In this document: positions 1-40,079 of the stretch, piece after piece
How positions within the stretch are numbered: the stretch's first letter is position 1
Layout: every line of letters begins with the position of its first letter
NCBI GenBank assembly: GCA_005882895.1
Contig: VBBD01000031.1
Span: 3,110 to 43,188 of the forward strand
Reading direction: 5' to 3'
DNA length: 40,079 nt
DNA from: Candidatus Bathyarchaeota archaeon
Lineage (GTDB): Archaea > Thermoproteota > Bathyarchaeia > 40CM-2-53-6
Made by a program: the position numbers and the translations under genes
The notes under the pieces: generated by a model
The model's input: only the letters and a program-made list of their open reading frames with translations
The model's database searches: none
Told to the model about the DNA's origin: nothing

Positions 1-2
1 CT

Positions 3-1691
3 AAAGTAATCACTTCTTCACTCTATCTGACCGGGTGGCTGGGCCTCTCAGTATTGACGCTGCAAGCAAACACCCTGACGACCAACCTGACAATATTCTC
101 TCTAACGATGATAACACCGGGACCCTACGGCATCAACATCACCGCCTCCGCCGGATCCATTTCACACACCGCAACGGTACAGGTGACTCTACTTCAAGCC
201 CAAGCGATCAACGAGGTTCAAAACGGCGACTTCAGTGGGGCGTCTTATGATTGGACGACGAACACTGTCTCTTCCCGAACCGTGAGCGGTAACTGCCTCA
301 ACTGCTTCACAACCTACCCGATCTTCCGATTCCTGGACAACCCAGGCCCCTGTCCCACAGCCGGGAAACAGGGAGCATCAGCCGCGGAGATCCAGAACAC
401 CCTGGGTTCAAGCGGATACATCGAACAATCCATCGCGGTCCCAGCCGCAGGCGCCGACCTAGCCCTGGTGAGCTGGGGAAGCGATCTCGAAGTCAGCATT
501 GTCGATCAGGGGTTTGCAAGCTCGAACGGAACCCTTGTCGATCAGGGAAGCATCTACTACCCCGGTCCGTTCCCGGCTTCCCCGACCGGGGGCAGCGGAC
601 CTTGCGCTGGCTACACATTGATGCGTGCCTACGGTCTTTCAGGTTTCGCAGGTCGAACAATATCGCTGCGGCTAGGCGCCGAGTCTTACGCTTACAATGT
701 AGAAAGCCCATTCTTCAGCGACGTCCAGGTCGTCCCGATAGGCAACGCAGCAATCCGCGACTTCAACCTCACAGTCAGCCCCGGCTCCATAACCGTGCCA
801 AGAACGCAAAGCGGCAATGTTAGTATCACCGTTCAGAGTCTAAACAAGTTCCCGTCAACAGTCGATCTCAACGCGACAACAATCCCACATTTGCCATCCT
901 TCTTTAGTCCTGTATCCCTGGGACTCGTCTTCAGCCAAAACGCGGTAACACTCCAACCGGGACAGTCCTCGACTATCGCCTTGACGGTCACTGTACCAAA
1001 GGGCACTCCAGCACAAAACTACGACCTCAAGATCACAGCCAACACCAACAGGTCCAGAATCTACCGAGATGTAACCCTCGGAGTTCCAGGAGTCGCCATC
1101 GTCCTTTCCATGCAAAATCCTCTGTCCGCTCATCCGGGAGACTCAGTAACAATAGTCAACAGGTTCGACAACGTCGGTGACCTACAGATCAGAATAACCA
1201 GCGTCCAAATCTCATCCAGCTTCGGCACCTTCACATTGCTCAACCCCAGCCCGTGCCAGGGCGACCAATATTCGCAGATCTGTTGCTACAATCTCTGCGA
1301 TATTTCAGGAGCCCCACAACTTGCTCCCGGCGGCAACGTGACGATAGATCTCCACTTTACCATCCCTTCAACGGCTCAGACAGGAAACTACACGCTAGTC
1401 GAGAGCGTTCAATGGCAATACCTTACGAATTTTCCAAAAATATGGTACGATGGTGGACCAAATTCGATACAGTCGCACATCCACCTTGCCGGGACCGGTA
1501 GCAACGGAAGCGGCTCTGGTCCAGGATCCAATTCAAACACGTCCTATTCACCTGTCCTTCTCCTCTCTGCTTTGGCGGGCCTCATCATTCCAGCCATCGC
1601 AGTATTGGTTGCAGGTGGGCTGATAGCGATTCTTGCAATCATCCTGTTGAGACGGAGACCCAATCCGACCACTTTTTCCTCATCTAGCTAG
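3..1691 (+). CDS. Secreted, C-terminally anchored Ig-like surface protein (5' partial)
   Basis: The frame is open to the left edge of the window, so the N-terminus and any signal peptide lie outside; a TTG at 54 is the first start-like codon but sits inside an Ig-like repeat end (pattern TPGPYGINITASAGS). Next comes a roughly 170-residue cysteine-containing module beginning NGDFSGASYDW, whose layout resembles a jelly-roll carbohydrate-binding fold. Then follow two beta-rich modules of the kind that carry PGQSSTIALTVTVPKGT and PGDSVTIVNRFDNVGD (NEW3/CARDB-like). A Ser/Gly/Asn linker precedes one hydrophobic helix and an RRR cytoplasmic stop, so the protein is probably displayed outside the cell and held by its C-terminus. 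Function is unknown; an adhesin or S-layer-associated role is inference. Confidence 0.8.
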   Translation, partial: KVITSSLYLTGWLGLSVLTLQANTLTTNLTIFSLTMITPGPYGINITASAGSISHTATVQVTLLQAQAINEVQNGDFSGASYDWTTNTVSSRTVSGNCLNCFTTYPIFRFLDNPGPCPTAGKQGASAAEIQNTLGSSGYIEQSIAVPAAGADLALVSWGSDLEVSIVDQGFASSNGTLVDQGSIYYPGPFPASPTGGSGPCAGYTLMRAYGLSGFAGRTISLRLGAESYAYNVESPFFSDVQVVPIGNAAIRDFNLTVSPGSITVPRTQSGNVSITVQSLNKFPSTVDLNATTIPHLPSFFSPVSLGLVFSQNAVTLQPGQSSTIALTVTVPKGTPAQNYDLKITANTNRSRIYRDVTLGVPGVAIVLSMQNPLSAHPGDSVTIVNRFDNVGDLQIRITSVQISSSFGTFTLLNPSPCQGDQYSQICCYNLCDISGAPQLAPGGNVTIDLHFTIPSTAQTGNYTLVESVQWQYLTNFPKIWYDGGPNSIQSHIHLAGTGSNGSGSGPGSNSNTSYSPVLLLSALAGLIIPAIAVLVAGGLIAILAIILLRRRPNPTTFSSSS

Positions 1692-1983
1692 AGAAGAATT
1701 TCTCCACGCAAACCACTCGTCCAAGGCCCGTACCATGGTACTTTCAGGGATTGTTCACGTCAGGCCTGAGACCCGGCAGGTGGAGGAGCATGATCCCGTT
1801 GAAGCCCTAATTGTCCCTCTTGCCCCTATACCACCCTGCCAACCCTCCAGACATGGGATCGAACAGGCAAGAACAACCACCCACGAAAAGATACTCGACA
1901 CAAAGTATCATCCACGACACCAGAGCCCCCTTGGATTGTAAAGTGTTATTAGCATAATCGTAGCTTCCTCGACCTGAAAAATC

Positions 1984-3900
1984 TTGAGCTTCACGATAGA
2001 TGCTCGACAATACTTGAGCGGGAATTCGATCCATAGACTCTTGAAGATTGCAGAGCTCAGCCTCCTCTTGTTCGCGACCCTGGTCGTTTCTTCAATCTAC
2101 ACACCACAGTTTGTCCACGGTGCCAGTGGAACTAGCTTCAGCAAGTTTCCAGCAGGACACCAAGAATTTCTCAGTAGCATATCGGCTGATGCCATCTTCG
2201 GCACGTCCGAAACCTTCTCCTCTGGCTCATCCGCACCGCAGATCACTGTAGGCCCGAACATTCAGGTCAACGCGCCCCAGCAACCTCCCCCAGCTGGAAG
2301 GCTGGGTCGTAGCGAGACAGCCATCGCCGTTGGCAGTGGAGTACAGAACCTTGTGGCGGGCTGGAACGACGCGCAGGGCTTTGCCAAAGTTCCATTCACA
2401 ATACCTCCTACGATTCCTGGCACTCCAGGACTCTCCGGTTTCGCATTTTCCACCGACGGGGGAAACACCTGGACTGACACCGGTCCGCCCCCACTGTTCC
2501 CCGCGACCACCTCGTTCTTCAGCGGCAACGTTGTGACTAGAGGCGACCCGTGGATGGCTGTCGCCCCAGTTGGCGGCACAGAGACGTTTTACTACGCGAA
2601 CCTGGCGGTCTTCGCCAATCGCGACAGCAATAACAACATCGTCGACGCGGGAGTCAGCGTCCACAGGGGAACATTCACAGGGACAAGCTTCACATTCAAC
2701 GACCTCCACTTGCTGTCAGCTCCCAACGCCCCGTTCGACCTCTATGACAAGGAAGCCATAGCGGCCAGACAAGTCAACGGGCAGACCATTGTTGCTGTGT
2801 CCGTCACAAACTTCATCGGCATAACCACCCCTGGAACCAACCCCGCCGCATGCCAGTTCGCAGGCGGGTTCGGACAGATCGAGGTCTGGAGATCCGTAGA
2901 CGGCGGCAACACCTTCCAAGGACCCGTGATTGTACAGCCCGACCAGACGAATGTCAAAGCCGACCCCAACTGCGGAACTGGAACACTCAACCAAGGCTCC
3001 ACGCTGGCAATAGGCCCTGACGGCTCCATCGTCGTAGCCTGGACCAACGGTCCGAAGTTCGCCCAGGGTGCAGTCGTAGACAATCCGACAGAGAATATCA
3101 TGGCAGCAGGCTCAACAGACGGAGGCAAGACCTTCTCATCACCGGTGCTCGTCCAGAAAATCATACCCGGCCGCCAGAACCCTCCCGTTGGATTCAACCG
3201 GCCAAGATACAATGACTTCCCACGACTAGCAGTCTCCGACTCCGGTAGATTCTTCCTCGCCCTCCAGAACGCCGTCATCGCTGGCAACGAAGGAATAGGT
3301 GGTGGCGACACGATATGCCTGCCAGCATCAGGGCTTCCATCGATAGGAGACCCTTGCCCCCCTGGACAGCAGCGGGTAATGGTGGGCGGCGGTGCAGACA
3401 TGGACATCTACCTCAGCACCTCAGACAGCCATGGCACGTCATGGACTAAGCCGGCCCTAATCAACCCAATCGCTGGGGACGGCAAGATCCAGTTCTGGCC
3501 AGTGGTAAGTGTCGGCACGCAGGGAGAGGTGAACGTCGTCTACTACCAGAGCCAAGAGGTACATTTGTCCTCTGACCCTTTGGCTATTGATTGCACCGTG
3601 AGCGTAGGCGGAGGCCTCGCCCGCAGATCCCTACGGGCCTCCCTGGTCGACACGTTCTTCCAGCAGTCGCTGGACGGAGGAAAGACCTTCCAAGCCCCGG
3701 TCAGAGTCTCAACTGTTACCTCCAACTGGTGCCGGGGAACTGTCAACATCAGACCTAACTTCGGCGACTATATCACAGCGGTCACAGTCGGCGACACAGC
3801 CTTCGCGGTCTGGGCAGACGATAGAAACACCATCACCATCGGCAGCACCCCAAGAAACATAGTGGACGTCTTCTACGCTACTATCACCACAAGCTTCTGA
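1984..3900 (+). CDS. Secreted sialidase-like (BNR/Asp-box) beta-propeller protein
   Basis: 638 residues from a TTG start. A hydrophobic signal segment lies near residues 25-45 (core LSLLLFATLVVSS), and a second TTG at 2041 would also keep it. Five Asp-box motifs (S-x-D-x-G-x-T-W/F) are visible: STDGGNTW near residue 156, SVDGGNTF near 304, STDGGKTF near 377, SDSHGTSW near 480 and SLDGGKTF near 562. These turn motifs mark six-bladed propellers of the sialidase/exo-alpha-sialidase superfamily. I could not place the sialidase arginine triad, so enzymatic activity is not shown; a binding or structural role on the outside of the cell is equally possible. It stands alone between the surface protein upstream and a minus-strand toxin-antitoxin pair downstream. 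Confidence 0.85.
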   Translation: MSFTIDARQYLSGNSIHRLLKIAELSLLLFATLVVSSIYTPQFVHGASGTSFSKFPAGHQEFLSSISADAIFGTSETFSSGSSAPQITVGPNIQVNAPQQPPPAGRLGRSETAIAVGSGVQNLVAGWNDAQGFAKVPFTIPPTIPGTPGLSGFAFSTDGGNTWTDTGPPPLFPATTSFFSGNVVTRGDPWMAVAPVGGTETFYYANLAVFANRDSNNNIVDAGVSVHRGTFTGTSFTFNDLHLLSAPNAPFDLYDKEAIAARQVNGQTIVAVSVTNFIGITTPGTNPAACQFAGGFGQIEVWRSVDGGNTFQGPVIVQPDQTNVKADPNCGTGTLNQGSTLAIGPDGSIVVAWTNGPKFAQGAVVDNPTENIMAAGSTDGGKTFSSPVLVQKIIPGRQNPPVGFNRPRYNDFPRLAVSDSGRFFLALQNAVIAGNEGIGGGDTICLPASGLPSIGDPCPPGQQRVMVGGGADMDIYLSTSDSHGTSWTKPALINPIAGDGKIQFWPVVSVGTQGEVNVVYYQSQEVHLSSDPLAIDCTVSVGGGLARRSLRASLVDTFFQQSLDGGKTFQAPVRVSTVTSNWCRGTVNIRPNFGDYITAVTVGDTAFAVWADDRNTITIGSTPRNIVDVFYATITTSF

Positions 3901-3928
3901 CCGGACAGAACGCATTCCCCACTCTCCC

Positions 3929-3934
3929 TTTTTT
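3929..3934 (+). terminator. Oligo-T terminator after the sialidase-like gene
   Basis: A run of six T preceded by a C-rich stretch lies 29 bases after the stop codon, the type of U-tract at which archaeal RNA polymerase stops. No strong hairpin precedes it. Confidence 0.35.
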
Positions 3935-3993
3935 CTAAGACCAGCAGCATTAGCCATAGCCAACCCAAGCGGTCATCCGAAGGGCCGAGTGGG

Positions 3994-4392
3994 TTACCAG
4001 ACTCTCTTGACACCGTGGAGCTTGTCGAAGACTCGGTCAGTGGATACTACGAGCCCGTCTAGGGCTTTGGCTTCGGCAGCCACTCCTGCGTCGAAATAGT
4101 CTATTCCCTGGGTCCCTTCGACATCAGCGGCGAGGTAGAGAGTGGTGGGCGAGAGTGCTCTCGTCTTTGATGTGGATGCCGGGTAGTACCTGGCCAAGAG
4201 TGCGTGCCTCAGCATTCGCTCTCTGAAAGAGAAACCGCGGCTCTTCATGACGACATCGAACTCAAACAATGCAAACCCGGCCAGATAGTAGCCGGGCTCC
4301 ACGAGCCGGGCTAGGTACCCGCTGGATTTCTTGTGGGCAGAATCCTTGGGGTCCGCAGCTCCGAAAAGAACAACCGTGTCTAGAACTGGCAA
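3994..4392 (-). CDS. vapC: PIN-domain ribonuclease toxin (VapC family)
   Basis: 132 residues from a TTG start. The acidic PIN residues are in place: an Asp in the first strand (MPVLDTVVLFGAADP), a Glu at FALFEFDVVM, an Asp in GIDYFDAGVAAEA and a final Asp in VVSTDRVFDKLHGVKRVW. PIN proteins of this family cut RNA with Mg2+ and are held inactive by the antitoxin. It follows the AbrB-type antitoxin on the same strand with a six-base gap, as expected for a co-transcribed vapBC pair. Substrate RNA cannot be read from the sequence. Confidence 0.85.
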   Translation of the reverse strand: MPVLDTVVLFGAADPKDSAHKKSSGYLARLVEPGYYLAGFALFEFDVVMKSRGFSFRERMLRHALLARYYPASTSKTRALSPTTLYLAADVEGTQGIDYFDAGVAAEAKALDGLVVSTDRVFDKLHGVKRVW

Positions 4393-4398
4393 CGGAGG

Positions 4399-4620
4399 CT
4401 AGTTCTTCTTTGAGAGGTACCGGGAAGCCTCGTGCGATTCCTCTCTATACTTGAAGCCCGAGAGGGATGTCTTGAATTTTCGGCCCTTAAGAGAGGCTAT
4501 TAGAACTCCCTCCGAGTGGGGAATAGCCAGGACCTCATCTCCCGGTTCGACCTTCAAGAGTTCCCGAACCTCCCTGTCGAGAAGAACCCGATAGCGATCA
4601 TCCACCTTGAGAACAGCCAA
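4399..4620 (-). CDS. vapB: AbrB/SpoVT-type antitoxin (VapB)
   Basis: 73 residues with the swapped-hairpin AbrB pattern: KVDDRYRVLLDREVRELL followed by the VEPGDEVLAIP strand pair, then a basic tail that would contact the PIN partner. It probably binds its own promoter and neutralises the downstream toxin. A TTG start is assumed; an in-frame GTG at 4605 is an alternative. A TATA-like element on the minus strand (ctttaacc, about 4655-4662) sits at a suitable distance. The gene precedes vapC by six bases. Confidence 0.8.
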   Translation of the reverse strand: MAVLKVDDRYRVLLDREVRELLKVEPGDEVLAIPHSEGVLIASLKGRKFKTSLSGFKYREESHEASRYLSKKN

Positions 4621-4830
4621 GACTCGCTTCCCACATAAACCAAGTTCTTCCCACGGTTAAAGATTTCTTCCCCCCTCCACTCTCCATGAGCCTCGGCTAC
4701 CTCTCTGGCTTAGAGCTATCCGGGACCCCCAGTTCTCAGCAAAGGGGGTTCTCCGGATTGATGAGGGCCGACGACGAGTCTTAAGTAGAGCCACTATGTC
4801 GCTGGACGACTCTTTCAGAAGGTTTCTGGA

Positions 4831-5457
4831 ATGGGCTTGTATGATCGCTTCTACGATGAGGACTCGAAATGCCCAAAGTGCAGCGCGAAGATAGCAACAG
4901 AGTGGCTGACCAAACAATTCGAGTGCTTGATGGATACATGGAAGAAGGGCGACATTGTCCAGTACCACAGGCTCGAAGAAATCCCTGAGGAGGAGAGAAA
5001 GAGAGGGTATGGAAAGAGGAAATTCGCGCCGAGCCTTCGAAAGACCGTTGAATATCTTGGCGACAAACCTCTGCTACTCAACGGTAAGGTTCCAGTCGGC
5101 ACAAACTGCCGGAAATGCGAATCATGGCTCGAAGCTTATGCAAAGGTTGTGGACGGGAGGTTCACGGGAATAGTCGAGATTGAAGCTGATGGAGACCGAA
5201 AGGAATTCGTGATAATCAGACCTGGGACCACCGCCAAGTCTCTCAGAGAAGAATTCGCGAACAGGCTTTCTCTACTGCAAGAGTCCTGCAAACACGAGAA
5301 AACGAAATGGATGAATATAGAGTGGGCTCCCGGCCATGTATCCGGTCGAGGTTGCGTCTGTCTTAGATGCGAAAAGACCTTAGAAACGACCAGCGAGTTT
5401 GAACCGAACAATCCGAAGCTCCGGGATCTTTTGAAGAGAAGCAAAAGGCTGCGGTAA
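4831..5457 (+). CDS. Multi-CxxC zinc-binding protein of unknown function
   Basis: 208 residues from ATG. The N-terminus MGLYDRFYDEDSKCPKC resembles small zinc-ribbon proteins that begin MGLYD and carry a CPxCG knuckle. Cysteine groups: C14/C17 with C32, C93/C96, C153 with H155, and C175/C177/C180, enough for two or three zinc sites. The middle (residues 50-90) is charged. No catalytic motif is recognised. It lies between two toxin-antitoxin pairs but on the opposite strand to the first, with a TATA-like element around 4779-4788. A nucleic-acid-binding or scaffold role is only a guess. Confidence 0.7.
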   Translation: MGLYDRFYDEDSKCPKCSAKIATEWLTKQFECLMDTWKKGDIVQYHRLEEIPEEERKRGYGKRKFAPSLRKTVEYLGDKPLLLNGKVPVGTNCRKCESWLEAYAKVVDGRFTGIVEIEADGDRKEFVIIRPGTTAKSLREEFANRLSLLQESCKHEKTKWMNIEWAPGHVSGRGCVCLRCEKTLETTSEFEPNNPKLRDLLKRSKRLR

Positions 5458-5559
5458 CATGGCCAAGAACAGAGTGAGCAGCTCCTTCGCCCTATCTCGT
5501 CAGTGCGTTAACAAAATCTAACAGATGCTGTCAGGCTATATTTTGGAGGAGCACGTCTC

Positions 5560-5970
5560 GTGGCTATGCGGCGGACCGAGGACTGGCTTCGACAAGCCAA
5601 CAAGGACCTGGGCCATGCGCGCAGGAGCCTTGACATGGAGGACTATGAATGGTCATGTTTCTCAGCCCAACAGTCAGCCGAGAAAGCCGTCAAGGCGTTA
5701 TACGAGAGTCTGGGAGCCCACGTTCTGGGACACTCGGTCTCGACGCTCCTCCAGAAACTACCCAAGCGAGAGAGACCCGACGCTGCACTAGTGAACGAGG
5801 CGAAACTTCTCGACAGGCACTACATTCCCACCCGGTGCACCAACTCTCACCCGGAAGGCGCCCCTATGGACTATTATACGAGGCAGGACGCTCTAGAAGC
5901 GTTACGGATTGCCGAAAAGATCCAACAGTACTGTGAGGATCGAATACGCCATACCGAGAAAAAAGGTTGA
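5560..5970 (+). CDS. HEPN-domain protein, probable toxin half of a HEPN/MNT pair
   Basis: 136 residues. The start is GTG at 5560 because a ggagga Shine-Dalgarno lies nine bases upstream (5545-5550); ATG 5566 is possible. The helical HEPN pattern is clear: WLRQANKDLGHARRSL, FSAQQSAEKAVKALYESLG and GHSVSTLLQ. The R-x4-H ribonuclease motif appears as R92 to H97 (RCTNSH). HEPN proteins paired with small nucleotidyltransferases act as RNases or as targets of nucleotidyl transfer. The 3' end overlaps the nucleotidyltransferase gene by 38 bases, so the two are translated together. Confidence 0.85.
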   Translation: MAMRRTEDWLRQANKDLGHARRSLDMEDYEWSCFSAQQSAEKAVKALYESLGAHVLGHSVSTLLQKLPKRERPDAALVNEAKLLDRHYIPTRCTNSHPEGAPMDYYTRQDALEALRIAEKIQQYCEDRIRHTEKKG

Positions 5971-6277
5971 GACCGCCCTCCAACACTACCTGAAGCGGAT
6001 CAGGGCTCAAGTCAAAGTCCACCAGGCAATCCTCTTCGGCTCCTACGCCCAAGACAACTACTCGCCAGGCAGCGACATCGACTTAGCCATCATCGCCGAC
6101 AATCTCCCCAGCGACCCAGGCAAAAGATTCGCCATGCTAAAAGACACAGTGCTAGGGCTGGACCTTCAACCCTTTGCATACAGCACAGAAGAGTGGGATA
6201 AGATGGTGAAAACCCATTCCAGCTTCGCAAGAGAAATAGTCAAATACGGAAAAGTCCTGCTATCCGAAAAAGCTTGA
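5933..6277 (+). CDS. Minimal nucleotidyltransferase (MNT), partner of HEPN
   Basis: 114 residues from GTG 5933 (a TTG at 5909 would add eight residues). The nucleotidyltransferase signature LFGSYAQDNYSPGSDIDLAI gives the GS helix and the paired Asp residues that bind Mg-NTP, and a conserved DLQPFAYSTEEW strand follows. In characterised pairs such an enzyme AMPylates the HEPN partner and so blocks its RNase activity; the same is inferred here. It overlaps the HEPN gene by 38 bases. A hairpin with a T-tract follows about 90 bases downstream. Confidence 0.85.
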   Translation: MRIEYAIPRKKVETALQHYLKRIRAQVKVHQAILFGSYAQDNYSPGSDIDLAIIADNLPSDPGKRFAMLKDTVLGLDLQPFAYSTEEWDKMVKTHSSFAREIVKYGKVLLSEKA

Positions 6278-6368
6278 GGCTTCACACGGACGAAGACAAC
6301 CACCCCCGAAACTTTTTTGATCAAAGAGAAAGTGACGCTGCAGGGGCGGGTTAGCCTGTACCGGTACC

Positions 6369-6406
6369 GAGGCGGCGTTTACTGTCAGCCGCCTCTATGG
6401 TTTTTT
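6369..6406 (+). terminator. GC-rich hairpin followed by T-tract
   Basis: An 8-bp perfect stem (gaggcggc 6369-6376 with gccgcctc 6388-6395, 11-base loop) is followed after four bases by a run of six T. It lies between the HEPN/MNT pair and the next vapBC pair. It looks like an intrinsic terminator, unusual in archaea where U-tracts alone usually suffice, and could also be the 3' end of a small RNA. Confidence 0.5.
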
Positions 6407-6470
6407 GATTCGGTCAACGACTTTTCCGCCGTGGACGCGGTAGGATGCTCGGCCTTGGCTCTTTGTATAG

Positions 6471-6484
6471 CTATGCATATATAG
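6471..6484 (+). promoter_or_regulatory. TATA element of the second vapBC pair
   Basis: The stretch tatgcatatata lies 25-35 bases before the ATG at 6508, the spacing expected for a leaderless or nearly leaderless archaeal transcript. This supports ATG 6508 over an upstream in-frame start at 6445, which would lie before the TATA element. Confidence 0.55.
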
Positions 6485-6507
6485 GAAACTCTCTCTTTTT
6501 GTTAGTC

Positions 6508-6738
6508 ATGGCCAAGACCATAGCCATCTCCGATGACGTGTACCAGCTCCTCAGCAGGGCAAAGCTGCCCGGGGAAAGCTTCTCCGACGTCATAAGACGA
6601 GGCATGAAGCGCCCGCTAAAGCTCAGCGACACTGTGGGGAGCAAGACTATCTCGAAGGAAGACTGGGAGAGAGCCCGGGCAGTCATCCGGAATGCCGAGG
6701 CTGAAACACGCAAGAAGCTACGGAAGACACTCTCCTGA
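6508..6738 (+). CDS. vapB: VapB-type antitoxin (DUF217/COG1753 family)
   Basis: 76 residues from ATG 6508. The N-terminus AKTIAISDDVYQLLSRAKLP followed by ESFSDVIRRGM is the ribbon-helix-helix-like DNA-binding part of this archaeal antitoxin family. The C-terminal third (EDWERARAVIRNAEAETRKK) is a charged helix that would wrap the PIN toxin. Its TGA stop overlaps the apparent CTG start of the toxin gene (CTGA), so translation is probably coupled. Confidence 0.85.
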   Translation: MAKTIAISDDVYQLLSRAKLPGESFSDVIRRGMKRPLKLSDTVGSKTISKEDWERARAVIRNAEAETRKKLRKTLS

Positions 6739-7142
6739 GACTCTTCGACACCACTTTCATTATTGACCTTGTCAACGGAGACCCTGGAGCCGCCAGACTC
6801 GCCAAGACCGTTGATGAAGAAGAAAGCTTTGCCGCAATCTCCGTCATAACAGTTCACGAGTACCTGCTCGGAGTCCACCTCGCCTACACAGGTCCTAAGG
6901 AGATTCAAGATCAGTTGGAAAAGGCTCGCCGAGATATGATTCCCTATCAGACGATACCTCTGACAACGGAGATTGCGGAGGAAAGCTCAAAGGTTCAAGC
7001 CCAGATGCAACGGCGCGGGGAGACTCCTGGCCTCAACGATCTTTACATCGCATCAACCGCTCTAACCCTGAAGCTGGCGCTAGTCACTAGAAACGCTCAA
7101 GATTTCAGGAGAATCCCAGGTCTAAAAATCGAGACCTATTGA
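6735..7142 (+). CDS. vapC: PIN-domain toxin (VapC) with apparent CTG start
   Basis: The frame encodes a full PIN domain of 135 residues. Its first strand LRLFDTTFIIDLVNGDPGA carries the catalytic Asp pair, followed by ISVITVHEYLLGVHLA with the Glu, then GLNDLYIASTAL and LALVTRNAQDFRRIPGL with the last acidic residues. No ATG, GTG or TTG exists between the upstream in-frame stop (6702-6704) and the first catalytic Asp. The only start-like codon is CTG 6735, which overlaps the antitoxin stop as CTGA. An internal TTG at 6915 would remove half the domain and is rejected. If CTG is not used, the gene is a start-lost pseudogene. Confidence 0.8.
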   Translation: MRLFDTTFIIDLVNGDPGAARLAKTVDEEESFAAISVITVHEYLLGVHLAYTGPKEIQDQLEKARRDMIPYQTIPLTTEIAEESSKVQAQMQRRGETPGLNDLYIASTALTLKLALVTRNAQDFRRIPGLKIETY

Positions 7143-7190
7143 ATTCGTCCACCTAGGTACGATCGATTGACGGCAGGCGACTGAACCGGT

Positions 7191-7568
7191 TTGACAAAGA
7201 TCCTGACTAACGATCTTGAAAACAAGCAATTCTCCTCCCTATTAGAGTTCATGAGGTCCGCCTCCAACGGAAAGCTCGCCGGGGGCGGAAAGAGGATCGA
7301 GATCACCCGTCTGACTAACAAGAGGGTCAAGTTTCTTCTCCGCAAATTCCTCCACACCAACCACCTATCCGAGTACAACGTCCTAGCTAGAGCAGACACT
7401 TTCGAGATAATTCGAATTAGACCCGAGGCAAAGTCGAAGGAGAATGAGAGACTAAAGCACCCAATGCCCTTCGTGCCCATACCACCTCCACCCATCGCGG
7501 TCAAGCCCAGACTGGTCATCGAGTGGCAAGGAAAACCCCCCACGAAGAAGACACGCAACAAGAAATGA
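7191..7568 (+). CDS. Small basic protein of unknown function
   Basis: 125 residues from a TTG start. A charged N-terminal two-thirds with mixed alpha/beta character (ITRLTNKRVKFLLRKFLH, then LARADTFEIIRIRPEA) is followed by a proline-rich stretch (FVPIPPPPIAVKP) and a very basic end (KPPTKKTRNKK). The composition suits a nucleic-acid or ribosome-associated protein, but I recognise no family. It lies about 50 bases after the vapC gene on the same strand. No membrane segment or metal motif is visible. Confidence 0.6.
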   Translation: MTKILTNDLENKQFSSLLEFMRSASNGKLAGGGKRIEITRLTNKRVKFLLRKFLHTNHLSEYNVLARADTFEIIRIRPEAKSKENERLKHPMPFVPIPPPPIAVKPRLVIEWQGKPPTKKTRNKK

Positions 7569-7656
7569 CCCAAGAGCAGCCTTGGAGCTTTAGTCGACGT
7601 CCAGAATGAGACGTCATATAGCGATTAATATTCGAGCTGCTATCTAGCTACGTGAC

Positions 7657-8154
7657 TTGTCCGAGCATACCAGGGACATGCTGGATGATGAGGCTGAGGA
7701 GAAGCACGCTCGGTGGATCTTCAACCTAGTAGTCTTCTTCCTCCTCTTTCCGTTTGCAATCGACTTGACCTACATGACCGGCTCCCTCATCCCTGTCGGA
7801 GCAGGAGTATCCCTCATGGTGTGGCGTGTCTGGAGGACACCAGGTATCACGAACCCGATATATTCCCATATGCAGAATCGCTTGCGCCGATTCGTCCGGA
7901 ATCTAGCGATTGCCCTCGGAGTAGCGCCCATTCTTCTAGGGGTAAGTGTCCAGGTTGCTTCGAATCCTTATTCAGCCTCACGTGGATTTCCGTTTTCGGT
8001 GACGTATGTAATTCCAGGTTGCTTTGGCCCAGGAAGTCCGTTGGGCTGCGTTGCCTACGACCCACTGGAGGTCGTACTGGATTATCTATTCTGGGTTGGG
8101 CTCTCTATTGCTATTCTCACGTTAGCCGGTTGGCTTCACACTCGTCGTGCCTAG
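7657..8154 (+). CDS. Multi-pass membrane protein of unknown function
   Basis: 165 residues from TTG (ATG 7678 is an alternative). A short acidic and basic N-terminus (DMLDDEAEEKHARW) precedes four probable membrane helices: around FNLVVFFLLFPFAIDL, LIPVGAGVSLMVW, NLAIALGVAPILLGVSVQV and VLDYLFWVGLSIAILTLAGW. An external loop with two cysteines (CFGPGSPLGC) could hold a disulfide. No family is recognised. It precedes the degenerate M48-like membrane protein on the same strand. Confidence 0.65.
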   Translation: MSEHTRDMLDDEAEEKHARWIFNLVVFFLLFPFAIDLTYMTGSLIPVGAGVSLMVWRVWRTPGITNPIYSHMQNRLRRFVRNLAIALGVAPILLGVSVQVASNPYSASRGFPFSVTYVIPGCFGPGSPLGCVAYDPLEVVLDYLFWVGLSIAILTLAGWLHTRRA

Positions 8155-8219
8155 GGACAAGCTACAAGAAATAGCACTAGACCCCAGCCACTTATACTCA
8201 GAGATACCAGAAACAGACA

Positions 8220-8846
8220 GTGCCATCCATGCCGGACGCCTCCGCGGGTCCAGATGATGAGATGATTCTGAAATTCGCTGTCGAACTATTCAGACAGCTC
8301 GGGATAACCAAGCCTGAGCCGGATACAGTCGTCTGGGATGATGGCATGAGCCCTGACCTTGTAGTGGTCAAGCTTGGAGAGGTGAGGCTGCCACGGAGCA
8401 TGAGGGGCCGGTTGACAGCTGAAGACTGGAAGCCACTACTGGCACCGTCAATTATTTACGATTATTTTCTATTGCGCGATCCGATCCGCGATTACGCCCT
8501 GCGTGTATTCCTACCGCTCGCCATCGGGTTTAGTTTAGTAGGATTTGATGCGATTCAGATAATACGTTCTTCTCAGCCAGAATATGTTCGAGAACTCAAC
8601 CTCGCAAACCTCGTTATCTTGCTGCTCTATATCCCAGTAATCGTGCTGTACGTCAGAAGACGTTGGAGAAGTCTCTTCTACGCCGCGGACAGGCTAGCAG
8701 CAGAAAAGGTTGGAAGAGCTGTGCTTCTAGCAACCCTCACAAAATACGGACAGACAATCTCCGCTACGGGATATCCGCTGAAACGTCTGCATCTTCGGCC
8801 CACCGTGGGCCAGAGAATTGAGCGCCTTCAGAAAGACCTCCGATAG
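8220..8846 (+). CDS. Membrane protein resembling an M48 peptidase without zinc ligands
   Basis: 208 residues from GTG 8220 (ATG 8229 also fits); a TATA element (cttatac, 8191-8197) lies at leaderless distance. The layout follows M48 (HtpX/Ste24-like) peptidases. LTAEDWKPLLAPSIIYDY (residues 65-82) sits where these have L-x-x-E-L-x-x-v-l-x-HExxH. Two membrane helices follow (residues about 95-110 and 128-146), then FYAADRLAAEKVGRAVLL in place of the E-x-x-x-AD helix, and the ending LRPTVGQRIERL. Both His, the Glu between them and the third-ligand Glu are absent. If the homology is right this is a pseudoenzyme; the similarity is by eye only. Confidence 0.65.
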   Translation: MPSMPDASAGPDDEMILKFAVELFRQLGITKPEPDTVVWDDGMSPDLVVVKLGEVRLPRSMRGRLTAEDWKPLLAPSIIYDYFLLRDPIRDYALRVFLPLAIGFSLVGFDAIQIIRSSQPEYVRELNLANLVILLLYIPVIVLYVRRRWRSLFYAADRLAAEKVGRAVLLATLTKYGQTISATGYPLKRLHLRPTVGQRIERLQKDLR

Positions 8847-8879
8847 TTCTAATTATTCCGGATTAACCTCACCGATCAA

Positions 8880-10754
8880 ATGATCCCCACCCCCGCTGCC
8901 AAACTGGCCAGCGACTCTATCACTAGCCCGTCCGGCCCGGCTTATCGTCCTTTGGATATTGACACTCTCTACTATACGCGTTCCATGTTCACTCTTCGCT
9001 GGTCTGTTGACGGTGAGCATCTCTATTTCGAGACGAATATTACCGGCAGATACAATATCTGGCGTGTCCCGAGCTCTGGCGGTTGGCCCGTCCAGCTTAC
9101 AGTCAGCGATGAGAGAAACGATCTCTGGGATCCCTCGCCCGACGGTCGCCATATCCTGTACTCGCAAGACTCTCAGGGCGACGAGAAACCCAACCTCTAC
9201 CTGCTCGATCTGACAGAGTACACTACCCGGAATATCACGGTGACCGAGAAGATCGGTCATAGAGACATGAAATGGAATCCCGATGGTAGATCTCTATTCT
9301 ACGCAGCAGAGCGAGACATACCCGGAACCTACCCCATCTTCCAACATGACCTCGCGACTGGGACTGTAAAGAAGATCATCAGCAGCGATACAGGTGACTG
9401 CGAAGCCCTCGAGCCGAGCCTCGACGGGAAAAAACTCGCTTTTTCCAGAACAAGAAACTACCAGTACGCTGGCGTCAGCGTCCACGATATGGAGACAGGA
9501 CGCGAGACAGTGCTCGCCGCGATAGACGATCGTTCCACCAGCATCGTCGGTGGCTGGACCCGCGACAACCGTCGAGTATACGTTACGAGCAACGCGAACG
9601 ACAAGGGAATAGACGCTGTCGCCCTCCTCGATCTCAAAGAGAACCCGGAATTCCAATGGCTGACCCTCCAGGACTGGGACAGCCAGCTCGTCGACACCAG
9701 CCCAGCCGAAGATAAGTACGCGTACATTGTCAACCAGGCAGGCAACCTCCACCTCTACATCCGCGATCTGAAAGGCGAGCAAGAAGAGATACCTCCCGGC
9801 CATGGAGTCGTCCGCGCTGCTCGCTTCTCCCCCGACGGCAAACAGCTCGCTATAATACACGGGTCCGGCGACAGTCCCCATGATATCTGGGTCTACGATC
9901 TCAAAGCCCGCACCCTCAAACAAATCACCTACTCGCTAGTCGGAGGATTAAACCAGGACAACTTCGTCCAACCCCACCTCGTCGTATATCCAGCCCAGGA
10001 CCAGACCCCGATCTCCAGCTTCCTCTACATCCCCGCCAACATCAAACCCGACAGATCCCACCCGGCAATCGTCTATCCCCACGGCGGACCCCAGTGGCAA
10101 CACTACAACAGCTGGTACCCCAACATCCAATACCTGACGAGTCACGGTTACCTCGTCATCGCTCCAAACTACCGCGGATCAACAGGGTTCGGACGCGAAT
10201 ACATGGAATCCCTACGCAAAGACGCTGGCAAAGGCGATCTCAACGACCTCGTCGCAGCCGTCGACTATCTCAAAACCACCGGTTATGTTGATCCAAAGAG
10301 AATCGCGATAATGGGCGGGTCCTGGGGAGGATACCTCACCTTGATGGCGCTGACTAAGACCCCGGAGATATGGGCTGCCGGAGTCAGTATCGTCCCCCTC
10401 GCCAACTGGTTCACGGCCCACGAGAACGAGGACCCGGTCCTCCAGAAGAATGACGAATGGCTCATGGGTAATCCCATAACTGATCGCGAGCTCTGGCGTG
10501 ACCGCTCGCCAATATTCTTCGCCGACAAGATTCGTGCACCCCTCCTCCTACTCGCCGGCCAACACGACATCCGATGCCCCGTAGAAGAAACACAACAGAT
10601 GGCAGAAGCAGCCCGGAAAAACGGGATAACAGTCGAGGTCAAGATTTACGAAAATGAAGGCCATGGATTCGTGCGACGAGAGAACGAGATAGACTCGATC
10701 AAGCGAGCAGCAAGATTCCTGGACACTCACGTCGGACGACAAAGAAACGCTTGA
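8880..10754 (+). CDS. S9-family serine peptidase (acylaminoacyl-peptidase/DPP-like)
   Basis: 624 residues from ATG. The N-terminal half is a WD40/TolB-like beta-propeller, with repeats such as WSVDGEHLYF, PSPDGRHILY, WNPDGRSLFY and FSPDGKQLAI. The C-terminal alpha/beta-hydrolase domain has nucleophile Ser481 (GGSWGGYL), Asp563 (GQHDIRCPVEE) and His595 (NEGHGF), the full S9 triad; HGGPQWQHYN supplies the oxyanion region. No signal peptide is seen, so it should act in the cytoplasm on oligopeptides or N-acylated peptides. Length is normal for the S9C group. It stands alone and converges on a small membrane-protein gene. Confidence 0.95.
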   Translation: MIPTPAAKLASDSITSPSGPAYRPLDIDTLYYTRSMFTLRWSVDGEHLYFETNITGRYNIWRVPSSGGWPVQLTVSDERNDLWDPSPDGRHILYSQDSQGDEKPNLYLLDLTEYTTRNITVTEKIGHRDMKWNPDGRSLFYAAERDIPGTYPIFQHDLATGTVKKIISSDTGDCEALEPSLDGKKLAFSRTRNYQYAGVSVHDMETGRETVLAAIDDRSTSIVGGWTRDNRRVYVTSNANDKGIDAVALLDLKENPEFQWLTLQDWDSQLVDTSPAEDKYAYIVNQAGNLHLYIRDLKGEQEEIPPGHGVVRAARFSPDGKQLAIIHGSGDSPHDIWVYDLKARTLKQITYSLVGGLNQDNFVQPHLVVYPAQDQTPISSFLYIPANIKPDRSHPAIVYPHGGPQWQHYNSWYPNIQYLTSHGYLVIAPNYRGSTGFGREYMESLRKDAGKGDLNDLVAAVDYLKTTGYVDPKRIAIMGGSWGGYLTLMALTKTPEIWAAGVSIVPLANWFTAHENEDPVLQKNDEWLMGNPITDRELWRDRSPIFFADKIRAPLLLLAGQHDIRCPVEETQQMAEAARKNGITVEVKIYENEGHGFVRRENEIDSIKRAARFLDTHVGRQRNA

Positions 10755-10775
10755 TTGGTCAGTTCGGACCCTGTT

Positions 10776-11063
10776 TTACGCGAAAGGTATGGACAACCAT
10801 AGTTCTAGGGTCACAATGATCGCGCCGAAGCCGATGAGGGAGTAGTTCATCTGGTCTTTTCTTATGATTCGCGATCCGAGGACCCCTGCTACTGCGAGCA
10901 TTAGGCCGAACCAGGCGACGAAATGGATCAGGAATCCAACAACCACTGTTGCGGCACCAAGCCAGCGAGGAACAAATCTAACAGTGGCATTGAAGAGTTC
11001 GAGTATTATCGCGCCGAGTATCACGCCGATTAGGAACCATCCAAAGCGTCCGGTAGAAGCCAA
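10776..11063 (-). CDS. Small three-helix membrane protein
   Basis: 95 residues from TTG 11063. Hydrophobic helices lie around FGWFLIGVILGAIILELF, WLGAATVVVGFLIHFVAWFGLMLAVAGVL and YSLIGFGAIIVTLELWL. A TATA-like gattaaag element lies on the minus strand roughly 40 bases upstream. No family is recognised. It converges on the S9 peptidase gene with a 21-base gap. Confidence 0.65.
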   Translation of the reverse strand: MASTGRFGWFLIGVILGAIILELFNATVRFVPRWLGAATVVVGFLIHFVAWFGLMLAVAGVLGSRIIRKDQMNYSLIGFGAIIVTLELWLSIPFA

Positions 11064-11149
11064 GACCTCTCCCCTTCGACCATGTCGTCCCCGCCCGGTC
11101 TTTAATCACGTGTGACCGTCGTCAAGTCCCAGGCAAGAGCGGCTCTACG

Positions 11150-12292
11150 CTAGATTGCAGGAGTTGGCGCTTCGTTATGTGCGACTACAGCCTCGGCCGG
11201 CTTCCTTCTCAGCAAGAGAAAGGCGGACAGTACCGCGACTAAGGTGGCAACGCCTATTCCGCCATAGAGTAGAGGCATCGAGAGAATGCTAGCAGGTTGA
11301 ATCGGGGCAGCAATCACCGTGACACTGATCGACGTATTATGCACAGAGTATCCTCCATCGCCCTCGACCCGGACAGTGTAAGTTCCCGGGGAACCCTTGC
11401 ACGAGAGAATCGACGTATCCGAACTACCGTTCTGGAGACTGTTTGCGGAAAAGGAACAGGAAATGCCGCTAGCGGATGACCTAGCTGAGAGTTTAACGGT
11501 CGCAGTGAACCCGTACAGCCGGTGGAGGGTAATAGTTGAATTGCCAAAAGTGTTCGCAGCACTATTCACACTTGTCGGAAGAGCGCCAAGATCAAAATCT
11601 GGAATGTGAGCGTTCCTCCAAACATTATTGTCGACCATGGCGATCGCAAAATCGATCTCCGCGATCCCGGTAATTATAGTTCTAAGGGAGAAGTTGATCT
11701 CGATCAGAAAGCCTGAGGATCGGTCGAATGCAAAACCCGCATGTTCCAGATAGGAGACTCCTAGGTAGGATCCTGGCGCAGAATAGTTGAGGAAGTTTGT
11801 GTTTCTCGGAGAGCCTAGGACCATCTCATTTATCGTCTTGTTAAATGTGGGAGCGGAGAGAGTATACCAAATTTGCTCAGGAGCTGCAAGGCCTCCCGCC
11901 AGCAAGAAATAATCTCTAGCACCAAGAGAGAAAGCCGTAATGTTAGACTCCCCCGTCGCCACGTTCACGAGTGCTCCTGCATGAGCGCCTGTTCCATTCT
12001 TGTATATCGAGATGAGTTCCAGGATAACCCCCGTTTGCCCAGATATCCCAACTACCTGAACCGCGGCATACGCGGTATCATTCAGGCTGTTCAGGCTAGC
12101 CCCGAACGACTGGCAGACTGAGGAGATCGACGAGTGGCAGGAATCCTTGAGAACCTTGTACTGGGCAAATTGCCCAGGGTCAACGGCAGGAAGATACGAC
12201 GTAGTGGCACGGGTGGAAAGGATCGAAGCAGAAAGAACTAGGGAAACGAGTGCGAAGAAATAGACGACACGCAATAAGTCAGATCGGTACAC
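11150..12292 (-). CDS. Secreted protein with C-terminal membrane anchor
   Basis: 380 residues from ATG. It has a clear signal peptide (VVYFFALVSLVLSASIL, cleavage probably before TTSYLPAV), a long Asn/Ser/Thr-rich outside region with many N-glycosylation sequons (NGT, NIT, NKT, NYS, NFS, NST), a C-terminal Ig-like module (TLHRLYGFTATVKLSA to TYTVRVEGDG) and a single helix LLYGGIGVATLVAVLSAFLL followed by RRK. The architecture matches the truncated surface protein at the left edge. Cysteine pairs (C52/C60 region and the CSF...LSC pair) could form disulfides. Function is unknown; a cell-surface role is inferred. Confidence 0.8.
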   Translation of the reverse strand: MYRSDLLRVVYFFALVSLVLSASILSTRATTSYLPAVDPGQFAQYKVLKDSCHSSISSVCQSFGASLNSLNDTAYAAVQVVGISGQTGVILELISIYKNGTGAHAGALVNVATGESNITAFSLGARDYFLLAGGLAAPEQIWYTLSAPTFNKTINEMVLGSPRNTNFLNYSAPGSYLGVSYLEHAGFAFDRSSGFLIEINFSLRTIITGIAEIDFAIAMVDNNVWRNAHIPDFDLGALPTSVNSAANTFGNSTITLHRLYGFTATVKLSARSSASGISCSFSANSLQNGSSDTSILSCKGSPGTYTVRVEGDGGYSVHNTSISVTVIAAPIQPASILSMPLLYGGIGVATLVAVLSAFLLLRRKPAEAVVAHNEAPTPAI

Positions 12293-12343
12293 GATATCCG
12301 GAGAAGAGAATGGGAATCCGCGTATTTAGACAGTGCGCAAGAT

Positions 12344-12577
12344 CTAGCTGTCGGGTTGGTCTAGTTCTGCTTCTTCAGCTTCCTCTTCGAGCATCGAGAA
12401 AACGTCGTCCACTATCTCGAAGAGCAATCGCGTCTCCTCGTAGTCGGCTGGAAGGACTGGGGGGTTGACCTCGACTCTCCCGTCCTTGTTCAGCGTGAAT
12501 CTGGTTTTGAGTGTTGATTCCGCGAGCTTCTTGTTAGCCCTCTCCCACCAAGAATCCGGTTTCTCAGCTGACTTCAA
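12344..12577 (-). CDS. Small acidic protein of unknown function
   Basis: 77 residues from TTG. The N-terminal half is amphipathic and basic (WWERANKKLAESTLKTRFTL), a short strand pair follows (NKDGRVEVNPP), and the C-terminal helix is strongly acidic (DDVFSMLEEEAEEAELD). No family is recognised. It is followed about 50 bases downstream by the secreted-protein gene on the same strand. Confidence 0.55.
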   Translation of the reverse strand: MKSAEKPDSWWERANKKLAESTLKTRFTLNKDGRVEVNPPVLPADYEETRLLFEIVDDVFSMLEEEAEEAELDQPDS

Positions 12578-12745
12578 CGACTAAACACTTCACTGGGGAG
12601 CGGTGTTGAATTACGACAAGAAAAAGGTTTGGCGAGGCGTCAGCTCGATCCTGGCAGTTCGGGAAGAGCGTGGTAGTCTTGGACCTTTACAGAATCAACA
12701 GCTGGCGGAGAAGCTTAAGCGTGGGTGCCCTGCCCGAAAATCTGC

Positions 12746-13236
12746 ATGGTAGCCGTTGGGTCCGTCAAGGGGTACGAAAAATATGGGTGGGCTATTCTCT
12801 TCGTCTTTTGGGCACTTCACCTAGTCCTGTCTGCGCGCGACTTTCTTCCCAGTCTGCAGGATCTCTGCATTGCGTGCCTTCCAGGGGCGCAAACGCCGAT
12901 ACAGGCCGTCACCGGGGCGACTTGGAGCCAGCTAGTTCCTCGAATCCCAAGTTCGCAAATTTTCTGGGTTCCGCTCTAGTCGATGACGGTATTTCCGGCG
13001 TCGGCCTTGCCGTTTTTGGAATGGTTGTTTCCCTGACAGGCTACAGGAAGGGCGAAAAATGGGCATGGTACGTATCATGGTCCATGCCGATCGGCATACT
13101 CGCGGCCCAGCTCAACGTGTACGCGCTTACCGGGTCCATCATGGTGATTTATCTCGCTACAGTGTTCACCATTGTATCGCTTCTGGCGCTCCTTCTCCCT
13201 TTCAGACAGTTTTTCCCCCGAAAGTCGCTTCGCTAA
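12746..13236 (+). pseudogene. Four-helix membrane protein split by a frameshift
   Basis: Two overlapping frames together make one sensible membrane protein. The first frame, from ATG 12746, gives a charged start (GSVKGYEKYG), helix WAILFVFWALHLVLSA and a loop up to WSQLVPRIPSS, then soon hits a stop. The second continues from about 12960 with NFLGSALVDDGISGVGLAVF and three helices, ending at 13236. One base must be gained, or two removed, to join them, most likely near 12955-12970 (the aaatttt run). This is either a sequencing error, a recent mutation or, less likely, recoding. Upstream of the switch the second frame reads as Ser/Arg-rich nonsense. The joined product would be about 163 residues of unknown function. 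Confidence 0.6.
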
Positions 13237-13878
13237 TCATGATTTCGTCTTTTTTGAAACCAGTCGGGAATAGAGGTTTCCCGTGCGTCGAACGAAGAAC
13301 GTCAGACCCCACAATACATACCTTAGGCTCGTGCCGCCTATCAGGGTGGTCCAAAACGGGGGAAGAAGCGATACGAAGAAGATTGCCGCGACGATTATCT
13401 CAAGGTTCCTCATCAACCGGTATTTGTGAACTAGATCAGGCGCGACCAGATTCCTCTCCTCTATGGTTAGGACGTGCGTGAAAGCTGCTAGAATGATCCA
13501 GATCGCACCTAGGTCGAGGCCATAGGTCGCAGACGCAGCATCTTGCGGAAGGGGCGAAGAGGCTACCCCATTCAAGCCGAACGAGAGCTGGTTGAACAGG
13601 TATGGTTCGATGGCGACGAGGAACAGCATTATTGTGTTGAGCGAGCGGGTCCTGCCTGTTTCAACCGGCAGAACCGACATAGTTTCAGTGTAGCGGAACC
13701 AGACGAAGATCAGGATGAGAAAGCTGAAGCCAAACGTGGCAATATTCCCGAACAGTGCCTGCGTATCATTCGGCCTGTTCGCAATCAGGTTGAGCGCGCC
13801 GATAGATAGGGCGAGCCCGAAGATTAGGTCGGATAGGGACTGGATGCGCGGCCGCGGACGCTGAGCCTCACCAGATAT
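13237..13878 (-). CDS. TMEM175/DUF1211-family potassium channel-like protein, start codon unclear
   Basis: The frame encodes about 213 residues with the TMEM175 hallmark first helix RIQSLSDLIFGLALSIGAL (R-x-x-S/F-S-D), then FGFSFLILIFVWFRYTE and TRSLNTIMLFLVAIEPYLF, which match the family's second and third helices, and three more hydrophobic segments. Members are leak K+ channels of the cell membrane. The ATG at 13680 lies after the second helix and would delete the selectivity-filter helix. Upstream of the SD motif no ATG/GTG/TTG is in frame; ATA 13878 or ATC 13881, seven to nine bases after an aaggag sequence, are the only AUN-like codons before the next stop (13887). The gene ends against the frameshifted gene on the other strand with no spacer. 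Confidence 0.75.
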   Translation of the reverse strand: MSGEAQRPRPRIQSLSDLIFGLALSIGALNLIANRPNDTQALFGNIATFGFSFLILIFVWFRYTETMSVLPVETGRTRSLNTIMLFLVAIEPYLFNQLSFGLNGVASSPLPQDAASATYGLDLGAIWIILAAFTHVLTIEERNLVAPDLVHKYRLMRNLEIIVAAIFFVSLLPPFWTTLIGGTSLRYVLWGLTFFVRRTGNLYSRLVSKKTKS

Positions 13879-14018
13879 GATAGCTCACTCCTTGAAACTC
13901 CTAAGAAACAAATGGGTTTGAATCGAAAGGGATTGGATCAAGCCCGTCATCTAGGTGCGACCCTCATCATGTGCACCGCTTCGGCTAACACTTGCTCATA
14001 TAGATAGGAGGGGCTGAA

Positions 14019-14309
14019 TCAACTGCGATCAAGGGCGTCCCTCAAGTCCCTCAGTGCTGGGCCCGAGTCGACGCCTCGGTCTGTCATCATCACCAGAATC
14101 TCATGGTAGGTGGATCCGGCAAGTCTGGCCGCACGCCTGACAGTCCATCGTCCCTCTGATATCATCTTGAGCGCCTTAGTCATCTTCCATTCTTGCACCG
14201 CCGTGTCAAGCAGCTTCCGCACCACCTCGGCTCTCTCGGACCTCTCTTTCTCTATCTGCTGAATGTCCTTGAGAAGGTCTTCCGGGATTCTGGTCGTCAG
14301 AACTTCCAT
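14019..14309 (-). CDS. Ribbon-helix-helix/UPF0175-type antitoxin-like regulator
   Basis: 96 residues from ATG. The N-terminus MEVLTTRIPEDLLKDI followed by ERSERAEVVRKLLDTAVQEW is a ribbon-helix-helix DNA-binding unit. The C-terminal half has the UPF0175 helix pattern ALKMISEGRWTVRRAARLAG followed by YHEILVMMTDRGVD. UPF0175 proteins usually pair with PIN-type toxins. Here no PIN gene is adjacent; the upstream neighbour on the same strand is a HExxH protein 84 bases away. A TATA-like tgtatact (14325-14332, minus strand) gives it its own promoter next to an inverted repeat, consistent with self-regulation. Confidence 0.75.
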   Translation of the reverse strand: MEVLTTRIPEDLLKDIQQIEKERSERAEVVRKLLDTAVQEWKMTKALKMISEGRWTVRRAARLAGSTYHEILVMMTDRGVDSGPALRDLRDALDRS

Positions 14310-14354
14310 CTAGCCATCCTTCAAGTATACAATAGATGGGGTACGATACTATAG

Positions 14355-14397
14355 GGTAGCCGTCGAGATCGTTTTCGCCCATCCTGGACAGGCTACC
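14355..14397. repeat. Inverted repeat upstream of the RHH gene
   Basis: GGTAGCC at 14355-14361 and its perfect complement GGCTACC at 14391-14397 are separated by 29 bases. The right arm covers the stop codon of the HExxH gene and the left arm lies about 45 bases before the RHH start. It could be an operator for the RHH protein or an RNA stem between the two genes. Confidence 0.45.
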
Positions 14398-15004
14398 GGC
14401 CGATGGCCTCCGCAACATATGACTCGCTTGATGGAAACTGGGATTTGAGGACCACATCAAGTTTGTCTGCCCATTGTCTCATGTACGCTTTCTCCAATCT
14501 TTGCACCATCCCCTCCTCGACATACCGGGCAAGGCTTCTCTGCTGGAACTTCACGTGTAACACCTCATGGGTAAGAGTTGAAATCGCTGCGGTTGCTATT
14601 TCTCCTACAAGCTTCCTCTGTGCAAGGGTCAGCTGGATAAGAGAAGTCGCGAACAGTTCTGTTCCTTCTTTCCGAATCCTGTCTTTGCTGATCCTCAGTG
14701 GGTAGAGGCTGATCTGCGCGAGAGAATGACTGTAGCTTCCATATAGTATTCTGGAGGGTTGCCGTCTCAGCTGTTTTGCTGGAAAGATCATTACACGCAG
14801 ATCAATCGATCGGTCTGAGCGAATTCCCTCTGAGGAAACAAGCGTACTCAATAATTCTCTGATCTCGCTGGACAGGATCAGTTTCAGTATGAAATTGGCG
14901 TAGCCCTGAAAGAACTCCCGCTCATAACGGGGAAATTTTACCAGTACATATTCCGGAGGCTTGGCCAGCCGCGCCCTGATCCGGATTTGAGATACGGAAC
15001 TCAT
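14393..15004 (-). CDS. Putative zinc metallopeptidase (HExxH, minigluzincin-like)
   Basis: 203 residues from ATG. The helix ISTLTHEVLHVKF carries H146-E147-x-x-H150, and RYVEEGMVQRL gives a Glu at 163/164 followed by Gly, the expected third ligand of gluzincin-like zinc peptidases (HExxH...EEG). The N-terminal 130 residues are predicted mixed helix/strand without membrane segments. No signal peptide is present, so action in the cytoplasm is inferred. It is followed by the RHH/UPF0175 gene on the same strand. ImmA/IrrE-like proteins that act with a DNA-binding partner are a functional analogy only. Confidence 0.7.
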   Translation of the reverse strand: MSSVSQIRIRARLAKPPEYVLVKFPRYEREFFQGYANFILKLILSSEIRELLSTLVSSEGIRSDRSIDLRVMIFPAKQLRRQPSRILYGSYSHSLAQISLYPLRISKDRIRKEGTELFATSLIQLTLAQRKLVGEIATAAISTLTHEVLHVKFQQRSLARYVEEGMVQRLEKAYMRQWADKLDVVLKSQFPSSESYVAEAIGR

Positions 15005-15288
15005 GATCTTCTCTCTTTGTTCAAATGGTCATCGAAATTTCTACAGCTGCAAGTTTCGATGGCTAGGGTCCAGTCGCCAGTCCTTCTTCTTGTGCAGTCT
15101 TTCTCACTCTCTTTTCAATCTCATCCCTTATCCTCCGGACCCCTCAATCGATCAGCCCTCCGATCCTAAAAAAAACCCCTCAGCCTCGCAGTAAGAATCG
15201 CTCGTTAGCTCCTTGTGCCGGGTCGAGTCTCGTACGCGCCTCGCGTAAGATTTAGAGGATACGGTGCCCACCAGTAAGAAGACCGATA

Positions 15289-15474
15289 ATGGGCAACGCT
15301 CCGATGAAGAAGTCCCCGTTCAAGTCCACTCACCAGTCTCGAAAGGTGACATGTGAGAAGTGTGGGGAGACCTTTGATCGTTTCTTCTATGAGAAGATTC
15401 ACAAGGGCGTTTGCAGTGGGAAAGGAGCGCTGGCGCCAACTGCGGCGAACAGGTTTATTCGCGGCAAAGCATAG
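15289..15474 (+). CDS. Small C2HC zinc-finger protein
   Basis: 61 residues from ATG. A single CxxC...HxxxC finger (C22, C25, H38, C42; KVTCEKCGETFDRFFYEKIH) is flanked by basic termini. Such mini-proteins are common in archaea and often bind nucleic acid, but the target is unknown. The 284 bases upstream hold only a pyrimidine-rich stretch, an A8 tract (about 15168-15175) and a TATA-like element about 40 bases before the start. Confidence 0.6.
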   Translation: MGNAPMKKSPFKSTHQSRKVTCEKCGETFDRFFYEKIHKGVCSGKGALAPTAANRFIRGKA

Positions 15475-15805
15475 CCCGATAAGCCCATTTTCAGCCCTGA
15501 TTCCGGATCCAAGCCGACGATTTCCAGAACGGGAAAATCCACGCTGATCCCAAGGGGAACACACGGGTATCGAGAAACCCGAGACAAGCCCAGAACACCG
15601 CTTCCTCAAGAAAACAAGCCCGAATCGGTTTCAGACAGAAAGAGGATCTGGAAAATAAATTCGTATAACTTTTGCAGGACCCCCGTGTGAGAGAGCGGCC
15701 CCCGCCGGACGCAGGTGAAAGTAACCCCTGCGTGCGTTACATGAACGGTTTTTCCAAGAACGCCTCCTCGGGGAATTTCTCCGGAATTAAAGTTGAAGTG
15801 GAACC
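15475..15805. other. Intergenic region with overlapping inverted repeats and promoter elements
   Basis: No gene is seen in these 331 bases. A possible TATA element (cgtataact) lies at 15662-15670. Downstream, ACGCAGG (15709-15715) pairs with CCTGCGT (15727-15733), and GTAAC in its loop (15721-15725) pairs with GTTAC (15736-15740), so two stems compete. A second TATA-like element (aattaaag, 15785-15792) lies just before the aldo/keto reductase gene. Confidence 0.4.
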
Positions 15806-16651
15806 GTGAACATTGCCAACAACATGCAAGCCACAATCGAACCGGTTGCCAAACTCAACAACGCAGTCATGATTCCATGCCTCGGACTAGGCGTATACCA
15901 GTCGCCTCCCGGACAGACAACCCAGAGAGCAGTAGAATACGCGCTGAAGATAGGCTATCGCCATATCGACACTGCACGGATCTACAACAACGAATCAGAC
16001 GTTGGCACCGCCCTCCGCAAGAGCGGCATCAAGAGAGAGGAGGTTTTCATAACGACCAAACTCTGGAACAGCGACCACGGATACGACAAGGCTCTACGTG
16101 CATGCGACGAGAGTCTGAGACGCCTCGGATTGAAATATCTCGACCTCTACCTAATCCACTGGCCCGTCCCAGAGATCAGAAACGAGAGCTGGCAAGCACT
16201 CACACAGCTCTTGAGAGATGGAAAATGTCGATCCATCGGTGTCAGCAACTACACAATCCAGCATCTAACAGAGCTATTTGACAAATCGGAAATCGCTCCC
16301 ATGGTAAACCAGGTGGAGTTCAGCCCCTTCCTCTACCAGAAACAACTCCTAGACTACTGCGAGAAGAACAAGATCCAGGTTGAAGCATACAGCCCGTTGA
16401 CCCAGGGCGAAAAGCTCAACCATCAAAAAATCCAGCAGATCGCCAAAAGACACGACAAGACCCCGGCTCAGGTATTGATACGCTGGAGTCTCCAACACAA
16501 CCTCGTAACCATACCAAAGTCAGTCAGAGAAGAGAGGATCAAAGAGAACAGTCAGGTGTTCGACTACAACCTCACAAACGACGACATGAGGATACTCGAC
16601 TCGCTAAACGAGAACTTTCGCAACTCCTGGGACCCGACAAACGCGCCGTAA
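15806..16651 (+). CDS. Aldo/keto reductase
   Basis: 281 residues from GTG; ATG 15824 fits better with the TATA element at 15785-15792 if the mRNA is leaderless. The family tetrad is complete: Asp55 and Tyr60 (GYRHIDTARIYNNE), Lys85 (ITTKLW) and His118 (LYLIHWP). The NADPH-binding end IPKSVREERIKEN and the strand signature SIGVSNY are present. It should reduce aldehydes or ketones with NADPH in the cytoplasm; the substrate is not predictable. It is monocistronic, following a long leader region with competing stems. Confidence 0.93.
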   Translation: MNIANNMQATIEPVAKLNNAVMIPCLGLGVYQSPPGQTTQRAVEYALKIGYRHIDTARIYNNESDVGTALRKSGIKREEVFITTKLWNSDHGYDKALRACDESLRRLGLKYLDLYLIHWPVPEIRNESWQALTQLLRDGKCRSIGVSNYTIQHLTELFDKSEIAPMVNQVEFSPFLYQKQLLDYCEKNKIQVEAYSPLTQGEKLNHQKIQQIAKRHDKTPAQVLIRWSLQHNLVTIPKSVREERIKENSQVFDYNLTNDDMRILDSLNENFRNSWDPTNAP

Positions 16652-16838
16652 TTGTTCCCAAACATAGACCCAGCCATACCCGCGCACCGTCCAGGACAAA
16701 GAATATCCACTGAAGCAGGTGCTCGGAATATTTCTAGCGCAAGCCTCCGAGATCTCTCGTAGTCTCATCCAATCTTTCTGCCTGTTCAAATCTGTTGAAT
16801 GATATAGTGACTCTTCTGGGAGGGTTTTTTCGAAAAAC

Positions 16839-17612
16839 ATGTTGAAAAAGACAACAATCGCGGCACTGGTGATAGCCATTCTCGGCATAACCAGCGTTGC
16901 CCACGCAACAACAACAGCCAGCACAACCTTCCAGACACCCGTAAACGTCCAGACCTCAATGACCACATCCGGCTGCGACAACTCTCCCGGACCACAGATC
17001 ACCCTTCAAGGAGCAATGACCGTCGGAGGAATCGGCGTCCAACTCTTGTTCGAAAACAACCTCGCCGGAACCCACACATTCACAGTCGAATCCACCGCAA
17101 CAGCAACTGTGATACCCGCAGGCCAAAGCGTGACAATACCCAAACAGCCCGTCCTAGGCGGAACTGGCGGAAATCCCTTCATATCAATCCAGTTCGTAGA
17201 CAACCACAACAACCCACTATCCAACACAATCATCCTCGGACGCTGCGTCCAAGGACTCTTCAACACATCTGTTGACCTTTCCATTCCAGCAACCGCTACG
17301 ACCCAGGTCTCCGCCGGAAGCTGCGACAATCACGGCTCGACCATAAGCCTCACCGGACAAATGTCACTCACCGGGATCAACGCCAACATCATCTTCAGCA
17401 ACAACGAGAACCGAGTCGGAGGACCCCACCAGAATACACAGCCCACAGCTGTAAGCGTCGTACTAATCCCAGCAGGACAGACAATTCAGTTCGCCAAACA
17501 ACCCCCTCTCGGAGGAGCAGGAGGAAACCCATGGATATTCCTGACATTCCTGGACGGACGCGGCCAGCCAGTCAGCGATCATATACTGCTGGGCCGCTGC
17601 GTACAACTCTAA
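16839..17612 (+). CDS. Secreted protein of two tandem copies of an unknown domain
   Basis: 257 residues from ATG, with signal peptide KKTTIAALVIAILGITSVAHA. The mature part is two copies (about residues 42-140 and 150-257) sharing the order CDN, I-x-L-x-G-x-M, LLFENN/IIFSNN, IPAGQ, KQPxLGGxGGNP and LGRCVQ. Each copy has one Cys near its start and one near its end, a likely disulfide. There is no membrane anchor, so it is probably released or held non-covalently. A TATA-like gatatag lies about 35 bases upstream and a T5 tract follows the stop. I do not recognise the domain. Confidence 0.8.
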   Translation: MLKKTTIAALVIAILGITSVAHATTTASTTFQTPVNVQTSMTTSGCDNSPGPQITLQGAMTVGGIGVQLLFENNLAGTHTFTVESTATATVIPAGQSVTIPKQPVLGGTGGNPFISIQFVDNHNNPLSNTIILGRCVQGLFNTSVDLSIPATATTQVSAGSCDNHGSTISLTGQMSLTGINANIIFSNNENRVGGPHQNTQPTAVSVVLIPAGQTIQFAKQPPLGGAGGNPWIFLTFLDGRGQPVSDHILLGRCVQL

Positions 17613-17647
17613 GACAAGCCTACACGAGAAACCCATTCACAAACCCC

Positions 17648-17652
17648 TTTTT
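17648..17652 (+). terminator. Oligo-T terminator
   Basis: A T5 run after a CCCC stretch, followed by more pyrimidines, 36 bases past the stop of the tandem-domain secreted protein. Confidence 0.3.
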
Positions 17653-17851
17653 CTCTTTACAATAAGACGTAGTTGCGAGCACGGACCCCCGTGCAAAGCG
17701 TGGCGTCCCTCCCACCTCCACCGGGTCGCCGCGGACACGAGCGTGACTTGTCGCCCGGAGTCCCAACCGTCCCAGTTACCTTGAAAGAGGAGCGGCTATT
17801 CTTTCTTCCCGCTCTACTCTACTTATCCGGCGACCAACCATCATTTACCGT

Positions 17852-18079
17852 ATGATCTGCGCCGAGTGTCGAAGAGACCTCGAAGACGTGGACAAGGCCG
17901 ACGACTCCAACCTCTTCCTCTGCGGACTGTGCCATGAAAAAGAGAGAGTCCACTGGAAAATACTACTATCAACAGACATGGAAGAACAAGCGTTCCTCGC
18001 TAGGACGCTCAGGGTGATCGAGAGAGCCGATCAATCCCGTCCAAAAGAGTATGGAAAATTGCCATCCAAGCTGAGGTAG
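17852..18079 (+). CDS. Small zinc-ribbon protein
   Basis: 75 residues from ATG. Two CxxC knuckles (C3/C6 in MICAECRRDL and C24/C27 in FLCGLCHEKE) form one zinc ribbon, followed by a charged helical tail. A TATA-like tctacttat about 33 bases upstream suggests a leaderless message. Function is unknown. It converges on the PH/zinc-ribbon gene. Confidence 0.6.
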   Translation: MICAECRRDLEDVDKADDSNLFLCGLCHEKERVHWKILLSTDMEEQAFLARTLRVIERADQSRPKEYGKLPSKLR

Positions 18080-18117
18080 GAAGGTCCGGCAATCCGATTA
18101 GTCTAGCTCGAAGTTGT

Positions 18118-18624
18118 CTAGAAGGCTTTGCCGCAGGACCCGCAAAACCTTGTCCCAGCCGCACTCCGCGCCCCACACTTACCGCATACAATTCCCTGCA
18201 TCTGAGGAGGCTGCTGCTGGACCATACCGCCCATCGGCATCACCGGCGCCATCCCCGCGTAGCCTGTCGAGAAGGGCGTCTGGAACCGTGAAATATTCGA
18301 CCGTATGATCCCGTAAGCCTTCTCCGCATCGCTGTTCGGAAGATCAGCGAGATTCAAAGGATCACCGCCAAACCTCAACGTAATCTTTACAGTTGATCGG
18401 AGTATTCCCTTGTCGAGAATCGCATTCGCAACATCCGTATAGTTAAAATCAGTAAAATCCTTCTTCAAACCCAGATCATGCGGGTGACGCAGAATAATCC
18501 GCTGCGAAGTCAAGACCACAGAGTCAATATTGATCTTTGGATGATAGATCTTCTGCTGAATGTACAATTCAACCTGCTCGCCGGGACCGAGAACACGAAC
18601 GATATCTGAAGGAACATTTGCCAA
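18118..18624 (-). CDS. PH-like domain protein with C-terminal zinc ribbon
   Basis: 168 residues. Residues 8-115 read as a bacterial PH-like domain (VLGPGEQVELYIQQKIYHPK, then DSVVLTSQRIILRHPH), ending in the usual C-terminal helix (AEKAYGIIRSNI). A Met/Pro/Gln-rich linker joins it to a zinc ribbon with C147/C150 and C161/C164 (CGKC and CGSC). Such proteins are thought to bind membranes or partner proteins; no enzyme motif is present. It is on the same strand as the 79-residue gene at 18703-18942. Confidence 0.75.
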   Translation of the reverse strand: MANVPSDIVRVLGPGEQVELYIQQKIYHPKINIDSVVLTSQRIILRHPHDLGLKKDFTDFNYTDVANAILDKGILRSTVKITLRFGGDPLNLADLPNSDAEKAYGIIRSNISRFQTPFSTGYAGMAPVMPMGGMVQQQPPQMQGIVCGKCGARSAAGTRFCGSCGKAF

Positions 18625-18702
18625 ATATTAGACCTTCCAGCCAACCTCAATAACAATCGGTAATATCTGTTTTCCAGTACCAAACCAGAAGCCCTGAAAG
18701 GG

Positions 18703-18942
18703 TCAGGCTAGGAGGCTGGCTGTAGCCTTCGTAAGCTTCCGTATCTCCTCTTCCAACGGATCCAGTTCCATCTTCTTGTACTGGAAAGGAACACCGACGA
18801 CCATACAGAACCACTCAGCCATCTCCCTAGCATCAGGAAAGACGAAGACAGTTCCGTCCATAGTCGTTACCGTCCAGCCGTTCTCCACCTGATCAATCTT
18901 GTAAGACAACTTGATGGTCCGAATAGTAGAAAACTTGTCCAA
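18703..18942 (-). CDS. Small protein of unknown function
   Basis: 79 residues from TTG 18942. A four-strand start (IKLSYKIDQVENGWTVTT, then GTVFVFPDA) is followed by a helix (REMAEWFCMVVG) and a charged C-terminal helix (DPLEEEIRKLTKATASLL). No family is recognised. It lies upstream of the PH/zinc-ribbon gene and may be co-transcribed. Confidence 0.6.
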   Translation of the reverse strand: MDKFSTIRTIKLSYKIDQVENGWTVTTMDGTVFVFPDAREMAEWFCMVVGVPFQYKKMELDPLEEEIRKLTKATASLLA

Positions 18943-19139
18943 GTCTGCCCACCATCCTCCAAGATCAATCTACGAGCCCAGAAACAGCTCGACAGACCGG
19001 TCGTGCTCGCCTCACGATAGGCCTCGCTCTACCGGCAATATGAGAATGGTGTTCCCTCTCCGGTCATGGTCATAGAACCCCTTTTCTAGGCAGAGTCGGA
19101 CCTTCAGACGGTTACCAGAGAGCTGAGGGCTGGGCTGGA

Positions 19140-19598
19140 TTACTCGCGCAATCGCTCGACACTGAAAGGCTTCAGCATCCCTTCCAACCAGAGACCCGCG
19201 AGGTTCTCCTCACGTGGAACCCATTCCAATCGGACTGGGCCAATCTTCTCGATCAAGTCTCTTGCGTTGTTGCTCAGCTCAATGAGCTTCTCGTCTTCAA
19301 CCCGCCACTCTCCATTGACCTGGTTTACTACAAGCTTTGAGTCCGAACGAACGAGAGCCTCACCGATGTTACCTCGGCCTTTTCCGGTCGTCTTCTCCGC
19401 GATCAGCTCTAGTGCCTTGAGCAACGCATAGTACTCTGCCTCGTTGTTAGTTCTGTCTCCGATCGGCTGCCAGTAGATTCTGAATTTTCCACGGTCAACA
19501 GCATCGGACTCCGCGTAGGCAATTGCAATTTTCGCCTTTCGAGGTAGGCTATTCTGCTCGTTTCCCTGACTCTGTCCATCGACATAGTAGACTGACAT
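19140..19598 (-). CDS. rnhA: RNase HI-like protein, one catalytic Asp missing
   Basis: 152 residues from ATG. The RNase HI fold is plain: YYVDGQSQGN (Asp7), RTNNEAEYYALLKALE (Glu55), VRSDSKLVVNQVNGEW (Asp86) and WVPREENLAGLWLEG. In the last motif the usual Asp (N-x-x-AD) is replaced by Gly135, so three of the four metal-binding residues remain. Activity on RNA-DNA hybrids may be reduced but cannot be excluded. It is the last gene of a tight minus-strand set behind the SpoIIM-like gene (27-base gap), an unusual position for a replication/repair enzyme. Confidence 0.85.
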   Translation of the reverse strand: MSVYYVDGQSQGNEQNSLPRKAKIAIAYAESDAVDRGKFRIYWQPIGDRTNNEAEYYALLKALELIAEKTTGKGRGNIGEALVRSDSKLVVNQVNGEWRVEDEKLIELSNNARDLIEKIGPVRLEWVPREENLAGLWLEGMLKPFSVERLRE

Positions 19599-19625
19599 AT
19601 TGTATTCCCGTCTACAACGACCTAG

Positions 19626-20432
19626 TTAGAAGGTCCAGCCGAACATCCGCATGATTATCGGCGTAATGTCGGCCTCTATCAAGCCCGCAATGAAGAAGAG
19701 AGGCGCGAGCCCGACGACAACATACACGGCCAATCGTAGAGTCCTTGACAGATACGCATCATTCTCCAGACCACGCCGGAACTTTGCCTTCCAAGCCGCA
19801 TATCCCAGCCTAATCCCCACAGATCCTGACAAGACAAACGAGGGAATCTCGATAATTCCATGCGGCAGAATCAACGCCGAAAACATTGCCAGGCTCGGTG
19901 ACAGCTGCGGTCCCACGATCACCCCCAGAGTGAAACCGGTGAACAATATCGTAAGGAAGCTTGGAGCCGCAAATCCCAACCCCGAAAGCGCAGTAGCAAA
20001 AGAGACAAACCAATTGTTGAGAAAAATAGCGAGGCCTAGAACGGGCGTCGCAGCGCTAAATTCTCGGAAGTCAGGATTGCCGTGTCCCGGCTGAGCACCA
20101 AGGCTCAACAAACTGCTCCCTACCCCGCTAACAGACACGTTGTAGCCGAGATAGATTCCGATCACAAAAGCCGCGAGAGAGGTAGCATGAAAGGGAAGGT
20201 TTCTAGGTCCAATCACAAACCCCGTCCCTTCTCCCAGGCCAGCTCTTATCTTGAGCCAGATCGCACGCGGCAGTTTGTGGACTACATCTTCCCAAATCGG
20301 GTTGGATATCTGGAACGGCATCTCCGCAGCCGACAGTCCCGCGTGGTAGTAGATCATCGATTTTGTCAAGTGAAGCATCGGTGTGAGTAGGAAGCTCAGT
20401 GTCACCGTGAGGAACGCTGCAGCGAGCGTCAC
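19626..20432 (-). CDS. SpoIIM-like (DUF95) integral membrane protein
   Basis: About 269 residues if started at GTG 20432, two bases after the stop of the preceding gene; CTG 20450 would add six residues. The frame runs open further upstream but that part overlaps the preceding membrane-protein gene and is not hydrophobic. Family features: a helix-rich start (AAAFLTVTLSFLLTP), LAIFLNNWFVSFATALSGL, PSFLTILFTGFTLGVIVG and the conserved ILPHGIIEIPSFVLSG. SpoIIM relatives act in membrane remodelling at engulfment in Bacillus; in archaea their role is unknown. The operon position with three other membrane proteins suggests a membrane complex. Confidence 0.85.
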   Translation of the reverse strand: MTLAAAFLTVTLSFLLTPMLHLTKSMIYYHAGLSAAEMPFQISNPIWEDVVHKLPRAIWLKIRAGLGEGTGFVIGPRNLPFHATSLAAFVIGIYLGYNVSVSGVGSSLLSLGAQPGHGNPDFREFSAATPVLGLAIFLNNWFVSFATALSGLGFAAPSFLTILFTGFTLGVIVGPQLSPSLAMFSALILPHGIIEIPSFVLSGSVGIRLGYAAWKAKFRRGLENDAYLSRTLRLAVYVVVGLAPLFFIAGLIEADITPIIMRMFGWTF

Positions 20433-20434
20433 CC

Positions 20435-21019
20435 CTAACCCCCTCGCCAGATATCCGCTAGGCGAGCAACCAATCCTGCAGAACCGTTTACGTTCGCAGC
20501 TGAGGCTATTATCAACAAGAACCCTATCGACGCTGGACCCCAGGTAACGAGGTTCGACAGCAGCAGGGTCCACGCCATTGACTTCCATCTTTTGGAGCCA
20601 TTGGATAAAACCGAAGACATTGGGACGTTCTCGCTGTTCCAAGCCTCTAGGTATATTCCGTACTCGGAAGAGTACACCCAACCTCCCCCCAAAACCGCAA
20701 CGAGAAGGAGTGTGACAACCACTGCTGTGGACAAGGGAATGTTCGTGAGCCAAAACGCGGGGTTCAGAAGAACGCCGACCAATCCCGAATTGGGGGACAG
20801 AATTGAGGCTAGGAGTAGTGCAAGTTGAGGGTTGGCAGGGTCATTGATTAGGAGTAGCATTACAGCGAGAGTTACAACGCTTTGGAGAATAAGTGATAGC
20901 GCGGCTTGCAGCATTGAGGGAATCATGATCGCGGGGTGTTTCCTCCAAATCCAATAGGACCTCTCAATGATCCTGTCGAAGAAGACTCTTTTCAAACCGA
21001 GAAAAGCGTTTCTTGACAT
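20435..21019 (-). CDS. Multi-pass membrane protein of the SpoIIM-like operon
   Basis: 194 residues from ATG, starting directly after the stop of the upstream gene. A cytoplasmic start (LKRVFFDRIIERSYWIWRKH) is followed by about five hydrophobic helices, e.g. MLQAALSLILQSVVTLAVML, TAVVVTLLLVAVLGGGWVY and SIGFLLIIASAA. The layout recalls archaeal membrane proteins related to the glycerophosphodiester phosphodiesterase membrane domain, but I would not assign a family. It is translationally next to the SpoIIM-like gene. Confidence 0.75.
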   Translation of the reverse strand: MSRNAFLGLKRVFFDRIIERSYWIWRKHPAIMIPSMLQAALSLILQSVVTLAVMLLLINDPANPQLALLLASILSPNSGLVGVLLNPAFWLTNIPLSTAVVVTLLLVAVLGGGWVYSSEYGIYLEAWNSENVPMSSVLSNGSKRWKSMAWTLLLSNLVTWGPASIGFLLIIASAANVNGSAGLVARLADIWRGG

Positions 21020-21874
21020 CTAGCCAAATCCCATCCCACCACTGGTAGAATCCGGCAGGGCCCGGAGCATGTCAGCTTCGAGTTGAGAATGGTAATGGAA
21101 GTGGTCAGTTGGATCCCTGATGGATAGGTCGATCCAGAAGAGGGAGAACGCACCGACCGTCAAGTAGATCAGAATGAGGGAGCCAGCGAGGCCAAGAACA
21201 AATGCAGAGAAGAGTTCGACTATTGAAAGGATGACGAGAGCGAAGCCCAAAGTATCGTGTGTACGAACTGGAGTATTTCGAACAAGGACGCCTTGGGTTC
21301 CTGTATTTTTTAGTGTTCTGTCCACGTCTTCCAAGACCACGCTCTCTAGGCGACTGTGTTTCGCGAGGTCTCGTGAGAGGCGCCACAGTGAGACCGCCAG
21401 AAAGATCCAGCCGACAAAAGGAATCAAGGAGAGGAGTGCCCAAAGCACTGCGCTTCTCTCTCGTTCGCTCCGACTCAGCTTGTAGAAGCCTTCTTCGGCC
21501 GAGTTCAAAGTGAGCAGGGCTTGTGCTCCGGATGCTCCTGATCGGGCCGCAAGAGAGCTAAGAGCACTTGAAAGCAACGCCTGAGTCCTTCCTGAGTGCT
21601 CGTTGGCCCTATTCACCAATCTGAACACTACGTAGGACCCTGCTGCTGATGCAGCTATCCCGAGGATGCCCAGCCCGCTAATTACGGGCGTAAGGCCACT
21701 TGTTCCTAATCCTGCTCCCGCGGACCACCAGGCAACGGCAAAGACTGCCCACAGGAGATAGCTTGCTAAGGGCAACAACAGCCACACGATCGGAATCTCA
21801 GCGTCAGTCTTCGTCCTCATTTGAACTAAGGCCGAAAGAGTCGGTTCCTGGCTAACTGGTTGAGGAGAGGTCAT
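21020..21874 (-). CDS. Membrane protein, paralogue of the upstream gene product
   Basis: 284 residues from ATG. Five to six hydrophobic segments alternate with helical loops. The end reads FWIDLSIRDPTDHFHYHSQL with EADML following, matching VYVLVTDPNNHFRQQMLIED in the neighbouring gene. Other shared points: VVFRLVNRANEHSGR against LIFKLVSRRNTHFNR, and a Tyr/Trp-rich central double helix. The DUF4234-like ending is only a resemblance. It lies 24 bases behind its paralogue and directly before the third membrane gene. Confidence 0.75.
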   Translation of the reverse strand: MTSPQPVSQEPTLSALVQMRTKTDAEIPIVWLLLPLASYLLWAVFAVAWWSAGAGLGTSGLTPVISGLGILGIAASAAGSYVVFRLVNRANEHSGRTQALLSSALSSLAARSGASGAQALLTLNSAEEGFYKLSRSERERSAVLWALLSLIPFVGWIFLAVSLWRLSRDLAKHSRLESVVLEDVDRTLKNTGTQGVLVRNTPVRTHDTLGFALVILSIVELFSAFVLGLAGSLILIYLTVGAFSLFWIDLSIRDPTDHFHYHSQLEADMLRALPDSTSGGMGFG

Positions 21875-21898
21875 TCAGTCACCGACGAAATGTCCCTC

Positions 21899-22720
21899 CT
21901 AACTTGGAGATAGAGAAGGAATCGGAGGTGGTGATGGCGTCCCAGAGAGCTGAGCCATTATCGTGTCCTCGATCAGCATCTGTTGTCGGAAATGGTTGTT
22001 AGGGTCAGTTACCAGTACATAGACCCAGTATACTCCGAAGATGCTTCCGGTTATCAGTGTCAGTACGAAGTAGAGAGCAAAACTTCTGTCTGGTATCGGC
22101 GGGTTTCTGTAGGGGAAGTTTATCGGCACACCTAGCGCGTTAAAGGTCCTAAGCATGTCATTGATGAATAGGTCCTCTCTTCTCTCATGCTTGAAAAAGT
22201 CCTTCATAAGAAAATAAGCCGTGTAGAGCCAAACGAAGCCGTAGAGTAGTGCATACAGGGTAGCATTTTTCTCAGTCTCCTCAAGTCGCGCTTCTCTCAC
22301 ATTCCTGTCCATGTTGTTAAGTAGAATCGAGACATCGACGCCCTTCTTTGCGGCTATCTCCTTCGCCATGCTGATGATGTCTTCCTGCAGGAGAATCTGC
22401 CGGTTGAAGTGAGTGTTACGGCGACTCACCAGCTTGAAGATCAATACGGCGACCAGAACCAAGACCACGAAATAGAGAAAATACAAGAGAAATATTGATC
22501 CAACCAGCGCGGCACCAAAGGCTGAGGTTCCTGTGGTGGTAGTTCCGGAGGGTCCTACGGAACCGATGGCTGAAAAGATGGCTGCGAACACAACGACGAA
22601 CACGACCACTCCGACTATGACCGGTAGAAGTGGAACTATGGCCCAGGCACCCGACATCTGCTTGTCGCTTTCGAGCCGTGTTCGTAAGTCACGCCTCAAG
22701 TTCTCCAGCGGGATGCTCAA
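21899..22720 (-). CDS. Membrane protein, first gene of the SpoIIM-like operon
   Basis: 273 residues from TTG 22720. Helices: WAIVPLLPVIVGVVVFVVVF, LVGSIFLLYFLYFVVLVLVA, LYALLYGFVWLYTAYFLM and FALYFVLTLITGSIFGVYWV. Between the second and third lies a helical cytoplasmic part with an internal KKGVDVSILLNNMDRNVRE. The motif TDPNNHFRQQ precedes a Pro/Ser-rich tail. It is a paralogue of the next gene. A TATA-like cttaaatag on the minus strand (about 22762-22769) would drive the whole set; the tRNA-Gly gene lies upstream on the other strand. Confidence 0.75.
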   Translation of the reverse strand: MSIPLENLRRDLRTRLESDKQMSGAWAIVPLLPVIVGVVVFVVVFAAIFSAIGSVGPSGTTTTGTSAFGAALVGSIFLLYFLYFVVLVLVAVLIFKLVSRRNTHFNRQILLQEDIISMAKEIAAKKGVDVSILLNNMDRNVREARLEETEKNATLYALLYGFVWLYTAYFLMKDFFKHERREDLFINDMLRTFNALGVPINFPYRNPPIPDRSFALYFVLTLITGSIFGVYWVYVLVTDPNNHFRQQMLIEDTIMAQLSGTPSPPPIPSLSPS

Positions 22721-22840
22721 GATTGTGACTCTTCTGAGATCGGGCGAGAGTCTATTTTTCTATTTAAGACAATGGAACATGGCACAAGTCGGCATACGCG
22801 ATTGGGAAGTCCCAGTTCGTGGTTCCTCAGCTTGCTCAGT

Positions 22841-22849
22841 CTTTAAATG
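22841..22849 (+). promoter_or_regulatory. TATA box of the tRNA-Gly gene
   Basis: ctttaaatg centred about 30 bases before the first tRNA base at 22876, the expected spacing for an archaeal promoter. Confidence 0.6.
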
Positions 22850-22915
22850 ACCGGTAGCTTTGGAGTTCGTTTTGTGCGGCCGTGGTCTAGCCTGGTCTAT
22901 GATATCAGCCTGCCA

Positions 22916-22933
22916 ATCCTAGGCTTAGCAGAA
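22916..22933 (+). other. Intron 1 of tRNA-Gly (18 bases, position 37/38)
   Basis: A canonical bulge-helix-bulge forms: the exon stem TCAGC/GCTGA, a central 4-bp helix CTGC (22910-22913) with GCAG (22928-22931), and 3-base bulges CAA and AAC. Cutting after the second base of each bulge removes exactly these 18 bases. The intron-side helix is weak. Confidence 0.85.
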
Positions 22934-22948
22934 CGCTGACGACCCGGG

Positions 22949-22974
22949 AAACCGCCTTGACAGCGGTTCGGGAG
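22949..22974 (+). other. Intron 2 of tRNA-Gly (26 bases, T arm, position 53/54)
   Basis: A central 4-bp helix CCCG (22943-22946) with CGGG (22969-22972) is bordered by 3-base bulges GGA and AGT, and by an intron hairpin AACCGC/GCGGTT with a 7-base loop. Cutting after the second base of each bulge restores a perfect T arm. The outer helix is short (about 2 bp), so this is a relaxed BHB, as is usual for non-canonical sites. Confidence 0.8.
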
Positions 22975-23085
22975 TTCAAATCCCGGCGGCCGCACCATCA
23001 AGAAAACAGCTGACGCGAGTCCAAACCAAAGATGAACGACATAGGCTCAATCCTATTACCCGCGACTGGAACCATGTAAAGTGGC

Positions 23086-24120
23086 ATGTCCAATCCTCTG
23101 GTTCTGCATCATGAGAAGATGGGTGCCCAGCTGGAACAAAGCCGGATTCCACTATCCTACACTAGTCCAGCTAAAGAATACTGGGCCGTTCGAGACCATT
23201 CAGGTCTAGCTGATCTTTCACACCTCGGCCTACTACGAATAACAGGTAAGGACAGGCTATCCTTCCTCAACGGACTACTCACCAACGAAGTCTTGAAGCT
23301 GAACGAAGGGACAGGCGTCCGCTCGGCACTTCTCAACACAAAAGCCAGAGTCCTAGCTGACCTCTACCTCTATGCAAGAGAAGGTGATCTTCTCATCGAC
23401 ACCGGTGATGCTCCTGCAGCCGGGATTAGAGATACCTTCGACCGCTTCATCATTACCGAGGACGTACAAGTCAAAGACATTACCTCTGAATTTGTTCACC
23501 TAACAATGCAAGGGCCGCAAGCGACTGAGAACGCGAAAGAGTTGTTCGGCACCGCATTCGCAGACATAAAGCCATTGCAGCACAAAATGATAGGCCCTAC
23601 CATGATCGTCGTCCGCGACCGGACCGGTCAATCTGGATACGATATGATCATTCCAAATGACGAGGCTGAGGCAGTTTGGCAAGGCTTCCTGCTCAAAGGA
23701 GTAACCCCAGTAGGGCAAGATGCGCTAGAAATTCTCAGGCTCGAAGCAGGATACCCAAAATATGGGGTTGACGTAGACGAGAATACAATAATCCTAGAAG
23801 CTGGATACAAAGACGCCATCAGTTTCACCAAAGGATGCTATCTCGGTCAGGAGGTTGTAGCCCGAGTCACTCACATTGGCCGGGTAAACAAGAACCTCGT
23901 CCAGTTTCAAACCGAATCTGATCACGTACCGGGCCCAAAGTCGAAGCTTCAAGCAAGCGGCAAAGAAGCAGGATACGTCACCAGCGCCGCATACTCCCCC
24001 GGACTGAAAGCCGTCGTAGGTCTGGGTTATGCCCAGCGAGACTTTGCCAAGGAAGGAACCAAGCTAGTCGTAGAATCAGACAGGGGCCCACTGCCGATAC
24101 TAATAACCAAATTGCTCTAG
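23086..24120 (+). CDS. ygfZ: YgfZ/IBA57-like folate-binding protein (GcvT family)
   Basis: 344 residues from ATG. The GcvT-type tetrahydrofolate-binding fold is recognisable from DHSGLADLSHLGLLRITGKD through LTMQGPQATENAKELFG. The YgfZ signature KGCYLGQEVVAR at residues 249-260, with Cys251, separates it from true aminomethyltransferases. YgfZ-type proteins help assemble or repair certain Fe-S enzymes using folate. No glycine cleavage genes are nearby. Its stop overlaps the stop of the convergent gene by four bases. Confidence 0.88.
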   Translation: MSNPLVLHHEKMGAQLEQSRIPLSYTSPAKEYWAVRDHSGLADLSHLGLLRITGKDRLSFLNGLLTNEVLKLNEGTGVRSALLNTKARVLADLYLYAREGDLLIDTGDAPAAGIRDTFDRFIITEDVQVKDITSEFVHLTMQGPQATENAKELFGTAFADIKPLQHKMIGPTMIVVRDRTGQSGYDMIIPNDEAEAVWQGFLLKGVTPVGQDALEILRLEAGYPKYGVDVDENTIILEAGYKDAISFTKGCYLGQEVVARVTHIGRVNKNLVQFQTESDHVPGPKSKLQASGKEAGYVTSAAYSPGLKAVVGLGYAQRDFAKEGTKLVVESDRGPLPILITKLL

Positions 24121-24734
24121 TTCTTGTTGCCTAGCTGCTTGAAACATGGGAGATGCCAAACTTCTAGTTGTGTAGAGGAGGTCTTCCGGAACACGACCGT
24201 TTGCGTGTCGAACGAAATATTCTTCCTGCACCCCACACAGAAACTGCCCGCTATGTTAGGGGTGTTTGTGAAAGTGATCCTCATATTTTCGGACTCTTGT
24301 CCAAGCTTTTGCAGCTTGCTGTCAATGTAGGCTCTGAAGGCACTGACCTCGTTGTTATGAGGGTTCACCTGCAATATCTCGTTGATCGCCTCGTCAGCGT
24401 CTCCTAGAACTTTGACTATCTCTTGGAAGCGGCCAAGCATTTGGTTTGTCATGGCGCCATCAACCATCAACACACCTTCTCCTAACGGCTGAATCGGACG
24501 CGGCAACGCGCTGAGCTCACTGCTTATGCTATCTGCAATCTTGTAGCAGAAATACGATCGGAGAAAGAGAAGCCCTTCAGAAGCGGGATGGGCGTTCAAT
24601 CCGTCGTTGACAACCTCTAGCGCTCCAGTAAAGTTAGAGCCTTCAGCCTCCTTCATAGCCGGTTCGACAAAATGCTTAGTTTCTTCGGGCGTGCACTTCA
24701 GCGGAACGTTGAAGGCACCTGCAGTCGTTACCAA
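24117..24734 (-). CDS. Helical protein with C-terminal zinc-binding module, unknown function
   Basis: 205 residues from TTG. The first 140 residues are helical with a TPR-like rhythm (EGSNFTGALEVVNDGLNAHP, then DADEAINEILQVNPHNNE). The C-terminal 45 residues hold SFCVGCRKNISFDTQTV and WHLPCFKQLG, a CxxC...H-x-x-C arrangement like a LIM-type or PARP-type half finger. No family is recognised. Convergent with ygfZ; the PDCD5-like gene lies 125 bases upstream on the same strand. Confidence 0.65.
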   Translation of the reverse strand: MVTTAGAFNVPLKCTPEETKHFVEPAMKEAEGSNFTGALEVVNDGLNAHPASEGLLFLRSYFCYKIADSISSELSALPRPIQPLGEGVLMVDGAMTNQMLGRFQEIVKVLGDADEAINEILQVNPHNNEVSAFRAYIDSKLQKLGQESENMRITFTNTPNIAGSFCVGCRKNISFDTQTVVFRKTSSTQLEVWHLPCFKQLGNKN

Positions 24735-24859
24735 GGACGAACAAGCCTTAAGACGGGCGGAACGAAAAAATGTCTTCCGTGCCCCTCAAACCACGCCTAG
24801 AGTACTATGGTCCGCGTGGACTCTCGACGAAGAATCCGTGAAGACTCCCGAGACGGATG

Positions 24860-25246
24860 CTAACTCGACGATTTCCGAAGTTTCTCTTCGATGCTCTTGA
24901 GTTCGCCGTGTTCCTTTATCCTAATCTTCACATCCATGCTAAACGCGAGTCCGAGCTTCCGGAGGAATGCATACAGCTCTTCTCCTGAAATGGGGCCTCT
25001 CAGCCTTCCTTCGGCGACGAGGGAAGCGATACTTGACTCCAATCGTTCGATTTCAGCAGGATAGTGTCTACGTGCAGTCTCCATCACTTCGGTACCCCTG
25101 CCAGCAAGGATTTTCCGAACGATGTCTCGTGGAGGTTCTGTCGGTTTTGGCGGTGGAGCTGCGGCCGGTTTGTTCTGGGACTGTAGCAATCTCCGGCGGA
25201 GTTCCAGAGCTCGCTTTTGTCTCTGAAGTTCCAAATCGGAGGACAT
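24860..25246 (-). CDS. Divergent PDCD5-like (COG2118) protein
   Basis: 128 residues from ATG 25246; the longer open frame overlaps nep1 and is not used. The start DLELQRQKRALELRRRLLQ matches the N-terminal helix of PDCD5 (EELEALRRRRIAEMQ). The core ILAGRGTEVMETARRHYPAE, then LVAEGRLRGPISGEELYAFL and VKIRIKE follow the PDCD5 core order in the orthodox copy at 26915-27259. A Pro/Ala linker (PAAAPPPKPTEPP) separates the two parts. PDCD5 proteins bind double-stranded DNA or the chaperonin; this copy's role is unknown. It lies 37 bases behind nep1, so co-transcription is likely. Confidence 0.7.
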   Translation of the reverse strand: MSSDLELQRQKRALELRRRLLQSQNKPAAAPPPKPTEPPRDIVRKILAGRGTEVMETARRHYPAEIERLESSIASLVAEGRLRGPISGEELYAFLRKLGLAFSMDVKIRIKEHGELKSIEEKLRKSSS

Positions 25247-25283
25247 CAGTCTAGACCATTCAAGAGAGAAATTCGGACCTGGT

Positions 25284-25991
25284 CTACATAAGGCTAGTTT
25301 TGGGAAAAGTTCCTCTCGACGCAGTCTCCTTCTCGTAGTCGTAGATTGCTCTCGCGACAACTGTCCACGCCTCTAAACCCTGATCATGAATTCGGTAGCA
25401 TTCCTTCACTTTGGAGAGGGCGTCTTTGGAAAAGTGTCCTCTTGGAAACCCTCCTACCAGCAACACAGGATTGTGTAATTCTGCCAATCTCGAAGCTACT
25501 TCGTTCATGCGTTTGGGGAGCCCCTTTGTTGTTAGCGCTATGACCACTCCTGATATTTCGCTAAGTAGATCTCCAAGGGACCCGGGCTTAATCGACATAA
25601 GCGGACGCCCCGTAGGAGGAACAGCCTTTTCTTGGTGGAGTTGTTCGAGTAGTGATGTGAATCGGTCAGTGTTCCTCGGAAGCCTTGCCTTCGAATCGAC
25701 ATTAATGATATTGTTATCCCTCGTATGCACGTAGCATCTCAATCCACCTGTCAGGTTAAGCGGCGAACCTAGTGCGAGCAGCAAGGAGAGATGGGCGATG
25801 TCTGGACGCCCCCTCCCAATCCCACGGGGTCCCAGCCGGAGGATGGCCGAGTGATGATAGGTCTGGTCTAATACTAGGGAGTGGGGGTCTTTTCTTTTCC
25901 TTTGCGCCCAATTTAAGATCGCGGGGTGGTCGACCAGTTCATTAGGCACAAGCTCTATCGAGGACTCTGCGAGAATTAGTGACAGAACCAA
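25284..25991 (-). CDS. nep1: 16S rRNA pseudouridine N1-methyltransferase Nep1 (Emg1)
   Basis: 235 residues if started at TTG 25991, directly before the conserved LILAESSIELVPNELVDHP; the frame upstream is the reverse of rnp4 and is rejected. Further family features: DQTYHHSAILRL, GRGRPDIAHLSLLLALGSPL and RNTDRFTSLLEQL, which form the SPOUT knot and RNA-binding parts. Nep1 N1-methylates the hypermodified pseudouridine of 16S rRNA and assists small-subunit assembly. Transcribed divergently from rnp4 with only about 33 bases between starts, so the two share a promoter region. Confidence 0.92.
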   Translation of the reverse strand: MVLSLILAESSIELVPNELVDHPAILNWAQRKRKDPHSLVLDQTYHHSAILRLGPRGIGRGRPDIAHLSLLLALGSPLNLTGGLRCYVHTRDNNIINVDSKARLPRNTDRFTSLLEQLHQEKAVPPTGRPLMSIKPGSLGDLLSEISGVVIALTTKGLPKRMNEVASRLAELHNPVLLVGGFPRGHFSKDALSKVKECYRIHDQGLEAWTVVARAIYDYEKETASRGTFPKTSLM

Positions 25992-26024
25992 CGCGGACCA
26001 GTCATTCGTCGCTAGAGCTAGGTT

Positions 26025-26375
26025 ATGAGTTTCATGGGAAATAGGCCCACGAGGCGAAACTACGGAAAGATGCGGTCGGCCGTAGCAACGGTCGCACGTG
26101 AACGGATAGATATTCTTCTCCGTCAGGCGGAAGAAGTCCTTGCGAAGGATGTCAAGTTGTCTAGGAGGTATGTTGGACTCGCCAGGAAGATTTCGAAGCG
26201 GACCAAGGTCAGGATTCCACGAGAGAAAAAACATTATCTTTGCAAGAACTGCGGCCAGCCCCTAGTTCTGGGAAAAAACGCGCGAATCAGGCTTCGCCCT
26301 ATCAATTCAAGAGTCATCATTTCCTGTCTCGCCTGCGGTGCAATTCGAAGGTATCCGTGTAGAAAACTAGGTTAA
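26025..26375 (+). CDS. rnp4: RNase P protein subunit Rnp4 (Rpp21/Rpr2)
   Basis: 116 residues from ATG (ATG 26034 also possible). Two N-terminal helices (ERIDILLRQAEEVLAKD and SRRYVGLARKISKRTKV) precede a zinc ribbon with CKNCGQP and CLACGAIRRYPC. Rnp4 with Rnp1 forms the RNA-binding dimer that sharpens substrate cleavage by RNase P. Its neighbours (S19e and the ribosomal series) are the usual archaeal context. Divergent from nep1. Confidence 0.92.
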   Translation: MSFMGNRPTRRNYGKMRSAVATVARERIDILLRQAEEVLAKDVKLSRRYVGLARKISKRTKVRIPREKKHYLCKNCGQPLVLGKNARIRLRPINSRVIISCLACGAIRRYPCRKLG

Positions 26376-26383
26376 CCACCACA

Positions 26384-26407
26384 TTTTTTCGATGAAGCCT
26401 TATATTA
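26384..26407 (+). promoter_or_regulatory. T6 terminator followed by TATA box of the S19e operon
   Basis: A T6 run (26384-26389) after rnp4 is followed within ten bases by ccttatatta (26398-26407), a strong TATA-like element about 55 bases before the S19e start. It separates rnp4 from the operon that begins with rps19e. Confidence 0.5.
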
Positions 26408-26462
26408 CGCTACCCTCGCCTTCCCGACGAAAATCTAGAACCCACTGAGGACATTACCATAA

Positions 26463-26915
26463 TTGCCTACGGTCTTCGAAGTCCCGGCCGAGGAACTGAT
26501 CAATAGGTTAGCCAAGCATCTGAAAGAAAGTGTGAGCGACATTACGCCTCCGCCTTGGACGGAATTCGCGAAGACTGGAGCTCACAAGGAGAGGCCTCCA
26601 CAGAACCCGGATTGGTGGTACTTCAGATGTGCCTCGCTTCTCCGAAAAATGTATGTCCGAGGCCCCGTCGGGGTTTCCCGTTTGCGCGTTCAGTACGGAG
26701 GACGTGTGAGCCACGGGAACCGGCCGGCTCATCATGTACCCGCGGGAGGTTCCGCCATCAGAGAACCACTTCAACAGCTTCAGAAGGCAGAACTCGTCGC
26801 AGTGGATGGAAAGAAAGGCCGGAAGCTAACGAGGGAAGGAATCGCGCTCCTAAACCGCACAGCAGCTGAAGTTGCCAAGGAATTGAAAACCCGGCCTCAA
26901 GAGGCCCCAAGTTAA
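26463..26915 (+). CDS. rps19e: Small-subunit ribosomal protein eS19
   Basis: 150 residues from TTG. Family features: VFEVPAEELINRLAKHLKE, PPQNPDWWYFRCASLLRKMY, RVQYGGRVSHGNRPAHHVP and IREPLQQLQKAELVAVD. eS19 sits in the head of the 30S subunit and is needed for its maturation. The stop shares one base with the ATG of the PDCD5 gene (TAATG), so translation is coupled. First gene of the operon that runs to ftsY. Confidence 0.95.
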   Translation: MPTVFEVPAEELINRLAKHLKESVSDITPPPWTEFAKTGAHKERPPQNPDWWYFRCASLLRKMYVRGPVGVSRLRVQYGGRVSHGNRPAHHVPAGGSAIREPLQQLQKAELVAVDGKKGRKLTREGIALLNRTAAEVAKELKTRPQEAPS

Positions 26916-27259
26916 TGTCCAATGGAGACTACACGGACGAAGAGCTTGAAGCATTACGTCGACGAAGAATAGCCGAGATGCAAAGGTCAGCCTACGATGA
27001 ACAGCGTCGTTCACAGGCTCAGCAACAAGTGGAGCGTCAGAAACAATCAATTATTCGCCAAATCCTCACGCCAGAAGCAAGGCAGCGGCTTGCCAATATT
27101 CGAATGGTCAAACCCGAGTTCGCCGAGGAATTGGAAATGCAACTCATACAGCTCGCTCAGTCAGGACGGCTTCAAACACAGATTACGGACGAACAACTGA
27201 AAAAAACACTGGTCCAGTTACAGTCGCAGAAAAAAGAAATCAAGATCAGGAGAGCATAA
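26915..27259 (+). CDS. PDCD5-family DNA-binding protein
   Basis: 114 residues from ATG. It has DEELEALRRRRIAEMQ, a long helix of Gln/Arg (EQRRSQAQQQVERQKQS), ILTPEARQRLANIRMVKP and the ending KKEIKIRR, all typical of archaeal PDCD5 (COG2118). The fold is a three-helix bundle with a flexible N-terminal helix that binds double-stranded DNA. The placement between eS19 and eL39 is conserved across archaea. A divergent second copy lies at 24860-25246. Confidence 0.95.
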   Translation: MSNGDYTDEELEALRRRRIAEMQRSAYDEQRRSQAQQQVERQKQSIIRQILTPEARQRLANIRMVKPEFAEELEMQLIQLAQSGRLQTQITDEQLKKTLVQLQSQKKEIKIRRA

Positions 27260-27260
27260 G

Positions 27261-27416
27261 ATGGCACGCCACAAACCTTCAGGAAAGAAGAAGCACCTAT
27301 CTCATGCTCTGAAACAAGCTCAAGCCGTTCCCTCGTGGGTAGTAGCCAAGACTGAGGGCAAAGTCAGGAGAAACCCGAAGCAGCGACACTGGCGAGAAAC
27401 GAAGATCAAAGTGTAA
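27261..27416 (+). CDS. rpl39e: Large-subunit ribosomal protein eL39
   Basis: 51 residues from ATG, too short for a length-limited gene search: MARHKPSGKKKHLSHALKQA at the start and PKQRHWRETKIKV at the end. The KxxR-rich helix and the RRNP...HWR ending are the eL39 signature. eL39 lines the peptide exit tunnel. One base separates it from the PDCD5 stop, and the stop is five bases before the eL31 start. Confidence 0.93.
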   Translation: MARHKPSGKKKHLSHALKQAQAVPSWVVAKTEGKVRRNPKQRHWRETKIKV

Positions 27417-27421
27417 TGTAG

Positions 27422-27877
27422 ATGACGAAAAAGGAAGTTGCGCTTGAAGACGATGCTGAAATAGAACCGTCTACACAGACGGATCTCGCTAGGCCCGAGG
27501 CCGGAAAAGCAGAATCGACAGAAGAGGAAACGGAAGGGCTAGAATCAGAGGCGAAGGCACCCGAAGCCCCAGAAACTCCGGGAGTTGAAGAGGCTGCTGA
27601 GGAAGAGGAGGAGATAGAGATCGTTGAAGAGAAATTTTACGACCTCAATCTACGTCGTATTTGGACAGCTCCCAGGGAGAAACGAACGCCTAGAGCGGTA
27701 AGATATGTCAGACAATATGCTGCCCAAAGAATGAAAACTGATAACGTCTCGTTAAGCGAGGAGACAAACAGTCTTCTATGGAAGAGAGGAATCAGCAAAC
27801 CCCCGCGAAAGATTAGGATTCGAGTCGTCAAAGACAAAGAAGGCAAGGTTATCGTGTTTCCGGGTGAGGGAAAATGA
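27422..27877 (+). CDS. rpl31e: Ribosomal protein eL31 with acidic N-terminal extension
   Basis: 151 residues from ATG, where the family is usually 80-100. The eL31 core starts near residue 68 (EEKFYDLNLRRIWTAPREKR) and runs through ISKPPRKIRIRVVKDKEG. The first 65 residues are a low-complexity tail rich in Glu, Ala, Pro and Asp. The core sits at the tunnel exit beside eL39, so the tail would project from the exit region. The start is fixed by position, five bases after the eL39 stop. The next in-frame start inside the core would lose the first strand. Confidence 0.93.
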   Translation: MTKKEVALEDDAEIEPSTQTDLARPEAGKAESTEEETEGLESEAKAPEAPETPGVEEAAEEEEEIEIVEEKFYDLNLRRIWTAPREKRTPRAVRYVRQYAAQRMKTDNVSLSEETNSLLWKRGISKPPRKIRIRVVKDKEGKVIVFPGEGK

Positions 27878-27880
27878 ATA

Positions 27881-28546
27881 GTGCCTGTCATTCTCTCTGA
27901 CATCTTCGGGGATCCGAACGTCGGAATCTTCTCCTTCGCGAACGACAAGATAGCAATCTTGCCTGCCGGCATTTCTCACAAGAAGATTAGCAGCTTCCAC
28001 GACACACTGGGAGTAGAACCCTGTTCAGTGGGAATCGCAGAATCCAGACTTGTCGGAATCTATGTCACGGGTAACTCCAACGCCGTCCTAGTTCCCTACA
28101 TTACCACGAAAGACGAACTAAAGCAACTCCGCTCTACAGGAACACACATCGAGATTATAAGAGAGAAAAGAACAGCACTGGGCAACATAATACTCTGCAA
28201 CGACAATGGTGCCATAGTCGACCCACGACTCAAACACAATACAATTAGAGAACTCGAAGAAACGCTTGTAGTCCCTGTCCGGCCTTCCACAATCGGAGGA
28301 CTTCCCCATGTTGGTGCATTGGCAACAGCTTCAAACAAGGGAGTCTTAGTGAACCCAATAATAACCGACAATGAGAGTAGGACCATTTCAGATGTTCTCG
28401 GCGTTCCCGTGTCAAAAGGGACCATCAACTCTGGGGTTCCATACCCCAAAGCCGGACTGGTGGTAAACTCCAGAGGCGCAATAGTTGGGTCCCACACACT
28501 GGGCTCCGAACTTATCACTCTAAGCAACGCTTTCCAAACGGATTAG
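27881..28546 (+). CDS. tif6: Translation initiation factor aIF6
   Basis: 221 residues from GTG. The five-fold pentein repeats can be seen (ILSDIFGDPNVGIFSFANDK, then SRLVGIYVTGNSNAVLVP and LGNIILCNDNGAIVDP). aIF6 binds the large subunit near L14/L23 and blocks premature joining with the 30S. A gggtgagg Shine-Dalgarno precedes the start. Three bases after the eL31 stop. Confidence 0.95.
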   Translation: MPVILSDIFGDPNVGIFSFANDKIAILPAGISHKKISSFHDTLGVEPCSVGIAESRLVGIYVTGNSNAVLVPYITTKDELKQLRSTGTHIEIIREKRTALGNIILCNDNGAIVDPRLKHNTIRELEETLVVPVRPSTIGGLPHVGALATASNKGVLVNPIITDNESRTISDVLGVPVSKGTINSGVPYPKAGLVVNSRGAIVGSHTLGSELITLSNAFQTD

Positions 28547-28599
28547 GTTAAGTACCGCCCATTCGCAAACTCGGATATTCTAGGAAAAAGGCTACCACA

Positions 28600-28803
28600 T
28601 TGAGTCAGGTGAGACGATTCAAGATAACAGGCGAATTGCGCAAGGGGGGAGATAAACTTCCATTCACCAAGGATATCAGAGCGGTCAAAAAAGAAGACGC
28701 CTTACAACACCTCTATTCTGACATGGGGAGCCGTCACAAAGCACGACGGTTCGAAATAACAGTCAAACAGATTGAGGAATTATCTGAACCAGAGGCCGCC
28801 TGA
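28600..28803 (+). CDS. rplX: Ribosomal protein eL20 (LX/L18a)
   Basis: 67 residues from TTG. VRRFKITGELRKGGDKLPFT followed by IRAVKKEDALQHLYSDMGSR and KARRFEITVKQIEEL is the single LX domain that corresponds to half of eukaryotic eL20. Its stop codon shares a base with the prefoldin ATG (TGATG), so they are co-translated. A 53-base gap separates it from aIF6. Confidence 0.93.
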   Translation: MSQVRRFKITGELRKGGDKLPFTKDIRAVKKEDALQHLYSDMGSRHKARRFEITVKQIEELSEPEAA

Positions 28804-29273
28804 TGGCGAGTTCGAAGAAGCAGATGTCCGCACCTCGAAACCTAGACGAGGAAATGCGCCAGCTTCTTGTCGAGATCAGAATGCTGGAGGGGTCAGCCAG
28901 AGTTCTCTCGTCAAGACTTGATATTGTCACAGGGGCTCTCTCCGAGACACAGACCGCTAAGCAGACTCTAGAAGGCACGAAAGAGTCCGGAAAGGACGTC
29001 GAGATGCTCATTCCAATAGGCTCCGGCTCTTTTGTCAAGGCGAAGCTCGAAGACCCTCAGCATATCATAATCGGAGTTGGGGCGGGCGTCTGTTTGGAAA
29101 AAACTGTAGAGGACTCAATTAAGGATCTCAACTTGAGAGCGACCGATCTCGACAAGGCACGAATCAATGTTACACAACAGCTGAACCAGATCATTAACCA
29201 AACCGAGGACTACAGAGCCCGCCTGGAGGATCTAGCTCGCAGGAAAAGCGGTGGGCCGGTAGAGATTGTTTGA
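28803..29273 (+). CDS. pfdA: Prefoldin subunit alpha
   Basis: 156 residues from ATG. Two long coiled coils (MRQLLVEIRMLEGSARVLSS and DLDKARINVTQQLNQIINQT) flank the beta hairpins MLIPIGSGSFVKAKLED and HIIIGVGAGVCLEKTVED. With the beta subunit it forms the jellyfish-shaped hexamer that passes unfolded proteins to the thermosome. Its end overlaps the start of ftsY by eight bases; this LX-pfdA-ftsY order is common in archaea. Confidence 0.95.
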   Translation: MASSKKQMSAPRNLDEEMRQLLVEIRMLEGSARVLSSRLDIVTGALSETQTAKQTLEGTKESGKDVEMLIPIGSGSFVKAKLEDPQHIIIGVGAGVCLEKTVEDSIKDLNLRATDLDKARINVTQQLNQIINQTEDYRARLEDLARRKSGGPVEIV

Positions 29274-30171
29274 CAAGCTCAGAGCCCAGTTTTCCAACTT
29301 CTACGACCGCGTAACCAAGGCAGAGCTCCAAGGAAAGGATCTGGACAGAGTTTTAGACGAGTTCCAGCTTTCGCTGGTGGAAAATGATGTCGCGGTCTCT
29401 GTTGCAGATTACGTAGCAACCGAATTGAAAGAGAAGCTGAAAGACGTTCAGTTCGCCAGATTCTCAGATCCCAGAGGAAGGGTAAAGGCCATTCTAGGCG
29501 ACGTACTACTATCAGTACTAGATAGAGCTGGACGACTCGACATCTTCGAGCTAGTTGAAGAGAAAAGGAACGCCGGAGAGCCCGCGATAATCGTGTTTGT
29601 AGGCATCAATGGAACGGGGAAAACAACAAGCGTCGCAAAACTCGCACACATTCTCCAGAAGAAAGGCCGGACTTGTATACTCGCTGCAAGCGACACTTAC
29701 CGCTCAGGTTCAATAGAACAGCTTGAAGAGCATGCGAGAAGAATCGGAGTAAGAATGATAAAACATCAATACGGGGCTGATCCAGCTGCTGTAGCGTTTG
29801 ACGCGGTCAACTATGCACGAGCGCATGGGATAAACGTGGTTCTAATAGACACCGCGGGTCGGATGCAAACAAACCAGAACTTGTTGGAAGAGATGAGAAA
29901 GATCGTTCGAGTTACGAAACCAGACTTGACGATTCTGGTGGTTGATGCCCTCACTGGAAACGATGCAGTAGAGCAGGGCAAGGTCTTTTCCCAAGCAGTT
30001 AAGATTGACGGGATAATCTTGGCAAAACTCGACGCTGATGTCAAAGGCGGTAACGCGATATCTTTGTCCTACATAATGGGTCGTCCTGTGACCATGGTCG
30101 GAACAGGCCAGGGTTACGACGATCTGGAGCCATTCCAGCCCCAGACTATCGTAAGAAACCTAGTTGAATGA
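29266..30171 (+). CDS. ftsY: Signal recognition particle receptor FtsY
   Basis: 301 residues from TTG. The N domain (FDKLRAQFSNFYDRVTKAEL to about residue 100) is followed by the GTPase domain with P-loop GINGTGKTT at 113-121, DTYRSGSIEQLEEHA, DTAGR at 195-199, and AKLDAD with Lys254 and Asp256. It docks SRP-ribosome complexes at the membrane through Ffh. There is no acidic A domain, as usual in archaea. The last gene of the operon that begins at rps19e. Confidence 0.96.
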   Translation: MFDKLRAQFSNFYDRVTKAELQGKDLDRVLDEFQLSLVENDVAVSVADYVATELKEKLKDVQFARFSDPRGRVKAILGDVLLSVLDRAGRLDIFELVEEKRNAGEPAIIVFVGINGTGKTTSVAKLAHILQKKGRTCILAASDTYRSGSIEQLEEHARRIGVRMIKHQYGADPAAVAFDAVNYARAHGINVVLIDTAGRMQTNQNLLEEMRKIVRVTKPDLTILVVDALTGNDAVEQGKVFSQAVKIDGIILAKLDADVKGGNAISLSYIMGRPVTMVGTGQGYDDLEPFQPQTIVRNLVE

Positions 30172-30234
30172 AGCGAATCTAGTGTAGTACCCGGGCGAAA
30201 CCTTGGTAAGGAAGAGTCAGACGTTTTAGTGTAT

Positions 30235-30504
30235 TTACTGCGGGGTTTCTAGGGGAATCGTAAGCTTCTGGTCAAGCTGTTTCCTAAGGTCTTCCATAGT
30301 CGGGAACCGACCTTGTTGGTGCTTCGAGAAGATAAGCTGGCCATCAAGTACAACGTCAAAGACTCCTTTGTCTGCCGGCTTCAGCGAAACCGTCAGTTTC
30401 CGGTTCAGCGGCATGCCATAGGTCGCGAGAAGCTGATTTACCATGTCAATCGCCGTTGGCTGATGTCCACAGGGTTGGCAGTATGTTATTTCTAGGTCTA
30501 CCAT
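30235..30504 (-). CDS. SelW-like Rdx-family redox protein
   Basis: 89 residues from ATG 30504 (a TTG at 30513 would add three). The thioredoxin-like start VDLEITYCQPCGHQPTAIDM carries C-x-x-C (CQPC), which replaces the C-x-x-U of SelW/SelT/SelH proteins, and the family end GRFPTMEDLRKQL is present. A role in thiol redox balance is inferred. A tttaaat TATA-like element (30537-30544) lies upstream, back to back with the promoter of argF. Confidence 0.85.
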   Translation of the reverse strand: MVDLEITYCQPCGHQPTAIDMVNQLLATYGMPLNRKLTVSLKPADKGVFDVVLDGQLIFSKHQQGRFPTMEDLRKQLDQKLTIPLETPQ

Positions 30505-30536
30505 GTAGCTCAACTGTAGAATGTACGATTAGCGAG

Positions 30537-30598
30537 ATTTAAACTCGTTTTCACCCCCAAGTTCGATAAGAGGGCGCGAGTCAGCGGGTTCTTATAAG
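30537..30598. promoter_or_regulatory. Divergent promoter region between the SelW-like gene and argF
   Basis: atttaaac at 30537-30544 serves as a TATA-like element for the minus-strand SelW-like gene. cttataag at 30591-30598 serves the plus-strand argF gene, whose start lies about 50 bases further on. Confidence 0.45.
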
Positions 30599-30644
30599 AG
30601 GAGAATCCTCGACGCGAAACGGTCGCGGAGAAGTATCAAGAGCC

Positions 30645-31568
30645 TTGGTGGGCCTGAAAGGAAGAGACATTCTCTCGTTAGTCGAATTATCTGCCAGAGA
30701 AATCGATCTAATCCTAAAGCACTCTGCGGTATTGGCAAGACGAACGAGAATTCCACAACAACTCAAAGGAAAGACGGTGGCCTTGATATTTCAGAAACCC
30801 TCAACAAGGACCCGGGTTTCCTTCGAAACAGCAGTCGCGCAACAAGGGGGCCATCCCATTTATCTGAGTTGGAACGAGATGCAACTGGGACGAGGAGAAA
30901 CGATTTCGGATACTGCTAAGGTCTTGGATAGGTATGTCAACGCGATAACGGCACGTGTCTACTCGCATGACGACCTTGTTGTTCTCGCTGAGAATGCGGA
31001 GGTGCCCGTCATCAACGGTCTCTCTGACAAACACCACCCGTGCCAGATTCTGGCGGACCTGCTGACACTTATCCAGTACAAGAAACGACTGAAAGGCCTG
31101 AAAATAGCCTACGTGGGCGACGGAAACAATGTCTGCAACAGCCTCTTGATAGGCTGCGCCAAGACAGGGGTTGACATTGCAGTCGCTAGGCCCCGAGGTT
31201 ATGGCCCGGACCCAGAAGCAATCAAACATGCCGAAGAAGCCGCCAGAACGTCCGGAGCAACAGTTAGCATTGTGGAAGACCCTGAAGAAGCAGTAAAGGG
31301 AACAGACGCGATTTACACCGACACGTTCGTTTCAATGGGCATGGAGAAAGAAAAGGATACACGACTATCGACGTTCATTCCAAAATACCAGGTCACTAGG
31401 ACACTGCTCTCGCATGCTAAGCCCGGAGCGATATTCCTTCACTGCCTACCAGCTCATAGGGGCGAGGAAGTAACCGAAGACGTAATCGACGGCTCCCAAT
31501 CAGCGGTTTGGGACGAAGCCGAAAACAGATTGCACACGGCCAGAGGACTTCTTTCACTCATCCTGTAG
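30645..31568 (+). CDS. argF: Ornithine carbamoyltransferase
   Basis: 307 residues from TTG (GTG 30648 is equally close). The carbamoyl-phosphate site STRTR is at 53-57, HPCQ at 131-134, and HCLPAHRGEE starts at 266, with FVSMGMEKEKDTR as the ornithine-type SMG loop, which separates it from aspartate carbamoyltransferases. It makes citrulline from ornithine and carbamoyl phosphate in arginine synthesis. No other arginine gene is in the window; placement between ftsY and secE seems incidental. Confidence 0.95.
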   Translation: MVGLKGRDILSLVELSAREIDLILKHSAVLARRTRIPQQLKGKTVALIFQKPSTRTRVSFETAVAQQGGHPIYLSWNEMQLGRGETISDTAKVLDRYVNAITARVYSHDDLVVLAENAEVPVINGLSDKHHPCQILADLLTLIQYKKRLKGLKIAYVGDGNNVCNSLLIGCAKTGVDIAVARPRGYGPDPEAIKHAEEAARTSGATVSIVEDPEEAVKGTDAIYTDTFVSMGMEKEKDTRLSTFIPKYQVTRTLLSHAKPGAIFLHCLPAHRGEEVTEDVIDGSQSAVWDEAENRLHTARGLLSLIL

Positions 31569-31682
31569 TCAACCTTACAATGGAAGCCTCCTCGGGTCCA
31601 GCGATCATTGCCATCGCCTCTCACTTCTCAAAAGGTGGAAGATCGAGGTTGAAAAGTGCTAAGGACGCCATGACACTAGCAT

Positions 31683-31692
31683 AGTTAAAATA
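31683..31692 (+). promoter_or_regulatory. TATA-like element before secE
   Basis: agttaaaata about 50 bases upstream of secE in a 171-base gap otherwise without features, the likely promoter of the secE-spt5-ribosomal stalk operon. Confidence 0.4.
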
Positions 31693-31739
31693 GGAAGGGC
31701 CGGCTCCATCGAAGTCCGATCCATAATCGAGGGCTAGCA

Positions 31740-31943
31740 ATGGGCATTGGAAACTTCCTTCAATCCGCGAGACGACTATTTCACGTAGCCCAAAAGCCGG
31801 ACTGGCAAGAGACGAAACTCAATATCAAGATTATCCTGATAGGCGTGGCCATTGTCGGGGGCATTGGGTTCGTGCTCAGGATCCTCTTCTGGGTTGTCGG
31901 ACTTTACCAATTGCCGGCTAGCCAAGCTGCTGCAGGACGATAG
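31740..31943 (+). CDS. secE: Protein translocase subunit SecE (Sec61 gamma)
   Basis: 67 residues from ATG. An amphipathic start (IGNFLQSARRLFHVAQKPDW) is followed by the single membrane helix IKIILIGVAIVGGIGFVLRI. It clamps the SecY channel. It precedes spt5 by 12 bases, the normal archaeal and bacterial order. Confidence 0.92.
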   Translation: MGIGNFLQSARRLFHVAQKPDWQETKLNIKIILIGVAIVGGIGFVLRILFWVVGLYQLPASQAAAGR

Positions 31944-31955
31944 AAGGGCGAGATC

Positions 31956-32453
31956 GTGGCCACCCAAACTCAGAAGACTTCGATATACGCAGTCCGCACA
32001 ACCAGCGGGCAAGAAAGAACCGTAGTGGACCTCATGGCCAGCAGGATTCAACCCAAGAAACTGCCCATCGTGGCAATACTCGCACCGGAAGTGATCAAGG
32101 GCTACATCTTCGTCGAGGCAATGGGACCACATTTTGTTGACGAGGCGATAGCTGGGACAAGACACGCGCGAACCAGAACAAAAGGCGTCGTCTCTCTCGC
32201 CGCTATCGAACGATTCATAGTAACGAAACCCGTAATCGAAGAGCTTAGCGTGGGCAACCTCGTTGAGGTTGTCGGTGGACCTTTCAGAGGTTTGAAAGCA
32301 AAGATCACACACGTCGACAAGGTCAAACAAGAAGTCGTTATCGAGCTCCTGGAGGAGGGCTTCGCGACACTGCCCATAACAGTACATGCAGACTATGTAA
32401 AGCTCGTAAGTAGAGGAGAGGTCGAGGAAGCTGGCCGACAAGAAAACAGTTGA
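31956..32453 (+). CDS. spt5: Transcription elongation factor Spt5 (NusG)
   Basis: 165 residues from GTG. The NGN domain starts IYAVRTTSGQERTVVDLMAS and includes APEVIKGYIFVEA; the KOW motif VGNLVEVVGGPFRGLKAKI completes it. With Spt4 it closes the clamp of RNA polymerase and couples to translating ribosomes. A 12-residue tail is Glu/Arg rich. Its 3' end overlaps the rpl11 start by 23 bases. Confidence 0.95.
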   Translation: MATQTQKTSIYAVRTTSGQERTVVDLMASRIQPKKLPIVAILAPEVIKGYIFVEAMGPHFVDEAIAGTRHARTRTKGVVSLAAIERFIVTKPVIEELSVGNLVEVVGGPFRGLKAKITHVDKVKQEVVIELLEEGFATLPITVHADYVKLVSRGEVEEAGRQENS

Positions 32454-32922
32454 CGCGATAATCGACGGCGGCAAAGCCACGGCAGGCGTTCCGCTCGGTC
32501 CCCAATTAGGACCCCTCGGAGTCAACATTCTGCAAATTGTGAACAAGATCAACGAGCTCACAAAAGCCTACGCGGGAATGAAAGTCCCCGTAAAGATCCT
32601 CGTCAACGTCGAAGACAAGAGCTTCGAAGTTGAGATCGGCACACCAACTACATCAGCCTTGATAGTCAAGGAATTGGGGGTCGAGAAGGGATCGGCAACA
32701 CCTAAGGCCACCAAGGTCGGCAACCTATCTCCTGAACAGATTGTGAAGATTGCCCAGATGAAACGAACCGACAGCTACGCGCGAACCCTAAAGTCGGCCG
32801 TGAAAGAGGTCGCCGGAGCATGTGTGAGCATGGGTGTGACCGTAGACGCTAAAGAACCGAAGGAGTTCATCAAGAACCTCGATGCGGGTCAGTATGACGC
32901 GGCGCTAAAGGAATTACAATAG
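32431..32922 (+). CDS. rpl11: Ribosomal protein uL11, apparent CTG start
   Basis: 164 residues if started at CTG 32431. The conserved N-terminus KKTVDAIIDGGKATAGVPLG then PQLGPLGVNILQIVN lies entirely upstream of the first canonical start (GTG 32539), which would delete a third of the N-domain that binds rRNA and factors. The in-frame stop at 32407 leaves only GTA GAG GAG AGG TCG AGG AAG CTG before it, with a gaggagagg purine stretch 10-15 bases before CTG. uL11 forms the base of the stalk and the GTPase centre. It overlaps spt5. Confidence 0.88.
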   Translation: MADKKTVDAIIDGGKATAGVPLGPQLGPLGVNILQIVNKINELTKAYAGMKVPVKILVNVEDKSFEVEIGTPTTSALIVKELGVEKGSATPKATKVGNLSPEQIVKIAQMKRTDSYARTLKSAVKEVAGACVSMGVTVDAKEPKEFIKNLDAGQYDAALKELQ

Positions 32923-32934
32923 GAGAACGGTAAG

Positions 32935-33597
32935 ATGCCCTTGTCTAAGGACTCAATCACAAAAGCACTAGGCGACGTGAGGAGCAAGACAGAGAAGAGA
33001 AAGTTCACACAGGCCATTGAACTATCGGTCAAGCTTCGCGAGATAGATCTGAAAAAGCCTGAGGGTAGGATCAATGAGAACCTCGAACTTCCGACGCCAG
33101 CAGACAAGGATTCGAAAGTCGCTGTGATAGCTGGTGGCGATCTCGCTGTTAGGGCCAAGAACGCAGGAGCCGACATTGTTATCGGACGCGAAGATCTTGA
33201 CAAACTAGGTCGAGCGAAAAAGGAAGCTCGGAAGATAGCTCAAAGCTACGACTTTTTTGTCGCAGAAGCCCCATTGATGCCCCAGGTCGGAAAGACACTC
33301 GGACAGATTCTCGGACCTAGAGGCAAAATGCCAACACCTATCCCTCCCACGGCACCGATTGACGATATCATCAAGCGCCAGCGCCGCAATGTCCGGCTCA
33401 AGATGAAGGATCAGCCCGTAATCCAGGTCAAAGTAGGAACCGAGGACATGGCTGACGATGTCCTGGTGCAGAACATCCAGACGGTAATCTCGCGATTGGA
33501 GGCGAAGCTTGAGAAAGGTCCTAAGAACATCAAAGCCGTCTCGATCAAAGCCTCAATGGGACCTCTGGTAAAGATACCCCTGACCACGGCGGCATAA
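32935..33597 (+). CDS. rpl1: Ribosomal protein uL1
   Basis: 220 residues from ATG with a ggag Shine-Dalgarno. FTQAIELSVKLREIDLKKPE, then VAVIAGGDLAVRAKNAGAD and LGPRGKMPTPIPP mark the two uL1 domains. uL1 binds the L1 stalk of 23S rRNA and in archaea represses its own mRNA. It lies 12 bases after rpl11. Confidence 0.96.
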   Translation: MPLSKDSITKALGDVRSKTEKRKFTQAIELSVKLREIDLKKPEGRINENLELPTPADKDSKVAVIAGGDLAVRAKNAGADIVIGREDLDKLGRAKKEARKIAQSYDFFVAEAPLMPQVGKTLGQILGPRGKMPTPIPPTAPIDDIIKRQRRNVRLKMKDQPVIQVKVGTEDMADDVLVQNIQTVISRLEAKLEKGPKNIKAVSIKASMGPLVKIPLTTAA

Positions 33598-33600
33598 GAC

Positions 33601-34476
33601 ATGTCGACGACCCGAAAAGTAGCAGCTTGGAAGAAAGAAGCAATAGCCGAGCTGCAAGTTCTGTTGGAGAAGTATCCGGTCATAGCAGCTGCCGATCTGA
33701 CTAAAGTCCGCTCATCCCAGATCCACGAACTACGAAAGCGTCTTCGGGACAGAGTCGCCATGGTGGTTACTAAGAACAATTTGTTGCGCAAGTCAGTGGA
33801 GCTGTCAGAGTCCGGCCATGGAAGGGTGGGGGAGTTCGTCAAGGATCTCCAAGGGTCGAACATTCTCCTGTTCACTGATGTCAATCCTTACTCTCTGATC
33901 ATACTGCTGGAAAAGAGCAAGGTCAGAGTACCTGCGAAAGCGGGAGACATTGCAACAGGTGAGATCATGGTCCCGGCCGGAAACACTGGACTGCCACCAG
34001 GCCCAGTAATCAGCGAATTCGGAGAAATCAAGGTCCAGACAAGAATCGAAGGGGGAAGCATTTGGGTTGCAAGAGACTCGGTGGTCGCTAGAAGAGGAGA
34101 CCTCATCACGCCAAAAATGGCCTCAGTACTCTCCAAACTTGGACTGAAACCAATGGAAGCCGGGCTCACACTATCTACCGCATACGATAACGGAACCATA
34201 CTGAGATCCGACGATCTAGTCCTCGACCTCAGCGCCTATCGAAACGACGTCTTCCAAGCAGTGAGTAATGCGTTTAGCCTCTCAATCGACGCAGGCTACG
34301 TCACCCCCGAGAACGCCCCGAGAATCCTAGGGAAGGGAATGAGAGAAGCGCTAGCGATCGCTGTTGAAGCGGGTTTCCTTGAAAGCGGTACCATCGAGCC
34401 GGTCCTCAGACGCGCGGTGATGAACGCAAACGCGTTGAACCAGAAGATTTCTAGCGCAACACCCGGAAACCCTTAA
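33601..34476 (+). CDS. rpl10: Ribosomal protein uL10 (P0) without acidic tail
   Basis: 291 residues from ATG three bases after rpl1. The rRNA-binding domain (VRSSQIHELRKRLRDRVAMV, NNLLRKSVE) and the archaeal insertion are present, and the stalk-dimer helices follow (LSIDAGYVTPENAPRILGKG and EALAIAVEAGFLESG). The protein ends shortly after the last helix (NQKISSATPGNP). The charged tail with the factor-binding GLGALFG-type end found in many archaeal P0 proteins is absent here, but present in the next gene. Confidence 0.94.
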   Translation: MSTTRKVAAWKKEAIAELQVLLEKYPVIAAADLTKVRSSQIHELRKRLRDRVAMVVTKNNLLRKSVELSESGHGRVGEFVKDLQGSNILLFTDVNPYSLIILLEKSKVRVPAKAGDIATGEIMVPAGNTGLPPGPVISEFGEIKVQTRIEGGSIWVARDSVVARRGDLITPKMASVLSKLGLKPMEAGLTLSTAYDNGTILRSDDLVLDLSAYRNDVFQAVSNAFSLSIDAGYVTPENAPRILGKGMREALAIAVEAGFLESGTIEPVLRRAVMNANALNQKISSATPGNP

Positions 34477-34536
34477 GTGTAGGAATTGACGCTCGACTAA
34501 AATCCAATCAATCCTGAGAAAAGAGGAAAAAGTCCA

Positions 34537-34839
34537 GTGAAGTATGTTTACGCTGCACTCCTGCTGCACTCATCAGCGCAGCCTGTCACAGAAGAAAACG
34601 TGAAGAAAGTCATAACCGCAGCCGGCAGTCAAGCCGAAGAATCCCAAGTCAAAGCCCTCGTTGCGGCACTTTCTGAAGTCAACATCGACGAAGCTCTAAA
34701 GTCGGCCAGCGTAATGGCTGCACCAGTAGCAGCTCCGGCAGCACCAACTGAAGCAAAGAAAGACGACAAGAAACCAGCCGAAGAAGAAAGGAAGAAGGAA
34801 GAAGAAGCGCTCGCAGGACTCGGGGCACTATTCGGTTAG
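34537..34839 (+). CDS. rpl12: Ribosomal protein P1 (archaeal L12)
   Basis: 100 residues from GTG. MKYVYAALLLHSSAQPVTEE is the dimerising helix pair that joins the P0 stalk; an Ala/Pro hinge leads to the charged KEEEALAGLGALFG end that recruits GTPase factors. A gagg purine stretch precedes it. Several copies sit on P0 in the ribosome. It is the last gene before alaS. Confidence 0.94.
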   Translation: MKYVYAALLLHSSAQPVTEENVKKVITAAGSQAEESQVKALVAALSEVNIDEALKSASVMAAPVAAPAAPTEAKKDDKKPAEEERKKEEEALAGLGALFG

Positions 34840-34963
34840 AGAGTGAGCAAGGAGGTTCGCGGTATAGCTCCGCACTGTCTTCTCCTCGAATCGACAATCC
34901 TTTAGAACAGTTTTCCCAGCTAAGCCTCGATATTTCCAGAGCAATCCTAGAGGGATACGCTAG

Positions 34964-37756
34964 ATGCCAGAAATAAACCCGGAAGAATTCGCCCTCCCCT
35001 ACTTCAGAGAAATAGGCTTCATCCGAAGAAAATGTCCATCATGCGGAAGTAACTACTGGGGGGCTCCCGGACAGAATACCTGCGGCGAGGTTCCATGTGC
35101 ACCATACTCATTCATCGGAACTCCCCCCACAAAACGACGCTACACCCTAGCGGAGATGAGGATTCAGTTCATGGACTATTTCGCCGAGCGAGGACACACT
35201 AGGATAAAGCCCTACCCGATTGTAGCGCGTTGGCGTAACGACGTCTACCTTGTAGGGGCATCGATCTACGATTTCCAACCCTACGCGACAGAAGGGACAA
35301 TGCCTCCGCCTGCAAACCCGCTAGTCATCAGCCAGCCCTGCATCCGTTTCACGGACATCGAACAGGTTGGCGCCGCTGGCCGACACATGTCTATCTTCGA
35401 GATGGGAGGAGCACACGCATTCAATTATCCGGACAAGGTAATCTACTGGAAAGACGATACCGTCCGTTACCACCACAAACTCTTGTCCGACGTGATGGGG
35501 GTCCCCTCCGAGTCAATCACTTACAAAGAACACTTCTGGTCAGGCGGAGGAAACGCGGGCCCGGACCTCGAAGGGATAGTAGCAGGACTAGAAATATCGA
35601 CACTGGTCTTCATGCAGTACAAAGTCCAAGGAGAAGAACTCATAGCGCTACCAATCAGAACAGTGGACACCGGCTATGGGATGGAACGATGGGCCTGGCT
35701 GTCCCAGGGCTCACCAAGTGGATTCCACGCAGTATATGGGCCCCTGCTCGCGCAGGTTATGGAGCTGGCGAAGGTCGACCTCGACGAGAACACGTTATCA
35801 TCGCTTACGAGGTGGGCGGGAATCTACGGGGCCTCCAGTCGAGCCTCCAGGGAGGCATATATCGACGCGACAGCGCAGGAGACCGGCCGCGACAAAGACG
35901 CGTTCCGCTCCATCGTCCAGACCCTAGAAGCCGCATTTGCAATCACCGACCATACGAAATCGATCTCCTTCCTGCTAGCCGAAGGCGTCGTCCCGTCCAA
36001 CGTAGGCGAAGGCTACCTAACCCGCCTCATCATCCGCCGAGCCGCGAGGCTAGCACGACAGATAGGAATCCTTGAGGAGATTCCCGGCATAATCGAGGGA
36101 CAGGTCAAACTATGGGGTGGAGAATTCCATCTCCTCCGAGACATGAGAGGAGAGATACTAGACGGCCTGCAGATTGAAGTTGAGAAGTACGAGGAGACGA
36201 TAAGCAAGGGGTCGGAAGCGGTTCTCAGACTTTCAAAGGAACTCTCGAGTCAAGGCGTTCGAAAAATCCCCACCGATCAGCTCGTTCTGCTATACGATTC
36301 CCAAGGCCTGGCTCCAGAGATCGTGAAGGAGAGCGCGGAGAAGGTCGGAGTCGAGGTCGACGTTCCCGAGAACTTCTTGACGTTAGTCGCGGAAAGACAC
36401 TCAAAGCCAACCACCAGTCTTGAGGGGTCCTCCTCCGAGCCCGAATGGGAAGCGAAGCTAAAGGATCTTCCCGCAACCCGAGCGTTGTACTACGACGATG
36501 CCTATCAGACAAGCTTCCAAGCGAAGATAGTGGCGCGAGTCGCGGAAAACGCTGTCGTTCTGGACCAGACATGTTTCTATCCTGAAGGAGGTGGCCAGCC
36601 CGCCGACCACGGCGAGCTTCGGGTTGGCGATAAGAAGCTGAAGGTCACCAACGTCCAGAAGGTCGGAAACACTATCGTTCACTTTCTAGACCAGCCCATC
36701 GATCAAGATATCGATCTGGTTGAGGGGGAGATTGACTGGCAACGACGCCAGAACCTGATGCGTCACCATACCGGTACGCATGCCCTGATCGGGGCCGCGC
36801 GTAGAGTGCTAGGCGAGCACGTGTGGCAAGCTGGCGCACAGAAGGAAGTGGAGTCCAGCAGGCTGGACATCACACACTACCGGGAGATTAGTCTGAAGGA
36901 GAAGGAACGGATCGAAAAGCTAGTCAACCAAGTCATTCTGCGAGATCTACCCGTGCAGGTTACATGGATGGCCCGTGAGAAGGCGGAGGCAAAGTACGGT
37001 TATAGGCTCTATCAGGGCGGAGCGGTCCCAGGCTCCAAGATCCGAGTAGTGCGAATCCAAGGGTGGGATGCTGAGGCCTGCGGAGGAACACATTGCAAGA
37101 GAACCGGAGAACTAGGAGTCTTCAAAATCGAGAAAGCTAGCAAATTACAAGACGGCGTCGAGAGGATTATATTCTCAGCAGGCGAGCCCGCGCTGAAGCG
37201 GATCAATCAGCAGAGCGAAGCGCTTGCAAAAGCGAGCGAACTGTTGAAGACAACGCCAGACAAGCTTCCAGAGTCTATCAAGGCGATACTTGCTGAGAGA
37301 GATTCTCTAGAGAAAGAACTCGAAAAAGTTCACGCAAAGACTATGGAGGCCCATGTCAAGCAGCTCGGAAAGAAAGCGGTCATTGTCGGAACAGTCAGAC
37401 TGATACTAGCGAAGACGGGGAAGAGAAGAGGTATTGATCCCGTTGAGGTTGCCAATCGGCTCAAGGAATCTGACCCCAAAATAATCGCGGTAATATTCGA
37501 AGTATCGGAGCGCGTTCAGGTCGTGGCCGCGGCTGGCAACGAGGCGGTGAAAGCGGGCATCAACTCTGGCCACATCGTGTCGGAAGCCTCGAAAGTTCTA
37601 GGCGGTGGAGGAGGAGGCAGACCTTTCTTCGCGACAGGCGGCGGATCTTCAAAGGACAGAGTGGACGAGGCCTTGAGGATCGCAGAACAGATCATTACAG
37701 AACAGCTCAGAATAGCAGTCCCAGCGGAGGGAATCAGTAACGCCGGCCAAGCTTGA
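34964..37756 (+). CDS. alaS: Alanyl-tRNA synthetase (archaeal type)
   Basis: 930 residues from ATG. An N-terminal zinc module (CPSCGSNYWGAPGQNTCGE) precedes the class II catalytic core (motif 2 region FTDIEQVGAAGRHMSIFEMG; SGGGNAGPDLEGIVAGLEIS). The editing domain has HHTGTH at 601-606 and CGGTHC from residue 706, the zinc ligands that clear Ser- and Gly-tRNA-Ala. The C-terminal DHHA1 part has GGGGGGRPFFATGGG. Length is normal for archaea. Its stop lies 10 bases before the assumed leuS start. Confidence 0.97.
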   Translation: MPEINPEEFALPYFREIGFIRRKCPSCGSNYWGAPGQNTCGEVPCAPYSFIGTPPTKRRYTLAEMRIQFMDYFAERGHTRIKPYPIVARWRNDVYLVGASIYDFQPYATEGTMPPPANPLVISQPCIRFTDIEQVGAAGRHMSIFEMGGAHAFNYPDKVIYWKDDTVRYHHKLLSDVMGVPSESITYKEHFWSGGGNAGPDLEGIVAGLEISTLVFMQYKVQGEELIALPIRTVDTGYGMERWAWLSQGSPSGFHAVYGPLLAQVMELAKVDLDENTLSSLTRWAGIYGASSRASREAYIDATAQETGRDKDAFRSIVQTLEAAFAITDHTKSISFLLAEGVVPSNVGEGYLTRLIIRRAARLARQIGILEEIPGIIEGQVKLWGGEFHLLRDMRGEILDGLQIEVEKYEETISKGSEAVLRLSKELSSQGVRKIPTDQLVLLYDSQGLAPEIVKESAEKVGVEVDVPENFLTLVAERHSKPTTSLEGSSSEPEWEAKLKDLPATRALYYDDAYQTSFQAKIVARVAENAVVLDQTCFYPEGGGQPADHGELRVGDKKLKVTNVQKVGNTIVHFLDQPIDQDIDLVEGEIDWQRRQNLMRHHTGTHALIGAARRVLGEHVWQAGAQKEVESSRLDITHYREISLKEKERIEKLVNQVILRDLPVQVTWMAREKAEAKYGYRLYQGGAVPGSKIRVVRIQGWDAEACGGTHCKRTGELGVFKIEKASKLQDGVERIIFSAGEPALKRINQQSEALAKASELLKTTPDKLPESIKAILAERDSLEKELEKVHAKTMEAHVKQLGKKAVIVGTVRLILAKTGKRRGIDPVEVANRLKESDPKIIAVIFEVSERVQVVAAAGNEAVKAGINSGHIVSEASKVLGGGGGGRPFFATGGGSSKDRVDEALRIAEQIITEQLRIAVPAEGISNAGQA

Positions 37757-37766
37757 CTGGCACGCC

Positions 37767-40079
37767 TTGGAGAGAAAGTGGCAGAAGAAGTGGAACTGGC
37801 GCAAGATTCACGAAACAGACCCGGACCCTCGCAAGCCCAAGTACTATGTGACAGCAGCCTATCCCTACCCGAACTCTCCCCAGCATATCGGGCACGCGAG
37901 AACATACACCATCGCCGACGTCAACGCCCGATATCACCGTATGAAAGGCTACAACACTCTCTTCCCAATGGGGTTCCACTATACCGGCACTCCCCTCTTC
38001 GCTATGAGCAAGCGTCTACGCGAAGGCGACCCTGAGATCGTTCAGACTTTCACTAAGATCTACGGGATCCCACCAGCAATACTGGAAAAGCTGAAAGACC
38101 CGAAGTCTATGGCTTCCTACTTCCGGGAAGATATCAAGAAAGGAATGACGGAGATCGGGTTCTCAATCGATTGGCGCCGAGAGTTCACGACCATCGACCC
38201 ATTATACAATCGATACATCGAATGGCACTTCCAGACCCTAAACCGGAAAGGCTTGATCACGAAGGGAACACATCCGGTCGCTTGGTGTCCCAACGACAAG
38301 AGCCCGGTAGGAGTTGTGGATACCATGGGAGATGTGGAGCCTGACATCGGAGAGTCCTACTTGGTCAAGTTCGAAAAAGATGGAGTGTTCTATCCTACTT
38401 CGACTCTGAGGCCTGAGACTGTATTCGGGGTCACCAATCTATGGGTCAACCCGGAAGCCACCTATCTCCGAGCTAGAGTTGACGGAGAGTCCTGGGTCGT
38501 CAGTAGGGAGTCTGTGGAGAAGCTTCAACACCAGAATCACAAAGTCGCCGTAGAACGTGAGACTCAAGCAAGCGAGCTGCTGTGGAAGACTGTCCGGAAT
38601 CCGGTCACGGGCAACGAGATCCCGGTCTTCCCGGGAATCTTCGTGGAACCCGACAATGGCACAGGCGTTGTCATGTCCGTCCCAGGACACGCTCCCTATG
38701 ACTTTCAAGCCCTGATATATCTCAAGGAGAGGTATAATGATTCAGGAGAGGCGGGACCGATTCTGCAAGCAACCAATCCAGTATCGATTATCAGACTTGA
38801 AGGCTTCTCCGATCTTCCAGCGGCCGATCTGATTCAGAAATTCAAGGTGCAAGACCAGAACGATCCACAACTCGTACACGCCACTCAGGAACTATATTCG
38901 AAAGAATTCCACGATGGCGTAATGAAGGAAAACACGGGCCGCTACTCTGGGATGCCTGTTGCTAAAGCCAGGGAGGCCATTGTCGAAGAACTGACAAGAG
39001 AGGGAAAAATTGAGACCTTACTGGAGCTGAGAAACGCCCCGGTAATCTGCCGGTGCGGAACCAAATGCCTAGTCCACATCTTGGAGAACCAGTGGTTCAT
39101 CAACTACGGTGATCCTGAGTGGAAGAAGCTCGCCCACAAATGCCTCGACCAGATGACCATCCTACCGGAAGAGCTTCGAGCCGAATTCAACTACACGCTA
39201 GACTGGTTGAGGGAGAGAGCGTGCGCGCGTACAGTGGGCCTAGGAACGAAACTTCCATGGGACCAGAACTGGATCATCGAGGCTCTATCCGACTCAGTCG
39301 TCTACATGGCCTACTACATACTATCCAAGTACTTCACCAAGGACTGGGTGGTATTCAAGAAATTCGAAAAGGACACATCGAGACTACCTGACGCTTTCTT
39401 CAACTTCACGCTATTAGGACAAGGAACCGTTGATACGGTCGCTGAGCAGACCGAAATCCCCAAAAAAATCCTGAATGGGATCCGAAGCGAGTTCCAGTAC
39501 TTCTACCCAGTCGACATGCGCCACTCGGCCAGAGACCTCGTCTCCAACCATCTATCCTTCTACATATTCCACCACTCAAGCCTATTCCGCGAGGAGCAAT
39601 GGCCACGAGGAATCGTGGCTAACGGCTTCGTCCTGATGGAAGGCGCGAAGATGTCAAAATCACTTGAGAACATAATCCCGCTCCGCCAGGGAATCGCCAA
39701 GTTCGGAGCTGATCCCGTCCGCTTAGGAGTAATGGCGACCGCGGAACTGGGCCAGGACACGGACTTCAGTGAAGGCCTCGCCGTGTCGATTCAGGAAAGA
39801 CTAGCCACTCTGATGGGCCAGGCGAGAAAACTAGGGACGAAGAAAAGGGTTGGGAAATCGAAACCCTCCACGCTCGACCGGTGGATGATCAGCCGTTTGA
39901 GCAGCGCGGTCCATACCGCCACAATTGCTCTGGACAGATTGAGAGTCAGGGAGGCGATCAACATCATTCTCTACCAGCTCGACAACGACATTGCATGGTA
40001 CAAGCGACGACTGGGGCCGAAGAAGCTGAGGTCAGACAATCGGGACCGAATCCTGCGAAAGGTACTGGAGACGAGAATG
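37767..40079 (+). CDS. leuS: Leucyl-tRNA synthetase (archaeal/eukaryotic type, 3' partial)
   Basis: 771 residues are present; the gene runs off the right edge. TTG 37767 gives MERKWQKKWNWRKIHETDP; no earlier ATG/GTG/TTG follows the in-frame stop at 37713, although KLDWHA just upstream also fits the family and overlaps the alaS end. HIGH is at 37884-37895 (PYPNSPQHIGHARTYT) and KMSKS at 39648-39662 (GAKMSKSLENI). The CP1 editing domain shows TLRPETVFGVTN and GTGVVMSVPGHAPYDF with its conserved Asp. Co-transcription with alaS is likely. Confidence 0.95.
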   Translation, partial: MERKWQKKWNWRKIHETDPDPRKPKYYVTAAYPYPNSPQHIGHARTYTIADVNARYHRMKGYNTLFPMGFHYTGTPLFAMSKRLREGDPEIVQTFTKIYGIPPAILEKLKDPKSMASYFREDIKKGMTEIGFSIDWRREFTTIDPLYNRYIEWHFQTLNRKGLITKGTHPVAWCPNDKSPVGVVDTMGDVEPDIGESYLVKFEKDGVFYPTSTLRPETVFGVTNLWVNPEATYLRARVDGESWVVSRESVEKLQHQNHKVAVERETQASELLWKTVRNPVTGNEIPVFPGIFVEPDNGTGVVMSVPGHAPYDFQALIYLKERYNDSGEAGPILQATNPVSIIRLEGFSDLPAADLIQKFKVQDQNDPQLVHATQELYSKEFHDGVMKENTGRYSGMPVAKAREAIVEELTREGKIETLLELRNAPVICRCGTKCLVHILENQWFINYGDPEWKKLAHKCLDQMTILPEELRAEFNYTLDWLRERACARTVGLGTKLPWDQNWIIEALSDSVVYMAYYILSKYFTKDWVVFKKFEKDTSRLPDAFFNFTLLGQGTVDTVAEQTEIPKKILNGIRSEFQYFYPVDMRHSARDLVSNHLSFYIFHHSSLFREEQWPRGIVANGFVLMEGAKMSKSLENIIPLRQGIAKFGADPVRLGVMATAELGQDTDFSEGLAVSIQERLATLMGQARKLGTKKRVGKSKPSTLDRWMISRLSSAVHTATIALDRLRVREAINIILYQLDNDIAWYKRRLGPKKLRSDNRDRILRKVLETRM

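Follow-up and report, generated by a model that had tools for sequence, protein, structure and literature searches.

A soil Bathyarchaeia-type tRNA-Gly(GCC) gene interrupted by two introns, including one in the T arm

Introduction

Sugahara in 2008 and Fujishima in 2010 reportedly described non-canonical tRNA introns in Thermoproteales. In the available parts of the published record, position 53/54 is listed among the non-canonical positions of archaeal tRNA introns, and intron transposition has already been proposed for Thermoproteales (PMC4090602). Relaxed bulge-helix-bulge (BHB) motifs of the kinds discussed here have also been published (PMC4090602, PMC6379350). According to the accessible portions of further reports, 217 archaeal genomes yielded 673 non-canonical introns (PMC8450103), T-arm introns are mentioned for Caldiarchaeum (PMC3293823), and 92–95% of the tRNA genes of three Asgard genomes bear introns (PMC11291895). 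In the openly licensed literature, judged by titles and the beginnings of abstracts, no paper on tRNA introns in Bathyarchaeota or Bathyarchaeia was found.

The stretch of DNA analysed here, 40,079 nucleotides in length and referred to as the window, contains a tRNA-Gly(GCC) gene for which an initial annotation had proposed two introns, including a non-canonical one in the T arm. This is still the best reading, and on its sequence the gene appears to be well supported as a member of an already known kind. It resembles the non-canonical introns in the available parts of PMC4090602 in its 53/54 position, in having several introns per gene, in the BHB motif, and in the shortness of the introns. 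It differs from them in that it belongs to a soil Bathyarchaeia-type lineage and in that two glycine isoacceptors have the intron throughout the fetched members of the family. The Atabeyarchaeia and Freyarchaeia are alike in that most tRNA genes bear introns, often non-canonical and in over half of the cases several; they differ in being an Asgard lineage, and the available text on them does not discuss a 53/54 intron in tRNA-Gly (PMC11291895). With the window's gene, a soil Bathyarchaeia-type family joins the archaea that have introns in the T arm of tRNAs, and the points of note are the family-wide presence of the intron and the repeated use of one tRNA-Gly site. The reading that we favor with high confidence is that of a working tRNA-Gly(GCC) gene with two BHB introns, the transcript of which would be spliced by an (alpha-beta)2 endonuclease and a ligase, and the 53/54 intron of which is shared by every fetched GCC and TCC gene of the family and probably arose near the base of the family.

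Anatomy and Detection of the Gene

The window comes from a soil metagenome-assembled genome that is of the Bathyarchaeia type by the labels of related records (1.97 Mb, 92 contigs, 86.6% complete). The features of the gene and of its surroundings are as follows.

22841 to 22848, forward strand: CTTTAAAT, probable archaeal TATA box, its function judged from upstream conservation
22876 to 22997, forward strand: tRNA-Gly(GCC) gene, a cloverleaf after excision, with CCA encoded at 22995 to 22997; Rfam RF00005, 30.5 bits
22876 to 22915, forward strand: exon 1, tRNA positions 1–37, anticodon GCC
22916 to 22933, forward strand: intron 1 (18 nt, site 37/38); its BHB has a strong outer helix (the anticodon stem) and a weak inner one
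22934 to 22948, forward strand: exon 2, positions 38–53
22949 to 22974, forward strand: intron 2 (26 nt, site 53/54), the T-arm intron, with a 2-bp outer helix
22943 to 22946 with 22969 to 22972, forward strand: central 4-bp helix of intron 2, from the excision search
22950 to 22955 with 22963 to 22968, forward strand: inner 6-bp hairpin of intron 2, from the excision search
22975 to 22997, forward strand: exon 3, positions 54–76
23086 to 24120, forward strand: GcvT/YgfZ-like protein, just 3' of the tRNA gene
25284 to 26234, reverse strand: Nep1-type ribosome biogenesis protein
34964 to 37756, forward strand: archaeal alanyl-tRNA synthetase

The structure was established by an exhaustive search, in which all one- and two-intron excisions flanked by a BHB were made and the remainder was scored as a cloverleaf. 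The top-scoring excision (22.7) removes an 18-nt intron from 37/38 and a 26-nt intron from 53/54, and the coordinates, intron lengths, splice points, and both BHB motifs of the initial annotation are recovered exactly. When the interior of the gene was dinucleotide-shuffled 400 times, with the first eight bases and everything from the T loop onward held fixed, a single shuffle gave any model at all (16.9) and none attained 22.7. Intron 1 is an exact 37/38 insert with the 4-bp helix CTGC/GCAG and the 3-base bulges CAA and AAC. Intron 2 separates base 53 of the T stem from base 54 of the T loop; its central helix is CCCG/CGGG, its 3-base bulges are GGA and AGT, and its removal restores the T arm. 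The flanking helices of the two introns are opposite in character, strong outside and weak inside in the first, weak outside and strong inside in the second. Once both introns are taken out, pairing is perfect in the acceptor stem (7/7), the anticodon stem (5/5), and the T stem (5/5), as had been claimed. The description of the cloverleaf as flawless was a slight overstatement, as the D stem consists of G-U, U-A, and C-G pairs plus one U.U mismatch.

The Rfam model RF00005 matches the unspliced sequence just above its gathering score of 29, and ARAGORN reports no tRNA in the window. It likewise finds no gene in the unspliced sequence or after removal of intron 1 alone. With intron 2 removed, it reports a tRNA-Gly containing an 18-nt intron at the site of intron 1, and with both removed, a plain tRNA-Gly(gcc). 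Since the program misses the gene unless the T-arm intron is taken out, tRNA counts of this kind for these genomes can be too low.

The blank ARAGORN result, together with the presence of two insertions within one short gene, might suggest a dead or decaying copy. The probability of this is negligible, given what speaks against it. No further Gly(GCC) gene turned up: the three pattern-found tRNA-Gly genes of this 86.6% complete genome comprise one each of GCC, TCC, and CCC, and the fact that this is the only GCC gene found argues against a dead copy. The same two-intron layout is repeated in all 12 fetched Gly(GCC) genes of the family, and the TATA-like box is conserved as well, with CTTTAAAT lying no more than 50 bases upstream in 12/12 Gly(GCC) genes and upstream of 0/12 Gly(TCC) genes in the fetched family set. 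Compensatory changes in the intron, described below, also stand against decay. Of the named records compared, the nearest (L055, labeled Candidatus Bathyarchaeota archaeon BA_25) is 93.6% identical at the DNA level by BLAST, over a 2.1-kb stretch that spans the gene, and its introns are identical.

Folding and Covariation of the T-Arm Intron

Intron 2 had been said to form its own hairpin, and the comparison of relatives bears this out. In an alignment of 20 distinct Bathyarchaeia-type 53/54 introns, both sides of the inner 6-bp helix change at 6/6 pairs, and 99.2% of the cells are paired. The covariation of the whole structure is 0.403 against 0.209 in shuffled alignments, a value that 0/500 shuffles reach; further pair types come to 10, no more than the shuffles give (9.7). 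The central helix CCCG/CGGG is invariant throughout the aligned set, so covariation gives no support for it.

The predicted energies are less favorable to a simple splicing picture. The minimum-energy fold of the precursor is predicted at −51.3 kcal/mol and differs from the two-BHB fold. Among enforced folds, the two-BHB structure reaches −40.2 kcal/mol, a class-II-like structure −43.9, and a structure in which the T stem closes around the intron −42.3. In these models, the two-BHB fold would be slightly less stable than both enforced alternatives, which counts against that picture.

The class-II-like value speaks for a rival reading, in which the tRNA retains the 26-base insert as a long variable arm. 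If it is retained, a T-like 5-bp stem (CGGGA/TCCCG) with a 7-base loop is possible in 24/25 intron-bearing Bathyarchaeia-type genes, which makes this reading slightly more likely. However, glycine tRNAs are class I, and a class II tRNA would combine a long variable arm with a standard T arm, the loop of which starts with TTC. This combination is absent from the window's gene: its loop would read GTTCAAA, with the TTC displaced by one base and an additional G between the T stem and the acceptor, and in general the loop would be NTTCAAA rather than TTCAAAT, while excision restores the usual arm. The fifth stem pair is lost in one of the genes (L213). In addition, the insert varies from 22 to 30 nt while the flanking CCCGGG and TT remain constant. 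Finally, in same-order relatives (e.g., L222 and L224), exons of the same kind follow each other without the 53/54 intron. This is direct evidence that the sequence was inserted, and it speaks against a class II arm of the standard form. A retained variable arm is therefore considered very unlikely, and the insert is treated below as an intron.

Splicing Endonuclease and Ligase

A two-subunit splicing endonuclease had been predicted from the relaxed motifs, and the genome has two tRNA splicing endonuclease genes (PF01974). The first encodes a catalytic-type alpha subunit of 189 aa that is nearest to that of Aeropyrum pernix (E = 1.7e-43 to 3p1z_B). In the alignment, K42-P43-K44 falls on K44-P45-R46 of the Crenarchaea-specific loop, and the catalytic-region motif GPGIDHAPF is retained. 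The second subunit, 176 aa from a GTG start, is nearest to 5x89 and 1a79 and is without the GPGIDHAPF stretch. A gene for the RtcB ligase is present as well (E = 3.2e-170). In the available account of the characterized loop, the lysine of this motif lies near the catalytic center, and changing P45 or R46 strongly lowers cleavage (PMC12397907). The host enzyme resembles the Aeropyrum pernix (alpha-beta)2 endonuclease (3p1z; PMC12397907, as far as the accessible text goes) in its two separate subunits, the K-P-K in the loop, and the conserved GPGIDHAPF; it differs in being a candidate identified from its sequence. By its sequence features, it would fit the relaxed-specificity (alpha-beta)2 type with the specific loop.

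Together, these elements suggest the following course. The TATA-like box CTTTAAAT would drive transcription, and the transcript would bear the two BHB introns. To judge from its family, an (alpha-beta)2 endonuclease with a Crenarchaea-type loop would cut each bulge two bases in, and a ligase, probably RtcB, would join the exons. Only the removal of intron 2 would allow the T stem of 5 bp to close on a 7-base loop that has the TTC in the standard position. We infer splicing in the cell, and the enzymes responsible for it, from these features.

The endonuclease type was also considered as a cause of the introns and was rejected. Two EndA genes occur in 51/61 genomes of the class, including G008, in which the three fetched tRNA-Gly genes are intronless. 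The enzyme is thus permissive and not sufficient, and it does not explain the introns. A survey of the alpha subunits covered 31 loci, two of them without the alpha motif, 24 recognized by pattern, and five by eye; K-P-[KR] is present in 27 of the 29 recognized subunits and R-P-K in the other two.

Distribution within the Class

An intron-blind pattern for the 3' end of tRNA-Gly was applied to 121 genomes of the class, with matches in 84 and none in 37. At least 150 sites were obtained, of which 120 were fetched and parsed, including all 35 sites that were found in the 14 genomes of the window's family. The outcome within the family is clear-cut. The 53/54 intron is present in 12/12 fetched Gly(GCC) genes and in 12/12 fetched Gly(TCC) genes, and it occurs in 0/11 fetched Gly(CCC) genes. 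The latter have inserts at other places, as read by eye and, for the copy of the window's own genome, by parsing. A T-arm intron in all fetched genes of two isoacceptors and in none of the third makes this family a compact test case for the gain, copying, and loss of tRNA introns. The Gly(TCC) gene of the same genome (L019/L188, contig C34) also has two introns, one of 18 nt between the D and anticodon arms and a 26-nt one at 53/54.

Outside the family, one of the 85 fetched sites (L238, in G018) has a 53/54 intron; 81 show a normal T arm, and three have no reachable 5' T strand. Together with the joined exons of same-order relatives, this distribution suggests that the intron was probably gained near the base of the window's family.

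The three sites just mentioned (L235 and L236 in G079, L258 in G105) are tRNA-Gly 3' ends without a nearby 5' T strand. They may be copies of attachment sites that integrated elements left behind, or else the 3' halves of split genes.

Distribution and Origin across the Archaea

A public genome collection was scanned with a pattern for the exact arrangement, which gave at least 116 stretches. Eighty loci were read: 72 are full tRNA genes, one (L049) is cut by a contig end, and seven, all in bacterial records, are not tRNAs. As the pattern requires CGGG, its hits cannot prove the central helix. Among the matches listed, the 73 tRNA loci were assigned to groups by record label and exon likeness: 23 are of the Bathyarchaeota type (one, L057, is labeled "bacterium"), 30 of the Nitrososphaeria/Thaumarchaeota type, 10 Asgard, seven DPANN, and three Thermoproteales. 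Some of them are not glycine tRNAs and read as Asp or Glu by eye. The initial annotation had stated that such introns are known mostly from Thermoproteales and some other archaea. Introns at 53/54 do occur in Thermoproteales, but "mostly" is dated, as the site is also used in genomes labeled Nitrososphaeria, Bathyarchaeota, Asgard, and DPANN. The use of one site in several archaeal phyla was the less expected result.

In a further set, 66 distinct T-arm sites were parsed: 22 have the intron, 41 have none, and three are unclear. In genomes drawn from the class around G126 and from the phylum around G122, the intron is patchy as well. The central helix is weak in two of the 22, and L352 looks spurious. 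As 15 genomes were chosen for having the pattern, the share with introns is not a frequency.

In the draw around the Thorarchaeota-labeled G122, L367 and L369 have inserts in the T arm next to a T stem that contains an A.C mismatch; these inserts are apparently further 53/54-type introns. In the same phylum, L365 (G246) combines tRNA-Gly exons of a Bathyarchaeia-like kind with an intron in the T arm, a sign of contamination or transfer.

Two views of the origin of the intron can be weighed. An intron inherited from a deep archaeal ancestor and lost many times would account for why genomes labeled Bathyarchaeota, Nitrososphaeria, Asgard, and DPANN agree in its position and splice arrangement, and it would be compatible with the reading of the window's gene favored here. 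It is nevertheless improbable. The single intron among 85 Bathyarchaeia-class sites outside the family speaks against it, and so do the Gly genes of the CGACCGC type and one Gly(TCC) gene of the TGACCGC type in the class of G126, from which the intron is missing. Read by eye, the large groups have little in common in their hairpins apart from what the splicing motif requires, and the presence of non-glycine tRNAs with the same site, also read by eye, points in the same direction.

The other view would see tRNA-Gly 53/54 as a recurrent site of independent intron landing across phyla, followed by spread between isoacceptor genes through copying or conversion. We hold it tentatively, with a little more doubt than confidence. 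The Gly(TCC) gene of G072 may be a case caught in the act. Its intron resembles the common type of Gly(GCC) intron, which was likewise less expected. Compared with six distinct Gly(GCC) introns (eight genes), it scores 23–25 of 26, and compared with five distinct Gly(TCC) introns (eight genes), 19–21; the scores are 9.5–17 for the remaining GCC introns and 14–16 for the remaining TCC introns. This likeness suggests that the intron may have been copied or converted between isoacceptor genes.

Other tRNA Genes of the Genome

Other tRNA genes of the same genome also bear introns, although the genome-wide counts are rough, as nine of the 30 parsed loci (from 42 tRNA-like matches) gave no model and five scored low. 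The other 16 scored 20 or more; 13 of these have introns, and 10 have two or more. L029 (contig C81) is similar to tRNA-Ile(GAT) and has an apparent further intron in the T stem, with an ambiguous splice point. L026 and L027 (contigs C13 and C20) are near-identical and similar to tRNA-Arg(CCG), and each has a 36-nt intron in the D arm and an 18-nt intron in the anticodon loop. One of the two lies at a contig end, and neither has CCA after the gene.
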